Shown here one piece after another: positions 1 to 64,000 of a DNA stretch of 64,000 nucleotides; the stretch's first letter is position 1; every line of letters starts with the position of its first letter. The position numbers were made by a program, and so were the translations under genes. The notes beneath the pieces are model-generated. The model saw only the letters and a program-made list of their open reading frames with translations. It was not told the origin of the DNA and did not search any database. The stretch is from Fictibacillus marinisediminis (lineage in GTDB: Bacteria > Bacillota > Bacilli > Bacillales > Fictibacillaceae). Location: NCBI RefSeq assembly GCF_023149135.1, contig NZ_JAIWJX010000002.1:3410001-3474000 (forward strand). The letters are read 5' to 3'.

Positions 1-109
1 CAATTGAAATGATTAGATCTCCTTTGATGGCGACACCTTTATCTAAAATCACATCTAAGATATCAATAAGAGTAACTTCCTTATTTTCAATGGCTTCTCT
101 ATGTCCCAT
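1..109 (-). CDS. gvpS: Gas vesicle protein GvpS (GvpA/J family), 5' part only
   Basis: The first 36 codons of a gene that leaves the window at its left edge. The ATG is at 107-109, behind GAGGG with about 8 bases of spacing and 21 bases after the gvpL stop. The translation contains the motif LIDILDVILDKGVAIKGD, the amphipathic core of the GvpA/GvpJ/GvpM family (minor shell or cap proteins of gas vesicles). The name GvpS rests on position: in the Bacillus megaterium operon the gene after gvpL is gvpS. GvpJ or GvpM remain possible because only the N-terminus is visible. Confidence 0.8.
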   Translation of the reverse strand, partial: MGHREAIENKEVTLIDILDVILDKGVAIKGDLIISI

Positions 110-130
110 GAGCTAATCCCTCATTTCAGG

Positions 131-931
131 TTAAGCTTGCGAAATGGTAGGCAGGCCATGGACCAGAAGCCTCGAACTTCCAACCAGTTTCTGCGAGCTC
201 ATTTTTCCTTTTTTAATTTCTTCTAAAAATTCTTCCACTGTATCTGCTGGTATAAGGTATACGCTATTCCAGCACATATCGAATTGTTTCCCTGTTACAT
301 CCTTACCCCAATTTTTTTTTACTGAATCATGAAGGGAGAATTTGGCAAGTTCCTCATGAATCTGTTCACACGTTTTATTTATTTCTTTCTCTAACTCCTG
401 GTCTGCCAATTGATCGATCTTTCTTTTTTCAAAGAACTGTCTGCCAGGAGGCAATTTGCTTATCTCTTCTTTTTTTTCTTCTATTAATGAATTGTGGCCA
501 CTGATAAAGTCTTTTAATTTTGAGTGGTCACAATAGATTTTCAAATTCCATTCCTCGTTGCCTGCGAGTTGAGTGAACGAGTTGGTGATCTTCTTTTGGT
601 GCTCTTCAATTGTTTCGCTCAAGCTATTTTCGCTTGTATAAATCGTACAAAATTTCATTGGAATTACTGTATATTGTTTTTGGAGTGCCAATAGAGCTTC
701 ATGGTGATGAAGCGCCTTTCCTTGAAGCCATTCCATGTCGTTGTTCATTTTTTCTTTAATTGATTCTTCTGAATACGTGTCTGCATCAAGCTCACAGACA
801 ACGGCCGTAATTTCATTTAATTGAATGGTATATACTTCATTCTGTTCATCTAACCCCCGAAAAGAAGGAACTGCGTCTTTTATTGCTTCTTCGGTGGGAA
901 TAAGTCCATATAAATAAACGAGTTTCGCCAT
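131..931 (-). CDS. gvpL: Gas vesicle accessory protein GvpL (GvpF/GvpL family)
   Basis: 266 residues. The N-terminus (KLVYLYGLIP) and a C-terminal VHGLPTIS block are typical of the GvpL/GvpF family, cytosolic assembly factors that bind GvpA and are thought to help nucleate vesicles. A lysine/glutamate-rich helical middle (about residues 140-210) fits the family coiled-coil region. The start ATG has GAGGGA upstream. It sits between gvpG and gvpS, in the B. megaterium order. It is a paralogue of the gvpF product encoded just upstream in the same operon; assignment as L rather than F is by position. Confidence 0.9.
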   Translation of the reverse strand: MAKLVYLYGLIPTEEAIKDAVPSFRGLDEQNEVYTIQLNEITAVVCELDADTYSEESIKEKMNNDMEWLQGKALHHHEALLALQKQYTVIPMKFCTIYTSENSLSETIEEHQKKITNSFTQLAGNEEWNLKIYCDHSKLKDFISGHNSLIEEKKEEISKLPPGRQFFEKRKIDQLADQELEKEINKTCEQIHEELAKFSLHDSVKKNWGKDVTGKQFDMCWNSVYLIPADTVEEFLEEIKKGKMSSQKLVGSSRLLVHGLPTISQA

Positions 932-941
932 CTTTATTCCC

Positions 942-1199
942 TCACTTTTGCTTCTTCGTCAAATTCTCCCACTCTTCCATTTCCCGCTGTTTTGCTATCT
1001 CATATCTTACTAACAATACTTCTTCTTGTTCCTTGTAGACCTCTTCCGGTATTTCTTCAAGTTCATACATCATTTGAAGCTGAATCAATTTTTGCTGAAT
1101 AAATGAAATGTCATACAGTTCCCGATCCACTTCTTCTTTAACCTTTTCACCAACTTTAATGACAAGATTCATCGGGGACATTAAAAGTTTGTGGATCAT
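942..1199 (-). CDS. gvpG: Gas vesicle protein GvpG
   Basis: 85 residues, almost entirely helical and highly charged, with the family N-terminal pattern HKLLMSPMNLVIKVGEKV followed by a glutamate-rich helix. GvpG is a small accessory protein needed for vesicle assembly and found next to GvpF/GvpL. The start ATG overlaps the end of gvpF by 4 bases (ATGA), so translation is probably coupled. Ten bases separate it from gvpL. Confidence 0.9.
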   Translation of the reverse strand: MIHKLLMSPMNLVIKVGEKVKEEVDRELYDISFIQQKLIQLQMMYELEEIPEEVYKEQEEVLLVRYEIAKQREMEEWENLTKKQK

Positions 1200-1963
1200 G
1201 TTCCTTCCTCAACCTTTAGCTGAATATTGATGAAATTGTAGGCGGGCCATGGACCGGAATACTTAAAATCGAGTTTGTCCTCCCATTTTTCATGAACTTC
1301 ATTTACTTTTTGGTCAAAGAGTTCTTCCTTATCGCGGTCAATTAAAAAGGCTGCATTCAAAAGCATGGTTTCGCCAATCGGCTTGTTGATTTTTGAAGCT
1401 GTAGATGCTTCTTTTAATGGATTAAAGATTTCCGCTTTAATATCATTTTGAAGAGAACTGAAAAATTTTTGAGCCATTTCGCCAAGCTGAATGCGTTCAT
1501 AATACGCTGCATCCTGAGACTTGCCTTGAACCGTTTTTTTCATTTGTTCTACTTCAGGTTTTTTATTAATTTCCTCTTCCAGCCATTGTTTTTTGCCCAT
1601 TACCTTTAGACCAAGTTCTATTTTCCCCTTTATTTCTGGAAACAACTGTTCAAACTGCGGATACAAATTTTCCAGTAGAACTTTTACATCTTCTTTTGAA
1701 TTGAACACATTTCCAAAACTAATGGGAATGACCGTATCGTTTTGAGCCATAACAGAAGATATCACATCTTGATGGGCCATTAAGTTTTCCTTATTGGGAT
1801 GATAAATTTTCATTGGCATTTCTGCTGCTACAATGGCTGCATCCTTATAATGAATGGTAAACGTTGATCTTTCTTGGCCTTCAATGGTGACATTTCCAAA
1901 CTGATACTTATCCTCTGTTGTTTGTATACCGCAAAATATATAAATACCTGTTGATTGACTCAT
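1196..1963 (-). CDS. gvpF: Gas vesicle accessory protein GvpF
   Basis: 255 residues of the GvpF/GvpL family. The N-terminus reads GIYIFCGIQTTED, and the C-terminal YSGPWPAYNFINIQL is a family hallmark of the second, ferredoxin-like domain. GvpF is a cytosolic or surface-bound factor contacting GvpA early in vesicle nucleation. The ATG follows AAAGGAGTGAGCGATCA, so the Shine-Dalgarno sequence begins at the gvpN stop codon. It ends with a 4-base overlap onto gvpG. Confidence 0.93.
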   Translation of the reverse strand: MSQSTGIYIFCGIQTTEDKYQFGNVTIEGQERSTFTIHYKDAAIVAAEMPMKIYHPNKENLMAHQDVISSVMAQNDTVIPISFGNVFNSKEDVKVLLENLYPQFEQLFPEIKGKIELGLKVMGKKQWLEEEINKKPEVEQMKKTVQGKSQDAAYYERIQLGEMAQKFFSSLQNDIKAEIFNPLKEASTASKINKPIGETMLLNAAFLIDRDKEELFDQKVNEVHEKWEDKLDFKYSGPWPAYNFINIQLKVEEGT

Positions 1964-1970
1964 TGATCGC

Positions 1971-2888
1971 TCACTCCTTTACTGCTTTTTTGCATTCGCT
2001 TATTATTAGCTCTCTTAGCTTTGATGAATCCTTCTCATCCATGCATTTGGCGACAGGTGCGAATAAGATGTCCAGGCATAACCGCTGAAAATCTTCATCT
2101 TTACCGTTTATTGGGATATCGGCCTCATTTGCAAGTTTTGCAATCATAATAGAAGCCCGCAGACTTGGTCCGTTATTGCTGTTTTCACTGCATTTTTCTC
2201 TGAGAGCAGCAACAAAACTTGTTATGGCTTTTGCTTGATTTGAATCAACACCTGTTTTGCTGGAGACAATGGCGGCTTCAGTATCTTTGTCTGTATAATC
2301 TAACGGAATGGTAATGAGACGATCTAATAAAGCATCCTGTGTTTCGTAAACGCCTGCATATTCAGAAGGATTGCTCGTAAAGATTACTGTGAATTTCGGA
2401 TGGACTTTCATAAAGGGATCTTTTTGCTTTGTGCCGTATAACGGTAAAATCCCCTCTTCCAAAATTGAAAGGAAAATATTATTAGTTGAGGGCTCAGAAC
2501 GGGTAAATTCATCATAAATCAATGTGTACCCATTTTTTACAGCATCCAATAATCTTCCGTTATTCCACGTTTCCGTAACATTTTCTTCTTTTTTGTAAAC
2601 CGAACGAATAAAATTATCGACCACTTTTTGGGTGGTATATCCTGTATAGGCCCCGATTAGATCAGCATTCGATAACTCCCGGTTCCCATGCATTAACATA
2701 ACGGGACGTTTCCGCTTTTTCGCTAAAAGGAGTGCGAGTGTCGTCTTGCCAACTCCAGGCGGTCCTGTGAAATGGACGGGATAACCAGCTGAAAGATAGT
2801 TTAAGGAACGAGAAATTAAGTTTTTTATCCCGTCATGCTGCAGTAAATCTGAATTTACTTTGTTTTTATTTTCCGTTAAGACCGTCAT
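1971..2888 (-). CDS. gvpN: Gas vesicle AAA+ ATPase GvpN
   Basis: 305 residues, MoxR/GvpN-type AAA+ ATPase. The Walker A motif GPPGVGKTT is at residues 42-50, Walker B TLIYDE at 122-127, followed by the sensor-1-like segment TVIFTSNPSEYAG. GvpN is thought to use ATP in vesicle growth or shell remodelling; it is widespread but not always essential for vesicle formation. It lies between gvpR and gvpF as in B. megaterium. Length and motifs are complete, so it should be functional. Confidence 0.95.
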   Translation of the reverse strand: MTVLTENKNKVNSDLLQHDGIKNLISRSLNYLSAGYPVHFTGPPGVGKTTLALLLAKKRKRPVMLMHGNRELSNADLIGAYTGYTTQKVVDNFIRSVYKKEENVTETWNNGRLLDAVKNGYTLIYDEFTRSEPSTNNIFLSILEEGILPLYGTKQKDPFMKVHPKFTVIFTSNPSEYAGVYETQDALLDRLITIPLDYTDKDTEAAIVSSKTGVDSNQAKAITSFVAALREKCSENSNNGPSLRASIMIAKLANEADIPINGKDEDFQRLCLDILFAPVAKCMDEKDSSKLRELIISECKKAVKE

Positions 2889-2922
2889 TTTTTACTCCCC
2901 CATTCCAACCCATCATCGCCTC

Positions 2923-3186
2923 CTAGTCTTCAGCAATAGCACTTCGATATCGGATGTTTATCCTTGTGAAAGACGTTACTTCTTTCTTTTTGTTCAAGGA
3001 AACTTGATAGACGCCCAACATTTCATCTTTTGCATATTTCTTCATGTAATCTTTTTCTTCGATCACTTCCACAATGACTTTCCAGCCTTCATCTTCCGTG
3101 CCTTCAACTGATGTAATCTTGTGAGGGGGGGCTACATGCTCTTTGAAAAAGTCATTTACGGCTTCCATTAGTTCTTTTATTTCCAT
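2923..3186 (-). CDS. gvpR: Gas vesicle protein GvpR (GvpO-like)
   Basis: 87 residues. The segment from about residue 27 to 80 (EDEGWKVIVEVIEEKDYM, then DEMLGVYQVSLN and a Y-RY-R ending) matches the small alpha/beta GvpO/GvpR type. GvpO-like proteins are accessory or regulatory factors of unclear biochemical role. The start has an excellent site, GGTGGAGG, 7 bases upstream. It is the first gene after the stem-loop that follows gvpB, so its expression is probably lower than that of the shell gene. The name comes from operon position. Confidence 0.8.
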   Translation of the reverse strand: MEIKELMEAVNDFFKEHVAPPHKITSVEGTEDEGWKVIVEVIEEKDYMKKYAKDEMLGVYQVSLNKKKEVTSFTRINIRYRSAIAED

Positions 3187-3226
3187 TGACAGCCTCCACC
3201 TTTGCTATTAGAAATATTATAGTAGG

Positions 3227-3258
3227 TGGCCAGAGCAGCTTTTACATTGCTCTGGCCA
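3227..3258 (-). terminator. Perfect 11-bp stem-loop after gvpB (attenuator or mRNA stabiliser)
   Basis: TGGCCAGAGCA (3227-3237) pairs perfectly with TGCTCTGGCCA (3248-3258) across a 10-base loop, immediately downstream of the shell gene gvpB. No run of T follows on the minus strand, so it is not a complete intrinsic terminator. It more likely protects the 3' end of an abundant gvpB message or partly attenuates read-through into gvpR. Confidence 0.7.
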
Positions 3259-3266
3259 TAAAATAG

Positions 3267-3530
3267 TTAAATGCTAAAGGCTTGGCTGCCTCTTTCATTG
3301 GACTGAGATGGCAGGCCTTCTTTTTCAACTTCATCTCGCAGCAACCCAACTGCCTCAGCATATCGAAGCCATGTGTCGACACTTGCAATAACTACCCTAG
3401 CTTCGATAGTTATTAATTCTATTCCTACAAGAGAAACTCGAGCAAATACATCGATGACAACACCTTTATCAAGAATTCGGTCGATAACCTCTGCAAGACT
3501 TGAACTATCCGTACTTTTTTGAACACTCAT
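3267..3530 (-). CDS. gvpB: Gas vesicle major structural protein GvpB (GvpA family)
   Basis: 87 residues and nearly identical to what I recall of B. megaterium GvpA/GvpB. It has the [15 protein letters not shown] amphipathic helix, the [18 protein letters not shown] beta-hairpin and a second helix, then a short C-tail. The protein polymerises into the ribbed, gas-permeable, water-excluding vesicle shell. The RBS AGGAGA is 8 bases before the ATG, and it lies 37 bases after gvpQ. It is the only full GvpA-type gene in the window; B. megaterium has a second copy (gvpA) ahead of gvpP, which is not seen here. Confidence 0.96.
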
Positions 3531-3567
3531 CTTTTCATTCTCCTCTCTTTAAATAAAATAAGATTTA

Positions 3568-4143
3568 TTAGGAACTGATGGTTTTAATATCAGTTGCTCG
3601 TTTAATATCCTTTGAGCTTTTAATATCATTGGAGCTTTTCAACTGATTTGAACTTTTAATGTTGTTAGCCCCTTTGATATCATTAACACTTTTAAGCTTC
3701 GTGTTTTTTTTCTTGGAATTAATTTTTTCCTGAAACTCTTCTCCTGCTTCTTTTAAATTCTTAAGTTTATCCTGGACATTTAATAAAACATCCCTTACTT
3801 TGTCTGCTGCTTGCTCAGCTTTGCCATGAACTTTATCAGCGTTCTTTTCTTTCGCATCTTCCAATTTTTCAGCAGCCTTACTCACTTTGGACTGAAGCTC
3901 TTCCTGAAATTTTGATTTAAGCTGATCCTTGGCTTCTTCTTTTACCTTCTCTTTAGCTTTATCTTTCAAACCGGAAGGGCTTTTCTTCACTGCTTTCACA
4001 GCTGCTTTCACTGCTCCTTTTCGTATCCCTTTCTTTGCATTCTTTCTGACGCTCGGGATCATAAAAGAAGCTGTACTCGCGAGTAGTCCTCCTATAAGTG
4101 TGCCTTTTCTTAATTTGCTTTGTCCTGATGTTTGCCGAGTCAC
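3568..4143 (-). CDS. gvpQ: Gas vesicle protein GvpQ with C-terminal hexapeptide repeats
   Basis: 191 residues from a GTG start at 4143, chosen because GGGGGG lies 5 bases upstream; a longer reading from 4221 would include this RBS within the gene. The N-terminus carries a glycine-rich hydrophobic patch (TLIGGLLASTASFMIPSVRK) like GvpP/YtxH-type proteins. A lysine/glutamate/alanine-rich helical coiled-coil region follows. The C-terminus is a tandem hexapeptide repeat of pattern x-x-N-x-(I/L)-K: SVNDIK, GANNIK, SSNQLK, SSNDIK, SSKDIK, RATDIK. Its role in vesicle assembly is not well known. The name is from operon order (P, Q, B). Very basic overall. Confidence 0.8.
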   Translation of the reverse strand: MTRQTSGQSKLRKGTLIGGLLASTASFMIPSVRKNAKKGIRKGAVKAAVKAVKKSPSGLKDKAKEKVKEEAKDQLKSKFQEELQSKVSKAAEKLEDAKEKNADKVHGKAEQAADKVRDVLLNVQDKLKNLKEAGEEFQEKINSKKKNTKLKSVNDIKGANNIKSSNQLKSSNDIKSSKDIKRATDIKTISS

Positions 4144-4584
4144 CAAATCCCCCCTTTCACAAATAAGTGAACCTTTACTCAATGAAGGTTGTCTGTGAAT
4201 GTACTCAACAAACGAAATCAAATTAATGATTCCATAAACACGCTATACCCCTTTACTAACGCAATAAAAACATGGACCCGTTGGAACGCTGTGTTTCTTA
4301 CCATTATTTTCACGTATTATGTCAGCGCAATCTTGCTGAAAAATGAAAAACACTGCTTTGGCAGTATTTTATTTGTGATTTTTATAAAAACATTAAAAAT
4401 ATTACAGTTAGATTACATTTACTCAAACAATATGACTATAACGTTCCTAGTCATTGTTTCTTTCAATAAAAACTATATTTACTATATTTGTGGTCCATTT
4501 AGTACGGAAATCCAATAATACGTTGATAAGAGAAAAGGAATAAAGAAAAGGAATTTGTTAGTAACAAAAGGAGCCGGGTCACAT
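4144..4584. other. AT-rich intergenic stretch between gvpQ and gvpP
   Basis: About 440 bases without a credible gene on either strand. Open frames here have no RBS and no recognisable product. It contains the candidate sigma-B promoter listed separately and, at its far end, the gvpP terminator. The very high A+T content is typical of this accessory end of the window. Confidence 0.6.
4245..4271 (-). promoter_or_regulatory. Candidate sigma-B promoter upstream of gvpQ
   Basis: On the minus strand GTTTTT (4266-4271), a 15-base spacer and GGGTAT (4245-4250) match the general-stress sigma-B consensus GTTTAA-N12-15-GGGTAT well at -10. It lies about 100 bases before the gvpQ start and downstream of the gvpP terminator, where a new promoter is expected. 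Not proven; the -35 is only partly conserved. Confidence 0.45.
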
Positions 4585-4622
4585 CAAAAAACCTGTCCAT
4601 ATACATAAAAAATGGACAGGTT
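4585..4622 (-). terminator. Intrinsic terminator of gvpP
   Basis: AACCTGTCCAT (4590-4600) pairs with ATGGACAGGTT (4612-4622) over an 11-base loop; read on the minus strand the stem is followed by a T run (4586-4590). It lies 36 bases after the gvpP stop and separates gvpP from gvpQ. Confidence 0.85.
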
Positions 4623-4657
4623 CTGAAAGTATAGACTTATTTAAAGAACAGTACTTT

Positions 4658-5068
4658 TTACTCAACTAGCTTGTTTAATTTTTCTTCTAGCCTCTGTAAT
4701 TGGTTTGCTAGCCGTTTATTCTCCTCTTCTAGTGCAGAATACCTTGCTGATTCATTATCTTCATTTTTTCTCGCCTTCTCTTCCTCATCAGTGTCCTTGC
4801 TTTTATCTTTATTTAAGAAACCCGCTGTCGTTGATTTTATATTTTTCAATGCTTGTTCTGTTACCCTTTCTTGAACCGATCTTCCTATTTCCGCAGCTAA
4901 AGTTTTTATGGTTTCTGATTGTCTAATGTGAGATACCACTAATTTGCGTGTTTCAGGTTTATACAACCATCCTAGGGTTGCCCCGACGGCTCCTCCTATG
5001 AGGGCTCTGGAAACGGACGCCTCTTTACTATCTTCTGATGGCTTATTGTTTTCATTATCATTCATCAT
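4658..5068 (-). CDS. gvpP: Gas vesicle protein GvpP (YtxH-like)
   Basis: 136 residues. An N-terminal small-residue hydrophobic segment (SRALIGGAVGATLGWLYKPETRK, residues about 20-42) resembles the membrane-associated start of YtxH-type proteins. A long charged coiled coil ends in ALEEENKRLANQLQRLEEKLNKLVE. The RBS AGGAGG is 5 bases before ATG ATG. Position ahead of gvpQ-gvpB matches gvpP of B. megaterium. Function is unknown; it may associate with the vesicle surface. It has its own terminator, unlike the following genes. Confidence 0.75.
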   Translation of the reverse strand: MMNDNENNKPSEDSKEASVSRALIGGAVGATLGWLYKPETRKLVVSHIRQSETIKTLAAEIGRSVQERVTEQALKNIKSTTAGFLNKDKSKDTDEEEKARKNEDNESARYSALEEENKRLANQLQRLEEKLNKLVE

Positions 5069-5070
5069 AC

Positions 5071-5265
5071 TTACCTCCTGTTTTGCTTACACCCAAAAAG
5101 TCTTTCAATTAATGAGCTTTGCTTATTCATGTTCCACATTCTAATTTGTTTTAAACTCAAACCGGAACTCTCTATAAGTAAATAAAAGGACCTGCCAATG
5201 ATTTTATTGAAGAAGGAATCGTCATATTGTTGAAACCTTAACCGTAAAAACAGCAGTCTATTCAT
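5071..5265 (-). CDS. Doubtful 64-residue ORF ahead of gvpP
   Basis: MNRLLFLRLRFQQYDDSFFN..., ending inside the gvpP Shine-Dalgarno region. It is not a GvpA-type protein and matches nothing I know. The nearest AAGGAA lies about 18 bases before the ATG, too far to be convincing. It could be a short leader peptide coupled to gvpP, but a chance open frame is more likely. Recorded because it is the only frame in the position where B. megaterium carries gvpA. Confidence 0.15.
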   Translation of the reverse strand: MNRLLFLRLRFQQYDDSFFNKIIGRSFYLLIESSGLSLKQIRMWNMNKQSSLIERLFGCKQNRR

Positions 5266-5366
5266 TCAGTATGATAAATTTCCAATTCCTTTCCACTAAT
5301 GTCAGTTTCCTAACTAATGGTGTGTCCATATATATAAAAGAACGAAAAAAATTCGAGGTGAAATAC

Positions 5367-6023
5367 ATGAGTACCAATGTAATTGTGATTGCTGCTCATC
5401 CAGACGATGAAATCCTTGGCCCTGGTGGAACAATAAAAAAATTGGTTGAAAATGGCTATAAAGTGATTTCCGTGGTTGTTGCAAAGGGGCGTAAGGAAAA
5501 AGAGGATTGCATTAAAGAATCAATGTTAAAGGCTAATAAATACTTGGGGGTAGAAGAGGTTGTTTTTTTAGAATATCCGAATCTACTATTAGAAACTCTC
5601 CCTCTACATTCTTTAACTAAAGAAATTGAAGCGCTTTTGGCCAAGTATGAACCTTCCATGATTTTTACTCATCATTACGGAGACCTAAACCGGGACCATC
5701 AAATATTGTACCAGGCCGTAATTACTTCAGCCAGGCCATTGCCTGGGAAAAAGGCTGCTGAAATACTCTGTTTTGAAACAGTTTCTTCGTCTGAATGGAG
5801 TCAACATACGAACGATAAAGAATTTAAACCAAACTATTTTGTGGATATAACGGAAACCATTGATGATAAACTCCAATCTCTTTCATTTTATCACGTAGAG
5901 ATGATGGATTTTCCTCATCCCCGTTCATATCAAGGAGTGAAATCATTAGCACAGGTTCGAGGCATGACGGTTGGAGTAGATTATGCGGAAGCGTTTGAAA
6001 TCATCAGGAGGGTATGGAAATGA
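5367..6023 (+). CDS. PIG-L/LmbE-family zinc deacetylase
   Basis: 218 residues from the ATG at 5367, which follows GAGGTGA; the frame is open upstream but without an RBS. The zinc motif AHPDDE (residues 10-15, H11 and D14) and the distal THHYGDLNRDH (101-111, with H103 and D110/H111) are the family signatures. The rest is a Rossmann-like LmbE fold. Family members remove N-acetyl groups from GlcNAc-containing small molecules or lipids (bacillithiol, mycothiol, GPI, glycopeptide sugars). The sequence does not look like BshB1/BshB2 outside the motifs, so a role in the adjacent operon (glycosyltransferase, ligase, kinases) is more likely. First gene of that operon. Confidence 0.85.
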   Translation: MSTNVIVIAAHPDDEILGPGGTIKKLVENGYKVISVVVAKGRKEKEDCIKESMLKANKYLGVEEVVFLEYPNLLLETLPLHSLTKEIEALLAKYEPSMIFTHHYGDLNRDHQILYQAVITSARPLPGKKAAEILCFETVSSSEWSQHTNDKEFKPNYFVDITETIDDKLQSLSFYHVEMMDFPHPRSYQGVKSLAQVRGMTVGVDYAEAFEIIRRVWK

Positions 6024-6163
6024 CAGACCGTCAATATTCAACACAGCCTCCATTATTTATCCCCTATCCCCATTTAGTATCTGCAATGGATCAATATTAT
6101 GGACTGACAACAGCTTTAAAAAAGAAAAAAACAAACCAGATATCCAGAAACCCTTTGAATTAA
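6020..6163 (+). CDS. 47-residue mini-protein between deacetylase and glycosyltransferase
   Basis: A short frame of 47 codons. The ATG overlaps the deacetylase stop (ATGA) and has a near-perfect AGGAGGG 7 bases upstream. It ends 14 bases before the glycosyltransferase ATG, filling exactly the gap between those genes. The product starts MTDRQYSTQPPLFIPYPHLV, continues SAMDQYYGLTTAL and ends in a lysine-rich tail (KKKKTNQISRNPLN). It has no signal peptide, no membrane helix and no cysteine. I recognise no family. It could be a substrate or carrier peptide for the ATP-grasp enzyme or glycosyltransferase, a small spore-coat-like protein, or a coupling peptide that drives translation of the next gene, whose own RBS is poor. 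Confidence 0.6.
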   Translation: MTDRQYSTQPPLFIPYPHLVSAMDQYYGLTTALKKKKTNQISRNPLN

Positions 6164-6177
6164 AACAAAAGAAAAAC

Positions 6178-7344
6178 ATGAAAATCTTAATCACTACTTT
6201 CTGGAACTACCCTTTTGTTGGCGGATTGCAAAACTACATCACTGCACTTAAATCAGGATTGGAAAGCTTAGGCCATATTGTCCATATTGCTGCACCTAAC
6301 CACTTCGAAAATGATGGCATTGACGGAATGCGCCAAACAATTATGGAGGATGTAAAACAATTTTTTGTTAAAAGGTATGGAAGCTTCAGTGAAAAGATCA
6401 TCCAAAATGTTTGGCAAATGCGCAGATATGAATGGATGCTAAAATGCGTGGATATTTCTAGGTATGATATTATTCACGCACAAGATCGGTTTACAGCAAA
6501 TGTCATGTGCCAGCTTAATGAAGGTTATCAAAAACCGCTGCTGTTCACTCCCCACGGATTTATGACACACACACGGCTAAAGTTTAATCTAATTGAAAAA
6601 GGGTCTGTAGAAGAAGCCTACTTTTTGGCCATTGACCAAAAAGCCGTTCAAAGCTCGACCCATATCATTAGTTTATGTGAATATTTTCGACCATTGCTAA
6701 ACAGTTTAGGTACTGAGGAAAGCAAATTGACAACTGTTTACACTGGAATTGATTTTGGAATTGCCCCTCCAGGGAAATCAAGGAAAACTGCAGATAAGAC
6801 AATTATTACCTGTATTTCTCGCCTTCGGCCGCGTAAAGGACATAAATACCTGTTTGAAGCACTTTGGCTCATTAGAAACAAGCTTGAAAATGTAGAAATA
6901 TGGATTGTAGGGGAAGGATCAATGAGAGAAGAGCTTGAACGCCAATGTCAGGATTTACAGCTGGGAAATGTGTATTTTCTAGGAAGGAGAAAGGATATTC
7001 CAAAAATATTAAAACGATCAGATATTTTTGTCCTGCCAACTACCAGTGATACACTTCCCATTTCTGTGATAGAGGCGATGTTTGCCCGGAAGGCGATCAT
7101 TACAACAAACTGTGGCGGAATACCGGAAATTATTCAGGACAATCATTCGGGGCTTATAGCTGAACCGGGAAACTCTCAACAACTAGCTGAAAAATTAACG
7201 ATCCTTCTGGACGATTCCATTCTAAGGAATTCTTTAGCACAAAATGCTAAATGCTTTGCTGAACAGCATTTAACGATTGCCAGTATGGCTAGAAAGATTG
7301 AGGAAGTTTATCAATCTTTTTTGCACAGAGGTGAGATGCAGTGA
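6178..7344 (+). CDS. Group 1 (GT4, GT-B fold) glycosyltransferase
   Basis: 388 residues from the ATG at 6178 (MKILITTFWNYPFVGGLQNY). A longer in-frame reading from 5983 would run through the deacetylase and mini-protein and is rejected. The N-terminal domain has the GG-x-x-x-Y acceptor-side loop. The C-terminal GT4 donor domain includes CISRLRPRKGHKYL, WIVGEGSMREEL, the NVYFLGRRKDI segment and the SDTLPISVIEAM...GGIPEII nucleotide-sugar block. It probably transfers a sugar from a nucleotide donor to a small molecule, peptide or glycan; the donor cannot be read. The RBS is weak (AAAGAAAAAC), so it is likely translationally coupled. It overlaps the next gene by 4 bases (GTGA). Confidence 0.88.
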   Translation: MKILITTFWNYPFVGGLQNYITALKSGLESLGHIVHIAAPNHFENDGIDGMRQTIMEDVKQFFVKRYGSFSEKIIQNVWQMRRYEWMLKCVDISRYDIIHAQDRFTANVMCQLNEGYQKPLLFTPHGFMTHTRLKFNLIEKGSVEEAYFLAIDQKAVQSSTHIISLCEYFRPLLNSLGTEESKLTTVYTGIDFGIAPPGKSRKTADKTIITCISRLRPRKGHKYLFEALWLIRNKLENVEIWIVGEGSMREELERQCQDLQLGNVYFLGRRKDIPKILKRSDIFVLPTTSDTLPISVIEAMFARKAIITTNCGGIPEIIQDNHSGLIAEPGNSQQLAEKLTILLDDSILRNSLAQNAKCFAEQHLTIASMARKIEEVYQSFLHRGEMQ

Positions 7345-8519
7345 GGCATGATCTACCAGCCGTAGTTTTAGATTTAAGTGCGACTGGGATCGGGATAGTT
7401 CGGAGTTTAGCCGAACAAGGCATAAAAGTATATGCATTTGATACAGAGACTAAGAAAAAAATTGGAAAAACCAGATATGCAAGCTGCGGTGTATGCCCTA
7501 ATCCTGTTTCTGAGGAAGAAAAATTAATAGAGCACCTTACAAGGCTAGGGCAAACATTTGAGGAGAAAGCGGTACTCTACGCTGGATCGGATGACTATGT
7601 ACGCTTTATATCAAAATACAGAGATCAGTTGTCTTTGAATTATCTTTTTCTTTTACCTGACCATTCATTAATCGAGGCTGTGTTAGATAAAAGATTAACC
7701 TACGATTTATCAGTAAAATATAACGTTCCATGTCCTAAAACGTTCCTTATTGATGATGAAGATCATCTTGAGCGGATTGTTTCTGAAGTAATGTTCCCCT
7801 GTATATTAAAACCAGTCATTTCCTCCAATTTCCGGAACCGTATCGATCATCATCTGTATAGAAAAGCAATATTAGTTGAAAATCCAGTCCAGTTAAGGGA
7901 AGAGTACCTCTTTTACAGCCGTTTTGGAGAGCTCATGATTCAAGAGGTGATTCCTGGAGAAGAGGCATCCATTTATTCAGTAAAAACCTTATTTGATGAG
8001 GAAATGAATCTAATTGGACTCTGGATGAATCAAAAACTCCACCAATTTCCTCCCGACTTCGGTTCAACCGCCATGGCGTTAAGTATCAGGGATGAGGACG
8101 TAATAAATATGGCAGTGCCATTTTTGCGTAATATCAAGTTAAAAGGCCTGTCAATTGCGGAATTTAAGAGGGATGAAAGAGACGGCAAGTTGAAATTTAT
8201 TGAGATTAACCCCAGGATTGGGTTAACCCAAAGATTGTCAATAGCCTGCGGTGTGAATTTAGCATACTTGAACTATTTGCTGGTAACTGGACAAAATCCT
8301 TCCCCAGTGACGAAACAGACAGAGGGCATCAAATGGGTTTACCTGGTCCGCGATTTTCTATCCTTCCGCCAAAACAAAAAAAACGGGAAAATGACAATCA
8401 CCGAATGGATAAAAAGCCTTTCCGGACATAAGGTAGAAGCTTTATTCAGCTGGAAGGATCCACTTCCATTTATAAGGAGCTTTGTGTCCCACATTCGATA
8501 TTTATGGACAAGAAAATGA
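7341..8519 (+). CDS. ATP-grasp ligase of unknown substrate
   Basis: 392 residues with a GTG start overlapping the glycosyltransferase stop and AGAGGTGAG upstream. The N-terminal pre-ATP-grasp domain starts AVVLDLSATGIGIVRSLAEQGIKV. The ATP-binding part has FPCILKPVISS (the grasp lysine) and a GELMIQEVIPGEE segment. The metal-binding end reads IAEFKRDERDGKLKFIEINPRIG, with the E-x-N-P-R signature. The family joins a carboxylate to an amine or other nucleophile with ATP, as in carboxylate-amine ligases and peptide-modifying ligases. It may couple an amino acid to the deacetylated amino sugar made by its neighbours, but that is inference. Confidence 0.88.
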   Translation: MRHDLPAVVLDLSATGIGIVRSLAEQGIKVYAFDTETKKKIGKTRYASCGVCPNPVSEEEKLIEHLTRLGQTFEEKAVLYAGSDDYVRFISKYRDQLSLNYLFLLPDHSLIEAVLDKRLTYDLSVKYNVPCPKTFLIDDEDHLERIVSEVMFPCILKPVISSNFRNRIDHHLYRKAILVENPVQLREEYLFYSRFGELMIQEVIPGEEASIYSVKTLFDEEMNLIGLWMNQKLHQFPPDFGSTAMALSIRDEDVINMAVPFLRNIKLKGLSIAEFKRDERDGKLKFIEINPRIGLTQRLSIACGVNLAYLNYLLVTGQNPSPVTKQTEGIKWVYLVRDFLSFRQNKKNGKMTITEWIKSLSGHKVEALFSWKDPLPFIRSFVSHIRYLWTRK

Positions 8520-8552
8520 GTTTTTCAATATAAATTAGGGGGGATTTCTGCA

Positions 8553-9623
8553 TTGAGCAGTAAAGAAGAAATCGTAAAACAGTGGGATCAATTTGGATGG
8601 AAAAAAAAGTTCGAATTTTTCTCAAAAAATGAAGTTGCGCTGCCTGAAGATAAAATAGAATGTCTTAAAAATTCCAGGGAAAAAACAAGTATCTGGAAAC
8701 TGATCCTTACAGATGGCCTAAACAGTCTTCCAGTAGTCCTCAAAATATATAAACCACCTTTTAATGAAAATCATAGTGTGGAAATTAACATGTATCACAG
8801 CGGATATACTGCCATGGCTGAATTTATGCCAAAAATGTATTGGATTGAGGAAAGAATAAATGATGACGAAATCTGGCTATTTACAGAATTTGTTCAACCT
8901 TTGCGCGGGCAAATCAAGATTACGCCCAAACATCTCGATCTTATCATTCCGACTGCTGCAAAATTCCATGCCCGCACATTTGGTGATCGGATAACCAGGT
9001 ACAAGGATTCTTTTGATTACTGGCTGCCCCGATTTGATTCTGCGCTGGCAAACACAGAAAGACGCAACCATATTGAAAAAACAAAAGAATATCTAGATCT
9101 TGCGATGAAAGATCCAGCTGTAAGAGAAATAGTAGAACCTGGATACAACACTATTCAAAATATCCTGCAAAAGGGGCCAATTTTCTTTCCGGAAATTATG
9201 GAAGCAGGCCAGTGCCTCATCCACGGTGATCTTCATCTTCATAATCTTTGCTGCCAAGACGGCAGGGATGAAGAAAATTGGAGCATTCAAATGATTGACT
9301 GGGAGTCTGCCAAGTATGCACCCTGTTCATTTGATATGGTTGTTCTGGTTGAATTGTTGATTGATTTCAGAACGGACTGGCAAAAAAGGGAAGAAGAAAT
9401 AAGAAGTCATTGCATGCTGTTATACGCTCAGGAAATGCAAAAAGAAGGAATAACCTTTCATACAGACACCCTAAAGCTATTAAAAATGGCTTATTTACAA
9501 AGAACATTAGAGAAAAGACTCCTAAATCACCTTAGAAGGGTATTGAATGGAGAACAAAGTGTTCTGCTAAAAAGATACATTGAAAAAATAAACAGCTGGG
9601 GAAAGGAATTGGGTTTATACTAG
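8553..9623 (+). CDS. APH/CotS-like phosphotransferase (protein-kinase fold)
   Basis: 356 residues starting at TTG 8553, 9 bases after GGGGGG. Kinase-fold landmarks: VVLKIYKPP (K64, ATP lysine), a hinge WLFTEFVQPLRG, the catalytic loop LIHGDLHLHN (222-231, D226 and N231) and the metal-binding IDWE (D249). These place it in the aminoglycoside/choline phosphotransferase superfamily, which also includes the spore-coat proteins CotS and YutH. It probably phosphorylates a sugar hydroxyl or small metabolite. Context with the GT4 and PIG-L genes suggests an amino-sugar-containing substrate. A 33-base gap separates it from the ATP-grasp gene. Confidence 0.82.
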   Translation: MSSKEEIVKQWDQFGWKKKFEFFSKNEVALPEDKIECLKNSREKTSIWKLILTDGLNSLPVVLKIYKPPFNENHSVEINMYHSGYTAMAEFMPKMYWIEERINDDEIWLFTEFVQPLRGQIKITPKHLDLIIPTAAKFHARTFGDRITRYKDSFDYWLPRFDSALANTERRNHIEKTKEYLDLAMKDPAVREIVEPGYNTIQNILQKGPIFFPEIMEAGQCLIHGDLHLHNLCCQDGRDEENWSIQMIDWESAKYAPCSFDMVVLVELLIDFRTDWQKREEEIRSHCMLLYAQEMQKEGITFHTDTLKLLKMAYLQRTLEKRLLNHLRRVLNGEQSVLLKRYIEKINSWGKELGLY

Positions 9624-9698
9624 CAGATCAACGTTAAAAACTTAAATACACGAATTGAATTGCTGCTGAAGTCTAATTTTAATAAAGGAAGTGTATGA

Positions 9699-10268
9699 AT
9701 GGAAAGTATAACGGCAATAGCAGCCAGGAATAAAGGAAAATTAGATTTGGAAAATCTCACAAAATACAAACAGCTTGGCAAGGGCGGTGATGGAGCGGTT
9801 TTTCAAATTAGTCACAATAAATGTGTAAAAATTTTCTGGAAAGAAAAAACTCAAAAACTTGAACTGAAGGCATTACAGAAAGGACAATCATCCCCAATCA
9901 TACCCCGACTCTATGAGTATGGATCCAACTATATTGTCATGGAGTATATCAACGGATACAATCTGAAAAAATACCTCAAAAAAAAGAAACGTTTTTCTGG
10001 TTCAAAAATAAAACAAATATTATACATGCTTTCTGAATTTAAGAGGATAGGTTTTTTGAGACACGATACAGAGGTACGTCATATTTACTTCAACGAGAAG
10101 GGGGAGGTAAAAGTGATCGACCACAAAAGGGCATTTACCACTGATAGAACTTATCCCATGAAGTTAATATCGGGTCTTGAAAAGCTCGGATATGCAGAGG
10201 AATTCCTTCAAGGGGTCAAACAGATTTCGCCAACCATTTTTAATGAATGGGCAAAATATTATCAATAA
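9699..10268 (+). CDS. Small RIO/YrzF-like protein kinase
   Basis: 189 residues, shorter than a full Ser/Thr kinase. The glycine loop is LGKGGDGAVF (26-35), the ATP lysine is in CVKIF (K44) and the hinge is IVMEYINGYNL. A shortened C-lobe has RHDTEVRHIYF in place of HRDxxxxN and a VIDH in place of DFG (D141). This resembles the YrzF/YbdM group of compact Bacillus kinases or RIO-type kinases. D123 and D141 keep catalysis plausible, although the usual catalytic-loop Asn is replaced (H128 or nearby). It ends the plus-strand operon; 75 bases separate it from the phosphotransferase. Confidence 0.75.
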   Translation: MESITAIAARNKGKLDLENLTKYKQLGKGGDGAVFQISHNKCVKIFWKEKTQKLELKALQKGQSSPIIPRLYEYGSNYIVMEYINGYNLKKYLKKKKRFSGSKIKQILYMLSEFKRIGFLRHDTEVRHIYFNEKGEVKVIDHKRAFTTDRTYPMKLISGLEKLGYAEEFLQGVKQISPTIFNEWAKYYQ

Positions 10269-10274
10269 CCTTTT

Positions 10275-10312
10275 AGATGGCGTCAACATGCTGCCATTTT
10301 TTCTTTTTCTTC
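10275..10312 (+). terminator. Likely terminator of the plus-strand operon
   Basis: ATGGC (10277-10281) and GCCAT (10293-10297) form a short stem followed by TTTTTCTTTTTCTT, 9 bases after the last kinase gene. The stem is short, so confidence is moderate. Confidence 0.6.
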
Positions 10313-10382
10313 AGGTAAACCATTGAATGAACTGTCCCTTAAGATTGTAAGTTCCCAATTGTACATGGGATATTACAGATAT

Positions 10383-10406
10383 AAAAAAAACCTAACACGG
10401 TTAGGT
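10383..10406 (-). terminator. Second terminator hairpin downstream of ssrA
   Basis: ACCTAAC (10390-10396) and GTTAGGT (10400-10406) make a 7-bp stem with a 3-base loop. On the minus strand it is followed by eight T. It would stop ssrA transcripts that pass the first hairpin. Confidence 0.75.
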
Positions 10407-10433
10407 CTTAGAGCTCTATGCAAAGAAATATGT

Positions 10434-10462
10434 AAAAAACCACCAACATTATGTATTGGTGG
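10434..10462 (-). terminator. Hairpin overlapping the ssrA 3' CCA, followed by a T run
   Basis: On the minus strand CCACCAA-N9-TTGGTGG-TTTTTT. The 5' arm contains the CCA end of tmRNA itself, so formation of the terminator hairpin would compete with the acceptor stem until processing. Arms at 10440-10446 and 10456-10462. Confidence 0.65.
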
Positions 10463-10817
10463 AGACGGTGGGAGTCGAACCCACGTCCAAAGATAACGGC
10501 ACTTAAGCTTCTACGAGTGTAGTCGATACATTCGCGTTTCGCAGCCTCATTTGCCTATCGACAGGCGTTTGAAGCGCTAGCCTGATTGTGCTCTTCCATC
10601 GTCCTCAGGCGGAGGACAGCCGGCGTAGCCCACTAAGAGTGAGACCCTTACCCTACCACATGGGCGATGGAGGGAGGATCAGCTAAAGTGCTATTACGCA
10701 GCTAAAGCTAGGTTGTTGTTAGTTTTGCCAGTTATAGGCGTTGGCGTTTTAACGAGGCCGACCCCCTCGACTCGCAACTTAAGCTCGAACTATCCCTGTC
10801 GAATCCGTAACGTCCCC
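10457..10817 (-). ncRNA. ssrA: tmRNA (ssrA)
   Basis: 361 nucleotides. The 5' end GGGGACGTTACGGATTCGAC and the 3' end GGTTCGACTCCCACC...CCACCA form the tRNA-Ala-like domain; the CCA is encoded. The tag reading frame (10697-10729) encodes GKTNNNLALAA, followed by TAA TAG (10691-10696). With the initial tRNA-borne alanine the tag is AGKTNNNLALAA, ending in the LAA that ClpXP recognises. The RNA rescues stalled ribosomes together with SmpB, encoded 120 bases upstream on the same strand. A perfect sigma-A promoter lies upstream, leaving a leader of about 70 bases to be removed by RNase P. Confidence 0.98.
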
Positions 10818-10890
10818 ATGGAATATCCCGGGGTGAATCTACGGGAAAAGTTAAAGCTGCTGCATTTATTCAATTGTCAGCAACAAAGTT

Positions 10891-10919
10891 ATTATAGCAT
10901 TTTTGCGGTGTTTTTTCAA
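10891..10919 (-). promoter_or_regulatory. Sigma-A promoter of ssrA
   Basis: TTGAAA (10914-10919), a 17-base spacer and TATAAT (10891-10896) on the minus strand, between smpB and ssrA. This is close to the full consensus, fitting the high abundance of tmRNA. Confidence 0.85.
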
Positions 10920-10937
10920 CCGGACGCACCCTCCAGT

Positions 10938-11405
10938 TTATGCCTTTTGGCGGTCTCTGAAGGCTCGTTCGATCTCGCGTTTTGCATCTTTTTTCTTCAA
11001 ATCTTCACGCTTGTCGTAGTTCTTCTTACCTTTCGCAAGGCCTATCAGAACTTTAGCGAAGCCATTTTTCAAATACAGTTTCAACGGTACAATCGAGTAA
11101 CCCTGCTCCTTCGTTGCACCGAGCAGTCTGCTGATTTCCTTCTTGTGAAGAAGCAGCTTGCGGGTTCGCAAAGGATCATGATTGTAGCGATTGCCCTGGT
11201 CATACGGGCTGACATGCATGTTATGAAGAAACATTTCTCCATTTTGTACGCGGGCAAATGAATCCTTTAGATTAATCCGGCCAGCTCGAATGGCTTTGAT
11301 TTCTGTTCCCTGGAGGACGATTCCTGCCTCAAAGGTTTCTTCTATATGATAATCGTGCCGCGCTTTTTTATTTTGTGCGACAAGTTTTCCTTCTCCTTTT
11401 GGCAT
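10938..11405 (-). CDS. smpB: SsrA-binding protein SmpB
   Basis: 155 residues from the ATG at 11405 ([19 protein letters not shown]), which has GGGGAGGTC upstream; the frame is open 21 codons further but without RBS. It has the conserved [15 protein letters not shown] core of the OB-fold and the basic C-terminal tail ([15 protein letters not shown]) that enters the ribosomal A-site and mRNA channel. It carries tmRNA to stalled ribosomes. Gene order rnr-smpB-ssrA is the usual Bacillus arrangement for trans-translation plus mRNA decay. Confidence 0.98.
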
Positions 11406-11510
11406 ATGTTCCTGACCTCCCCCAAACAGTGCAAACTTAATTATACTAAATTGGTCAGGAAACGTCAATGTGACTGGACTTCATCACAAAAACGTTTCCC
11501 GCCCTAGCTT

Positions 11511-13811
11511 TTACCTCTTTTTGTTTTTCTTTTTCTTTTTCGTTATGTTCCCTTTGTAGAACGGCTTTTTCTTGCCTTTAGTAGAGCCGCCTTTATCTCC
11601 GCGTTCGTTCTCCGGACGTCGTGTCTTCCGTTTGCGATCACCGCCTTCGATCACTTTTGGACGGTCTTTGCCCCGTTTTCTTGGTGTGCCTTTCATGCCG
11701 ACGATTTCAAAATCGATCGCGCGTTCATCCAGGTTAACGTTAATGACGCGAACTGAGATTTCATCACCAATTCTGAACACATTCCCTGTGCGTTCTCCGA
11801 TCATCGCCATATGCTTTTCATCATAACGGTAATAATCATCCGCCAGATAGCTCACATGGACGAGGCCTTCTATGGTATTCGGAAGCTCTACGAACAAGCC
11901 AAAGTTTGTCACGGAGCTGATAACCCCATCGTATTCTTCACCGATTTTATCCTGCATGAATTCAGCTTTTTTCAAATCATCCGTCTCACGTTCAGCATCT
12001 ACGGCACGGCGTTCCATTTCTGACGCATGTTTCGCGATCTTCTCGAGCTGTGCGGTCCACTTCCCTATCGTTGCCGGATCTGTTTTCTTATTAATAAGAT
12101 AGGTTCGGATTAAGCGATGGACGATCAAGTCGGGATACCGGCGGATCGGCGATGTAAAGTGAGTGTAGAATTCGGTTGCCAATCCATAGTGCCCAAGGCT
12201 CTCAGGGAAGTATTTTGCCTGCTTCATGGATCGGAGCATAATTTTGCTGATCACCATTTCTTCCGGCTCGCCTTTTACTTCCTCCAGGAGTTTTTGAAGT
12301 GCAAGCGGATGGACTTCGGTAACCGCATCTTTTAAAACATAGCCAAACATAGCGATGAACTCCAGGAACCGCGAAAGCTTCTCTGCATCCGGGTCTTCAT
12401 GGATCCGGTACATGAAAGGCAATTCTGCTTTATGAAAATGCTGAGCAACGGTTTCGTTCGCACAAAGCATGAATTCCTCGATCAGACGCTCTGCCACGGA
12501 ACGTTCCCGAAGAACAACATCCTGCGGTTCACTGTTTTCGTTCACCAGTACTTTTGCTTCAGCAAAATCAAAGTCGATGGCACCTCTCTTGAACCGGCGC
12601 TTCCGAAGAACTTCAGCAAGCTCACCCATCCCTTTAAAAAACGGGATCAGCGGCTCATAGCGTTTTAATACTTCTTCATCTTCTTCCTGAAGAATTTTCC
12701 TGACGTTTGTATACGTCATGCGTTCAACGGTGCGGATAACACTCGGGAAAATTTCATGCTTGATGACTTCCCCTTTTGGCGTGATCTCCATCTCACAGGA
12801 TAACGTTAAGCGGTCCACGCGCGGATTCAAGGAACAGATCCCGTTAGACAATCGATGCGGAATCATCGGGATTACACGGTCCACCAAATATACGCTTGTT
12901 CCGCGTTCAAGGGCTTCTTCATCGATCGGTGAACCTTCCGTAACATAATGGCTGACGTCCGCGATATGAACACCGAGCTTGTAGTTGCCGTTATCCAGTT
13001 TGATGACATGAACGGCATCATCCAGGTCTTTCGCGTCTTCTCCGTCAATCGTAACGATGGTTTCCTCTCGAAGGTCACGCCGCCCTTCGATGTCTGCCGG
13101 ATCGATCGTGTCAGGAACGCTGTTCGCCTGGTCAAGCGCAGCTTCCGGAAATTCACGAGGCAGGCTGTGCTTAAAAATAACCGAAAGAATATCCACTCCA
13201 GGGTCATTCTTATGGCCGAGAATGTGAATGACTTCTCCTTCAGCGCTGTTCCGTCCTTCCGGATATTTCGTTATTTTGACAACGACCTTGTGCCCTTCAA
13301 CCGCTCCGTTAACGCCATCCGCAGGGATGAAAATATCGTTTGGAATTCGTTTGTCGTCCGCCACCACAAAGCCAAAACTGCGGCTTTCCTGGAAGGTTCC
13401 TACCGTTTCTGTGACCCCGCGTTCAAGAATCCGGATAATCGTACCTTCCGGATGTGATCCTTTTGAATTCGTATTTAATCGAACAAGCACGATGTCATTG
13501 TTCATGGCGCTGCCCATATCGGATTGGGAGATATAAATGTCTTTCCCTTCTCCCGTTTCCGGAATAACAAAGGCAAACCCTTTGGCATGAGCCTGCACCT
13601 TTCCACGGACAAGGTTCATTTTATCCGGCAGACCGTATCGGTTTGTTCTCGTTCTGACGACAAGGCCTTCCTCTTCCATTTCATTCAGCGTGCGGACGAG
13701 ATCTTTAAAATCCTCCGCCTCCTGAAAACCATACGCATCCTCCAGTTCCTGAACGGTGAGCGGTTTATAGGCTTCTTCTTTCATAAACGCTAGCAATTGC
13801 TGTTTATCCAC
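11511..13811 (-). CDS. rnr: Ribonuclease R
   Basis: 766 residues with a GTG start (TAAAGGAGG upstream). Order: N-terminal winged helix (about 1-65), cold-shock domains (about 70-220), the RNB catalytic domain (about 245-575, with the [15 protein letters not shown] acidic cluster that binds Mg2+ and the [11 protein letters not shown] signature), an S1 domain (about 630-710), and a strongly basic tail ending in poly-lysine/arginine. It is a 3'-5' exoribonuclease that degrades structured RNA and, with tmRNA-SmpB, non-stop messages. It starts 28 bases after the upstream esterase gene. Confidence 0.98.
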
Positions 13812-13838
13812 TAATTTTCCTCCTTTAAGGCAAAAAGC

Positions 13839-14591
13839 TTATTCCACGGACCAGTCGAGCTTCTCCAAGAAATTGAAAACATCTTCGTGAAGCTGTTCCT
13901 TTTCTTTTCCCAGTGTGATCACATGGGTTGAATGTTCGTACCATTTTAAGTCTTTCAGATCGCTTTCTACTTCATTGTAAATAATATTCGCTGATTCTGT
14001 ATTAATCATTTCATCATGTCTAGCCTGTACCACAAAGGCAGGTGCGTATACCATATCAATGGAATTTCTTATTTCTCCGAGCAGATCCTGCAGCGCCTTC
14101 AATGTATTCATCGGCGTGCTTTTGAACGCTTCCATCTCCTGATCGATCTGCTCCTGTGTTTTATTCTCCCTGCTTTTGTATTCGCGAGCGTAGGCAAGTA
14201 CCCCTTTGTACATCGTTTCCTCACTCTTAATATGCATAGGAGCACACATTGGAATGACACCTTTTACCGGCTGTTCCGTCGCCAGCTTTAAAGAGAAAAC
14301 GCCGCCTAGTGACAATCCGCATACGACAATTTCTTCGTAGCCGCTTTCTTTTAAATGATTAAATCCTTTCATCACATCGCTCCACCAGTCAGATGGGCCT
14401 GTATGTACGAGTTCTTCCGGCGGGACACCATGCCCTTTATATTGCGGCGCGTGGGATGTATAACCCTTTTTCTGCAAATAGCGGCCGAGCATCCTGACAT
14501 CCGCAGAACTGCCGGTAAATCCATGTAATAATAACACCGCCCGCTTTCCCGCTTCAAACATAAATGGTTTTGGTGCTGCTATTTTCATCAT
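13839..14591 (-). CDS. est: Carboxylesterase (Est30 type)
   Basis: 250 residues, alpha/beta hydrolase. The oxyanion region LLHGFTGSS (21-29), nucleophile GLSLG (S94), acid ARHDE (D193) and HSTH (H223) give the same triad numbering as Geobacillus Est30, a cytosolic esterase for short to medium acyl esters. It sits between secG and rnr as B. subtilis yvaK does. It lies 18 bases from a second, weaker paralogue upstream; both may come from duplication. The physiological substrate is unknown. Confidence 0.93.
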
Positions 14592-14609
14592 GATGCATTC
14601 TCTCCCTTA

Positions 14610-15302
14610 TTACGATTGTTCCATTAAAAATTGAAAGACTTCCTCAATAAGCTGATCCTTCTCTACATCATGGCAGATCATATGCTTCGATTCTTTCAGA
14701 TAACAAATTTTTTTCTTCTGTGCAGGTATGGTTTTATATAAGTATTCCGCACTTTTTCTTGGCACAAGTCCGTCACTTTCGCCTTGAACGATTAACGTTG
14801 GAGCATGAATCGTTTGAAAAGATGGCTTCAGCGTTTTGACCAGCTTGCGGAACTCAAATGTTGCACGAAGCGGTGTCTCCAAAAACTTTTTACGATAGCG
14901 CTGGTAAAGCTCATCGTCTTTTAAATTCCCTTGCATCCCCTTCACAACCATCTCTTTTATATCCTTCACCATTTGAGATGGATTCATATAATAGGCGCTT
15001 GCACTCAGAAGGATCAGCTTGTCGCATCCATACTTTGAAGCAAGATATCCGCCGATCATGCCGCCCATGGAAAATCCGAGTATATAAACGGTATCGCTTT
15101 TCTTTCTCAATTCCAGAAAAGCGCTTTCTGCTTCATCGATCCAAAGCTTGTGTGTAATGCCTCTCAGCTTGAGCTTCTCCCCGTGCCCCGGATAGGTGGG
15201 GACAGACAGGAGCCAGTCGGTATGATCCCTTATATAATCCGTAACTGGTTGGACTTCATACGGACTGCCGGTAAAGCCATGCAAACATAGACAGCCAATC
15301 AT
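14610..15302 (-). CDS. Second alpha/beta-hydrolase, YvaK-like
   Basis: 230 residues. GCLCLHGFTGSPYE opens the fold, GFSMGG (about 76-81) carries the nucleophile serine, GESDGLVP the acid and SKHMICHD the histidine, so the triad is complete. It lacks a signal peptide. It is similar in plan to the neighbouring esterase but diverged in sequence. RBS AAGGTGATTGT precedes the ATG. Esterase or lipase-like activity is inferred from the family; the substrate is not recognisable. Confidence 0.82.
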   Translation of the reverse strand: MIGCLCLHGFTGSPYEVQPVTDYIRDHTDWLLSVPTYPGHGEKLKLRGITHKLWIDEAESAFLELRKKSDTVYILGFSMGGMIGGYLASKYGCDKLILLSASAYYMNPSQMVKDIKEMVVKGMQGNLKDDELYQRYRKKFLETPLRATFEFRKLVKTLKPSFQTIHAPTLIVQGESDGLVPRKSAEYLYKTIPAQKKKICYLKESKHMICHDVEKDQLIEEVFQFLMEQS

Positions 15303-15397
15303 ACAATCACCTTTTTTAAGTTAAGTTACCCTTTTATGCCCGTAAAAAATCATAACATACGGCACCTGGAAAAAGCTCGGTATACGCTAGATGCAAA

Positions 15398-15431
15398 AAT
15401 AAAAACAGCAAGTGAAAATTCACCTGCTGTT
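15398..15431 (-). terminator. Terminator of secG
   Basis: AACAGCA (15404-15410) pairs with TGCTGTT (15425-15431) enclosing GTGAA/TTCAC; a T-rich tract follows on the minus strand. It lies just after the secG stop. Confidence 0.75.
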
Positions 15432-15440
15432 AAGGTATCA

Positions 15441-15671
15441 TTAAATAAAATAAGCTACGGCAATCGCCAAAAGAAAGAACAAAGCAGCTAAGATCACAGT
15501 CATCCTGCTTAGCACGGCTTCCATTCCGCGGGCTTTTTGCTTTCCGAATAATTGCTCCGCACCACCCGTAATCGCTCCGGATAATCCTGCCGAACGGCCA
15601 GATTGAAGAACGACGACTACGATAAGGGCGATTGAAACGATCACCAATAAAATTGTTGCAGCTGTTTCCAT
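15441..15671 (-). CDS. secG: Preprotein translocase subunit SecG
   Basis: 76 residues with two membrane helices (about 5-22 and 55-75) and the SecG loop QSGRSAGLSGAITGGAEQLFGKQKARG between them. It is a small accessory subunit of the SecYEG channel. GGTCGTGGAGGTGTGACAA precedes the ATG. Gene order secG-hydrolases-rnr matches B. subtilis. Confidence 0.97.
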   Translation of the reverse strand: METAATILLVIVSIALIVVVVLQSGRSAGLSGAITGGAEQLFGKQKARGMEAVLSRMTVILAALFFLLAIAVAYFI

Positions 15672-15818
15672 TTGTCACACCTCCACGACCAACATTACAC
15701 TTATCTTTAATGTACCATACGAGCTGTTCTCCAGGCAATGTGTTCAAGCTATTTTATCCATGATAGCAAAAAGAGTTTTTGGGAATAGTTTCAAATAAGA
15801 ACAGAGGAGGCCGAGCCC

Positions 15819-16466
15819 ATGTTTGAATTGAAAGAAATCGTCTATAAAGATATTCTAGCTTTTCAGGAATTATCTATTGAAGAAGGCAAAGTAAGCATTA
15901 TTACGGGTGAGAGCGGAAGTGGAAAGACCACCCTTTTAAAAATGCTGAACCACTTGATTTCACCGGATGGAGGAAACGTCCTGTACAAGGGAGAGGATGT
16001 GGCAGCCCTGAATCCTGTTCTTCATCGGAGAAATGTCGTCATGCTTCAGCAGATGCCTGCGATTTTTCCGGGAACGGTAAAAGATAACCTGACAGCAGGT
16101 CTTTCCTTTTCAGAGAAACCCCTGCCAGCAGATGCTGAACTAGAAGAAGCTTTACATACGGTTTACCTAAAAAAATCATTGGAAACAAAAGCCGGAGACC
16201 TTTCTGGAGGAGAGAAGCAGCGCCTTGCTCTCGCACGTGTGCTCTTAATGGATGCGGAAGTCTATCTGCTCGATGAGCCTTCTTCTGCTTTGGATGACGA
16301 AACAGCGGATGACGTCATCTCTTCCTTTTTGCGTAAATCCAAGGAAAAACAAAAAACGGTCGTCATGGTTACCCACTCCAAACGAATTGCAGAGCATTAT
16401 GCGGATGTAAATATTCAGCTGGAAAACATCAATCAAAAGAATAGGGGCGTGGAGCATGAAGGATAA
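15819..16466 (+). CDS. ABC transporter ATPase, FetA/YbbL type
   Basis: 215 residues with Walker A GESGSGKTT (30-38), a Q-loop LQQMP, signature LSGGEKQ (128-134), Walker B VYLLDEP and a switch histidine (VTHSKR). The short length and overlap with a UPF0014 permease identify the FetAB/YbbLM class, associated with iron export and oxidative-stress resistance in E. coli. RBS AGAGGAGG. It overlaps the permease by 11 bases. The metal specificity here is not shown by the sequence. Confidence 0.88.
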   Translation: MFELKEIVYKDILAFQELSIEEGKVSIITGESGSGKTTLLKMLNHLISPDGGNVLYKGEDVAALNPVLHRRNVVMLQQMPAIFPGTVKDNLTAGLSFSEKPLPADAELEEALHTVYLKKSLETKAGDLSGGEKQRLALARVLLMDAEVYLLDEPSSALDDETADDVISSFLRKSKEKQKTVVMVTHSKRIAEHYADVNIQLENINQKNRGVEHEG

Positions 16467-17235
16467 GGTTATTGATATCTCATTATGGCAGCTTCTTTCC
16501 GCTTACCTGTTCATTGTCATTTTAACAATCATTGTAAAGTGGAGAGGAATAGCGAGGGAAAAAGAAATCGTAATCGGTACGCTGCGGATGACGATCCAGC
16601 TTGTGTTAGCCGGTTATGTTCTCACTTATTTGCTCAAGCATCCTCACCCTGCATTAACGGTCCTCATTCTCGTTCTTATGGAAGGTTTTGCGGTCTATAA
16701 CGTCTTTAAACGAATAAAACACGAACTGTCTCCATCTTTGAAAAAGGTAGTCGCTCTCTCAATGACCATCGGAACTCTCATCAGTCTGTTGTTTTTCAAT
16801 TATGTGGTCATCCAGTTCTCTCCGTGGTATGAACCGAGATATGTGATACCCATTGCCGGAATGATCATCGGAAATGCGATGACAGGCGTAACGCTTGGAG
16901 TCAATCATTTAGTAGAAGGTATGGAGAAACAAAAACATATGGTGGAGGCGGCTCTTATGCTAGGTGCTTCTCCAAAGGCCGCCACTAAAGAACTTGTGGA
17001 TCTGGCGTTTGATTCCGCTATTCTGCCTACCATCAACTCCATGGTCGGGATGGGAATCATATTTCTGCCGGGAATGATGACCGGGCAGATTTTGTCCGGC
17101 ATCTCTCCGATCACCGCGATCGAATACCAGATCGCCATCATGCTTGGCATCGCAGGCTCTGTTGCTTTCAGTGTCATTATCTTCGTCCAGTACGGCTACC
17201 GCACGTTTTTTAATGAACGGGCGCAATTGAAATAG
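16456..17235 (+). CDS. ABC transporter permease, FetB/YbbM (UPF0014) type
   Basis: 259 residues with about seven hydrophobic segments. It contains the family blocks TIQLVLAGYVLTY, AGMIIGNAMTG and GMMTGQILSG. UPF0014 members pair with the small ATPase encoded just upstream to make an exporter implicated in iron homeostasis. The start overlaps the ATPase gene by 11 bases with GGGGCGTGGAGC ahead. The pair is on the plus strand against the surrounding genes. Confidence 0.88.
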   Translation: MKDKVIDISLWQLLSAYLFIVILTIIVKWRGIAREKEIVIGTLRMTIQLVLAGYVLTYLLKHPHPALTVLILVLMEGFAVYNVFKRIKHELSPSLKKVVALSMTIGTLISLLFFNYVVIQFSPWYEPRYVIPIAGMIIGNAMTGVTLGVNHLVEGMEKQKHMVEAALMLGASPKAATKELVDLAFDSAILPTINSMVGMGIIFLPGMMTGQILSGISPITAIEYQIAIMLGIAGSVAFSVIIFVQYGYRTFFNERAQLK

Positions 17236-17244
17236 GTTATATTT

Positions 17245-17370
17245 TCGGTGAGACACGCAGGCGCTTGCGCCGATATGGTTTACCGTACGCCCCGCGAAAA
17301 GCGAGCAGCCTGAAACGGAAATCAACCACTCTCAGTAAGCAACAAGGATGACGAAAACAGCTGTGGTTTC
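17245..17370 (-). repeat. Dispersed Bacillaceae-type intergenic repeat, copy 1
   Basis: Read on the minus strand it has the order GCTGTTTTCGT..., TGTTGC, GTGGTTGATTTCCGTTTCAG, CTGCTCGCTTTTCGCGGGG, then a GC-rich palindromic GGCGCAAGCGCC segment. It matches the copies at 17395, 19306, 19546 and 62966. Non-coding. Confidence 0.85.
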
Positions 17371-17394
17371 TTCGGGAGCGCATTTTTGTAGATA

Positions 17395-17490
17395 ATCTTC
17401 ATCGCTAATGTGATTGGAGTGCAAGGTGCGAGACTCCAGCGCACGCCCCGCGGAAAGCGAGCAGCCTGAAACGGAAATCAACCACTTCTA
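17395..17490 (-). repeat. Dispersed intergenic repeat, copy 2 (short)
   Basis: Same orientation as copy 1. It keeps the core (GTGGTTGATTTCCGTTTCAG, GCTTTCCGCGGGGCGTGCGC) and the end block GAGTCTCGCACCTTGCACTC, but the middle palindromic part is missing, giving a short form. Confidence 0.85.
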
Positions 17491-17501
17491 TGTTAGTCTA
17501 T

Positions 17502-18221
17502 TTACAATCCGGCTTCTGTAAGCTCGTAGAAATGCCTCCCGCAAAGCTTTTGGATGCTGGCAGAATACTCAGGCTCATAACTGATCAGCGCACATGTTGA
17601 AGGGCCTGCTGAATGTTCCATCGGCAGGCTGCATGTAAACGTTCTTGAACTCCTGGTTAAGATCTCGAGCTCATGTGTGATGCCTTTCGAGCCGACGGGA
17701 AGGATTTCATAAACCCCTTCCGTATGTAAAAGTTTTTGAAAAAGGGAAAGCGGAAGAACGTCCTCATGGCGGGAAATCACTTCTTCTCCAACCAATGGCA
17801 CGCCGATCACAGCATATTTTGCATGTGGCGGAGTAAAGTTCAGCCGAAGTGCCGCTTGATTTGCTTTGCCAATCATCGTAAAAGAAGAAGCAGACTGCAG
17901 CATCTTCATGTTGCTTTCCGTACTTCCTGTAATCTCTACACTTTTTAAATCCAGCTCAGCAATCGTCTGTTCCGCACCCCTTACAAGCTCCGTCCATGCT
18001 TCTTTCCCATTGAAAGAATGAATGAGAAAGGAAAACGGCACTGCTCCAGCCGCCATCACTTCCATAACACAGACTCGGGCACCGAAAGCCGCTACGATAG
18101 AATAAGGAACGTGCACTGTATCCAAAGGAAGGTTTCCAATCGCTCCTGAATTATCGGCTGCCATCACAATGTATTCATCTGAACCCAACTCCAATAACGT
18201 TACATCACGATTTGTTTTCAT
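17502..18221 (-). CDS. cblS: Alpha-ribazole kinase CblS (PurM/ThiL-like)
   Basis: 239 residues. An AIR-synthase/ThiL-like N-terminal part has EYIVMAADNSGAIGNLPLD (metal/ATP-binding aspartate) and AFGARVCVMEVMAAGAVP. A GVPLVGEEV block begins the C-terminal domain. In Listeria and Geobacillus the pair CblT/CblS imports and phosphorylates alpha-ribazole so that it can join cobinamide without CobT. Here it directly follows a CblT-like S component (17-base overlap) and a PduO adenosyltransferase, which supports the call. RBS AAGGAT. Confidence 0.82.
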   Translation of the reverse strand: MKTNRDVTLLELGSDEYIVMAADNSGAIGNLPLDTVHVPYSIVAAFGARVCVMEVMAAGAVPFSFLIHSFNGKEAWTELVRGAEQTIAELDLKSVEITGSTESNMKMLQSASSFTMIGKANQAALRLNFTPPHAKYAVIGVPLVGEEVISRHEDVLPLSLFQKLLHTEGVYEILPVGSKGITHELEILTRSSRTFTCSLPMEHSAGPSTCALISYEPEYSASIQKLCGRHFYELTEAGL

Positions 18222-18705
18222 GATTTATCCTTACGTTTGATCGGTCAAAGACAGGCCTCAGCCTTGGAATGAGCAGCTGAGCTGCCACCCCGTTGAGCAC
18301 TGCTGCCACAACTAATCCAGGGATAAAAGCAAGTACCGCAGCTTTTCCGAGTACCGGCCAAAAACAAAGCGGTGCCGCTATGCCGTTTCCTGCAATAAAG
18401 ACCAGGATCGCTGCCATCTTGAAATTCCGCCGATAGAGGATTCCAAAACTAAAGCTTAGCAGCCCCATCTGAACAGCGATGAGAAGATGAAGCGGCCCCA
18501 GCGGAAAACCAGATAGGCCGGCAGACATGAGATGCCCTATACAGCCAACAGCCATTCCTGCTAGAGGAGACATCAGTGCTCCGGCGGCCAGTGCCGGCAT
18601 GGAATCAAAGGCCACACTCCCGACAAGGGCTGGAATCTTAATAAAAGAACCAGCCACAGACAAGGAGAGGAAAGCGATAAATATGGTGAATTTTTTATTC
18701 AGCAT
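18205..18705 (-). CDS. cblT: Alpha-ribazole ECF transporter S component CblT
   Basis: 166 residues from the ATG at 18705 (MLNKKFTIFIAFLSL); a longer frame overlaps the adenosyltransferase gene too far. It is hydrophobic throughout, with about five or six helices and small-residue-rich segments such as GALMSPLAGMAVGCIGHLMSAG, typical of ECF S components. Its fit between pduO and cblS identifies it as the alpha-ribazole transporter CblT. The start overlaps the upstream gene by 11 bases with GGAGG about 14 bases away, so it is probably coupled. The shared ECF energising module is not in this window. Confidence 0.8.
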   Translation of the reverse strand: MLNKKFTIFIAFLSLSVAGSFIKIPALVGSVAFDSMPALAAGALMSPLAGMAVGCIGHLMSAGLSGFPLGPLHLLIAVQMGLLSFSFGILYRRNFKMAAILVFIAGNGIAAPLCFWPVLGKAAVLAFIPGLVVAAVLNGVAAQLLIPRLRPVFDRSNVRINHENKS

Positions 18706-19279
18706 CAGCTTTGCGTTTTCCTCCGCGGAAAACAATGGCACTCCGCTCGTATTCCACATCGTTGACACCGGCACGGAAATTGATGACACGGGCGATGGCG
18801 AAAAAGTAATCAGATAGTCTGTTCACGTACTTTAAAACAACCGGGTTGATCTCATTATCCTGCTTCAGTTCAACGATTTCACGCTCCCCGCGCCTTGCTA
18901 CCGTACGGCAAACATGAATAGCAGCCGACGCTTCAGAACCGCCCGGCAGAATAAAACGCTCCAGGTCCGGCGCTTCTTTAATGTACTCGTCGATCCGCTC
19001 TTCCAAGAACGTGATCATATCCGCGTTCGCTTTATAAGGATAGTCCTTTTTCACTGAAGACAGATCTCCGCCGCAGTCAAAAAGCTCATGCTGAATCTTT
19101 ACCAGTTCATTGCGGATGTCATCGAACTTGGCGTCCTGCAGCTTGGTAACCGCCAGGCCGACAAAACTGTTCAATTCATCCAGTGTACCGTAGGCTTTCA
19201 CCCTGATATGATTCTTATCAAGCCTTCCTCCAATCACACTAGTCTTCCCTTCATCTCCTGTACGCGTGTATAGCTTCAT
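18695..19279 (-). CDS. pduO: Cob(I)alamin adenosyltransferase, PduO type
   Basis: 194 residues. The N-terminal ATP-binding YTRTGDEGKTSVIGG (4-18), the central RTVARRGERE and the C-terminal YVNRLSDYFFAIAR are diagnostic. The trimeric enzyme transfers 5'-deoxyadenosyl from ATP to Co(I) corrinoid, making coenzyme B12 or adenosylcobinamide. B. subtilis has the homologue YvqK. A strong AAGGAGATG RBS precedes the ATG. It begins a three-gene group with cblT and cblS, separated from the main B12 block by two repeat copies. Confidence 0.95.
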   Translation of the reverse strand: MKLYTRTGDEGKTSVIGGRLDKNHIRVKAYGTLDELNSFVGLAVTKLQDAKFDDIRNELVKIQHELFDCGGDLSSVKKDYPYKANADMITFLEERIDEYIKEAPDLERFILPGGSEASAAIHVCRTVARRGEREIVELKQDNEINPVVLKYVNRLSDYFFAIARVINFRAGVNDVEYERSAIVFRGGKRKADAE

Positions 19280-19305
19280 TGTTAATCATCTCCTTATTAT
19301 TTTAA

Positions 19306-19545
19306 GGCTGTTTTCGTAACCTTTGTTGCTCTTGGGAGTGGTTGATTTCCGTTTCAGGATGTTCACTTTCCGCGGGGCGGGCGGTGAACATCCTCCCGCA
19401 AGACAAGGAAGGCTTCGGCAGCGTTATATCGCACGAAGAAAATGTGAAATTCATTTTCTAGGAGTCTCGCACCTTCCACTTCAATCAACTTGTCAATGAA
19501 GCTCTTTACAATAAGGTTCCCAAAGCAACCATCTTTTAGAAAGGC
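19306..19545 (+). repeat. Dispersed intergenic repeat, copy 3
   Basis: Begins GGCTGTTTTCGTAACCTTTG and carries the core GTGGTTGATTTCCGTTTCAG, CTTTCCGCGGGGCGGGCGGT, an AAGGAAGGCTTCGGCAGCG segment, GAGTCTCGCACCTTCCACTT and ends with a TTTTAGAAA boundary. The interior from 19402 to 19468 is almost identical to 63109-63175 in copy 5. Together copies 3 and 4 fill the 491-base gap 19280-19770; no gene is visible in it. Confidence 0.9.
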
Positions 19546-19760
19546 TGTTTTCGCAATCTTTGTTGCTTTTTGGGGTGGTCGATTTACGTTTCAGGATGCT
19601 CGCTTTCCGCGGGGCGTGCGCTGAGCCTCCTCGGCGCATGCGCCTGCGTAGTCTCACCTGTCACGCTTTCCCCGCAGGAGTCTCGCACCTTGCACTCCAA
19701 TCAACAATCAATGAAGACGAAAATATTCTAAAAACAACAATCTTTTAGAAAAAAGCCTTT
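19546..19760 (+). repeat. Dispersed intergenic repeat, copy 4
   Basis: Immediately follows copy 3 in tandem. It begins GGCTGTTTTCGCAATCTTTG, has GATTTACGTTTCAGGATGCT and CTTTCCGCGGGGCGTGCGCT, a GGCGCATGCGCC palindrome, and the end block GAGTCTCGCACCTTGCACTC, closing with TTTTAGAAAAAAGCC. Open frames within it are by-products of the repeat. Confidence 0.9.
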
Positions 19761-19770
19761 AGAAAAGAGC

Positions 19771-20199
19771 CTATTTTAAAGTCTGTGGCAGCCCATACCA
19801 GATAACATCGACTCTCTCGGCGGCCATGACTACATCCTGATAAAACCAGCCGGTCACATCGCGCCATAATCTATTTTCCTTTTCCATCGGCACAATTCCT
19901 TTACCGATGTCTGTTCCGATCAGAACAAGACAGCGACCGGGTTCAGAAGCCTCCCAAGCGAGCCAGGTCTGAAGCTTCTTTTGCAGAGCTGTTCTTCCGC
20001 CGCTTTCGTTCTTCTCTACAACCTTCTTCACAAGCTGCTCCAATCCTTCAAGAACGACGAGTGAAGTTGTAAAATCACCCGTTTCCCAGCCAGCTTTCTC
20101 ATAGCTATTGAACCAGCCTTCATCTATCCTTGAGGCAGAATAGTGCTGCTGCACCCATTTGGCTTTGCCGTGAAAGGCGCCTCCTGTAACAAAGTGCAT
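19771..20199 (-). CDS. Short CobU-family protein with degenerate P-loop
   Basis: 142 residues, shorter than CobU (about 180-200). The P-loop position reads GGAFHGKAKW instead of GG-x-R-S-G-K-S, so the phosphate-binding Ser/Thr is lost, and the segment with the guanylylated histidine is absent. The C-terminal half is well kept: GTDIGKGIVP, NRLWRDVTGWFYQD and VIWYGLP match the CobU end motifs. The full-length CobU in this operon has the opposite pattern. The product may partner with it, regulate it or handle cobinamide-phosphate. The start lies 76 bases inside cobC, with AGGGAGG 11 bases upstream. Confidence 0.7.
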   Translation of the reverse strand: MHFVTGGAFHGKAKWVQQHYSASRIDEGWFNSYEKAGWETGDFTTSLVVLEGLEQLVKKVVEKNESGGRTALQKKLQTWLAWEASEPGRCLVLIGTDIGKGIVPMEKENRLWRDVTGWFYQDVVMAAERVDVIWYGLPQTLK

Positions 20200-20786
20200 C
20201 GTTTTTTCAACCTCCCTTTGGTCTCATTCCAGTAAAGGGTGTATCCTTTGCCATGTGAGACCGGCCATGCCCACATTTCTCTTCGTTCCGGAGCAAACTC
20301 TGACAATAAATAACGGATTGGGCCTCCATGAGTAACAACGATTACATGCCCGTTCTCTTCCGCCGACGGCCAAATCTCACGGTGCCAGGCACCGCGAACA
20401 CGATTTTCAAAGTCTTGATAGCTCTCTCCTCCAGGAGGACAGACTCCAATAGGATCATCAATCCAGTCCCTGTAACGTTGAATTCCGCAAAGATCGCCGT
20501 ACGTTTTTCTTTCCCATTCCCCAAAATGCATCTCGCGAAATGCCGGACTGATCTGCAGCTTACTCTCCGGGAAAAGAATCTCAGCGGTCTCTATACATCG
20601 CATTCTATCACTTGCAAGGATAGCACCCGGCTCGGGATACCCTTCATTTCTATGTAATTTGTTTAGCTCAATCCGCCCCTCTTTACATAAGGGGGGATCA
20701 CAATACCCGATATATTTCTTTTGTTTATTTTCCTCCGTCAGACCGTGGCGAAGGAGAGTAACAGCCAGCCTCCGAACCATAGCCAT
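20124..20786 (-). CDS. cobC: Histidine phosphatase, CobC-like (alpha-ribazole/AdoCbl-5'-phosphate phosphatase)
   Basis: 220 residues. The catalytic LLRHGLTEEN (H14), ASDRMRCIETA, and VVTHGGPIRYLL are the histidine-phosphatase superfamily signatures; the position between cobS and a CobU-like gene makes it CobC, which removes the 5' phosphate in the last step of nucleotide-loop assembly. It overlaps cobS by 49 bases at the start and the next gene by 76 bases at the end. Bases 20381-20393 inside it form the palindrome GGTGCCAGGCACC, also found elsewhere in the window. Confidence 0.85.
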   Translation of the reverse strand: MAMVRRLAVTLLRHGLTEENKQKKYIGYCDPPLCKEGRIELNKLHRNEGYPEPGAILASDRMRCIETAEILFPESKLQISPAFREMHFGEWERKTYGDLCGIQRYRDWIDDPIGVCPPGGESYQDFENRVRGAWHREIWPSAEENGHVIVVTHGGPIRYLLSEFAPERREMWAWPVSHGKGYTLYWNETKGRLKKRCTLLQEAPFTAKPNGCSSTILPQG

Positions 20787-21559
20787 GTTTCCATCCCTTC
20801 CGAAAGTGCGCCTAGTGTGTCTCCCGTAATCCCTCCAAACTGGCGGAGAAAGAACGTTTTACTTAAGAAAAATACAGCTAAGCCTAAAAGGAACAAGCTC
20901 ATAAACAGAAGAATCGCTCCTGTAAGGCATGCTCCAATCCCTGCCAGCAGGAGATAGATCGCATAAACAGCAAAGGCTTTGCCTGAAATGTTCTGCTTCA
21001 TGGCAAAAGCCATACCTTCCTCTCTGGCAAGAGGAGCTGAAACCAGCAGGCTGCCCATACCGATTCGGGCGAAGAAAGGAATGAGCAGAAACAGCAGCCA
21101 AACGTGCTGCGGAACCATTTTCACTGTTTCATAGATAAAAAGAAACCGCCAGCTCAATAGAAAAAGGACAGACAATACACCGAATGCTCCAGTCCTGGGA
21201 TCCTTCATGATCTGCAGCCTTTTTTCTTTATCGCCGTATGAGAAGTAGGCATCACTGCAATCCATCCACCCGTCGAGATGCAAGCCGCCTGTCAAAACGA
21301 TCGAGAAGCAGAACAGATAAAAGCTCGTCATCGACACCGGGATAACGTTTTGCTGCGCCAGGAAATGAGCCTGAACAGAAGCCAATCCTCCGAGAAGCAG
21401 TCCGGCACCTGGATACCAATACACACTCCACCTGCTCGTTTCTTTTGTCCATGGAAACGCAGTGCGGATCGGCAATGCGGTTAAGAACTGAAGAGCCAGG
21501 CCAAAACCGTATAAGGCATTAAACCGGACAGGAGGTGCATTGTTTTTCATCTGCATCAT
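20738..21559 (-). CDS. cobS: Adenosylcobinamide-GDP ribazoletransferase (cobalamin synthase) CobS
   Basis: 273 residues, a polytopic membrane protein (about seven helices). It has the family motifs GGLHLDGWMDCSDA, KDPRTGAFGVL and GGITGDTLGA. It joins AdoCbi-GDP to alpha-ribazole (or its phosphate) at the membrane, giving adenosylcobalamin. It overlaps cobU by 41 bases upstream and cobC by 49 bases downstream, a compact operon. The exact start among early methionines (MMQMKNN) is uncertain. Confidence 0.95.
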   Translation of the reverse strand: MMQMKNNAPPVRFNALYGFGLALQFLTALPIRTAFPWTKETSRWSVYWYPGAGLLLGGLASVQAHFLAQQNVIPVSMTSFYLFCFSIVLTGGLHLDGWMDCSDAYFSYGDKEKRLQIMKDPRTGAFGVLSVLFLLSWRFLFIYETVKMVPQHVWLLFLLIPFFARIGMGSLLVSAPLAREEGMAFAMKQNISGKAFAVYAIYLLLAGIGACLTGAILLFMSLFLLGLAVFFLSKTFFLRQFGGITGDTLGALSEGMETWLWFGGWLLLSFATV

Positions 21560-22121
21560 ACCCCTTCCTCAAAATGGGCATGCCCAGTTCCACCTGGTAC
21601 ACCCAATGCGCTTCAGAGACAATCTGCTGATGAAGCTCCCCCATCATCTTCATAAAATAGAAGGTCCCTTCATCAATAGAGGGCAAGTCCTGGAACACTT
21701 CGTTTGATACGACGATGAGTGCGGCGCTGCTTTTTTTAATCATTCTTAATCCATCCATGATCTTGCGGAATACTTCTGATCGGAACATTTCGTTTTCCCA
21801 CTGGTTGTTGTTTTCTTTCCAGCCGTCAAACAGCTCATTGCTGACAAGATTGGTCAAGCAGTCCAAGAGAATGACATCCTTTTTTCCATATTCATTTACC
21901 AATTCATGAATGTTTCTTGGCTGTTCCCACGTCCTCCAGCTATACCCGCTGTTCAGACGATCCGCCTGGTGCCTGGCGATCCGCTCACTCATCTCCCCAT
22001 CCTGATGTTCGTTCGTTGCAATATAGTGAAGCGGTTTCTCATTTTTTCCATGATAAACGGCGGACATTTCGGCAAATGAGCTTTTCCCGCTCCTGACACC
22101 TCCGGTAATAAAGATCATCAT
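21519..22121 (-). CDS. cobU: CobU-family adenosylcobinamide kinase with atypical C-terminus
   Basis: 200 residues from the ATG at 22121, chosen because it overlaps the cobD stop as ATGA; a GTG at 22133 is an alternative. The P-loop GGVRSGKSSFAE (7-18) is intact, as is the RIARHQADR segment containing the histidine that becomes guanylylated. But the C-terminal motif normally N-E-V-G-x-G-I-V-P...R-D-x-x-G-x-x-N-Q reads SNEVFQDLPSIDEGTFYFMK, losing the conserved positions. Kinase activity is likely; full bifunctionality is doubtful. A short paralogue with intact C-terminal motifs is two genes downstream. Confidence 0.87.
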   Translation of the reverse strand: MMIFITGGVRSGKSSFAEMSAVYHGKNEKPLHYIATNEHQDGEMSERIARHQADRLNSGYSWRTWEQPRNIHELVNEYGKKDVILLDCLTNLVSNELFDGWKENNNQWENEMFRSEVFRKIMDGLRMIKKSSAALIVVSNEVFQDLPSIDEGTFYFMKMMGELHQQIVSEAHWVYQVELGMPILRKGYDADEKQCTSCPV

Positions 22122-23197
22122 CTCGCTTTCCACCCTTCAAGTGCAGCCAATAAGCGGTCATTCTCCTCTGGAGTTCGAATGGCGAGGCGGATATAATGGC
22201 CATCCAGCCCTCTAAAATTAAACGTATGCCTGACGATCATCCCTTTTATCATTAAATATTTAATGAGAGCAAGCTGAATCTTTTCTTCTCCACTCTCCCT
22301 TAACAAGTAAAAGTTAACGGTGGAAGGAGAGGTTTCAAATCCAAGCTTGTCGAGGATCGGAAAAATCCGCTCTCGCTCAACTGCTGTTTTCATCGCAATT
22401 TCATCTGCAAATTCTTCTTGTTCCAGACAGAGTATACCAAGCTTTTGGGCAGGACCGTTCACACTCCAGGGAGGCTGAAATTTCTCTAATTTTCCGATCT
22501 GTTCTTTGGATGACATGGCATACCCTAAACGAAGTCCCGGCAAGTGAAACATCTTCGTCAATGACCGCAGGAGGATCAGGTTGGAATACTTTTTCATCAA
22601 GTGAACGGCGGATACGGGCTTTTCTAAAAAGTGAACAAACGCTTCATCCACGACGAGTGTAACATGGTGGCATTCGCACAAAGCAACGATAGCTTCCAAA
22701 TTGTTCAAATCCAATGCTGTTCCTGTCGGATTATTCGGGTTGCAAAGGAAACAAAGCTTTTTCCCGTGGAGTTTTTCATTCAGCTCTTGGAGATCCGGCT
22801 GCCAGCCTTTCTCTTTTCGGGTTACATAGAAGTCCACATTACAATCGTTCACCTTACACGCATCCTCGTATTCTGAGAAAGCAGGTGCTGCAATCAGTAC
22901 GTTCGTGCCCCGATAGGCTTGAGCAATGAGAAAAATCAGTTCAGCAGCCCCATTCCCTGCGAGAATCTGGTCTGCATTCAGCCCTTCTTTTTCAGAAACG
23001 AATTGAACGAACGGCTCAGCCGAGGGATCAGGATACTGCAGAATATCTTCATAAAGGCTGAACCACATATCCTTCATTCTTCTTCGTGCAGGATACGGAT
23101 TTACATTCACACTAAAATCAATGCTGTTTTCATCCAGGCTGATCTTCAAGGAATTGGCCAGTAGCTGCGGATTAGCGCCATGATTGGGCAGCAACAA
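22118..23197 (-). CDS. cobD: L-threonine-O-3-phosphate decarboxylase CobD
   Basis: 359 residues, fold-type I PLP enzyme. HGANP at the start, FLCNPNNPTG (substrate/PLP contacts) and SLTKMFHLPGLRLGY (the Schiff-base lysine) define the CobD/HisC-like group; cobalamin context makes it CobD, which makes (R)-1-amino-2-propanol phosphate for CbiB. The TTG start at 23197 has GGGAGGG 7 bases upstream and lies inside the end of cbiB (26-base overlap). HisC would be the alternative, but it is in a cob operon and the his operon is elsewhere. Confidence 0.9.
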   Translation of the reverse strand: MLLPNHGANPQLLANSLKISLDENSIDFSVNVNPYPARRRMKDMWFSLYEDILQYPDPSAEPFVQFVSEKEGLNADQILAGNGAAELIFLIAQAYRGTNVLIAAPAFSEYEDACKVNDCNVDFYVTRKEKGWQPDLQELNEKLHGKKLCFLCNPNNPTGTALDLNNLEAIVALCECHHVTLVVDEAFVHFLEKPVSAVHLMKKYSNLILLRSLTKMFHLPGLRLGYAMSSKEQIGKLEKFQPPWSVNGPAQKLGILCLEQEEFADEIAMKTAVERERIFPILDKLGFETSPSTVNFYLLRESGEEKIQLALIKYLMIKGMIVRHTFNFRGLDGHYIRLAIRTPEENDRLLAALEGWKAR

Positions 23198-24134
23198 TAT
23201 ACATCCCTCCCGCTGCGATCAAAATGATCGTAAACCACATGACAGCACGCTCCATGATGGCTATTGTTCTTTCTATATGTATAGCTTTCAGGCTGTAGGT
23301 CTGACGGCCGATGAACGGGCGATAGGAGACCTGGCCTTTATAATAATTCGTGCCTCCAAGCCGTATGCCGAGAATTCCCGCGACTGCCGCTTCACCCCAT
23401 CCGCTGTTCGGGCTCGGATGGTTCCTTGCCTGTTCCTTCAGCCACGATAAGGTAAACCGTTTTTTCCCCAGCCCTCCTGCAGCCATAAGAAGCGCAGTTA
23501 GCCGGGCTGGCACGTAATTTAATAGATCATCAAGCCGGGCAGATGCCCAGCCAAACTCTTTATATCTCTCATTCTTGTAGCCTACCATGGAATCACACGT
23601 ATTCACTGCCCGGTACAGCAAGGCAAGCGGTGCTCCTCCAATAAAAGCAAAGAAAAGAGGTGCGGTTACCCCGTCGCTCGTATTTTCGGCAACTGTCTCC
23701 ACTGTCCCTCTTACAATCTCAGAATGCGGCAGATGTTCTGTATCTCTTCCGACTATCCAGCTTAATTTTTTTCGAGCCTCCTCCAGATCACCGCGAAGAA
23801 GGGGGGCGTAGACAGATAATCCTGCTTCTTTAAGCCCTCTAGCTGCAATGGTCGTTGAGATGAGCACAGATTCTATGAATATCCCTAACACAAGGTGGAT
23901 GGAATAAGCATACCGTACGATGATAAAAGTTAGCACTATTGTAATAGAAAGAAGAATAAAAAGCATGATCAAACCCTTCAGCTTTTTCCAGCCCCCGCGG
24001 TTCAGTGCCTGGTCCATAAGAGAAATCATTTTGCCAAACCCTCTTACCGGATGCGGCAGCCAGCGAGGGTCTCCGATGAGCTGGTCGATGATCAAAGCGA
24101 GTATAATGGATAATAAATGAAGAGCAATGATCAT
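23172..24134 (-). CDS. cbiB: Adenosylcobinamide-phosphate synthase CbiB
   Basis: 320 residues, integral membrane protein. DQLIGDPRWLPHPVRGFGKMI at the N-terminus, GRDTEHL, AENTSDGVTAPLFFA and NPNSGWGEAAVAG-like segment (HPSPNSGWGEA) are typical CbiB/CobD(Pseudomonas) motifs. It links adenosylcobyric acid to aminopropanol phosphate. The start overlaps the BtuD-CbiZ stop (ATGA). It acts on the cobyric acid released by CbiZ, so it completes cobinamide remodelling. Confidence 0.95.
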   Translation of the reverse strand: MIIALHLLSIILALIIDQLIGDPRWLPHPVRGFGKMISLMDQALNRGGWKKLKGLIMLFILLSITIVLTFIIVRYAYSIHLVLGIFIESVLISTTIAARGLKEAGLSVYAPLLRGDLEEARKKLSWIVGRDTEHLPHSEIVRGTVETVAENTSDGVTAPLFFAFIGGAPLALLYRAVNTCDSMVGYKNERYKEFGWASARLDDLLNYVPARLTALLMAAGGLGKKRFTLSWLKEQARNHPSPNSGWGEAAVAGILGIRLGGTNYYKGQVSYRPFIGRQTYSLKAIHIERTIAIMERAVMWFTIILIAAGGMYIVAAQSWR

Positions 24135-25597
24135 GTTTGTGCCATTCTCTTTCTATAGTTTTCGATCGCTTTTCCCACCGTCTGATAGACCGTATGGCCA
24201 ATCGCTTTTCCAATCGGTGTAATCGTACCGGCGTACCTCATTCTTTCTCCTTCCTGGGTCGATGCGATGCAAAGGCTGTCAGTCGAAGTGCCTGTAGCAA
24301 TCGTTCCAGTAATAGGATCTTTAATTCCATAGTCTCTGAGAGCGCTCGACTTTGCTTCTATCGCTGTCATCATCGCCTGAACAAATGCCTCATCGGTTAG
24401 CTCTCCCTCAATAAAGAGCCAGATGTTAATCGTACCGATCGCCACAGTATCATCCTTCCGCTGCCACGATTGTGCAGCATCTACCGCATTGGATGTTCCT
24501 GCTGTTGCTGCAGCAAGGATCTTGATTCCTTCTTTTTCTATTGATACCATACCTGCATCCTCAAGCCGTGCTGCTGTCATCATTCCAATGGTCTCGTTCG
24601 GATTGACAGGAAGGGAGTGCAGATACGCTTCATATTCAGAATGTGCATCGTCATAATTGTAGTTTTTATCCACATGTCGGTTAACAAACGTATTCGCCCA
24701 GCAGAACCCTCCGCCGATCAGGGCAGAAGACATCGTTTTTAAAAAATAGGGGCTTCGGAACACCATCGCTTCACTTGTGGTTTGAAGCTCAATATCTTCT
24801 ATTTTCTTTTGTTCCTCACGTTCACTTGGCACCAGTGCGATCAGGGGCTTCGGCTTCTGCGGATGCTCCTGCCTGCTCAGCTTCGTATCATAAACACCTT
24901 CCAGCAGGATGCTGTCCATAATGTCACCAGGCTTTCCGACCGCCTTCTCCTTTCCGTCATCGAGAAGAAGAACCTGGTCACAGTACAGACTGGCAATATT
25001 CAAATCATGCAATATGGCAACTACCGTCAACTGGCAGCCCTGCACCCAATCTTTGAGCAAGTCCATGAGTTTCATTTGATAGGAAAGATCAAGATGGTTT
25101 GTCGGTTCATCGAGCAGCAGAATCTCCGGTTCCTGCGCAAGCGCCTTAGCTAAAAGAACCCGCTGCCGTTCCCCGCCGCTTAGGGATTGAATGCTTTTCT
25201 CCGCAAAATGCTGGACGCCTGTAAACTCCATGGATCGCTGGACCATCTCTTCATCCTTCTGCGTTGATTGTTTCAGCAATCCTTTGTAAAAGGGATACCG
25301 GCCGAGCGCCACCACTTCGTGGACGGTAAAATCAAACGAGCTTTCCGCATGCTGAGGAAGAACGGCAATAATTTTTGCCAATTCTTTTGCAGAGTAGCTG
25401 CTGATTGGCTTTCCTTTTATAAGAACCTCACCGGATTGCGGGGAAAGCATTCCGTTCATCATTTTCATGAGAGTGGTCTTCCCGCTCCCATTTGGTCCGA
25501 TGATGCCGGTTATTTTTCCTCTTTCAATGGAAAAAGAAAGATCTTTTACGACGGGCTTTCCGTCATATCCTCCAGTAAGCTGCTGGATCTGGATCAT
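24131..25597 (-). CDS. BtuD-CbiZ fusion: corrinoid ABC ATPase plus adenosylcobinamide amidohydrolase
   Basis: 488 residues. Residues 1-255 are a FecE/BtuD-type ATPase: Walker A GPNGSGKTT (34-42), LSGGERQ (139-145), ILLLDEP (159-165), switch region ILHDLN. After a linker (about 256-285), residues 290-485 form a CbiZ domain with GGGFCWANTFVNRHVDKNY, AAATAGTSNA, GTINIWLFIEGEL and GTATGTSTDS-like GTIATGTSTDS blocks. CbiZ cleaves the aminopropanol side from adenosyl(pseudo)cobinamide to give cobyric acid. Fusing importer motor and hydrolase couples uptake to remodelling. The ATG overlaps the permease stop (ATGA). Confidence 0.93.
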   Translation of the reverse strand: MIQIQQLTGGYDGKPVVKDLSFSIERGKITGIIGPNGSGKTTLMKMMNGMLSPQSGEVLIKGKPISSYSAKELAKIIAVLPQHAESSFDFTVHEVVALGRYPFYKGLLKQSTQKDEEMVQRSMEFTGVQHFAEKSIQSLSGGERQRVLLAKALAQEPEILLLDEPTNHLDLSYQMKLMDLLKDWVQGCQLTVVAILHDLNIASLYCDQVLLLDDGKEKAVGKPGDIMDSILLEGVYDTKLSRQEHPQKPKPLIALVPSEREEQKKIEDIELQTTSEAMVFRSPYFLKTMSSALIGGGFCWANTFVNRHVDKNYNYDDAHSEYEAYLHSLPVNPNETIGMMTAARLEDAGMVSIEKEGIKILAAATAGTSNAVDAAQSWQRKDDTVAIGTINIWLFIEGELTDEAFVQAMMTAIEAKSSALRDYGIKDPITGTIATGTSTDSLCIASTQEGERMRYAGTITPIGKAIGHTVYQTVGKAIENYRKRMAQT

Positions 25598-26676
25598 GTG
25601 GTCACCTTCTTTCGACGATAGCGAATAAAGATTAAGGCAAAGATCGGACTTCCGATAATCGCTGTCAAGACACCGATAGGCAGCTCCGTCGGCGCGATGA
25701 TCGTTCGGGCGATGAGATCAACCAGAACGAGAAACACCCCGCCCAGAAGCGTGGACAGCGGCAGCAGATGGCGATGATCTACTCCCCATATCATGCGGGC
25801 CATGTGAGGGATGACAAGGCCGACAAACCCGATGGTGCCTGACACCGCTACTGCAGATCCCGTCAGAAGCGAGGCCCCGAACAGTACGAGTGACGTATGT
25901 TTTTTCACGTCAACACCAATGGTTTTTGCATCCTGCTGGCCAAAGGAAAGCGCATTTAATTCACGAGCACTTGCCAGAAGAATCAAAAGCCCTGCGGCCA
26001 AAAACGGAGCGATGAGCTGAACATACGGCCATCCTCTCATGGATACGCTGCCGAGCAGCCAGCCGATAATCTGTCTTAATTCATCACCAGTCAGAGCGAT
26101 TAAAAGAGACGTTACAGCACCTATAAACGAGCTGCTTAAAATCCCTGCCAAAATAATCGTCTCAACAGACAGGCTGCGCTGCACAAGGCGAGCAAAATAG
26201 ATAACCCCAACAAGGGTAAGAAAGCCGGTAATGATGCTAACCACCGGAAGTGTAAAACTCCCCAGTATAGGCAGCTGAATGCCAAAGAACAGCACAGCCA
26301 CAGCGCCCAAAGCAGAACCGGATGAAACACCCAGCGTATAAGGATCGGCCAGAGGATTTTTCAGCAGCCCCTGAAATGCCGTTCCCGCCAGCGCCAAAGA
26401 GCAGCCGACAAGCATAGCGAGCACGACTCGTGGAAAGCGGATTTCCATGACGATATTAACGATCGAAGAATCAATGGATGCTGGTACGGGATAGTGGAAA
26501 AGCTTCGCTCCTAAAATCTGCACTACATGAAAAAGGGGGATAGGTATAGAACCTACCGATATCCCCAAGGCAACAGCTAAGCCCAACAGCAGAAGCACTG
26601 CTGTATATGAAATGATAATTTTACTTTTTGTATACTTCCGGATAGATGGCTTTTGCAAGCTCCTCCACTCCTTCAA
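25594..26676 (-). CDS. btuC: Corrinoid ABC transporter permease BtuC
   Basis: Up to 360 residues; about ten membrane helices of the FecCD/BtuC family, with LAGTAFQGLLKNPLADPYTLG and GAAVAVSGTIGFVGLVIPH-like GSAVAVSGTIGFVGL as family blocks. It is the membrane channel partner of BtuF and the BtuD-CbiZ ATPase. The start is uncertain: the TTG at 26676 lies 56 bases inside btuF without a clear RBS, and a second TTG at 26658 directly follows GGAGG too closely. The first membrane helix begins near residue 22, so either start gives a complete protein. Confidence 0.92.
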   Translation of the reverse strand: MKEWRSLQKPSIRKYTKSKIIISYTAVLLLLGLAVALGISVGSIPIPLFHVVQILGAKLFHYPVPASIDSSIVNIVMEIRFPRVVLAMLVGCSLALAGTAFQGLLKNPLADPYTLGVSSGSALGAVAVLFFGIQLPILGSFTLPVVSIITGFLTLVGVIYFARLVQRSLSVETIILAGILSSSFIGAVTSLLIALTGDELRQIIGWLLGSVSMRGWPYVQLIAPFLAAGLLILLASARELNALSFGQQDAKTIGVDVKKHTSLVLFGASLLTGSAVAVSGTIGFVGLVIPHMARMIWGVDHRHLLPLSTLLGGVFLVLVDLIARTIIAPTELPIGVLTAIIGSPIFALIFIRYRRKKVTT

Positions 26677-27580
26677 TCAATCGCGGTCCCGGACGTGTCA
26701 CCTTATCAGAGTGCACATCATAAATTTCTTTGTTTTTTACCGCAGGAACGTCCTTCCAGGCTTTACGGGCCATAATCTGTTCCACCGGCTTTTTGGAGTA
26801 ATAGCCGTACGTTGTGACGATCGCGTCCGGTTTGTATTTGACAGGCTGCTCTTCAGATACCTTTGCCCATCCCTTCAATTCCCCAGCGGCATTTTTGGCA
26901 TGAATGGCGTTCAGCATCTCATCAATGAATGTACCCTTGCCGGCAGTAAAAATCTCCGGAGCTGGAGCAACCTCAACCCAAACTTTTTTTTCTTTCTTTA
27001 CGTGTTTTGCTTTTTCCTTGATCGCTGACAGATCATCCTTCATGGATTTTACAATCTTGTCACCTTGTTTTTGAGTGCCCGTCGCTTTAGCGATCATGTC
27101 GATGGACTTGTATGTATCCGTAAAGTTCTGCGCATCATTGATCACAATTACTTTGATCCCGGCATTCTTAAGCTGATCAATTCCCTGCTTGGAAGTATGC
27201 GCACTGGAGGCATGAGCAAGAACGAGATCAGGCTTCAAGCCAACAATCTTTTCCACGTTAAAATCCAATCCGCCGATTTTAGTCTTTTTCACAGCTGCTT
27301 CTGGATAGTTGTCAAAGTCAGAAACGCCGACAATTTCCTTATCCAAGCCAAGTGCAAATGCGACCTCTGTATTACTCGGTATGAGCGAGACGACCTTTTT
27401 TGGTTTCTTATCAATTTTTACGTTCTCACCCGCCGCATCTTTAATCGTTACGGGGAATTCACTCTTTGCCTGATTGGCACCGGTTTCCTTTTTGTCAGTT
27501 GACTGATTTCCAGCCGAACAACCGGCAATGATGGCGATCACGAGCATCAGCATCATCGCAATTTGTGTAAACTTCTTCAA
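26621..27580 (-). CDS. btuF: Corrinoid-binding lipoprotein BtuF
   Basis: 319 residues from a TTG at 27580, chosen over the GTG at 27589 because AGGAG is 10 bases from the TTG but touches the GTG. The signal MKKFTQIAMMLMLVIAIIAGC ends in a lipobox with C21, so it is a membrane-anchored lipoprotein. The mature part is a class III solute-binding protein: VVSLIPSNTEVAFALGLD, KIGGLDFNVEKIVGLKPDLVL and RPGPRLIEGVEELAKAIYPE. The upstream cobalamin riboswitch shows that the ligand is a corrinoid. First gene of the B12 operon. Confidence 0.93.
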   Translation of the reverse strand: MKKFTQIAMMLMLVIAIIAGCSAGNQSTDKKETGANQAKSEFPVTIKDAAGENVKIDKKPKKVVSLIPSNTEVAFALGLDKEIVGVSDFDNYPEAAVKKTKIGGLDFNVEKIVGLKPDLVLAHASSAHTSKQGIDQLKNAGIKVIVINDAQNFTDTYKSIDMIAKATGTQKQGDKIVKSMKDDLSAIKEKAKHVKKEKKVWVEVAPAPEIFTAGKGTFIDEMLNAIHAKNAAGELKGWAKVSEEQPVKYKPDAIVTTYGYYSKKPVEQIMARKAWKDVPAVKNKEIYDVHSDKVTRPGPRLIEGVEELAKAIYPEVYKK

Positions 27581-27628
27581 TTCCTTCACGCTCCTGTATG
27601 TATCATTTAGCTGGGATTGTGCAAAACA

Positions 27629-27885
27629 AAAAAAAGCCCTCCCTTCGGAGAGCGAATCAACAGTTAATCAATAAATGATTACAATTGCTTCACCTTTTCC
27701 TCGAAGGTTCGCACAGGCAATTAAGGCAGGTCTCCTGACTCTCGATCAACAATCTTCTTTTCCTTCCCATTCTTTGACAGAACAGTGGAAACATAAGAAG
27801 ATTTCCCGATTACAGTGGCGGGACCGTGCTGGACTTGAACCAGCTTCCCTTTTAACGTTTTATTTGACACAAAACGGACCTTAAC
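27629..27885 (-). promoter_or_regulatory. Cobalamin (adenosylcobalamin) riboswitch with terminator
   Basis: On the minus strand the conserved pieces occur in order: AAAGGGAAGC-type P2/P3 entry, GCGGGACCGTGCTGGACTTG on the complementary strand (read GTCCAGCACGGTCCCGCC), then GCCACTGT, and the B12 box AGTCAGGAGACCTGCC at 27725-27740. The expression platform is an intrinsic terminator, GCTCTCC-GAAG-GGAGGGC followed by eight T (27628-27653), about 50 bases before btuF. High B12 should terminate transcription. A -10 TATAAT sits at 27905-27910. This region fills the 354-base gap before the acetyltransferase gene. Confidence 0.95.
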
Positions 27886-27934
27886 CGCATATTCAGCTAT
27901 ATCCATTATACCTCTTACCGGCAAAATGAAAAGT

Positions 27935-28501
27935 TTAATTTATGTTCAATGACGCCCGGGACTGCGGGCTGACTTCCAGCCAGTCGCTCTTGAGCAGGCC
28001 CATAACATGTATATCAAAATACTGATCTTCGTCAAAGTAGGCTTGCCTTCTGACGCCTTCCTTTTGAAACCCCAGGGACTTCAGGAGCTTCAGGCTTCTT
28101 GTGTTATATTCGTAGACCTCAGCATCAATCCTGTAGGTCTCATGCTGAAACAGGTGCTGAAAGATGCCTGCCAGTGCTTCCCCCATGTATCCTTTTCCTT
28201 GTTCGGCACCGAGTCCGAACCGAAGCCAGCCATAACGCTGCGAGCTTCCCATCCAGTTGAAACGGACGTATCCAACAGGCTGCGAGCTCCTCTTTTCGAT
28301 AATCATCAAGTAAGATTCGTTCATCTGGCTTAAGCTTTTCTCAATATCCTGCCTTTGATTGCCTTCATTAATGATGGTCATAGAACCTGTAGACATTTTC
28401 CGAAAGAGAGGACCGCTTTTCCATTGTGCGATAACAGAGGCATCATTCACCGTAATTTCCCTGATCTTCAGTCTTTCAAATTCAAGCTCCATTTTCGGCA
28501 T
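27935..28501 (-). CDS. GNAT acetyltransferase, RimJ/RimL-like
   Basis: 188 residues. RLKIREITVNDASVIAQWK opens the fold, and the acetyl-CoA site is FGLGAEQGKGYMGEAL (Q/R-x-x-G-x-G/A type), followed by AEVYEYNTRSLKLLKSLGFQKEG, the RimJ/RimL-type end. It may acetylate an N-terminus or small amine; the substrate is unknown. RBS GGGGAGG, 8 bases before the ATG at 28501. It seems to be a monocistronic gene between the B12 promoter and the NERD gene. Confidence 0.88.
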   Translation of the reverse strand: MPKMELEFERLKIREITVNDASVIAQWKSGPLFRKMSTGSMTIINEGNQRQDIEKSLSQMNESYLMIIEKRSSQPVGYVRFNWMGSSQRYGWLRFGLGAEQGKGYMGEALAGIFQHLFQHETYRIDAEVYEYNTRSLKLLKSLGFQKEGVRRQAYFDEDQYFDIHVMGLLKSDWLEVSPQSRASLNIN

Positions 28502-28570
28502 GCTCCAAACCTCCCCGTTTGTACCGAGTATGAAATGATTTATTTTATCATAATATGCAGCTCCTGAAAT

Positions 28571-29518
28571 TTAAAGATGATATCTCCTGTCTTTATAGGT
28601 TCCCGTGTGAGGGAGGTTTAGAGATTTGAGGATTTTCGCTGAAATAGAGGGAGAAGTCAATCCTAAAAATCCCCTGAGGTCTCGATTTGTAATTGTAGAG
28701 CTAACTAGAAGCTTATAGTCATCTAATGAATGGAGATGAGCGATCTTGGAGGAATGATCACACGAAGAGCAAATCCAGTTCGTATACAGCTTTTTCATAC
28801 CTATAGAAGAACAAACTGAACAATAAACGCCCGTTAAGAGCTCATTGGGCTGTATTTGAAACTTTGATAGTATGTCAGGATTGAAGGGAATATGGTTTTT
28901 GTTGAATTGCTTTGCGGCTCTATTGACCTCTTTATTTGTCATAATTTGAGTTGTGTAACGGGTTTGTAAGCTGCTGATTACCGATGGAAGGTTGGCGCCA
29001 TGGATGATATTGCGGGATAAATCAGGGGTAAGAGGATTTTTAATGAGGGTATAAGGACTGCTTACGACTATAAGGGACTCGATGGGAATGCGAGGTAGTT
29101 TTCTTACAGCTAACCAAGATGTTAGCTGGTTCTGCTGACGCTCTACCTGCAAAAGCGGATCAGGAAAAGCTTCTTCTTTTTCATTATTTACACGGATTAA
29201 TTGTCGGTAGTTTGTATCAAAGGTAAGAATGCCGGATAAGTTTTTCACTTCTAAGATTAAAAAGAAGAACGAAGATAGGATGAGGTAATCCATTTGAAAG
29301 TAATAGGATCCCTCTAGAAGCCGCAGCCCATGAAAAATTGTATACTCCTTTTTGGGAAGTCGTTCAAGGTAATATGCGATTGCCTTTTCACCCTTGTATC
29401 CTGCCATTTGTCTGGCATAACTCTGTTCAATTTTTGTGCGTTTTTGGTGATTTATCGGAAGTCTTCGTAATAAAGCCTCTAATTTCCGAATATATATGGG
29501 CAGTTTTTGTTCATTCAC
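28571..29518 (-). CDS. NERD-domain protein with C-terminal zinc ribbon
   Basis: 315 residues. The NERD (nuclease-related) domain covers about 35-165: YKGEKAIAYYL, FQMDYLIL (D77) and LILEVKNLSG (E90, K92), a PD-(D/E)xK-like set. A four-cysteine zinc ribbon follows (C233, C236, C250, C253). The C-terminus (TNRDLRGFLGLTSPSISAKILKSL) looks like a winged-helix/HTH. NERD proteins are common in Bacillus, often on plasmids or near defence genes; biochemical role is unclear. The RBS is poor (AAGGA about 17 bases away), so expression may be low. Confidence 0.82.
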   Translation of the reverse strand: MNEQKLPIYIRKLEALLRRLPINHQKRTKIEQSYARQMAGYKGEKAIAYYLERLPKKEYTIFHGLRLLEGSYYFQMDYLILSSFFFLILEVKNLSGILTFDTNYRQLIRVNNEKEEAFPDPLLQVERQQNQLTSWLAVRKLPRIPIESLIVVSSPYTLIKNPLTPDLSRNIIHGANLPSVISSLQTRYTTQIMTNKEVNRAAKQFNKNHIPFNPDILSKFQIQPNELLTGVYCSVCSSIGMKKLYTNWICSSCDHSSKIAHLHSLDDYKLLVSSTITNRDLRGFLGLTSPSISAKILKSLNLPHTGTYKDRRYHL

Positions 29519-29612
29519 AATTTAGGAATCACATCCTTCATATGTTTTCCAGTTTATTTCGCTAAAAAGCGCTATTTCTCCTCTTCTGCAGTCTCATCAA
29601 ATTTGTGTTTTG

Positions 29613-29720
29613 TAAATACGATCCATTCTTGAGGATTTACATGCCAATCTCTCAAAAATACATGCCAATCTTCCTGAAATACATGCGGATCTCCCTAAAA
29701 TACGCGCCAATCACGAAATC
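29613..29720. repeat. Intergenic array A: five degenerate ~21-bp units
   Basis: Five consecutive units of 20-22 bases on the plus strand, such as ATTTACATGCCAATCTCTCA, AATACATGCCAATCTTCCTG, AATACATGCGGATCTCCCTA and AATACGCGCCAATCACGAAA. On the other strand the unit reads TTGGCATGTATTT plus about 8 variable bases. It lies between the NERD gene and the eno terminator; no gene is present in 29519-29737. Confidence 0.75.
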
Positions 29721-29737
29721 AGCAGAGTCCTCCTCAC

Positions 29738-29772
29738 AAAAAAAACGCTTGAGACTGATCAGGTCTCAAGCG
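29738..29772 (-). terminator. Terminator of the glycolytic operon (after eno)
   Basis: CGCTTGAGAC (29746-29755) and GTCTCAAGCG (29763-29772) form a perfect 10-bp stem with a 7-base loop; eight T follow on the minus strand. It lies 17 bases past the eno stop. Confidence 0.93.
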
Positions 29773-29788
29773 GTTTACGTAAAATAGC

Positions 29789-33517
<3,729 letters not shown>

Positions 33518-33564
33518 TCACGGAAAGCTGTACTGCTCTTCGTCGATTTCTTTTCAAACGAGTT

Positions 33565-34749
33565 TTACTTGTCGTTTAATGCTGTAACGCTAGGAAGCTC
33601 TTTGCCTTCCATGAATTCAAGTGAAGCACCGCCGCCTGTTGAGATGTGGCTCATTTTGTCTGCATAGCCAAATTTCTCAACTGCAGCTGCTGAGTCACCG
33701 CCGCCGATTACACTGTATGTATCTTTGGCTTCAGCAAGTGCTTCTGCAACAGAACGGGTTCCTTTAGAGAATGCTTCCATTTCGAAAACACCCATCGGAC
33801 CGTTCCATATTACAAGTTTCGATTTCTGAATGGTATTTCGGTACTTTTCAATCGTTTTAGAACCGATATCAAGTCCTTCCCAGTCAGACGGGATGGCATC
33901 GATGCCCACAACCTTCGTGTTTGCATCGTTTGAGAAGTCATCAGCAACAAGAATATCTTCAGGAATGAGGAAGTTTACTCCCTTTTCCTTCGCTTTTTCC
34001 ATGAAGCCTTTAGCTGTTTCAATCTTATCTTCTTCCAATAAAGATTTACCTACATCGTGGCCTAAAGCTTTGATGAACGTGTAGCCAAGCCCTCCGCCGA
34101 TGATCATGTTGTCCACTTTATCTAGCAGATTATTGATCACGTCGATTTTGTCTTTAACTTTGGCACCGCCAATGATAGCAGTGAAAGGGCGGTCAGGATT
34201 GGATAGAGCTTTTCCAAGCACATCAAGTTCTTTTTCCATCAGGAATCCCGCAACAGCTGGAAGATGTTTTGCAGCGCCTTCAGTAGATGCGTGCGCACGG
34301 TGGGCTGCACCGAATGCATCGTTCACATACACATCAGCGAGTTCAGCAAATTTCTGTGCTAATTCAGGATCATTTTTTTCTTCTCCAGGATAAAAGCGGA
34401 CGTTCTCAAGAAGAATGACGCCTCCGTTGTCAAGGCTTGACAGCGCACTCTTCACTTCTTCGCCGTATGCTTCGTCCGTTTTTACAACTTCTTTGCCAAG
34501 GAGATCGCTTAAGCGCTGTGCCACTGGGGTCAAGCGAAGCTCTTCGACCACTTGGCCTTTCGGGCGTCCGAGATGGCTCGCCAATAAAACTTTGGCACCT
34601 TGCTCTGTTAAGTATTGAATCGTTGGGAGTGCCGCACGGATTCGAGTATCGTCGGTAATTTTCCCATTTTCCATCGGAACGTTAAAGTCAACGCGGCAGA
34701 AGACCACTTTTCCATTAACATCGATGTCACGAACTGTTTTCTTGTTCAT
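33565..34749 (-). CDS. pgk: Phosphoglycerate kinase
   Basis: 394 residues. Two-domain kinase with [42 protein letters not shown] and the C-terminal [13 protein letters not shown] and [17 protein letters not shown]. It makes ATP from 1,3-bisphosphoglycerate. A 234-base gap separates it from gap and contains a strong stem-loop. RBS AGGAGGTTATA. Confidence 0.99.
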
Positions 34750-34930
34750 AAGTATAACCTCCTGACAGTCTTAATAGAGAAGAAAAGAATCCCTTTTACA
34801 CACCCTAGTTTAACCTAAAATGCGCAGGTGAAAACGGGAAGTTCGGAACTGTGCCCGTCTTCCGTAAATCTTAAGTTTAAAAGATAAGCTTTTAGCAACA
34901 TGCAACTGCTAAGAGTTCCTTACAAGGGAA

Positions 34931-34964
34931 AGAGGGTAAGGGCATCTTTCATCCCTTCCCCTCT
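34931..34964 (-). terminator. Stem-loop after gap (mRNA stabiliser or partial terminator)
   Basis: AGAGGGTAAGGG (34931-34942) pairs 11 of 12 with CCCTTCCCCTCT (34953-34964) around a 10-base loop, 20 bases after the gap stop. No T run follows on the minus strand, so it probably protects the abundant gap message or reduces read-through into pgk. Confidence 0.65.
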
Positions 34965-34983
34965 ACTTTAAATCTCTCTATTA

Positions 34984-35991
34984 TTAAAGTCCTTTTTTAG
35001 CAATAAAGTCAATAAGATCTACAACACGGCTGGAGTATCCAGTTTCGTTGTCGTACCAAGAGATCACTTTAACCATGTTGCCTTCCATAACCATTGTAGA
35101 AAGACCGTCAACTGTAGAAGAGTTAGTATTGCCGTTATAGTCAGTAGAAACAAGCGGCTCATCGCTGTAGCCAAGAATGCCTTTTAATGGCCCTTCAGCT
35201 GCTTCTTTCAATGCTGCATTGATTTCTTCTGCAGAAACTTCTTTGTCGAGTTCAGCAACAAGGTCTACTAATGATACATTTGGAGTCGGAACACGCATTG
35301 CCATACCGTTTAGTTTACCTTTTAGTTCAGGAAGTACTAGAGAAACAGCTTTTGCAGCACCAGTTGTTGTAGGAATGATGTTTTCTGCAGCAGCACGTGC
35401 ACGACGGTAGTCTTTATGCGGAAGATCAAGGATTTGCTGATCATTTGTGTATGAGTGAACAGTTGTCATCATACCGCGTTTGATACCGAATTTTTCGTTA
35501 AGTACTTTAGCGAAAGGAGCTAGGCAGTTTGTTGTACAAGAAGCGTTAGAAATTACATCGTGGCTTCCAGCATCGTATTTGTCTTCGTTGACACCCATTA
35601 CTACAGTGATATCTTCGTCACTTGCAGGAGCAGAGATGATAACTTTTTTAGCGCCAGCTTCTAAGTGTTTAGCAGCGTCAGCACGTTTTGTGAAACGTCC
35701 AGTAGATTCAACAACTACTTCTACACCAAGGTCTCCCCATCCTAACTGAGCAGGGTCACGCTCAGCCAATACTTTGATTTCTTTGCCGTTTACGATCAGC
35801 GCATTTTCGCCGACTTCAACAGTCGCATCAAGCTTTCCGTGTACAGTGTCATGCTTCAATAGGAAAGCAAGCATGTTTGCGTCTGTTAAATCATTAACAG
35901 CCACCACTTCTACGTTAGGGTTGTTTAGCGCTGCACGAAATACGTTACGGCCAATACGACCGAATCCATTAATACCAACTTTAGTTGCCAT
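34984..35991 (-). CDS. gap: Glyceraldehyde-3-phosphate dehydrogenase (glycolytic, NAD)
   Basis: 335 residues. NAD-binding [17 protein letters not shown], the catalytic cysteine C152 in [12 protein letters not shown] and the [11 protein letters not shown] block are intact. Directly behind the CggR repressor gene, it corresponds to B. subtilis GapA, the glycolytic rather than gluconeogenic enzyme. RBS AAGGAGGTCA. It is the first enzyme gene of the operon and is followed by a stem-loop, consistent with high, separately tuned expression. Confidence 0.98.
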
Positions 35992-36073
35992 TTAAAATGA
36001 CCTCCTTATAATTAGAAAGAAAAATATAGTTAAAGGGAAAACCCTTTATTCACAAAACAAGTTACATAGTCTT

Positions 36074-37096
36074 TCACAAGCTTGCAAGAAGTTTGTTTGC
36101 TGCCCCTTCATCGGTGATCAGCACCTTTTTGGGGCCATGCTTCATGAATGCCGCGATCGCTTCCGCTTTCGAAGCACCACCTGCAACAGCCATGATGAAA
36201 TCACTATTTTTCAGGTCATTCAATTGAAGACCGATCGTTCGAACACGATGCACTACTTCTCCATGATGATCGAAGTAATAGCCGAAAGCCTCCGCTACCG
36301 CTTTTTCGTGTTCGAGTTTTTCCAGCACAGCAGAAGAAGAATTCCTTCTGTTGGCCATTGTTTTAGCATCGCCAATTCCATGGATGACTATACTTGCTGA
36401 ACGGATCAGCTCCATGACTTCTTTTACCCCGGGTTCCTCAATCAGTGAAAGATAAGTTTCCTTACTGAGCTGATCCGGTAAATGAAGCAGACGATACTCA
36501 CCTCGTGCTTTTACAGCCATCGTTGAACAGATGGTGTTTGCCTGATTTTCTACCTTTTCGCCAAGACCGCCTCTGGCTGGGACAAACAGAAGGTCTTGGT
36601 CCTTGTTTCCAGGAGTCATCATTTCAGCAACAGCAGCGATGGTTGTTCCGCCGGTCACTGCAATGACATTATTGCCTGTTAACTCCTGTTTCAACCTCAT
36701 TACTGCCGCCTTGCCCATTTCACTTTTAATCCAAGGATCTTCATCACTGTCACCAGGAACGATAATCACTTCAGACAGGTTTAAGTTTTCCCTTAACTTC
36801 ATTTCTAAAACGCGAAGTCCAGCGAGTTCATTCATCAAAACTTCCAGCCGTTCAAGGACATCTAATCCATCGGGAGTAAGCGACATACCGCCAGGCAGGA
36901 TGGAAAGCAGCCCCTGGTCTTTCAAAAAGCTGACCTCTGCACGGAGAACCCTTTCCGTCATATTGAGGTTAATGGCAAGGCTTCGTCTGCCGATGGGTTC
37001 ATGAAAGCGAACAATTTTAAGTATGCTGTATCGTTTTCTCATTACCTCCAGAAGATCAGGCAAAAGCTTCTTCTGTATTTCTATCAAATCGTTCAT
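36074..37096 (-). CDS. cggR: Central glycolytic genes regulator CggR
   Basis: 340 residues from the second of two ATGs (37096), 8 bases after AAGGGG; the ATG at 37099 is possible. N-terminal winged-helix DNA-binding part: ILKIVRFHEPIGRRSLAINLNMTERVLRAEVSFLKDQGLL. The SorC/DeoR-type sugar-binding domain follows (GDSDEDPWIKSEMGKAA, VTGGTTIAAVAEM, FVPARGGLGE). It represses the downstream operon and is relieved by fructose-1,6-bisphosphate. A matching operator lies 58-94 bases upstream of its start. Confidence 0.97.
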   Translation of the reverse strand: MNDLIEIQKKLLPDLLEVMRKRYSILKIVRFHEPIGRRSLAINLNMTERVLRAEVSFLKDQGLLSILPGGMSLTPDGLDVLERLEVLMNELAGLRVLEMKLRENLNLSEVIIVPGDSDEDPWIKSEMGKAAVMRLKQELTGNNVIAVTGGTTIAAVAEMMTPGNKDQDLLFVPARGGLGEKVENQANTICSTMAVKARGEYRLLHLPDQLSKETYLSLIEEPGVKEVMELIRSASIVIHGIGDAKTMANRRNSSSAVLEKLEHEKAVAEAFGYYFDHHGEVVHRVRTIGLQLNDLKNSDFIMAVAGGASKAEAIAAFMKHGPKKVLITDEGAANKLLASL

Positions 37097-37154
37097 CATG
37101 CATTCCCCTTGTCTTTTTGTACGGCAGAACATAAGAGGAGTCCAATACTTCTAG

Positions 37155-37190
37155 GGACATTCACCGTCCCTGTTAGCCATTTTACGTCCC
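37155..37190 (-). promoter_or_regulatory. CggR operator
   Basis: On the minus strand: GGGAC-N6-TGGCT-N4-GGGAC-N6-TGTCC (37186-37190, 37175-37179, 37166-37170, 37155-37159). This reproduces the B. subtilis operator of two direct repeats CGGGAC-N6-TGTCC separated by N4; the first half is imperfect (TGGCT). It lies downstream of the promoter, so repression would act as a roadblock. Confidence 0.85.
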
Positions 37191-37230
37191 AATGATGCTA
37201 TAAAAAAATGACTATGTTTAAGTCTCCTTC

Positions 37231-37260
37231 ATTCTAACAAAACATGTGACAACATTTCAA
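37231..37260 (-). promoter_or_regulatory. Sigma-A promoter of the cggR-glycolytic operon
   Basis: TTGAAA (37255-37260), 18-base spacer, TAGAAT (37231-37236) on the minus strand, about 40 bases before the CggR operator. The overlap with the end of the upstream thioredoxin-fold gene is nil. Confidence 0.7.
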
Positions 37261-37266
37261 CAAAAA

Positions 37267-37518
37267 TTACTTATTAATTGTAAGTAAACGCTTTCTTAAT
37301 GATTCCTTATGAATCTGCCCGTACTGAATCTCTTCATCCGCTACCGTAATCACTGGGATCATCAGCCCATATTTTTCGATAAGTTCATCTGACCGGTAAA
37401 TATCAACTTTTTGGATCTTCATCGGAATTTCCTCTTGAAGCTCCTCTAATATAGTATGCGCTTTGTCGCAGAGAGGACAATGGTGTTTTGTATAAAATGT
37501 GATCGAAAGTGGACTCAT
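37267..37518 (-). CDS. Glutaredoxin-like (thioredoxin-fold) protein
   Basis: 83 residues from the ATG at 37518, 9 bases after AAGGGA; an ATG 9 bases earlier touches the RBS. ITFYTKHHCPLCDKAHTILEEL gives the first beta strand and a C-x-x-C motif (C14/C17). MIPVITVADEEI carries the cis-proline. It probably acts as a small disulfide or glutaredoxin-type reductase; partner unknown. It lies between rpoN and cggR on the same strand. Confidence 0.8.
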   Translation of the reverse strand: MSPLSITFYTKHHCPLCDKAHTILEELQEEIPMKIQKVDIYRSDELIEKYGLMIPVITVADEEIQYGQIHKESLRKRLLTINK

Positions 37519-37574
37519 ACTCAACATTCCCTTTTCATCTTTTTTTATTCGTACTCTTGTTATCATTATATATT

Positions 37575-37614
37575 AAAAACAAAGCACCTGGCTTAGTAAG
37601 AAAAGCGCAGGTGC
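37575..37614 (-). terminator. Likely terminator of rpoN
   Basis: GCACCTG (37584-37590) and CAGGTGC (37608-37614) with a 17-base loop, followed on the minus strand by TTTGTTTTTAATA. The following bases (AAGCGC...GACAAGCGC, 37604-37635) look like another Bacillaceae intergenic repeat, but I cannot confirm that here. Confidence 0.6.
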
Positions 37615-37707
37615 CCGATTAGGTCCGACAAGCGCTGGAACTATTGCCCCGAAACACTTTTTTTGTGTTGAAGGGTAAGAGTGGAGCATCGCTTCTGCGG
37701 TCGTATG

Positions 37708-39024
37708 TCAGGAATATCTTTTCCGCTTGGAAGAGGAAGCGATGTTCAGCTCCTCTCTGTACTTGGCGACCGTACGCCTTGAGATGCTCAAGCCTTTTTC
37801 GCTGGCAAGCATTTCGGCAATCGCCTGATCAGACAGCGGCTTTGCTTTATCCTCTGCTTCAATTACTTTTCTTATGGCAAGCTTGGCGGTTTGGGCAGAA
37901 GCGTTCTCTCCATTTACCGTTTCAATTTTTGCTGTAAAAAAATATTTCAGTTCAAATGCGCCTTTCGGTGTTTGAATGACCTTGTTTTTAACGGCCCGGC
38001 TGACTGTTGATTCGTGCATGCCGATCCGTTCAGCTACTTCCCTTAAGGTAATCGGAACGAGATGTTCAGGGCCCCTTTTTAAAAAGTTCTGCTGAACTGA
38101 GACGATCTCTTTGGCGATCATGATGAGCGTGTTCTTTCTTTGTTCAAGGCTCTTCTGCAGCCATTGAAGCTTTTGATAATGTTCCTGCAAGTACTGTGCA
38201 GCACCGCTGGCCTTTGATTTTAATAAATGAGCATAGCTTTCATTCAGCTGCACTTTGGGCGTGAAATGATCGTTGATGGCGAGTTTGTACGTTCCATTAT
38301 CTTCAATGACGGAAAGGTCTGGATACAGGTATCCCAGTTCACTGTGGCTGGACAATTTTTGCCCCGGCTTCGGATCAAGAGTCAGAATAAAGTCGGCAGC
38401 CTGTTCGACAGCCTGTACATTCGTTCCAAGGGCAGCAGCAATCTGCTTAATTTTTCGGTCTGCGAGCTGATCAAGGTGAGTATCAGCGATAAGGTAGGAC
38501 AGATCATCCTCCATGCCAAGCGATTTCAATTGCAGTAGAAGACATTCCCTAAGGTTACGGGCTCCAATGCCTGCCGGCTCCAGCTGATGAAGCCAATCTA
38601 TGGCTTCTTCATATCTTTCAGTGCTGATTCCGAAACGCTGTTTAATTTCATCTTCCGTTATATCCAGATATCCGGCCTGGTCTATATTTAAGATGAGATA
38701 GCGGACAACAGCTGCAATCTCATCTGATGCAGGTATGGCTAACGCTTGATGAAGCAGGCGGTCGTGCATGGTTTCTTCAGCAGGCTGCATCATCCCGATC
38801 ACATCCGCATCTTGCATTGTTTTACTTTTTTGAAGCGCTTTCTTTTTATCGTTATTAAAAAAGGCTGGCGAATCCGCCAACTCAATGAGAGGATTTTCTA
38901 CCGCTTGTTCTTGTAAAAATTGAGAAAGTTCATAGCAAGGATATTGCAGGATGGCAATGGCCTGGCGAAGCTCTGCAGTCATGACAAGACTTAAATTTTG
39001 TTGTTGAAATAATCCCAGCTCCAT
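37708..39024 (-). CDS. rpoN: RNA polymerase sigma-54 factor (SigL)
   Basis: 438 residues. Region I is glutamine-rich (QQQNLSLVMTAELRQAIAILQ), region II short, and the core-binding domain contains EPAGIGARNLRECLLLQL. The HTH (TLREVAERIGMHESTVSRAVKNK) and the C-terminal RpoN box SRRTVAKYREEL recognise -24/-12 promoters. It needs an AAA+ activator, none of which is in this window. ATG behind GGAGGGATTTATA. Corresponds to B. subtilis sigL. Confidence 0.97.
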   Translation of the reverse strand: MELGLFQQQNLSLVMTAELRQAIAILQYPCYELSQFLQEQAVENPLIELADSPAFFNNDKKKALQKSKTMQDADVIGMMQPAEETMHDRLLHQALAIPASDEIAAVVRYLILNIDQAGYLDITEDEIKQRFGISTERYEEAIDWLHQLEPAGIGARNLRECLLLQLKSLGMEDDLSYLIADTHLDQLADRKIKQIAAALGTNVQAVEQAADFILTLDPKPGQKLSSHSELGYLYPDLSVIEDNGTYKLAINDHFTPKVQLNESYAHLLKSKASGAAQYLQEHYQKLQWLQKSLEQRKNTLIMIAKEIVSVQQNFLKRGPEHLVPITLREVAERIGMHESTVSRAVKNKVIQTPKGAFELKYFFTAKIETVNGENASAQTAKLAIRKVIEAEDKAKPLSDQAIAEMLASEKGLSISRRTVAKYREELNIASSSKRKRYS

Positions 39025-39137
39025 TATAAATCCCTCCTGTTACTATGATACTATAGAATGTCAGCAGGCAACACTGAAAAAGATTTGAAGTTCCTTCCAT
39101 CAGGTTAACACTGCTGGAGTTTGCGATTTTTGGGCAC

Positions 39138-39165
39138 AAAAAAAAAGGACCATTACTGGCCCTTT
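39138..39165 (-). terminator. Terminator of the cold-shock gene
   Basis: AAAGGACCATTACTGGCCCTTT forms a short stem with one G-U pair; ten T follow on the minus strand. It ends 10 bases past the csp stop. Confidence 0.7.
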
Positions 39166-39175
39166 TATCACGCTA

Positions 39176-39376
39176 TTAAAGTTTAGTAACGTTAGCAGCT
39201 TGAGGTCCGCGAGCACCATCAACGATTTCAAAAGATACTTCTTGACCTTCGTCTAAAGATTTGAAACCTTCAGATTGGATAGCAGAAAAGTGTACGAATA
39301 CATCGTCTCCACCTTCAACTTCGATGAAACCGAATCCTTTTTCTGCGTTGAACCATTTTACTTTCCCGTTTTGCAT
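39176..39376 (-). CDS. csp: Cold-shock protein (CspA/CspB family)
   Basis: 66 residues, single OB-fold. KGFGFIE (RNP1, 13-19) and VFVHF (RNP2, 26-30) bind single-stranded nucleic acid. It acts as RNA chaperone and cold/stress adaptor. AGGAGGATATACCC precedes the ATG. Its leader contains a 14-base perfect palindrome TTAAAGCGCTTTAA (39400-39413). Which of the several Bacillus Csp paralogues it is cannot be told. Confidence 0.97.
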
Positions 39377-39399
39377 GGGTATATCCTCCTGTCGGCGCG

Positions 39400-39413
39400 T
39401 TAAAGCGCTTTAA
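39400..39413. promoter_or_regulatory. Palindrome in the csp leader, cre-like
   Basis: TTAAAGCGCTTTAA is a perfect 14-base palindrome 24 bases before the csp ATG. It resembles a CcpA cre site (TGWAANCGNTNWCA) but differs at positions 2 and 13. It may be a protein site or a small RNA hairpin near the RBS. Confidence 0.35.
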
Positions 39414-39551
39414 AAATTGGAACCATGTGACAATGCTACAAAAACTAAAAGAAAACACATATTGTTTACATCCAGTCATAATAACACGTATATGGTCAGC
39501 ACAACTATATCATGGTAATTTCCAATTGTCAAAACAAGGCGCTTAATTTAT

Positions 39552-39598
39552 TTGGTGCCAATCACCAAGAATAATTTTCTGTTTTGGTGCCTGGCACC
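39552..39598. repeat. Pair of GGTGCC-type palindromes
   Basis: TTGGTGCCAATCACCAA (39552-39568) and the perfect palindrome GGTGCCTGGCACC (39586-39598) lie 17 bases apart, between csp and the 70-residue gene. The same 13-mer occurs inside cobC (20381-20393) and variants occur in hisIE. The rest of 39414-39645 holds no gene. Confidence 0.75.
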
Positions 39599-39645
39599 GG
39601 AATCTGATACTATATAAACAGTTGAAACGAAGGAGTGCTGCAACC

Positions 39646-39858
39646 ATGGCTGAACAATTTTCAGTGGCTTTTTTTGAAGAAAATTTCAAACAATACATCG
39701 AACGGAACAAGGATGTGTTTACGAAATCGCACGCAATGAATGCCTATTACCGATCCATTGTCGGAACCCTCATCAATGACCATCTCAACAAAAACGCAGA
39801 AATCGTCCGCCGGATCCGAAATCTCGAAACAGCTTATACAAATGTAAAGAATAGCTAA
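39646..39858 (+). CDS. Unrecognised 70-residue protein
   Basis: From the ATG at 39646 (MAEQFSVAFFEENFKQYIER) behind AAGGAGTG; a TTG at 39622 is too early because the RBS lies inside it. The product is helical and basic: ...NAYYRSIVGTLINDHLNKNAEIVRRIRNLETAYTNVKNS. No signal peptide, no cysteines, no membrane segment. I do not recognise the family. It lies on the plus strand, about 140 bases before the clpP operator, with csp diverging on the other side. Confidence 0.7.
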   Translation: MAEQFSVAFFEENFKQYIERNKDVFTKSHAMNAYYRSIVGTLINDHLNKNAEIVRRIRNLETAYTNVKNS

Positions 39859-39997
39859 TCCTCTTTAACTATAAAACTTTTGACGTGCCCTACGTTTAAA
39901 ACCTGGTGACGCGGGAATGATGATGATAGTCTAAACATATTGTTAAATAAAGGATTGTGAAGCCTCTACATAGAATTATCAACAAAGAAGCTTTTCG

Positions 39998-40014
39998 TTT
40001 GACCTTTTTTGACC
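39998..40014 (+). promoter_or_regulatory. CtsR operator of clpP
   Basis: TTTGACC-TTT-TTTGACC is a perfect direct heptad repeat, the complement of the CtsR consensus (A/G)GTCAAA-N3-(A/G)GTCAAA. It covers the -35 element and most of the spacer of the clpP promoter, so bound CtsR would block polymerase until heat stress. Confidence 0.95.
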
Positions 40015-40027
40015 TTTTTTGTATGAT
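39999..40027 (+). promoter_or_regulatory. Sigma-A promoter of clpP
   Basis: TTGACC (39999-40004), 17-base spacer, TATGAT (40022-40027), followed by a leader of about 36 bases to the clpP ATG. Confidence 0.88.
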
Positions 40028-40070
40028 GTCAGTAACACACGAAAAACACACCATAAAAGGAGGATTATTC

Positions 40071-40670
40071 ATGAATTTAATTCCTACAGTTATTGAACAA
40101 ACGAACCGTGGTGAACGTGCATATGATATTTACTCTCGTCTGTTAAAAGACCGTATTATCATGCTTGGAAGCGGAATTGATGACAATGTATCCAACTCTA
40201 TCGTAGCTCAGCTGCTCTTTCTTGCTGCCGAGGACCCTGAAAAGGATATCTCCCTATACATAAACAGTCCTGGCGGATCCATCACAGCAGGTATGGCGAT
40301 TTATGATACGATGAACTTCATCAAGCCTAACGTTTCCACGATCTGCATCGGTATGGCGGCTTCCATGGGAGCATTCTTGCTTGCAGCCGGTGAAAAAGGA
40401 AAACGCTATGTACTTCCAAACTCTGAGGTTATGATTCACCAGCCTCTAGGCGGAACACGCGGACAGGCAACAGACATTGAAATTCATGCTCGCCGTATCA
40501 TTCAAATGCGCGAACAGCTTAACAAAATTCTTTCTGAAAAAACAGGCCAGCCTCTTGAAGTGATCGAGCGCGATACAGACCGTGACAACTTCATGCTAGC
40601 TGAGGATGCTGTAAAATACGGACTTGTTGACCGTGTCATCTCTTCCGTAGAAGATCCTAAAAACATTTAA
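40071..40670 (+). CDS. clpP: ATP-dependent Clp protease proteolytic subunit
   Basis: 199 residues from the ATG at 40071, behind AAAGGAGGATTATTC; the frame is open upstream through the promoter and is not used. Catalytic triad S98 (GMAASMGAF), H123 (VMIHQPLGG) and D172 (DTDRDNF) are in the family positions. The tetradecameric serine peptidase works with ClpC, ClpX and ClpE, and removes SsrA-tagged proteins made with the tmRNA encoded in this window. Controlled by CtsR. Confidence 0.99.
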
Positions 40671-40686
40671 TGAAATGAAAACAAGA

Positions 40687-40720
40687 AAGCCGCTCATCTT
40701 TTTACGAGCGGCTTTTATTT
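40687..40720 (+). terminator. Terminator of clpP
   Basis: AAGCCGCTC (40687-40695) and GAGCGGCTT (40706-40714) flank a 10-base loop; TTTATTTT follows. Confidence 0.92.
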
Positions 40721-40733
40721 TGGGGAGATGATC

Positions 40734-40820
40734 ATGAACCTATATAATATCCTCGTTTCCATCGGAGTCATCGTCATCGTAATTTTAATATTGGCGATGT
40801 TCGCCCGGACAAAACGGTAA
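40734..40820 (+). CDS. 28-residue single-helix membrane peptide
   Basis: ATG at 40734, 6 bases after GGGGAG, and TAA at 40818. The product is MNLYNILV, then a run of isoleucine, valine and leucine forming one membrane helix (about residues 6-22), then a basic tail MFARTKR. It follows the clpP terminator immediately and is itself followed by a hairpin (CCCGGAC/GTCCGGG, 40804-40837) with a T-rich end. Small membrane peptides of this kind often regulate membrane proteins or proteases; no family is recognised. Confidence 0.6.
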   Translation: MNLYNILVSIGVIVIVILILAMFARTKR

Positions 40821-40841
40821 AGCTTCTTCGGTCCGGGCTTT
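40804..40841 (+). terminator. Hairpin at the end of the small membrane-peptide gene
   Basis: CCCGGAC (40804-40810) pairs with GTCCGGG (40831-40837), followed by CTTTC. It includes the last codons of the peptide gene. The T tract is weak. Confidence 0.5.
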
Positions 40842-40863
40842 CAAGCAGAGGGATATAGTTTAA

Positions 40864-40972
40864 AAAATATGAGTTTGGCTAGTATTTCTTATATTTCGGC
40901 CAGTAAATCCGAGTTTTGGATTGTAAATATCATTTCCAGCCAGTATTTCTCCGTTTTGGCCAGTAACCGGCA
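40864..40972. repeat. Intergenic array B: five degenerate ~20-bp units
   Basis: Consecutive 19-21-base units on the plus strand, for example AAATATGAGTTTGGCTAGT, ATTTCTTATATTTCGGCCAG(T), AAATCCGAGTTTTGGATTGT, AAATATCATTTCCAGCCAGT and ATTTCTCCGTTTTGGCCAGT. The common unit is TTGGCCAGTATTT plus about 8 variable bases, close to that of array A read on its other strand. The gap 40842-41010 has no gene. Confidence 0.78.
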
Positions 40973-41010
40973 ATCTGCGAACCCGACATGCGGTAAAACA
41001 CCCCATAACA

Positions 41011-41071
41011 AAAAAAACAGGGCAAAAGCTCTTCGATGATGATAGTATCATATCGAACCCGCTTTTGCCCT
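41011..41071 (-). terminator. Terminator of the yvcI-rapZ-yvcK-whiA-crh operon
   Basis: AGGGCAAAAGC (41019-41029) and GCTTTTGCCCT (41061-41071) form an 11-bp stem around a long loop (which contains a smaller GATGATAGTATCAT pairing). On the minus strand GTTTTTTTT follows. Confidence 0.88.
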
Positions 41072-41099
41072 TTTACTTCTTCTATTTTCTTCAAGAAAC

Positions 41100-41357
41100 C
41101 TAGTTCTGCTCCGTAATGAAGGCTTCAAGCCCCTTGATCGCTTCTTCTTCATCATGTCCGCTTACAGAAATGGTAATATCGACGCCAGATCCGATGGCTA
41201 GGCTCATGATTCCCATAATACTTTTTGCGTTGACTCTTTTTCCGTCTTTTTCTACAAATACTTCAGAGTTGTAACGGTTCGCTTCCTGCACAAATAAGGC
41301 AGCCGGACGAGCTTGCAATCCGGTTTTCAACTGAACAGTTACCTTCTTCTCGATCAT
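41100..41357 (-). CDS. crh: HPr-like catabolite-repression protein Crh
   Basis: 85 residues of the HPr fold. Position 15 is Gln ([10 protein letters not shown]) instead of the phosphocarrier His, and the regulatory S46 (NAKSIMG) is kept. Crh therefore does not carry phosphate in the PTS but is phosphorylated at Ser46 by HprK and serves as a CcpA corepressor. hprK lies at the right end of this window. Last gene of its operon, 39 bases after whiA. RBS AAAGGAGGAACA. Confidence 0.97.
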
Positions 41358-41396
41358 TGCTGTTCCTCCTTTTAAAGATTAGTGTGTAATTATGTT

Positions 41397-42341
41397 TTAT
41401 TTCGAAATGGGTTGTCCTAACCGAATTTTGTTAGCGATTTCATCAATTTTCCGAAGCCTGTGGTTGACGCCCGATTTGCTTACTGCGCCTGAAGAAACCA
41501 TCTCACCTAGCTCTTTAAGCGTAATTTCCTGATGGGCAACGCGGAGTTCAGCGATCTCGCGGAGTTTGTCAGGAAGAACTTCGAGACCAACCTGGTTTTC
41601 AATAAATTTGATATTCTCGACCTGCCTCATTGCTGCACCCACTGTTTTGTTCAAATTGGCGGTTTCGCAGTTTACGAGGCGGTTGACGGAGTTTCTCATA
41701 TCCTTCAAGATCCTGACGTCCTCAAAATAGAGCATAGCGTTGTGCGCTCCAATTAAAGTAAGGAACTCAGATATCTTTTCCCCGTCTTTCAAATAAATAA
41801 TGTATCCTTTTTTGCGTTCGAGCATTTTTGCCTTTAGATCAAAGGTGTTCATCAGCTCGCACAGGGCTGCTGTATGTTCCTCATACATTGAAAAAATCTC
41901 AAGATGGTAACTCGTTTCCGGATGATTGATAGATCCTCCGGCAAGAAAAGCACCTCGCATGTATGATCGGCGGCAGCAGGAATTCTTTTGAATGTTTTCT
42001 GCGATCCCCCGGTTGAACGTGAAGGTTTCATCTATGATATTTAAATCCTCCAGAAGAGCTCTTGCTTCCTGAGTGAGCCTGACGATGTACACGTTGTTTT
42101 TCTTCAGCCTCATTTTTTTCCGGACCAGGAGTTCCACATGAAAGGAATACACTCTCTTGATCAATGTATAGATAAGCCGGGCAATGGCGGCATTCTCAGT
42201 TGGAATATCCAGCACGATCTGGCGGTTCGAAAAAGAGATGGAACCATTCATTCGGATCAGCGCTGCCAATTCCGCCTTTGCACAGCAATCTTTCATCTCC
42301 AGTTGGGTCAGTTCTTTTTTTGTTTCTGCCGCAAAAGACAT
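41397..42341 (-). CDS. whiA: WhiA family DNA-binding protein
   Basis: 314 residues from the ATG at 42341 ([20 protein letters not shown]), behind AGAGGGGTG. The N-terminal part is a LAGLIDADG homing-endonuclease-like fold without nuclease residues ([21 protein letters not shown]). The C-terminal HTH is [26 protein letters not shown]. In B. subtilis WhiA influences cell division and chromosome segregation; in actinomycetes it is a sporulation regulator. Confidence 0.97.
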
Positions 42342-42430
42342 CTTTTTCACCCCTCTTCTATCCACTACGGTAACGTGAGGGTTGGATAGCTGTTATTCAG
42401 CCTTCAATTTCTGAAAAAACTACTCCTTTA

Positions 42431-43375
42431 TCACAGTAATGAAAGAAGCAGTTCAGATACACGTTTCGCATCATGGCGCACTAAAGTGCCATATTGAATT
42501 ATATTATCACTAATGATCTTAAAACCAAAAGATTTTAAACGATCCATATCCCAGGTAACCTGTTCGGCTCCCTCTTCGCGATAGAGTTCCAAAAATTCTT
42601 CAGGAATAATTTCATTGTTAACGATCACGACATCAACGATTTTATCGCCCACGTGATCAATCAGTGCCTGAACATGGTCACTTGCTGAAAAGTGGTTCGT
42701 TTCCCCTTTTTGAGTCATGGCGTTACAAACATAAACTCTAGGCACCGTTGACTTGAGAACAGCGTCCCGAATACCGCCAACCAATAAATTGGGCAGGATG
42801 CTCGTATAGAGACTTCCGGGTCCCACAACAATCAGGTCAGCCTCATTGATCGCGTTTACGCTGGCCTCTAATGGTTCGATATGGTCAGGCGTAAGAAACA
42901 CACGCTTAATTCGTTTATTGCGGAGAGGAATTTTGGACTCCCCGGTAATAAATGAACCATCTTCATATTCTGCGTTTAAGATGACGCTTTTATTAGCCGC
43001 AGGCAGCACTTGCCCTCGGACATTCAGCACCTTGCTCAATTCCCTGATCCCCATGACAAAATCCCCGGTGATGTCATGCATGGCAGCCAGCAGCAAATTC
43101 CCCAGGGAATGGCCGGTAATCCCGTCACCTGTCGTAAAACGGTGCTGAAAAAGCCGTTCCACCAGAGGTTCAACCTCAGAGAGTGCAGCAAGGACGTTGC
43201 GCACGTCTCCCGGTGGTGGCATATCGTAATCTTTTCGGAGGCGGCCAGAGCTGCCTCCATCATCAGCAACGGTAACGATCGCCGTAATGTCTACGGGAAA
43301 GCTCTTTAAGCCTCTGAGAAGAACGGAAAGCCCGGTGCCTCCTCCCAGAACGACTATTTTAGATATAGGTTTCAT
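42431..43375 (-). CDS. yvcK: YvcK/GlmR gluconeogenesis and cell-wall factor
   Basis: 314 residues of the CofD/UPF0052 fold. KIVVLGGGTGLSVLLRGLK, VTVADDGGSSGRLRKD, GDVRNVLAALS, TGHSLGNLLLAAM and VVGPGSLYTSILPNLL are the family blocks. The protein binds UDP-GlcNAc and helps steer carbon into peptidoglycan under gluconeogenic growth. Its ATG directly follows the rapZ stop with no gap, so translation is coupled. Confidence 0.97.
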   Translation of the reverse strand: MKPISKIVVLGGGTGLSVLLRGLKSFPVDITAIVTVADDGGSSGRLRKDYDMPPPGDVRNVLAALSEVEPLVERLFQHRFTTGDGITGHSLGNLLLAAMHDITGDFVMGIRELSKVLNVRGQVLPAANKSVILNAEYEDGSFITGESKIPLRNKRIKRVFLTPDHIEPLEASVNAINEADLIVVGPGSLYTSILPNLLVGGIRDAVLKSTVPRVYVCNAMTQKGETNHFSASDHVQALIDHVGDKIVDVVIVNNEIIPEEFLELYREEGAEQVTWDMDRLKSFGFKIISDNIIQYGTLVRHDAKRVSELLLSLL

Positions 43376-44251
43376 TTAAGACTTATCCTTTCCCATGTCA
43401 CGATGGCTGCTCAATGTAACAAACTCTTTGGACAAAGCATTCTTAATGTACTCTGCTAGAGCAACCGAGCGGTGTTTTCCGCCTGTGCAGCCAATTCCGA
43501 TAATCAGCTGGCTTTTCCCTTCCCGCTTATATTGTGGAATCATAAAATTTAATAGATCGATAAGCTTTTCAAGAAAAGTCTTTGTTTCAGGCCACCGCAA
43601 TACATATTCTGAAATATCCGGTTCTAGTCCAGTCCTTGGCCGCATGTGGTCAATGTAATGCGGGTTCGGCAAAAATCGCACATCAAATACGAGATCGGCA
43701 TCGATCGGCATCCCGTATTTAAAACCAAATGACATGACATTTACGGTAAATGGATGGGACTTTTCCGATGAAAATCGCTCAATAATCTTTTCACGGAGCT
43801 GAATCGGTTTAAGGTCCGTTGTATCGATTACTTGCTGAGCACGGCCTTTTAGCTCTTCCAGCATTTCACGTTCCTGCATGATTCCCTGAAGAGGGTTTCC
43901 GCTTTTCGCCAGGGGATGTGACCGTCTTGTTTCTTTGTATCTGCGGACGAGCGCTGCATCCTTGCTTTCAAGGTAAATAATCTGCGGCTGAATGTGAGAG
44001 TGGACAGGCAGCTGATCAAGCGTTGAAAAAAGCTGGTCAAAAAACTCTCGTCCCCTTAAGTCCATGACAAGTGCCACTTTATTCAGCTTTCCATGTGACT
44101 CCTCCATAAGCTCAACAAACTTTGGCAATAATGCGGGAGGAAGATTATCAACACAAAAGAAGCCCAGGTCTTCAAAACTCTGCATCGCTACTGTTTTTCC
44201 TGCCCCAGACATCCCAGTTATAATTACCATTTGAACGTCCTGCTGTTCCAT
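43376..44251 (-). CDS. rapZ: RNase adapter/nucleotide-binding protein RapZ (YvcJ)
   Basis: 291 residues. Walker [11 protein letters not shown] (13-22), [11 protein letters not shown], and the C-terminal [12 protein letters not shown] signature. In E. coli RapZ senses glucosamine-6-phosphate and guides RNase E to GlmZ; in Bacillus YvcJ hydrolyses GTP/ATP and affects competence. Together with YvcK downstream it points to amino-sugar control. Confidence 0.96.
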
Positions 44252-44339
44252 AACCGTTCCCCCCCTCTTATTCTAAAAATCGTTAAAATATCGTTGATGT
44301 ATTGTATGTGTTTGATCCTGTCGCCGTGTAAACTGCCTA

Positions 44340-44798
44340 TCAAGCGGGATCGAGGCGATAGGACAGCAGTTCAAAATCCGGTGTATACGTGAACGTTCCA
44401 AAAATCATTCCCGTCCCGGTGAGAACATAATCCAAAATATGATGATCTCCAGGCGCCATCGGCAATGAACGTATTTCAGATGCTGGCTTCCAGGCCAGAA
44501 TTCCTTCATCAGACTCTTCAAGCGCCTCTCCTTCAGCTTCGGTTGCCAAGAAGGTGAACATCATCCATTCAGAAATAATCTTGTCTTTTTCTTTGATAAT
44601 AAAATTAAATACACCCTTCAGCTGAGGGTTTTTAATATAAACCCCTGTTTCTTCACGATATTCCCGAATGACAGAATCCCTGATGGATTCCTCTGACTCC
44701 ATCTTGCCGCCAGGGGCTACCCACCAGCCTCTTCTTGGTTTCTGCAAGAGAAGCACTTCGTTTTCTTTGACTAAAACACAGTTTGTTACTCTTTGCAC
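44340..44798 (-). CDS. yvcI: Nudix hydrolase YvcI
   Basis: 152 residues from a GTG at 44798 (GAGGTG 6 bases upstream); a GTG at 44816 would give six extra residues. The Nudix box runs from GGKMESEESIRDSV to REYREETG (about residues 30-52). The C-terminal FTYTPDFELLSYRLDP is typical of YvcI. It may be an 8-oxo-dGTP or other nucleoside-diphosphate hydrolase; recent work on homologues also points to RNA pyrophosphohydrolase-like activity, but the substrate is not certain. First gene of the yvcI-crh operon. Confidence 0.92.
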   Translation of the reverse strand: MQRVTNCVLVKENEVLLLQKPRRGWWVAPGGKMESEESIRDSVIREYREETGVYIKNPQLKGVFNFIIKEKDKIISEWMMFTFLATEAEGEALEESDEGILAWKPASEIRSLPMAPGDHHILDYVLTGTGMIFGTFTYTPDFELLSYRLDPA

Positions 44799-44904
44799 AA
44801 TGTTCACCTCAATCACCTGTTACATTAACTTTAGTATACTAAAAAATGCCACTCCTCACAATGAACACGTATCTCTATTATTAAGGGATAGAACTAGTAT
44901 TCCA

Positions 44905-44934
44905 CAAAAAAAGGGCGCGGAATGCTTCCGCGCC
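44905..44934 (-). terminator. Terminator of trxB
   Basis: GGCGCGGAA (44914-44922) and TTCCGCGCC (44926-44934) with a TGC loop; seven T follow on the minus strand. It separates trxB from the yvcI operon. Confidence 0.93.
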
Positions 44935-45038
44935 AAAAGTCTTGCAATTTATAAAAAGGGGGTCAATTTCTTATTATTTATAGTACCCCATTTTTATTTC
45001 ACCACTGTTACAGTCTGATTAAAACAGAATTACGAATT

Positions 45039-46031
<993 letters not shown>

Positions 46032-46084
46032 TTATATTGTAGTTACATGGTATCGGCCAAAGGCTTTTTCGTCCATAGATTTGC

Positions 46085-47686
46085 TCAATCTACCCGTTCA
46101 AGGCCTCTTTTGATAAATTGAATGCGCGAGGAGAGCATGGAAACCGTTATTCCATACAGCTCGGCGATCTGGCGCTGGGTTGCGCCGTCTTTTCGTTTTC
46201 TTGACACATAATCAATAGCCGCAGCTATCGCCTTATCATTTCTGAGCAGCGAGCTGTCAGAACGAGCCAGAATCATCGTTTCCAGCCATAAGAACGTCAC
46301 ATCGTCATCAATGGAAGCTCCATTTTCCTTCAGGATAGAAAGGATGCTCAGCCCACTTGCAATGGTCGCAGAAACATTCTCTATGATCTGCTCTCCATCT
46401 TCTCCTTGTATGGAAACCTTTGTACCCGGACTCATCTCTACTAAAAGACTGGCCGCTACTTCTTTAAGGACGGTATGTTCATCATCCCTTGTGCAAAATT
46501 CCTGTAGGGTTTCAATGTTTTCTTCGCTATTATTCCCACGCAGTAAGGTTAAATGCACCAATTTACTTTTTTGCAGACCGCGTGCCACGTTATTAAAGCG
46601 CTGCATGAAATCCCTTTTTTGGGCATTCTCCTGTTTCACAAACGAAGGCACTCGGTATTGATAATCAGCACCTGTGACCGTCAGCTCGCCATTTTGCGCT
46701 TTCTCAAGATAATAAGAAGCGACCTGGCTTTTCGGATCAAGTTCCTGTGCCTTTGACCAGCAGTTTATTGCCCGCTCGGTCCGGCCAAGCGCATGGAATG
46801 AAACAGCCAGTAAATGAAGATAGGAAGGATCACTGTAGTAGTAATGTTTGTTGATGGATGCCAGCCAGCGGTTAGCCCAGTCATGCTCATTAAAGATGCC
46901 GAACGTGCTGCCAAGTTTATAGCGATGGTCAGGATGAATTGGATAGACCTTTTTCATCCCCTCAACCATTTCAGCAGCCTCTTCTTTTTTCCCCAATTGC
47001 TCGTAAAAAATAGCAAGATTACAGAGGGCATTCAAATTGCCCGGATTTTTATCCAGGATGGACGTGAGCACGTTCAATGCTTCCTCAAATTCATTTAAAT
47101 AAAAATGAGTAAGAGCAAGATTGTTATACGCAGCCCAAAACGTAGGATGCTTGCTGATGAGTTCGGCCAGCTGTTTTTTCGCTTCCTTCAAGTCGCCTTT
47201 TTCAATACTGTGCCGGGCCTCTTCATGGCCGATGATCAATTCCTCTTCCTCTGTTAAAGCTTCACTTCCGGTCTCAAAATTGATCAAATCGATCAGTTCA
47301 AGTGCATCATCAAAAAATTCACCGTCAGGATCTTTTTTCATATAAAGCGAGGCATAGGTTTCGGCTTCTGAAAACATTCCCAAATGCGCATAGTTGTTCG
47401 CCATAAAAAAGTAACACTCACTAATATCCTGTCCCATTGTTTCAAGCACCTGCACTAAATACAGGTTAGATTTATCATATTCACCCAGCTCGGCCAATGT
47501 GGATGCGAGCTGGCAATAAAATGCAGGTTCTTCGGGCTGCAGATACACAGCTCGTTCAAATAATTTTCTTGCTTTATCTAAATCCTTCTTCTGGTAAGCT
47601 TTAATACCCCGGTGGAAATAATATTCTCCATCCTGCATGAAAGGAAGTATGCGCATGTCACTTTCCGCGTGATTTTCCTTTTTCAT
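46085..47686 (-). CDS. TPR-repeat protein YvcD-like with C-terminal HTH
   Basis: 533 residues from the ATG at 47686, which follows GGAGGAAAGA; a TTG 12 bases earlier lies in the RBS. Tetratricopeptide repeats span about 20-320 (for example YFHRGIKAYQKKDLDKARKLFERAVYLQPEEP). A middle region (about 340-440) is unassigned. The last 50 residues (DGATQRQIAELYGITVSMLSSRIQFIKRGL) form a helix-turn-helix. It resembles B. subtilis YvcD by position. It is likely a scaffold with possible DNA or protein binding; function unknown. Confidence 0.85.
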   Translation of the reverse strand: MKKENHAESDMRILPFMQDGEYYFHRGIKAYQKKDLDKARKLFERAVYLQPEEPAFYCQLASTLAELGEYDKSNLYLVQVLETMGQDISECYFFMANNYAHLGMFSEAETYASLYMKKDPDGEFFDDALELIDLINFETGSEALTEEEELIIGHEEARHSIEKGDLKEAKKQLAELISKHPTFWAAYNNLALTHFYLNEFEEALNVLTSILDKNPGNLNALCNLAIFYEQLGKKEEAAEMVEGMKKVYPIHPDHRYKLGSTFGIFNEHDWANRWLASINKHYYYSDPSYLHLLAVSFHALGRTERAINCWSKAQELDPKSQVASYYLEKAQNGELTVTGADYQYRVPSFVKQENAQKRDFMQRFNNVARGLQKSKLVHLTLLRGNNSEENIETLQEFCTRDDEHTVLKEVAASLLVEMSPGTKVSIQGEDGEQIIENVSATIASGLSILSILKENGASIDDDVTFLWLETMILARSDSSLLRNDKAIAAAIDYVSRKRKDGATQRQIAELYGITVSMLSSRIQFIKRGLERVD

Positions 47687-47924
47687 TCTTTCCTCCAATT
47701 TCTATGTAAAAAGCATATTACATAGCCTTTATTTCTAGCCGTTCGTTTTCAACCCAAAAAAGTATACCATACACCAAAAGCGTCTTACATACCCTTTTTA
47801 AACTTTGTCAATGAAACTTTCGACAAAGGTTTTATTAAGATTTCATTTTAATCTATGGATCTTTAAAAAACAGCAAGCAAATTGAAAAAATATTGCTGTT
47901 TTTGTCCTGAAGCTTCTTAAGACA
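47687..47924. other. Intergenic stretch between tyrS and the TPR gene
   Basis: No gene visible. It contains AACAGCAA (47869 onward) and TTGCTGTTTTTG (up to 47905), an imperfect hairpin with T runs on both sides that could act as a second, bidirectional terminator. The remainder is AT-rich and probably holds the TPR-gene promoter. Confidence 0.5.
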
Positions 47925-47958
47925 GAAAACCACCGTTTCCTGAAGTGGAAAACGGTGG
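47925..47958 (-). terminator. Terminator of the tyrosyl-tRNA synthetase gene
   Basis: CCACCGTTT (47930-47938) and AAACGGTGG (47950-47958) flank an 11-base loop; TTTTCTG follows on the minus strand, 8 bases after the stop codon. Confidence 0.9.
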
Positions 47959-47965
47959 CCTCAAT

Positions 47966-49210
47966 TTATACAGTTAATTTAACAAACTTTCTTTTTCCTA
48001 CTTGAACGATTGTATCATCTTTTATCTCAATCTCAAGTTTTACGTCTGACACCTTTTCTCCATTAAGCTTCACCCCGCCGTTCTGAATCATTTTACGGGC
48101 TTCACTCTTGGAACTTAACAACTGCAGTTCAACAAGAAGTTCAACGACAGCAACATTTTGATCGCCATTCCACTTCACTTTCGGGATGTCCTCAGGCAAT
48201 GCTCCTTTTTGGAAAACACGCAGAAAATGATGTTCTGCTTTTTCTGCTGCTTCCTTTCCGTGAAACATCCGGACAAAAGTCTTGCCTAGCTGGATTTTCG
48301 CGTCACGAGGGTGGAGGATTCCTTCTTTTAGATCCTCTTTCAGCTTGTTCTTTTCTTCCACCGTGTAGTCTGTGGCCAAATCAATGTACTTCGGCATCAG
48401 TTTATCAGGAATGGACATCGTCTTTCCGAACATCTCATTCGGCTCTTCATTGATTCCGATGTAGTTGCCTTTTGATTTTGACATCTTTTCAACACCGTCA
48501 AGACCTTCAAGTAAAGGCAGCAGCATCACGGCCTGTTTCTCTTTTTTATAGTGTTCCTGCAGGTGCCTCCCCATCAGCACGTTAAAATGCTGATCAGTTC
48601 CCCCGAGTTCAAGATCACTTTCCAGAACAACAGAATCGTAGCCTTGCATAAGCGGGTAAAAGAATTCATGAAGAGAGATCGCCTTGCCCGTAGAGATCCG
48701 CTCTGTAAAATCATTTCGTTCCAGCAAACGAGCAACGGTTATTTTGCCTGCCAACTGGATGACATCCTCAAAGTTCAATTTGGAAAGCCAGTCGGCATTA
48801 TAATGAAGCTCCACCTTTTCCATATCCAGCACTTTGCCGAACTGCTCAAAATAGGTTTGCGCATTGTGTTTCACTTCTTCATCTGTCAGCTGCTTCCGTA
48901 CAGCGGATTTTCCAGTAGGATCCCCGATCTTGCCCGTAAAATCTCCAATGATGAGCTGGATAATGTGCCCGTTTTGCTGAAACTGCTTCAGCTTCTGCAG
49001 AACGACCGTGTGTCCGATATGAACGTCCGGAGCAGAGGGATCCAAACCAAGTTTTACTTTTAGAGGCTTATTCTCAAGCAAGGACTTTGCAATCTTCTGT
49101 TTAAACTCTTCAGCAGGAATGATCTCCTGTACACCATTGGCATACAGCGCATATTGACGCTCCAGCTCGCTCGTTTGGTCAGCTGACAATCGTTGAATAA
49201 AATCTTTCAT
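47966..49210 (-). CDS. tyrZ: Tyrosyl-tRNA synthetase, TyrZ type
   Basis: 414 residues from the ATG at 49210, 10 bases after AAGGAGG; an ATG three codons earlier touches the RBS. HIGH (64-67) and KMSKS (242-246) mark class I; the KMSKS and [11 protein letters not shown] forms are those of the TyrZ (TyrRS-2) clade rather than B. subtilis TyrS. A C-terminal S4 domain ([19 protein letters not shown]) binds tRNA-Tyr. It charges tyrosine and is controlled by the T-box upstream. Whether a second TyrS exists elsewhere cannot be seen. Confidence 0.95.
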
Positions 49211-49235
49211 CCTAATCATTCCTCCTTAAAAATAT

Positions 49236-49500
49236 AAAAAACCACATCCCTAAAAAAGGGACGTGGTTTTTGCACGCGGTACCACCCTTGTTGAAGCTTA
49301 AAGCTTCCACTCAAGCGAATTAACGGTTCAGGCCGTTCTCTGCTACTGATCTGAAATGAACAACCGGTTCACAAAGAAAGTTCGAGGAGGTAATTCATAC
49401 TTATCTGTGTACCGGTTCACACCACCCACCGGTTCTCTGAAACAGGGAGATAACTACTACTGATTCCTCTCATTACTTTTTTCTCAATTGGTTTCTCACT
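49236..49500 (-). promoter_or_regulatory. Tyrosine T-box leader
   Basis: The T-box AAGGGTGGTACCGCG is at 49275-49290 (minus strand), followed by the terminator AAACCACGTCCC/GGGATGTGGTTTT (49238-49269). A stem-I region lies at about 49370-49480 (GGTGGGTGGTGTGAACCGG). The specifier is probably TAT at 49397-49399 (in ATAAGTATGAA); a nearby TAC is the alternative, and both are tyrosine codons. Uncharged tRNA-Tyr would favour the antiterminator and expression of tyrZ. Confidence 0.93.
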
Positions 49501-49584
49501 AGTTTAGTGTATTCAGTGGGGGAATTCAAGTTTATTCCAGGGATTTGGTTTGGAGGCGTTTGTTGTGGTGGTGAAGAAGTCTGA

Positions 49585-49700
49585 TTAGTTAGATTGGATC
49601 AATTAAGTGCTTGTTTGGCTCAATTAATTTGAGTTAGACTCCAATTATTCTCCAGTTGGCTCAATTATCCCTGATTTACGCTCAATTCATCATTTCATCG
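49585..49700. repeat. Intergenic array C: five degenerate ~20-bp units
   Basis: Consecutive units such as AGATTGGATCAATTAAGTGC, TTTGGCTCAATTAATTTGAG, TTAGACTCCAATTATTCTCC, TTGGCTCAATTATCCCTGA and TTTACGCTCAATTCATCATT. The common unit is TTGGCTCAATTA plus about 8 variable bases. Same length and same TTGGC opening as arrays A and B but a different core. The 49501-49702 gap contains no gene. Confidence 0.75.
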
Positions 49701-49702
49701 CA

Positions 49703-49731
49703 CAAAAAGGCCGCCGAACATCCCGGCGGCC
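49703..49731 (-). terminator. Terminator of the his operon
   Basis: GGCCGCCG (49709-49716) and CGGCGGCC (49724-49731) with a 7-base loop, followed by TTTTTG on the minus strand, 14 bases after the hisIE stop. Confidence 0.92.
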
Positions 49732-49744
49732 CCACAATTGCTTT

Positions 49745-50527
49745 TTATTTTCGATCCTTGGAAGTATGTCGCTCTTCTAATACGCCCAAAACTTCAGCAA
49801 ACGGAAGCTTTTGTTCCTGCAAAAGGACAAGAAGGTGATAAATCAAGTCGGCTGCTTCCCATTTCAGTTCTTCTTTGTCGCGATTCTTTGCGGCAATGAT
49901 CACCTCTGAAGCTTCTTCTCCGACCTTTTTCAATATCTTGTCCACACCTTTATCAAAAAGATAGGTAGTGTATGCTCCCTCAGGCATCTGCCGCTCTCGC
50001 TCGGCAATCAGCCCCTGCAGCACATTAAGTATTTCAGGAGATTTACTTCCTCCTGCTTTGCCCGGAACAACATCCCCGTACGATGTTTTCCCTTCAGTGG
50101 CTGATCCATCGGTGACTGACACGTCGGTGGCTGGCACGTCGGTGACTGGCACCGAACTTATGGTGCCTGTAACCGAACCTCGTAGAAGCTCTTGATCAAC
50201 CGAACCTCGCAGTGATGCTTCCCCAGAAAAACAACTCTCAGCCCCGGTATGGCACGCAGGGCCCTTCGGATCGACAAACACGACGAGCGCATCCTGGTCG
50301 CAGTCCATGCGGATGTCCACAACTTTTTGCGTGTTGCCGGACGTTTCACCCTTGTGCCAGAGCTCCTGGCGGGAACGGCTGTAGAATACCGTTTCACCAA
50401 TCTCGAGTGTTTTTTTCAGTGATTCTTCATTCATATAGGCAAGGGTAAGCACCGTTTTCGTTCGGGCGTCCTGAACGATGGCCGGCACCAGCCCTTTTTC
50501 ATCAAACTTTACGGAAGACACATTCAT
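49745..50527 (-). CDS. hisIE: Bifunctional phosphoribosyl-AMP cyclohydrolase / phosphoribosyl-ATP pyrophosphatase with expanded linker
   Basis: 260 residues, about 50 longer than the usual Bacillus HisI(E). HisI part (1-102): DCDQD Mg-binding (75-79), zinc cysteines C76, C92, C99 ([10 protein letters not shown]). HisE part (165-260): [20 protein letters not shown] and [14 protein letters not shown], MazG-like. The linker 103-164 is low-complexity ([19 protein letters not shown]) and is encoded by tandem 15-bp repeats (50109-50153). Steps 2 and 3 of histidine synthesis. Overlaps hisF by 4 bases. Catalytic residues are intact, so the insertion should be tolerated. Confidence 0.95.
50109..50153. 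repeat. Three 15-bp tandem repeats inside hisIE
   Basis: TCGGTGACTGACACG, TCGGTGGCTGGCACG and TCGGTGACTGGCACC in direct succession, in frame, encoding the linker. The next bases contain GGTGCCTGTAACC (50162-50174) and a duplicated CCGAACCTCG (about 50173 and 50199). All resemble the dispersed GGTGCC-N-GGCACC palindrome. Confidence 0.85.
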
Positions 50528-51282
50528 CGGATCACCACTCCTTTTTCTTTTAGCTCTTTCTTTACTTCTCTAACCGACGTTTCCTTATAATGAAAGATGC
50601 TGGCAGCAAGACCTGCATCTGCTTTTCCTTCTGTAAAAGCTTCATGGAAGTGCTGTGCATTCCCCGCTCCGCCGGATGCGATGACCGGAACCGTAACTGC
50701 TTCACTTACTGCTTTCGTCAGTGCCAGATTAAAACCGCTCTTTTCTCCGTCCTGATCCATGCTCGTCAGCAAAATTTCGCCTGCACCCCGCTTGACCGCC
50801 TCTTTCGCCCATGCCGTTACTTCCCACTCGGTCGGTTTTCTGCCCCCATGAGTATAGACACGCCAAGAACCAAGAGATTCATCATACTTGGCATCGATCG
50901 CTGTGACAATACATTGGGAACCGAAGTAATCAGCTCCTTCTGTAATGAGCTCAGGGCGCAAAAGTGCAGCTGTATTAACAGAAACTTTATCGGCGCCTGC
51001 TCGCAGCACACGTTTCATGTCTTCCAGTGAATTGATGCCTCCACCTACGGTAAACGGGATGGCAAGCTGACTCGCCACCCGGTCCACGACATCGATCATC
51101 GTCTGCCGGCCTTCATGAGAAGCGGAAATATCAAGAAAGACAAGCTCATCCGCACCTTCCCGGTCATAAAAAGCTGCAAGCTCGACCGGATCACCAGCGT
51201 CAATGAGGTTGACGAACTGTATGCCTTTTACAACTCTGCCTTCTTTGACATCAAGACAGGGAATGATTCGTTTTGTCAGCAT
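50524..51282 (-). CDS. hisF: Imidazole glycerol phosphate synthase cyclase subunit
   Basis: 252 residues, TIM barrel. [19 protein letters not shown] starts the barrel with the catalytic aspartate D11 (PCLDV), and DQDGEKSGF (second catalytic aspartate) and [11 protein letters not shown] complete it. It uses ammonia from HisH to convert PRFAR to IGP and AICAR. The ATG directly follows the hisA stop. Confidence 0.98.
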
Positions 51283-52011
51283 TTATTTCACCTTCTCCAG
51301 CGCTTCCTCTAGTGTAAATCTGCCTGTGTACAGTGCTTTCCCGATAATCGCACCGCCAATGCCGCGGTGGTCTTTTTTCAGCGTTTCAAGATCAGCCAGA
51401 GAGCTGATGCCTCCTGATGCGATCACGTTTTTACCCGTTAGACCGGCTAGCTGGCCGATCGCTTCGGTGTTCGGCCCTTGCAGGGTACCGTCCTTCGAGA
51501 TATCTGTAAAAATAAACGTCTCTGCTCCTTCATTCGACAGCCGCTCAGCAAGATCAGCCGCTTTGATCTCCGACGTGTTCAGCCATCCTTCAGTCGCCAC
51601 ATAGCCGTCTCGAGCATCAATTCCAATTGCAATCCGTGCTCCGTAAGTACGAAGCATTTTTAGTACAAACTCCGGATTGGAAATCGCCGCGCTTCCCAGG
51701 ATCACACGGTTCACTCCCTCTTCCAGATAGAAGGCCACATCCTCTTCCGTGCGTATTCCGCCTCCTATCTGTACAGAAACCTGAAGTTCTTTGGCGACTC
51801 GGACAGCATGCTGGTGATTGACCCTCTCCCCCGACTTTGCACCATCAAGATCAACCATATGAATCCATTTTGCACCCGCTTCCGCGAATTGCTTGGCCAT
51901 GTCAAAAGGGGAATCTCCATAAACGGTTTCCTGATTATAATCTCCCTGCAGCAGCCTTACGCATTTCCCGCCGCGCATATCAATGGCTGGATACAATAAA
52001 AATTCACTCAT
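51283..52011 (-). CDS. hisA: ProFAR isomerase
   Basis: 242 residues from the ATG at 52011, which overlaps the hisH stop (ATGA); a long open extension upstream runs antiparallel to nothing and has no [17 protein letters not shown] holds the catalytic D11-type aspartate; [14 protein letters not shown] the second; VIASGGISS the phosphate loop. Isomerises ProFAR to PRFAR. Confidence 0.98.
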
Positions 52012-52643
52012 GCCTTCGCCTCCTCTGCCAGATTGCAAAAATTGCTTAAAATCGTCATGCCGACTTCTGAACTTTTTTCCGGATGAAATTGTGTACCGAA
52101 AATATTGTTCTGTCCGACTACCGCGGGCACGCTTTGGCCACCGTATTGCGCCTGGGCAATCAAACAATCGCTGTCACCCGTTTGGACCGCATAGGAATGA
52201 ACAAAATAAACATAGCCTTCATCCAGGTTTTCAATCAACGGAGAAGTTCGGTTGTACTCAAGCTTATTCCATCCCATATGCGGTACTTTGTACGTCTCAC
52301 CGCTGCTCGTTTTTCCTGAGAAACGTTCGACTGTTCCGGGAAGCAGACCTAACCCTTTGGTGATGCCATTTTCCTCGCTTTCTTCAAAAAGAATCTGCAT
52401 GCCGAGGCAGATACCGAGCAGCGGCTTTCCTGCAGTTGCTTCTTCTTTAATAAAATCTGCCAGTCCTGTTCCGTTTAAAATGGCCATGGCGTCCTTAAAC
52501 GACCCTACACCCGGCAGGAGAAGCTTATCTGCTTTTGCCAGCTCTTCTATTTGATCAGAAAGAAAGTAAGGCTGATCAAGGCGTTCGAGGGCGGAACTTA
52601 CGGAGTGCAGGTTCCCCATCCCGTAATCGATAATGCCGATCAT
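52008..52643 (-). CDS. hisH: Imidazole glycerol phosphate synthase glutaminase subunit
   Basis: 211 residues, class I glutamine amidotransferase. [16 protein letters not shown] (nucleophile Cys), and the [10 protein letters not shown] histidine/glutamate pair are intact. Supplies ammonia to HisF. Its ATG directly follows the hisB stop with no gap. Confidence 0.98.
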
Positions 52644-53234
52644 TTATAACATCCCCTTTGTTGAAGGAACACCCTTCACACGGGGATCGATAAGGGTCGC
52701 TTCATCTAACGCTTTCGCGAAGGCCTTAAATACGGCTTCAATCATATGATGGGTGTTTGTTCCGTAATGCACAATTACATGAAGATTCATTCGTGCTTCC
52801 AGTGCAAGCTTCCAGAAAAACTCGTGCACAAGCTCTGTATCAAATGTCCCTACCTTTTGAGAAGGGAATTCTGCGCGAAACTCAAGATGAGGACGGTTGC
52901 TTAAGTCGATGGCCACTTGGGCAAGGGTTTCATCCATCGGCACAAAAGCGTTCCCATAGCGCTTAATCCCCTTTTTATCGCCAAGAGCTTCCTTGATTGC
53001 TGTTCCAAGACAGATTCCAACATCCTCTGTCGTGTGGTGATCATCAATCTCCGTATCTCCAGTGGCTTTCACCGATAGATTAAATAAGCCATGCCGGGTA
53101 AACCCGTCCAGCATGTGGTTTAAGAAAGGAACAGGTGTGTCGATGTCCGATTGTCCTTCGCCATCAATGGAAAACTCCAGGGCGATCTGCGTTTCTTTTG
53201 TATTTCTTTCTATTGAATAGGTTCGGTTACTCAT
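52644..53234 (-). CDS. hisB: Imidazoleglycerol-phosphate dehydratase
   Basis: 196 residues, monofunctional type. [24 protein letters not shown] and [15 protein letters not shown](V)..[16 protein letters not shown] are the two metal-binding repeats. Removes water from IGP to give imidazole acetol phosphate. Overlaps hisD by 8 bases. Confidence 0.98.
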
Positions 53235-54507
53235 GTTCAGTTTCCCCCAATCGCTTCTCTACTGCCCGTGCGTGTGCTTCCAGACCTTCGAGCCGGGCAA
53301 ATGCGGCTATCTTTTTAGCGTTATCCTTAATGGCTGTTTCACTGTACATGATGACACTTGATTTTTTCGTAAAATCGTCCACATTGAGCGGCGATGAAAA
53401 ACGTGCGGTTCCACTGGTCGGCAAAACATGGTTGCTGCCGGCAAAGTAATCACCAACTGGCTCTGAGCTGTTCGGGCCAAGAAAAATTGCACCCGCATGT
53501 TTAATTTGCCCCAGCAGTTCCATCGGGCTTTCCGTCATCACTTCCAAATGCTCCGGTGCGATTTCATTGATTAGATGGATGCCGTCTTTCAAATTGTCCA
53601 CGAGATAGATGGCCCCATAATTCCGTACCGCTTCTCCTGCGATCTCTCTGCGTGGAAGCGTCTGCAGCTGCTTGTCCACTTCTTCTGCCACTTGTTCTGC
53701 CAGGACTTCTGATGTTGTTACCAAAACAGCCGCTGATCTCGGATCATGCTCCGCCTGTGAAAGCAAGTCAGCAGCAATGTAGGAAGGATTGGCAGTCTGA
53801 TCAGCCAATACAGCGATTTCACTCGGACCTGCAATCATATCAATATCGACCGTTCCAAATACTTCACGTTTCGCGAGTGCCACATAAAGGTTTCCGGGTC
53901 CAACAATTTTATCTACGTTCTGGATCGTTTCTGTTCCGTAAGCAAGAGCCCCAATGGCCTGTGCTCCGCCGCTTTTATAGATCTCAGCCACGCCGCTTTC
54001 ATTGGCGGCTACCAGGACACCAGCCGGGAGCTTCCCGTTTTTGTCAGGCGGGGAAATCAGCACGATCCGCTCTACGCCAGCCACCTTTGCTGGTGTTACA
54101 CCCATAAGCACGGACGAAGGATAAGCTGCTGTACCACCGGGAACATACACGCCTACGGAATCAAGCGGTGTAATTTTCTGGCCAAGCAGTGTACCATCCT
54201 GTCTAGTAAAAAACCATGATTGCTTTTTTTGCTGAACATGGTATTCCTCTATGTTCCTGGCGGCTTCTTTTATGATTTCAACCATTTCATCGTCGATTTC
54301 CTCGTATGCCTGCCGAATTTCTTCTGGTGACACCTGCAGTTCCTTCAGCTGCACTCCGTCAAACTTCTCTGTCAGCTCAAAAAGTGCGGCATCTCCCTGT
54401 TCTTTTACCTGGTTTAAGATACTTTTGACAGAAGAAAGCTGAGCTTCAGAGTCCTGATCGATGCCTCGCTGTAAACTTTTTAGGTCTATCGCTCTCTCAA
54501 TCTTCAC
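53227..54507 (-). CDS. hisD: Histidinol dehydrogenase
   Basis: 426 residues. [35 protein letters not shown] and the C-terminal zinc/catalytic region [12 protein letters not shown] are conserved. Oxidises histidinol to histidine with two NAD. A GTG start overlaps the hisG stop (GTGA). hisC, needed for the pathway, is not in this operon. Confidence 0.98.
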
Positions 54508-55148
54508 AGTACTTCCTCCTTGCTCTCTACCACTTTGCTAAGACGTTCGACCAGCTCATCAATAACCCCTGCTTTCATGCGGTAGCTCGCTGGATTGACG
54601 ATGATTCTGGACGTAATTCCCCGGATTTTTTCCATTTCTACAAGGCCGTTCTCCTTCAATGTTCTTCCGCTAGAAACGATATCGACAATGCGGTCCGCCA
54701 ATCCGATCAGCGGAGCGAGCTCAATGGATCCATTCAATTTGATGATCTCCACCTGTTCTCCCTGCTCCCGGAAATACTGTGCCGCCACATTCGGATATTT
54801 CGTCGCAATCTTAGGTGCCACCGAGTTTTCTCTTTGTCCGGGAAGGCCGGCCACAGCCAGATAACAGCCGCTGATTTTCAGGTCCAGGACTTCATATACA
54901 TCCCGTTCTTCTTCAAGCATTACGTCTTTTCCAGCGATCCCTACATCTGCAACGCCGTGCTCCACATAAGTGGGAACGTCCATCGGCTTGGCCAGGATAA
55001 AACGCATCCCTGCTTCTTCTATTTCAATAATGAGTTTTCTCGAATCTTCAAATTCGGGAGGCAGCGGATAACCCGCCTGGCGCAAAAGCTCTACTGCTTC
55101 CTGAAAAATCCGCCCTTTTGGCATTGCTACCGTTAATAAGCTGCTCAT
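54504..55148 (-). CDS. hisG: ATP phosphoribosyltransferase, short form
   Basis: 214 residues, the short HisG that lacks the C-terminal regulatory domain and needs His[19 protein letters not shown], and the PRPP-binding [16 protein letters not shown] are seen. First step of histidine synthesis. Overlaps hisZ by 4 bases. Confidence 0.98.
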
Positions 55149-56326
55149 TGTACCTCCCCTTTCTCCGGTTTGCCGATATAATAAATGACTTCTTGAAAAC
55201 GGCCGCTGTATTCATCAACGCTGCCGACCCCTGAAATATCCTGAACAACAGCAGATAGCCCTTTTTCGCGAAGTTCTCTTGATTTTTCGATGGCTTCTTT
55301 TCTGCGGTCCGGACTAAAAACGATGCATGTTCGAGGGTTAAGTGGCTCTTTCACGTTCAATGCCTCGATCAAGTAATCAAGCCGGATACCGAAACCGATC
55401 GCCTGCGCACTCCTGCCGAATTCACCGAGCAGCTGATCATATCTGCCTCCGCTGCATAGCGGAAAGCCAAGCTCATTGGTATATCCTTCGAAAACGATGC
55501 CCGTGTAATAGCTCATATGGCTGAAGAGCGTAAAATCAAGGACGACTTTATCTTTTACTCCGTACAAATCTAAAATTGAAAAAAGCTCCTGTAAATCAGC
55601 AACTGCTTTTTTCCCTCCAGGTGCTGACATATCTTTGGCCTCATCCAGGATCTCTTCTCCTCCCCGCAGGTGAAGCAGTTCCAGCAATCGTTTTTTATCA
55701 ATGGACGACAGTGCCAGGTTTTTCACATGACTGGCATAGCCTACATAATTTTTTTCATATAAATATCGCAAAAGTTCTTCTGCTCGCTCAGCGTTTCCGA
55801 GCACTTCAAGAAAAAGTTCATTAAGGAATCCAATATGCCCCACGGCCACTTTAAACTCTTGCAGTCCTGCCTTTGAGAGGGCTGACACCATGAGCGCGAT
55901 AACCTCCGCATCCGCACTTGAAGTTCCATCGCCAATCAGTTCGACGCCTACTTGTTCAAATTCTGCAGGGCGGCCTCCTTCCCGCTGCTGTGAACGGAAT
56001 ACAGCCGAATCATATGCCAGACGAATGGGATACGAAACATCTTTCATGCTCGAAGAAACCACTCGGGCGATCGGCGCTGTCATGTCTGGCCTGAGGACGA
56101 GCGTTTTTCCTTCTGAATCCATTAGTTTAAAGAGCTGCTGATCCAGGATCGCAGATGCTTCGCCTACTGTATCGTAATATTCTAAAGTAGGGGTTTGAAT
56201 GAACTGATAGCCCCATCCTTTGATCTCCTGTTCCATCACCTTACGAACCTGCTGTTTTACTTGATATAACACGGGAAGAGTATCTCTCATCCCCATTGGT
56301 TTTTCGAAAACAAACGGCTTTGACAT
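55145..56326 (-). CDS. hisZ: ATP phosphoribosyltransferase regulatory subunit HisZ
   Basis: 393 residues of the HisRS-like catalytic fold without the anticodon domain's charging role. [38 protein letters not shown] and [12 protein letters not shown] are class II landmarks. It forms a hetero-octamer with the short HisG and confers histidine feedback. First gene of hisZGDBHAFI(E). GAAGGTG precedes the ATG. Confidence 0.97.
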
Positions 56327-56388
56327 TGACTCACACCTTCACTTCGCTTTAGTTCGCTAATATACTACCGAGATAAAATATACGTTGT

Positions 56389-56417
56389 AGTCTACACCTC
56401 TTTTTGTCATTCGTCAA
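56389..56417 (-). promoter_or_regulatory. Candidate sigma-A promoter of the his operon
   Basis: TTGACG (56412-56417), 17-base spacer, TAGACT (56389-56394) on the minus strand, about 60 bases before hisZ. I see no T-box or other leader structure in 56327-56581, so control by a DNA-binding protein is more likely than a histidine T-box. Confidence 0.65.
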
Positions 56418-56581
56418 CCGAAAGAGCGGGAATGCAACACTTGCAGCCTTGACCCTTTTATCGATAAAATACGTTACAGACGGATGAAAAAGGGAATACT
56501 TGATGGGAGCTAAAAACATAGGATTCACTTCAGTTAATTTAGTATTTCACAAAAAAACTCTACTATAAAGGAGCATACATA

Positions 56582-57643
56582 TTGATTAATCGCATTTTTT
56601 TCATCGGAATTATACTAGGAATTCCTTTATCTGTTGTCGCCAGCCTGATGCATTGGCCAGCAGTTGCTTCATTTATTATTTATTGCATCACGATTGTTGC
56701 CCTGGCTTCATTTATGGGAAGAGCGACCGAGAGCCTTGCCATTACAGTCGGCCCCAGGGTCGGAGGGCTGCTTAACGCCACTTTCGGCAATGCCGTAGAA
56801 CTGATCATTTCTATTTTTGCCTTAAAAGCCGGATTAGTTTCAGTCGTGCTCGCATCTTTGACAGGTTCAGTATTGGGGAACCTTTTGCTTGTCGGGGGAC
56901 TTTCGTTCTTTATCGGCGGCCTGAAGTTTAAACGGCAAAAGTTTAATGTGCATGATGCCCAGCACAACGCGGGATTAATGATTTTTGCCATTGTTGTAGC
57001 TTTTGTTTTCCCTGAAGTATTCTCATTGACACTTGATAATCACGAATCTTTTACATTGAGCATTTGGGTTTCTGCGATCATGATCGTCCTTTACTTGGCT
57101 GCCCTCTACTTTAAGCTTGTGACTCATCGCGGCGTTTATGCCTATGACGAGGAAAGCGGAGAGCATGATGAAGAAGAAGCGGCAGAGTGGACGAAGAAGA
57201 AATCCATCACTGTTCTATTCCTCGCAACCTTGGCTGTTGCGTACATTTCAGAAAACCTCGTGCATACGTTTGAAGAAGTAGGCAGAGCACTTGGCTGGAG
57301 CGAAGTATTCATCGGTATTATCATCGTCGCAATCGTTGGTAATGCAGCTGAACATGCTTCTGCTGTATTGATGGCCTACAAAAACAAAGTTGGAGTAACT
57401 GTTGAAATCGCCGTCGGTTCAACACTCCAAATCGCCATGTTTGTTGCTCCTGTTCTTGTTCTTGCTTCCATGTTCTTTGAGAAGCAGATGTCACTAGTCT
57501 TCTCACTGCCTGAACTCGTTTCGATGGTCTTGGCTGTGTTCCTGACCATCTCCATTACGAATGATGGGGATACCAACTGGTTTGAAGGCTTGACCCTTCT
57601 CGCAGCCTACCTGATTATGGGTGTTGGATTCTATCTTTTGTAA
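56582..57643 (+). CDS. Ca2+/H+ antiporter (CaCA family, YfkE/ChaA type)
   Basis: 353 residues with about eleven helices. Two alpha repeats carry the cation-binding GNAVE (69-73) and GNAAE (253-257). An acidic cytosolic loop, DEESGEHDEEEAAE (about 189-202), sits between the halves, as in bacterial Cax exchangers. It exports Ca2+ in exchange for protons. The TTG start has AAGGAG 8 bases upstream; no earlier ATG in frame. Monocistronic. Confidence 0.95.
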   Translation: MINRIFFIGIILGIPLSVVASLMHWPAVASFIIYCITIVALASFMGRATESLAITVGPRVGGLLNATFGNAVELIISIFALKAGLVSVVLASLTGSVLGNLLLVGGLSFFIGGLKFKRQKFNVHDAQHNAGLMIFAIVVAFVFPEVFSLTLDNHESFTLSIWVSAIMIVLYLAALYFKLVTHRGVYAYDEESGEHDEEEAAEWTKKKSITVLFLATLAVAYISENLVHTFEEVGRALGWSEVFIGIIIVAIVGNAAEHASAVLMAYKNKVGVTVEIAVGSTLQIAMFVAPVLVLASMFFEKQMSLVFSLPELVSMVLAVFLTISITNDGDTNWFEGLTLLAAYLIMGVGFYLL

Positions 57644-57795
57644 CAAAAGACATATTGTTTATCCAAGATGATGTTTAGGGTATGTTGGGATTGAAGAGTC
57701 TTATAAAAAATGACTTGAGGGCCTCTCTCAAGCATCAGTATGAGAGGTTTGACATGAATGTAAATCCATACCATATGTTCTATAAAATTTTTAGT

Positions 57796-57846
57796 AAAAA
57801 AGCTTCAGCAGCGAGAACATGATGTTCCGCTGTCTGAAGCTTTTTT
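57796..57846. terminator. Bidirectional terminator between cax and the Zn-ribbon gene
   Basis: AAAAAAGCTTCAG (57796-57808) and CTGAAGCTTTTTT (57834-57846) form a long stem with inner pairing (CAGCG/CGCTG). T runs exist on both strands, so it can end the plus-strand exchanger transcript and the minus-strand Zn-ribbon transcript. Confidence 0.9.
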
Positions 57847-58088
57847 CATCCGAAGAAGATGTCCATGATCGTCCCGAGCTGCCCTTTCTTCCCTTCCAGA
57901 ATGGACGGATTGTAAACCTCCACACATCCGCAGTTCTCACACGATACAAACAAATAATGGTTATGCTGGATATCGAGAAGCTTGCTTAAGCCTGATCCTG
58001 TCATGGCAAGTTCCTTCGTTTGGCATCGGTCATGCTGGCATTTCACACATTTAAATCTTGAACGTATTTCATCCGTTACACGGCTCAT
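57846..58088 (-). CDS. Zn-ribbon nucleic-acid-binding protein (DUF2082-like)
   Basis: 80 residues. Two cysteine pairs (FKCVKCQ at 13-19, and SCENCGC at about 49-55) form a zinc ribbon; GSGLSKLLDIQHNHYLFVSCENCG is a family block. Members are predicted nucleic-acid-binding proteins of unknown role. Start ATG with AAAGGGTGATGA upstream. Single gene between two plus-strand genes. Confidence 0.85.
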   Translation of the reverse strand: MSRVTDEIRSRFKCVKCQHDRCQTKELAMTGSGLSKLLDIQHNHYLFVSCENCGCVEVYNPSILEGKKGQLGTIMDIFFG

Positions 58089-58193
58089 TATTCATCACCC
58101 TTTTCATGATTTTCTCTATCATACTTGTCCCTTACCGTGGATAAGGTAATAGTAATAGTAATAATATGTTTTTAAGGAAGGCGGTTATGATCG

Positions 58194-59201
58194 ATGCCAG
58201 AAGTTATTCAGCTGGGGACCTTACACTTGAACACTCAGCTTTTGCTCCTATTGTTATCTGGAATGTTTGCTTATGGAGTGGTGCATTTTAAAGCCAAAAA
58301 GGAAACCAAAGGGTATTCAGAAATCAATCTAGTCTGGAATGCCGCAGCCCTTATCCTGTTCATATGGAAAATAAGCTATTTTTTCCTACACCCGTTATTG
58401 GCGATTAAGCACCCCAGTTACCTTCTCTATTTTTCAGGAGGCACACCGGGGCTGGTTTTGGGGACGATCGCTGCTGGTTTGTATGTTTTAATTGCTCTGA
58501 GCAGAACGCATGCATCAGCATCCTCTTTATTATTCACTGGCACACTCTCCGGAACTGCCTTCTTCATGTTTTACGAGGGTGTTCATGCTTTCTATGAAAA
58601 AAGCATCGTGTCCGCTGCTTTTTCCACCGTATCATGCGGAATATTTTTTGTTCTTCTTTTCATGAAAAACAAACGTGTTCACAGACTCAGCTCGCTTGTA
58701 CTAGCAGCTCTTGTTTTGCTTTCTTTAGCCGGAACCGCCACTATCGAGAATAAAAAGCTTCCAGCCGCTGAAGCAGGAGCATCAGGCTTGAAAAGAGGCA
58801 ACACCCCGCCTGATTTCAGACTAAACTCTATGGACGGGAAAACGATCTCACTTTCCCAATATAAAGGAAAAACAGTGTTTCTGAACTTTTGGGCCAGCTG
58901 GTGCCCTCCGTGCCAGGCTGAGATGCCGGAGATGCAGCGTTTTTATAAAGAACATGGAAGCAAAGATGTGGTCATTCTCGCCGTGAATCTTACATCTGAA
59001 GATTCACGTGAAGCGGCCAAAACATTTGCCAAAAAGCATCACGTCACCTTCCCTGTTTTATATGATGAAAAGGGGAAAGTGGGTGGAAAGTATCATGCGT
59101 TTACCTTACCAACGACGTATGTCATAGACAAAAGCGGCACGATCGCCCAGCTTCATATTGGTCCCCTGAGCGCAGACATGATGGAATCACTCATTCAATA
59201 G
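58194..59201 (+). CDS. Polytopic membrane protein fused to a TlpA/ResA-type thioredoxin
   Basis: 335 residues. About six helices (roughly 14-31, 47-65, 84-101, 110-130, 138-157, 164-182), then an outward thioredoxin domain (about 200-335) with NFWASWCPPC (C237/C240) and the cis-proline LPTTYVID. The oxidoreductase part is of the ResA/TlpA class, acting outside the membrane on protein or cytochrome disulfides. The multi-spanning N-terminus is unusual; typical ResA has a single anchor. RBS GGCGG at 9 bases. Confidence 0.87.
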   Translation: MPEVIQLGTLHLNTQLLLLLLSGMFAYGVVHFKAKKETKGYSEINLVWNAAALILFIWKISYFFLHPLLAIKHPSYLLYFSGGTPGLVLGTIAAGLYVLIALSRTHASASSLLFTGTLSGTAFFMFYEGVHAFYEKSIVSAAFSTVSCGIFFVLLFMKNKRVHRLSSLVLAALVLLSLAGTATIENKKLPAAEAGASGLKRGNTPPDFRLNSMDGKTISLSQYKGKTVFLNFWASWCPPCQAEMPEMQRFYKEHGSKDVVILAVNLTSEDSREAAKTFAKKHHVTFPVLYDEKGKVGGKYHAFTLPTTYVIDKSGTIAQLHIGPLSADMMESLIQ

Positions 59202-59206
59202 ATCAT

Positions 59207-59647
59207 TCACAGCTTTTTTTCCAGGATGATCTTTGGCTCTCCCTTGCTGTCGGTATACGTCCCAATGATGTCAAAACCACATTTGATATTGAGGATCAGC
59301 ATACTTCTCCATTTATTCTTGGTCTTCGTCTGAACCGAATGATAGCCTTCTCTTTTTAGCCATTCGTGCTGCCTCTTCATTAATTCTGATGCCAGTCCTT
59401 GCTTTCGATATTCTGCTTTAATTCCTCCTAACCAGCTATAATATCGGCCGTTTTTCTGTTCATATCCCATCTTAAATCCAGCCAGCTCTCCATTCCGTGA
59501 AACGGCAAGGATGGAGAGCTTTTTCTTGCCCTTAAGCTCTGCGAACAATATTTTTCGGTCCTGTCCAAAAATATCTTCATAGAGCTGATGCAGTTCTTCA
59601 TGATGGACCGCTTCAGATTCCGATATAAAATGATAGGTATCTTTCAT
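59207..59647 (-). CDS. GNAT acetyltransferase 1 of a pair
   Basis: 146 residues. The acetyl-CoA motif is IKAEYRKQGLASELMKRQHEWL; the end reads TKTKNKWRSMLILNIKCGFDIIG. Small-molecule or protein N-acetyltransferase of unknown substrate. It begins 14 bases after the second GNAT gene; probably the same transcript. RBS weak (AGGAAG). Confidence 0.85.
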   Translation of the reverse strand: MKDTYHFISESEAVHHEELHQLYEDIFGQDRKILFAELKGKKKLSILAVSRNGELAGFKMGYEQKNGRYYSWLGGIKAEYRKQGLASELMKRQHEWLKREGYHSVQTKTKNKWRSMLILNIKCGFDIIGTYTDSKGEPKIILEKKL

Positions 59648-59661
59648 TCGTCAGCTTCTTC

Positions 59662-60099
59662 CTACAGCGTTTTTCGAAAAGAATAGCAGTATCGTTCATA
59701 GCCCATCCTGTCTTCGTAGAAGCGATGAGCATCTTTCCGCTGAACTCCCGATTCCAAAGAGGCAAATTCACAGCCCTCTTCTTTAGCCCATTGGTGCACA
59801 TGATCCAGCAATTTTTCTCCGTATCCTTTTGATCGGTGATCCGGATGAGTAACAAGATCATAAACAAAAACGTGTTTTTTATTATAAAAATTGGTCCGTA
59901 CGATAATTCCCGCAACAGCCGCTGCAACTCCCTCCTGCTCAAGAGCAAAAAGGCGATATCCCTCCTTTGACATGATTTGCATGAGCTCCAAGTACTCCTG
60001 CTGAGACAGTTCCGTTCTCAGCTCTTTCATCACAGTAAACCCTTTGAGCCACTCGGAATCGCCAATCAGTTCTTTTACAGTTCCAGTCATCATTTCCAT
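59662..60099 (-). CDS. GNAT acetyltransferase 2 of a pair
   Basis: 145 residues with VYDLVTHPDHRSKGYGEKLLDHVHQWAK as the acetyl-CoA loop and LESGVQRKDAHRFYEDRMGYERY near the end. RBS GGAGGG 6 bases before the ATG. It is not a close duplicate of its neighbour. Substrate unknown. Confidence 0.87.
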   Translation of the reverse strand: MEMMTGTVKELIGDSEWLKGFTVMKELRTELSQQEYLELMQIMSKEGYRLFALEQEGVAAAVAGIIVRTNFYNKKHVFVYDLVTHPDHRSKGYGEKLLDHVHQWAKEEGCEFASLESGVQRKDAHRFYEDRMGYERYCYSFRKTL

Positions 60100-60177
60100 G
60101 TTAAACCCTCCATTTCAGCTGTCTTATTACTTCTCTAAATGATGCTGAATTCCTTGAGGGACCTTTTTTAAACAAAA

Positions 60178-60213
60178 TAAAAAAACCAATGCATGTATCC
60201 GCATTGGTTTTTC
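60178..60213 (-). terminator. Terminator of the hprK-lgt-ppaX-yvoF operon
   Basis: AAAACCAATGC (about 60182-60192) and GCATTGGTTTT (60201-60211) with an 8-base loop; A/T runs on both sides, so it may be bidirectional. It lies 11 bases past the last gene. Confidence 0.85.
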
Positions 60214-60223
60214 TCAGCAAAAT

Positions 60224-60805
60224 TTAATGTTTTCTGCGCAGCCTTTTAACTTTTACAAATTGAGATACGAATTTTTCCACTTCTAAATCCCGGCATAATA
60301 AATAAAACCGGTGATGGTGTCCGTCCTTCATTTCAGACAGATGGCAATCCAGGTGTTCGTCCAATTCGTCCCGTGAAACGCTGACTGTATATTTTTTACC
60401 ATGGTTCGGAATTTCGATGTTTACATGATTAAGGAAATGGAGTTCTTTCAGCAAATAAACCGTGGAATCAAGGAGTAGTTGGTACACTGCTTCTTCAGTG
60501 CCTAAGTAGTGTAAGTAGTCTTCCTTCCCGAGTGCGGAATGAGGTACCAGCCTGCGAAAGGAGGCATAATCACCATAATAATAGATACTGGCTTTATCAT
60601 CATGCAGCTCATAGTGCTTTACAAATGCACTTCCTTTTAACCGGGAAACCGTAGTGCGAAAACGGTAAGCGTCTCTTGTTGCAAGAAGTTCTGTGTTGCT
60701 GCTGGCTTGGGATGCAGAATGTTGACCCATGGTGCTATCGTCCATGAGATGGCCTACTTTGAATGTATCTCTTACAAAAAATACAGAAAAAGATTTTCGA
60801 TTCAA
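60224..60805 (-). CDS. Unrecognised 193-residue protein at the end of the hprK operon
   Basis: Starts at a TTG (60805) with AGGAGGG 7 bases upstream; the frame opens earlier, but this is the only good RBS. The N-terminus reads MNRKSFSVFFVRDTFKVGH. A serine/threonine/glutamine-rich patch follows, and the rest is mixed alpha/beta with SIYYYGDYASFRRLVPHSALG and a basic C-tail (VKVKRLRRKH). No membrane helix, no signal. I do not recognise the family. It sits 87 bases after yvoF. Confidence 0.7.
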   Translation of the reverse strand: MNRKSFSVFFVRDTFKVGHLMDDSTMGQHSASQASSNTELLATRDAYRFRTTVSRLKGSAFVKHYELHDDKASIYYYGDYASFRRLVPHSALGKEDYLHYLGTEEAVYQLLLDSTVYLLKELHFLNHVNIEIPNHGKKYTVSVSRDELDEHLDCHLSEMKDGHHHRFYLLCRDLEVEKFVSQFVKVKRLRRKH

Positions 60806-60892
60806 GTTTCTTCCCTCCTGCTTACCGAGTTGTCTTGTTTCTAGTATACTCCTTACGCAATAAAAACCCAAGAGCCGAAAGCACGACAAAAT

Positions 60893-61408
60893 TCAACTTT
60901 TTTCCCGCTCCCGTCCTTCCATTTCTTCTTTCGTATATATGATTTGCATGGGATTTCCACCGACAAAGGCCCCTGCGGGTACATCTTTATGAACGAGTGT
61001 GCCTGCAGAAACAACTGCACCATGTCCAATCGTGACCCCTGGAAGAATCGTGCTATTTGCACCGATCATCACTTCATCCCCGATGATCACATCACCAAGC
61101 CGGTACTCCCGGATCAAGTATTCATGTGCGAGAATCGTCGTGTTATAACCGATGACCGTATTTCGGCCAATCGAAATCCGCTCGGGAAACATGACATCCA
61201 TCATCACCATCAGGGCGACCGCTGTATCTTCTCCTACCTTCATACCGAGAAATGTCCGGTAGATCCAGTTTTTCACGGGCAGAAAGGGAGTATAGCGCGA
61301 TACCTGGATGGCAGCAAAATTCTTTGCCACCTTCCAAAAAGGCACCGTGGCATAGACCTGGTAAAGCGAATTTTTGCCTTGAACAGGGTACCGTTCCGTT
61401 TTTCTCAC
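60893..61408 (-). CDS. yvoF: Hexapeptide-repeat acyltransferase YvoF
   Basis: 171 residues. A left-handed beta-helix built from hexapeptides (IGRNTVIGYNTTIL, VIIGDEVMIGANSTILPGVTIGHGAVV) with a C-terminal GNPMQIIY cap. O-acetyl- or other acyl-transfer to a sugar or cell-wall component is likely. Position between ppaX and hisZ is as in B. subtilis. It starts 1 base after the ppaX stop. Confidence 0.93.
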   Translation of the reverse strand: MRKTERYPVQGKNSLYQVYATVPFWKVAKNFAAIQVSRYTPFLPVKNWIYRTFLGMKVGEDTAVALMVMMDVMFPERISIGRNTVIGYNTTILAHEYLIREYRLGDVIIGDEVMIGANSTILPGVTIGHGAVVSAGTLVHKDVPAGAFVGGNPMQIIYTKEEMEGREREKS

Positions 61409-61409
61409 T

Positions 61410-62051
61410 TTATTTCTCTCCTAAAATGGCCAGCAGGTCCGTCATTTCACCCAGCATATAATCTGGTGAAAACTCCTCAAGATACTCACGGCCCCGAATG
61501 GTCCAGGCCACTCCTGCTGTTTTTGTCCCCGCATTTTTTCCTGACAGAATATCATACTTGCTGTCACCGATCATGATGGCTTCCTCGGGTTTGGCATTCA
61601 GTAGAGCCAGTGCTTTTTCCACAGGTTCCGCATCTGGCTTGGCCCGCTCCACATCATCGAGCGTAACGATCGTATCAAAATAGCGGTCAAGACCCTCAAG
61701 TTTAAGCCCCAGGTTAACGGAACGCCTCATCTTGGTAGTCACGATGCCAAGTTTGTAGCCGTTTTTATGCAGCGTCTCGATCGTTTCAATCACCCCTTCA
61801 AACTCTGTAACGAGTTCCTCATGGTGAGAAAGGTTATGGTCTTTGTACGTTTCAATGAGTTCTTTGACTTGGTTCTTGTCAAAGTGCTCCATCGTTTCAG
61901 TCAGCGGCATCCCCATCAGAGGAATAATATGTTCGCGATTGTATTGTTCAGGGAAAAACTTATCAAGCGTATGAAGATAAGAAGCAATGATCAGTTCGTT
62001 CGTGTTGATAAGCGTTCCGTCTAAATCAAATAAAGCCGTATTGATTTTCAT
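61410..62051 (-). CDS. ppaX: Pyrophosphatase PpaX (HAD family)
   Basis: 213 residues. FDLDGTLINT (D9 and D11) is HAD motif I; GIVTTKMRRS motif II; KPDAEPVEKAL motif III; MIGDSKYDILSG motif IV. In B. subtilis it hydrolyses the pyrophosphate formed when HprK uses phosphorolysis to dephosphorylate Ser-P-HPr, which explains its place in the hprK operon. Confidence 0.95.
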   Translation of the reverse strand: MKINTALFDLDGTLINTNELIIASYLHTLDKFFPEQYNREHIIPLMGMPLTETMEHFDKNQVKELIETYKDHNLSHHEELVTEFEGVIETIETLHKNGYKLGIVTTKMRRSVNLGLKLEGLDRYFDTIVTLDDVERAKPDAEPVEKALALLNAKPEEAIMIGDSKYDILSGKNAGTKTAGVAWTIRGREYLEEFSPDYMLGEMTDLLAILGEK

Positions 62052-62112
62052 AGCATGAGAGTCCTTTCGTGTTGTTCTGTCTGGCTTTTACTTAAAGGGC
62101 AGCCGAGAGGGC

Positions 62113-62928
62113 TTACCCTTCCAGGTAGCGCTTCTCAGACAGTCCCGCTTTGCGGCGATAGATGATTAAAATGATTGACACGGCGATCAGTACGAGAGAG
62201 ATCACTTGAGCGATCCTTAATGTTGATGTGAGCATCAAGCTGTCCGTCCGCAATCCTTCAACAAAAAATCGTCCGATCGAATACCAGATGACATAGCTGA
62301 AAAACAGCTCACCCCGTTTGAGATTAGCTTTTCTTAACAACATCAGGATTACAAATCCCGCCAAGTCCCAAAGTGATTCATATAAGAAAGTAGGGTGATA
62401 GTACGTTCCATTAATGTACATTTGATTCACGATAAAGTCGGGCAGGTGCAGGGTGTTTTCCAAAAAGCTGCGGCTGACAGGGCCTCCGTGTGCTTCCTGA
62501 TTCATAAAATTTCCCCAGCGTCCGATTCCCTGGCCGAGTATGATACTGGGAGCCGCGATGTCCGCCAGTTTCCAGAACGAAATCCCGCGGATTTTCGAAA
62601 AAATAAAAGCGGTTAAAAAAGAACCGATGAGCGCACCATGGATGGCGATGCCGCCTTCCCAGATGGCAATAATTTTTTCGGGATGCTTACTGTAGAAATC
62701 CCATTCAAACGCAACATAATATATCCGTGCACAGATAATGGCGATTGGCACCGCCCACATGACAACGTCCACGAAGGTGTCTTTGCCAAGCCCGCGCCGT
62801 TCAGACTCCCTGACGGCAATCCAAAGCCCCAGCAAGGCCCCAAGCCCGATAATAACCCCATACCAATAGACGGTAATGGGGCCAAGTTCAAATGCAACCC
62901 GGTCGATCGGATGAATATTAGCGTCCAC
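62113..62928 (-). CDS. lgt: Prolipoprotein diacylglyceryl transferase
   Basis: 271 residues, seven membrane helices. [12 protein letters not shown] (91-102) and [18 protein letters not shown] (131-148) are the Lgt signature and essential-residue blocks. It adds diacylglycerol to the lipobox cysteine of lipoproteins such as BtuF encoded in this window. It is separated from hprK by a 323-base gap filled by a dispersed repeat. Confidence 0.98.
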
Positions 62929-62965
62929 AATTCCACTTCCTTTTACCTGTCTTTTCTATGATTTA

Positions 62966-63245
62966 GGCTGTTTTCGTAAAATTTGTTGTCCTTGGGAGTA
63001 GTTGATTTCCGTTTCAGGATGCTCGCTTTCCGCGGGGCGGGCGGTGAGCCTTACCGGCGCATGCGTCTGTGGGTTTCACCTGTCCCGCTAGTCCCACAGG
63101 ACAAGGAAGGCTTCGGCAGCGTTATATCGCACGAAGAAAATGTGAAATTTATTTTCGAGGAGTCTCGCACCTTGCACTCCAATCAACTTGTCAATGAAGA
63201 TTCTTTACTAAATCGTCCCAAAGCAAAAATCATTTAGAAACGAGC
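62966..63245 (+). repeat. Dispersed intergenic repeat, copy 5 (longest)
   Basis: Starts GGCTGTTTTCGTAAAATTTG, has the core AGTTGATTTCCGTTTCAGGA and CTTTCCGCGGGGCGGGCGGT, a GGCGCATGCGTC palindrome, CACCTGTCCCGCTAGTCCC, the AAGGAAGGCTTCGGCAGCG segment, GAGTCTCGCACCTTGCACTC and ends in ATTTAGAAACGAGCC. It lies between lgt and hprK, two co-directional genes that normally form one operon, so it may interrupt or be transcribed within it. No gene in the gap. Confidence 0.92.
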
Positions 63246-63251
63246 CATGAT

Positions 63252-64000
63252 TTATAAATCTTCTTCGTCTCCTGACGCGATCGCATCCGTCAGTCTGTCG
63301 TTAAACTGCTTGGCAGCATTCATGCCCATCCGTTTTAGGCGGAAGTTCATGGCAGCTACTTCTATAATAACGGCAAGGTTACGTCCAGGACGTACCGGTA
63401 CCGTTAAAATCGGCACTTCAGTATCCAGTATCGGCATCGTCTCTTCTTCAAGACCCAGACGATCGTATACCTTTTTGGAATCCCAGGTTTCCAGGTGGAT
63501 AATGAGGGAGATCTTTTTGTAGTTTCGAATGGCTCCGGCACCAAACAGCGTCATGACGTTGATGATACCAAGACCTCGGATCTCCAGCAGATGCTGGATC
63601 AGCTCAGGCGCACTTCCGACAAGAGTCTCTTCATCTTCCTGGCGGATTTCTACAGAATCATCCGCAACCAGACGATGTCCCCGTTTCACTAGCTCGAGCG
63701 CAGTTTCACTTTTTCCTACCCCGCTGTCTCCTTTAATGAGCACTCCGATTCCATATATATCAACCAATACTCCATGAACAGCAGTCATTGGTGCTAGGCG
63801 GCTTTCCAAATAATTGGTCAGTCTGCTCGACAGACGGGTAGTGGTCATTTTCGTCCGCATGATCGGCACGCCTGTTCCATGAGAGGCAATCAGCAGCTCT
63901 TTAGGCACTTCCATTTCCCGAGAGATAATAATGCCCGGTGTTTCATCCGTACACAGCTGTTCCATCCGCTCTCTGCGAATTTGAGAAGGCAGCTCGCTGA
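63252..64000 (-). CDS. hprK: HPr(Ser) kinase/phosphorylase, 5' end outside the window
   Basis: C-terminal 248 or so residues of a protein of about 310; the frame stays open to base 64000. [21 protein letters not shown] (Walker A of the kinase/phosphorylase domain), the signature [20 protein letters not shown], and [18 protein letters not shown] are intact. It phosphorylates HPr and Crh at Ser46 in response to fructose-1,6-bisphosphate and dephosphorylates them by phosphorolysis. The methionine at 63965 is internal, not the start. Its partner Crh is encoded at 41.1 kb. Confidence 0.97.

Follow-up and report, generated by a model that had tools for sequence, protein, structure and literature searches.

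A conserved gene block with a predicted role in building a modified hexosamine glycan on the spores of Fictibacillus and related bacteria

Introduction

Sugars on the spore surface matter for adhesion, for hydrophobicity and for the assembly of the exosporium. To our knowledge, few spore-surface sugar genes have been assigned outside Bacillus subtilis and the B. cereus group. Among coat proteins, CotS and CotSA pair an APH-fold protein with a neighboring GT4 protein. A GT4 glycosyltransferase, a PIG-L enzyme and a ligase also mark the order of events in bacillithiol synthesis, where the ligase presumably belongs to a different class from the ATP-grasp enzyme considered here. We know of no comparable PIG-L/ATP-grasp/APH set in the sps and yfn operons of B. 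subtilis. Those operons are of the kind that we propose here: passages of PMC517825 present them as expressed in the mother cell and as serving sugars of the spore's outer surface.

A further point of comparison is plasmid pBM600 of Priestia megaterium. Passages of PMC4674009 report that strains lacking pBM600 have no exosporium, that pBM500 was not separable from pBM600, and that bxpB, which is carried on pBM600, plays only a minor role. The genes described below do not appear in those passages.

We analyzed a 64,000-nucleotide stretch of the Fictibacillus marinisediminis genome, called the window throughout. It holds a conserved block of genes that is probably expressed in the mother cell during sporulation, and whose predicted product is a modified hexosamine glycan of the spore surface.

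Results

The first-pass annotation had placed a set of plus-strand genes at 5367-10268. Its coordinates hold, as do its domain calls for PIG-L, GT4, ATP-grasp and an APH-type kinase. The features of the block are as follows.

5300..5336, plus strand: putative sporulation promoter, TGTCAGTTTC (5300-5309), 17 bases, CATATATATA (5327-5336); from upstream alignments and pattern counts
5367..6023, plus strand: PIG-L family zinc de-N-acetylase; Pfam PF02585, 83.5 bits (cut-off 28.2)
6020..6163, plus strand: tail ORF (47 residues) that belongs to the N-terminus of GT4a and is cut off in the window by a one-base difference; in frame with the GT4 in L007-L020
6118..6123, plus strand: A-run of six A, against seven in L006 and L007; from sequence comparison
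6178..7344, plus strand: GT4a glycosyltransferase body; Pfam Glycos_transf_1, 139.8 bits (cut-off 26.4)
7341..8519, plus strand: ATP-grasp ligase, carbamoyl-phosphate-synthase-like; Pfam ATPgrasp_Ter (PF15632), 36.1 bits (cut-off 29.1)
8553..9623, plus strand: APH/ecdysteroid-kinase-like small-molecule kinase; Pfam APH, 33.5 bits (cut-off 23.2), and EcKL, 24.5 bits
9699..10268, plus strand: small protein-kinase-like protein; below-cut-off Pkinase, ABC1 and RIO1 matches; near the block in most relatives

Catalytic motifs are present in the PIG-L protein (HPDD and HHYGDLNRDH), the ATP-grasp ligase (EINPR) and the APH-type kinase (HGDLHLHN and IDW), and we take the SDTLPISVIE stretch of the GT4 and the kinase HD...RH...VID stretches to be catalytic sites. 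The last gene had been called a small RIO/YrzF-like kinase. The term "kinase-like" is fair, while a RIO identity is not established because the scores lie under every curated cut-off (Pkinase, 28.4 against 31.7; RIO1, 15.4 against 22).

Immediately 3′ of the block lies a tmRNA gene (tag GKTNNNLALAA; 10457-10817, minus strand), and the genes past it are common to the window and the related loci L006 and L007. A gas-vesicle cluster (131-3530, minus strand) also adjoins the block and comprises two GvpL/GvpF genes, GvpG, an AAA protein that we take to be GvpN, GvpO and a gas vesicle protein. A general link between this cluster and the block was rejected because only L007, among 40 related stretches, has those genes.

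The gene set is conserved well beyond the window. A scan of genome contigs gave 16 loci, 15 of which, from Fictibacillus, Neobacillus, Peribacillus and Bacillus sp., carry the block; these 15 include L006, where PIG-L is reduced to 36 codons. The sixteenth, a MAG at 27% identity, is without the block. In the closest Fictibacillus loci the ATP-grasp ligase is 96-97% identical to that of the window. Across a sample of 397 genomes of the order, 68 match the ligase at E<=1e-10 and 24 do so at 40% identity or more. The block is found in 22 of these 24, which represent 12 families and include the window's own genome, entered from the window; one of them (L071) has the block without PIG-L. The other two (L087 and L088) have a lone ATP-grasp gene. 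The first-pass annotation had asked whether the genes stay together elsewhere, and the recurrence of their order in 22 genomes of 12 families goes beyond chance. No such block was observed in 17 stretches with an ATP-grasp protein at about 33% identity or less (L034-L040, L089-L098). Presence is patchy even within the genus, at four of seven Fictibacillus genomes. Co-occurrence with SigK cannot discriminate, because all 397 genomes match it (347 over the cut-off).

Many relatives carry a fuller form of the block, in the order (kinase)-PIG-L-GT4a-ATP-grasp-APH-GT4b-GalE-type epimerase. Among the 22 block genomes, GT4b is present in 14 and the epimerase in nine; more distant epimerases lie near L078, and the L081 contig ends before that point. 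In 14 of the 22 the kinase-like gene lies no more than 4.5 kb away and on the same strand; it is on the other strand in two, at 6.7-7.7 kb in two and not seen in four. In the 15 block-bearing stretches of the contig scan, the kinase-like gene occurs in 13 and an epimerase follows APH in 10; the epimerase gene of L015 is split between two ORFs and that of L014 is shortened. One species has GT4a and the ATP-grasp ligase fused in a single open frame (L083, 6670-9150). Large ORFs of 660, 364, 354 and 821 residues with no Pfam match lie upstream of the block in L080 and L081.

An upstream element recurs with the block. The strict pattern TGTC-N4-TC-N15-18-CATA lies upstream of PIG-L in 15 of the 16 Fictibacillus/Neobacillus stretches from which it was derived, and in seven of 20 others, where shuffled sequences give 0.01 per 20 and at most 1 across 200 sets. 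Two looser patterns, composed after the alignments had been seen, occur in 11 of the 20 others (shuffles 0.02) but in four of the 16 source stretches, and in 16 of the 20 (shuffles 0.125) and 12 of the 16, respectively. Elsewhere in the same loci the strict, middle and loosest patterns match 6, 9 and 81 times in 1,287,136 strand-bases. In these counts and in the coat-marker counts below, L067/L015 and L072/L104, which are the same stretches by coordinates, were counted once.

Most Neobacillus loci carry ATC-N16-CATATAATT at this position, and the -10 box CATATAATT is that given for the sigma-K-dependent bclB gene in a passage of PMC4750369. We read the conserved element, with its sigma-K-like -10 box, as a putative sporulation promoter. 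No sigma-70-type site was found on the plus strand upstream of 5367, and a scan with a sigma-E consensus gave p<=0.05 in only six of 36 stretches, a weak result.

Several structural comparisons bear on the substrate. The best solved relatives of the PIG-L protein are diacetylchitobiose deacetylases, the closest solved relative of GT4a is a GalNAc-transferase (over residues 190-382 only, the C-terminal half), and that of the L008 epimerase is a UDP-glucose 4-epimerase. A model of the APH-type kinase (pLDDT 80) has TM values of about 0.5 or less with its fold matches, which are aminoglycoside phosphotransferases and a fructosamine-3-kinase. The ATP-grasp ligase scores 56.8 bits with NF009402 (cut-off 218). 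Amidation is the least certain step of the scheme proposed below, because the PDB matches of this ligase are weak and its structure model (pLDDT 43) was unusable and left out of the fold search. The idea that the enzymes would act together on an amino-sugar conjugate gains support as a reading.

Coat genes lie near the block in some species. A survey of 40 stretches, 36 of them distinct and with the block, found at least one of CotH, CotG-like or CotX/V in 10 of the 36 and none in 26. CotH occurs in seven of the 40 (L008-L013 and L020), a CotG-like gene in six (L008-L013) and CotX/V in four (L105, L072=L104 and L073); none of these three markers is near the block in the window. HMM matches support CotH in L008 (298 bits), a CotG/ExsB N-terminal domain in L010 (30.5 bits, cut-off 28) and, for two proteins of pBM600, Coat_X. 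L072 also has an Enas match, which falls below its cut-off.

The ATP-grasp ligase also matches 37 Priestia plasmid records. On pBM600 and on a plasmid of strain A, the block is situated amid glycosyltransferases and annotated spore coat proteins. A match to a known spore-coat locus had been raised as a check, and such a match exists, to the spore-surface region of plasmid pBM600 in P. megaterium. On the Priestia plasmids L104 and L105 the block is surrounded by many more glycosyltransferases and epimerases and by a YncE-like beta-propeller protein, and L104 has a very large tandem-95 repeat protein nearby.

The 47-residue ORF had been taken for a separate gene whose product the block enzymes might decorate. 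Matching sequence begins at the PIG-L stop and continues in frame into the GT4 in 14 related loci (L007-L020), and the A-run at 6118-6123 has six A in the window against seven in L006 and L007. Because the tail is in frame in 14 loci and the window has one A fewer, we assign the ORF to the GT4 as its N-terminal tail; decoration of a small protein is unsupported, because the ORF belongs to the GT4 itself. A separate 47-residue substrate peptide is ruled out for the 14 loci. A split form does exist in L068 and L069, two other species whose tails are separate ORFs of 66 and 61 residues and whose GT4 begins at a TTG preceded by AAAGGGGAAG. These two species show six synonymous and five other codon differences over the first 57 codons of the tail, too few for any claim of selection.

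The tail carries a motif like FPYPYLI..LDQYYGV and an often lysine-rich linker, and is found on both GT4a and GT4b. A pattern search of 1032 ORFs of at least 120 residues, taken from loci longer than 5 kb and with repeat matches dropped, gave 44 distinct matches, of which 42 are GT4 N-termini and two are not. The pattern is present in 43 of 52 GT4-body ORFs from 36 loci, and the motif was recognized by eye in four more (GT4a of L075, L076 and L079; GT4b of L078). GT4b of L033 has part of the motif, L068 and L069 carry it on their separate tail ORFs, and two distant pBM600 GT4s (~29% identity) lack it. This short glycosyltransferase tail, whether fused or split, may be a docking signal.

We also compared the block with described gene families. 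Like BshA and BshB, it pairs a GT4 with PIG-L de-N-acetylation. It is not a bacillithiol locus: the GT4 scores 95.1 bits against the BshA cut-off of 273.7, and PIG-L scores 58.4 against 182.5 for BshB1 and 48.5 against 195.25 for BshB2. Away from the block, the same genome holds bshA (L002, 581 bits) and BshB1/BshB2 matches (L002, 308.4; L001, 362). The suggestion that the APH-type kinase is CotS-like does not stand, as TIGR02906 finds five places in this genome (E<=0.001), none of which exceeds the cut-off or lies at this locus. By its PF15632 score, the ATP-grasp ligase carries the ATPgrasp_Ter domain.

Discussion

The gene order is conserved, the catalytic motifs are intact, an upstream element is conserved and coat genes are nearby in some species. 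We propose that the set is a spore-surface sugar operon of new make-up, with the mechanism outlined here; its product would be a hexosamine glycan that has lost N-acetyl groups and perhaps been amidated and phosphorylated. A spore-surface role had been offered as one option in the first-pass annotation, and it is strengthened by the coat-gene neighbors, the promoter element and pBM600. Several points count against this reading: 26 of the 36 distinct stretches have none of the three coat markers; pBM600 carries many other genes, including bxpB, and is inseparable from pBM500; the sigma-E scan is weak, and the looser promoter patterns postdate the alignments, the middle one being rare in the source set; the block is patchy within the genus; PIG-L is truncated in L006 and the GT4a tail is broken in the window; the window's block has no epimerase beside it and its genome yielded no GT4b; and the ATP-grasp model is unusable.

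In the proposed scheme, a GalE-type epimerase would supply a UDP-galacto-type amino sugar, which GT4a, and GT4b where present, would transfer. The epimerase is beside the block in many relatives and missing there in the window, and no GT4b was found in the window's own genome. PIG-L would strip the acetyl group and expose an amine. The ATP-grasp enzyme would couple this amine to a carboxylate, possibly that of an amino acid; phosphorylation of a sugar hydroxyl would fall to the APH-type kinase. Through the short tail the transferases may bind a partner or the surface of the forespore, and the small kinase could modify or regulate a partner.

Work of the 1980s reportedly found a galactosamine-6-phosphate polymer in B. 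megaterium, where it formed part of the outer layer of the spore; the literature that we searched gave no account of it. It is tempting, if rather improbable, to see the block as the biosynthetic locus of this polymer, with a glycan that is phosphorylated and aminoacylated. The epimerase, tail-docked GalNAc-transferases, PIG-L and an aminoglycoside-kinase-like hexosamine kinase would then build the chain, and the ATP-grasp enzyme would add amino acids to its free amines.

Other products can be imagined for the same enzymes. By bacillithiol logic, a GT4 would join an N-acetyl sugar to an acceptor, PIG-L would free the amine, the ATP-grasp enzyme would add an amino acid and the kinase would phosphorylate, giving a soluble small molecule of sporulation. 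The order of events in bacillithiol synthesis and the sub-cut-off BshA and BshB1 matches speak for this route; we judge it unlikely, as true bshA, bshB1 and bshB2 genes are elsewhere in the genome, and the two GT4s and epimerase of many relatives, together with the coat-gene neighbors, fit a glycan better. The enzymes might instead modify spore-surface glycoproteins directly, placing O-glycans on coat or exosporium proteins in place of a free polysaccharide. The coat genes in 10 of the 36 distinct stretches and the resemblance of the GT4 tail to a docking motif would suit such a role, which nevertheless seems distinctly improbable given that no acceptor protein consistently accompanies the block and that the neighbors vary between families.

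It is also doubtful that the window's block is a decaying remnant. A one-base difference cuts its GT4a tail, GT4b is missing from its genome, presence is patchy, and in the related L006 a deletion has left PIG-L as a 36-codon remnant (6584-6691) in an otherwise intact block. However, the other frames of the window are open and 90-97% identical to those of L006 and L007, the split tail recurs in L068 and L069 with a separately started GT4, and the single missing A might reflect a mistake in the assembly. The window's copy may nonetheless be impaired.

We found no account of this gene set in the literature searched, and for the spore-surface glycan that we favor the nearest counterpart is pBM600 (NC_014031, P. 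megaterium QM B1551). It has PIG-L, a tailed GT4, ATP-grasp, APH and small kinase genes in the same order as the window, with two CotX/V genes and many glycosyltransferases near the block. It differs in that the block is plasmid-borne, in that APH and the kinase are separated by two other genes, and in that its ATP-grasp ligase is ~50% identical to that of the window; the function known for pBM600 is that of the whole plasmid. The gene set is well delimited, widespread and open to test, it occurs on a plasmid already linked to exosporium formation, and the charged amino-sugar glycan that it predicts would be an unusual one.
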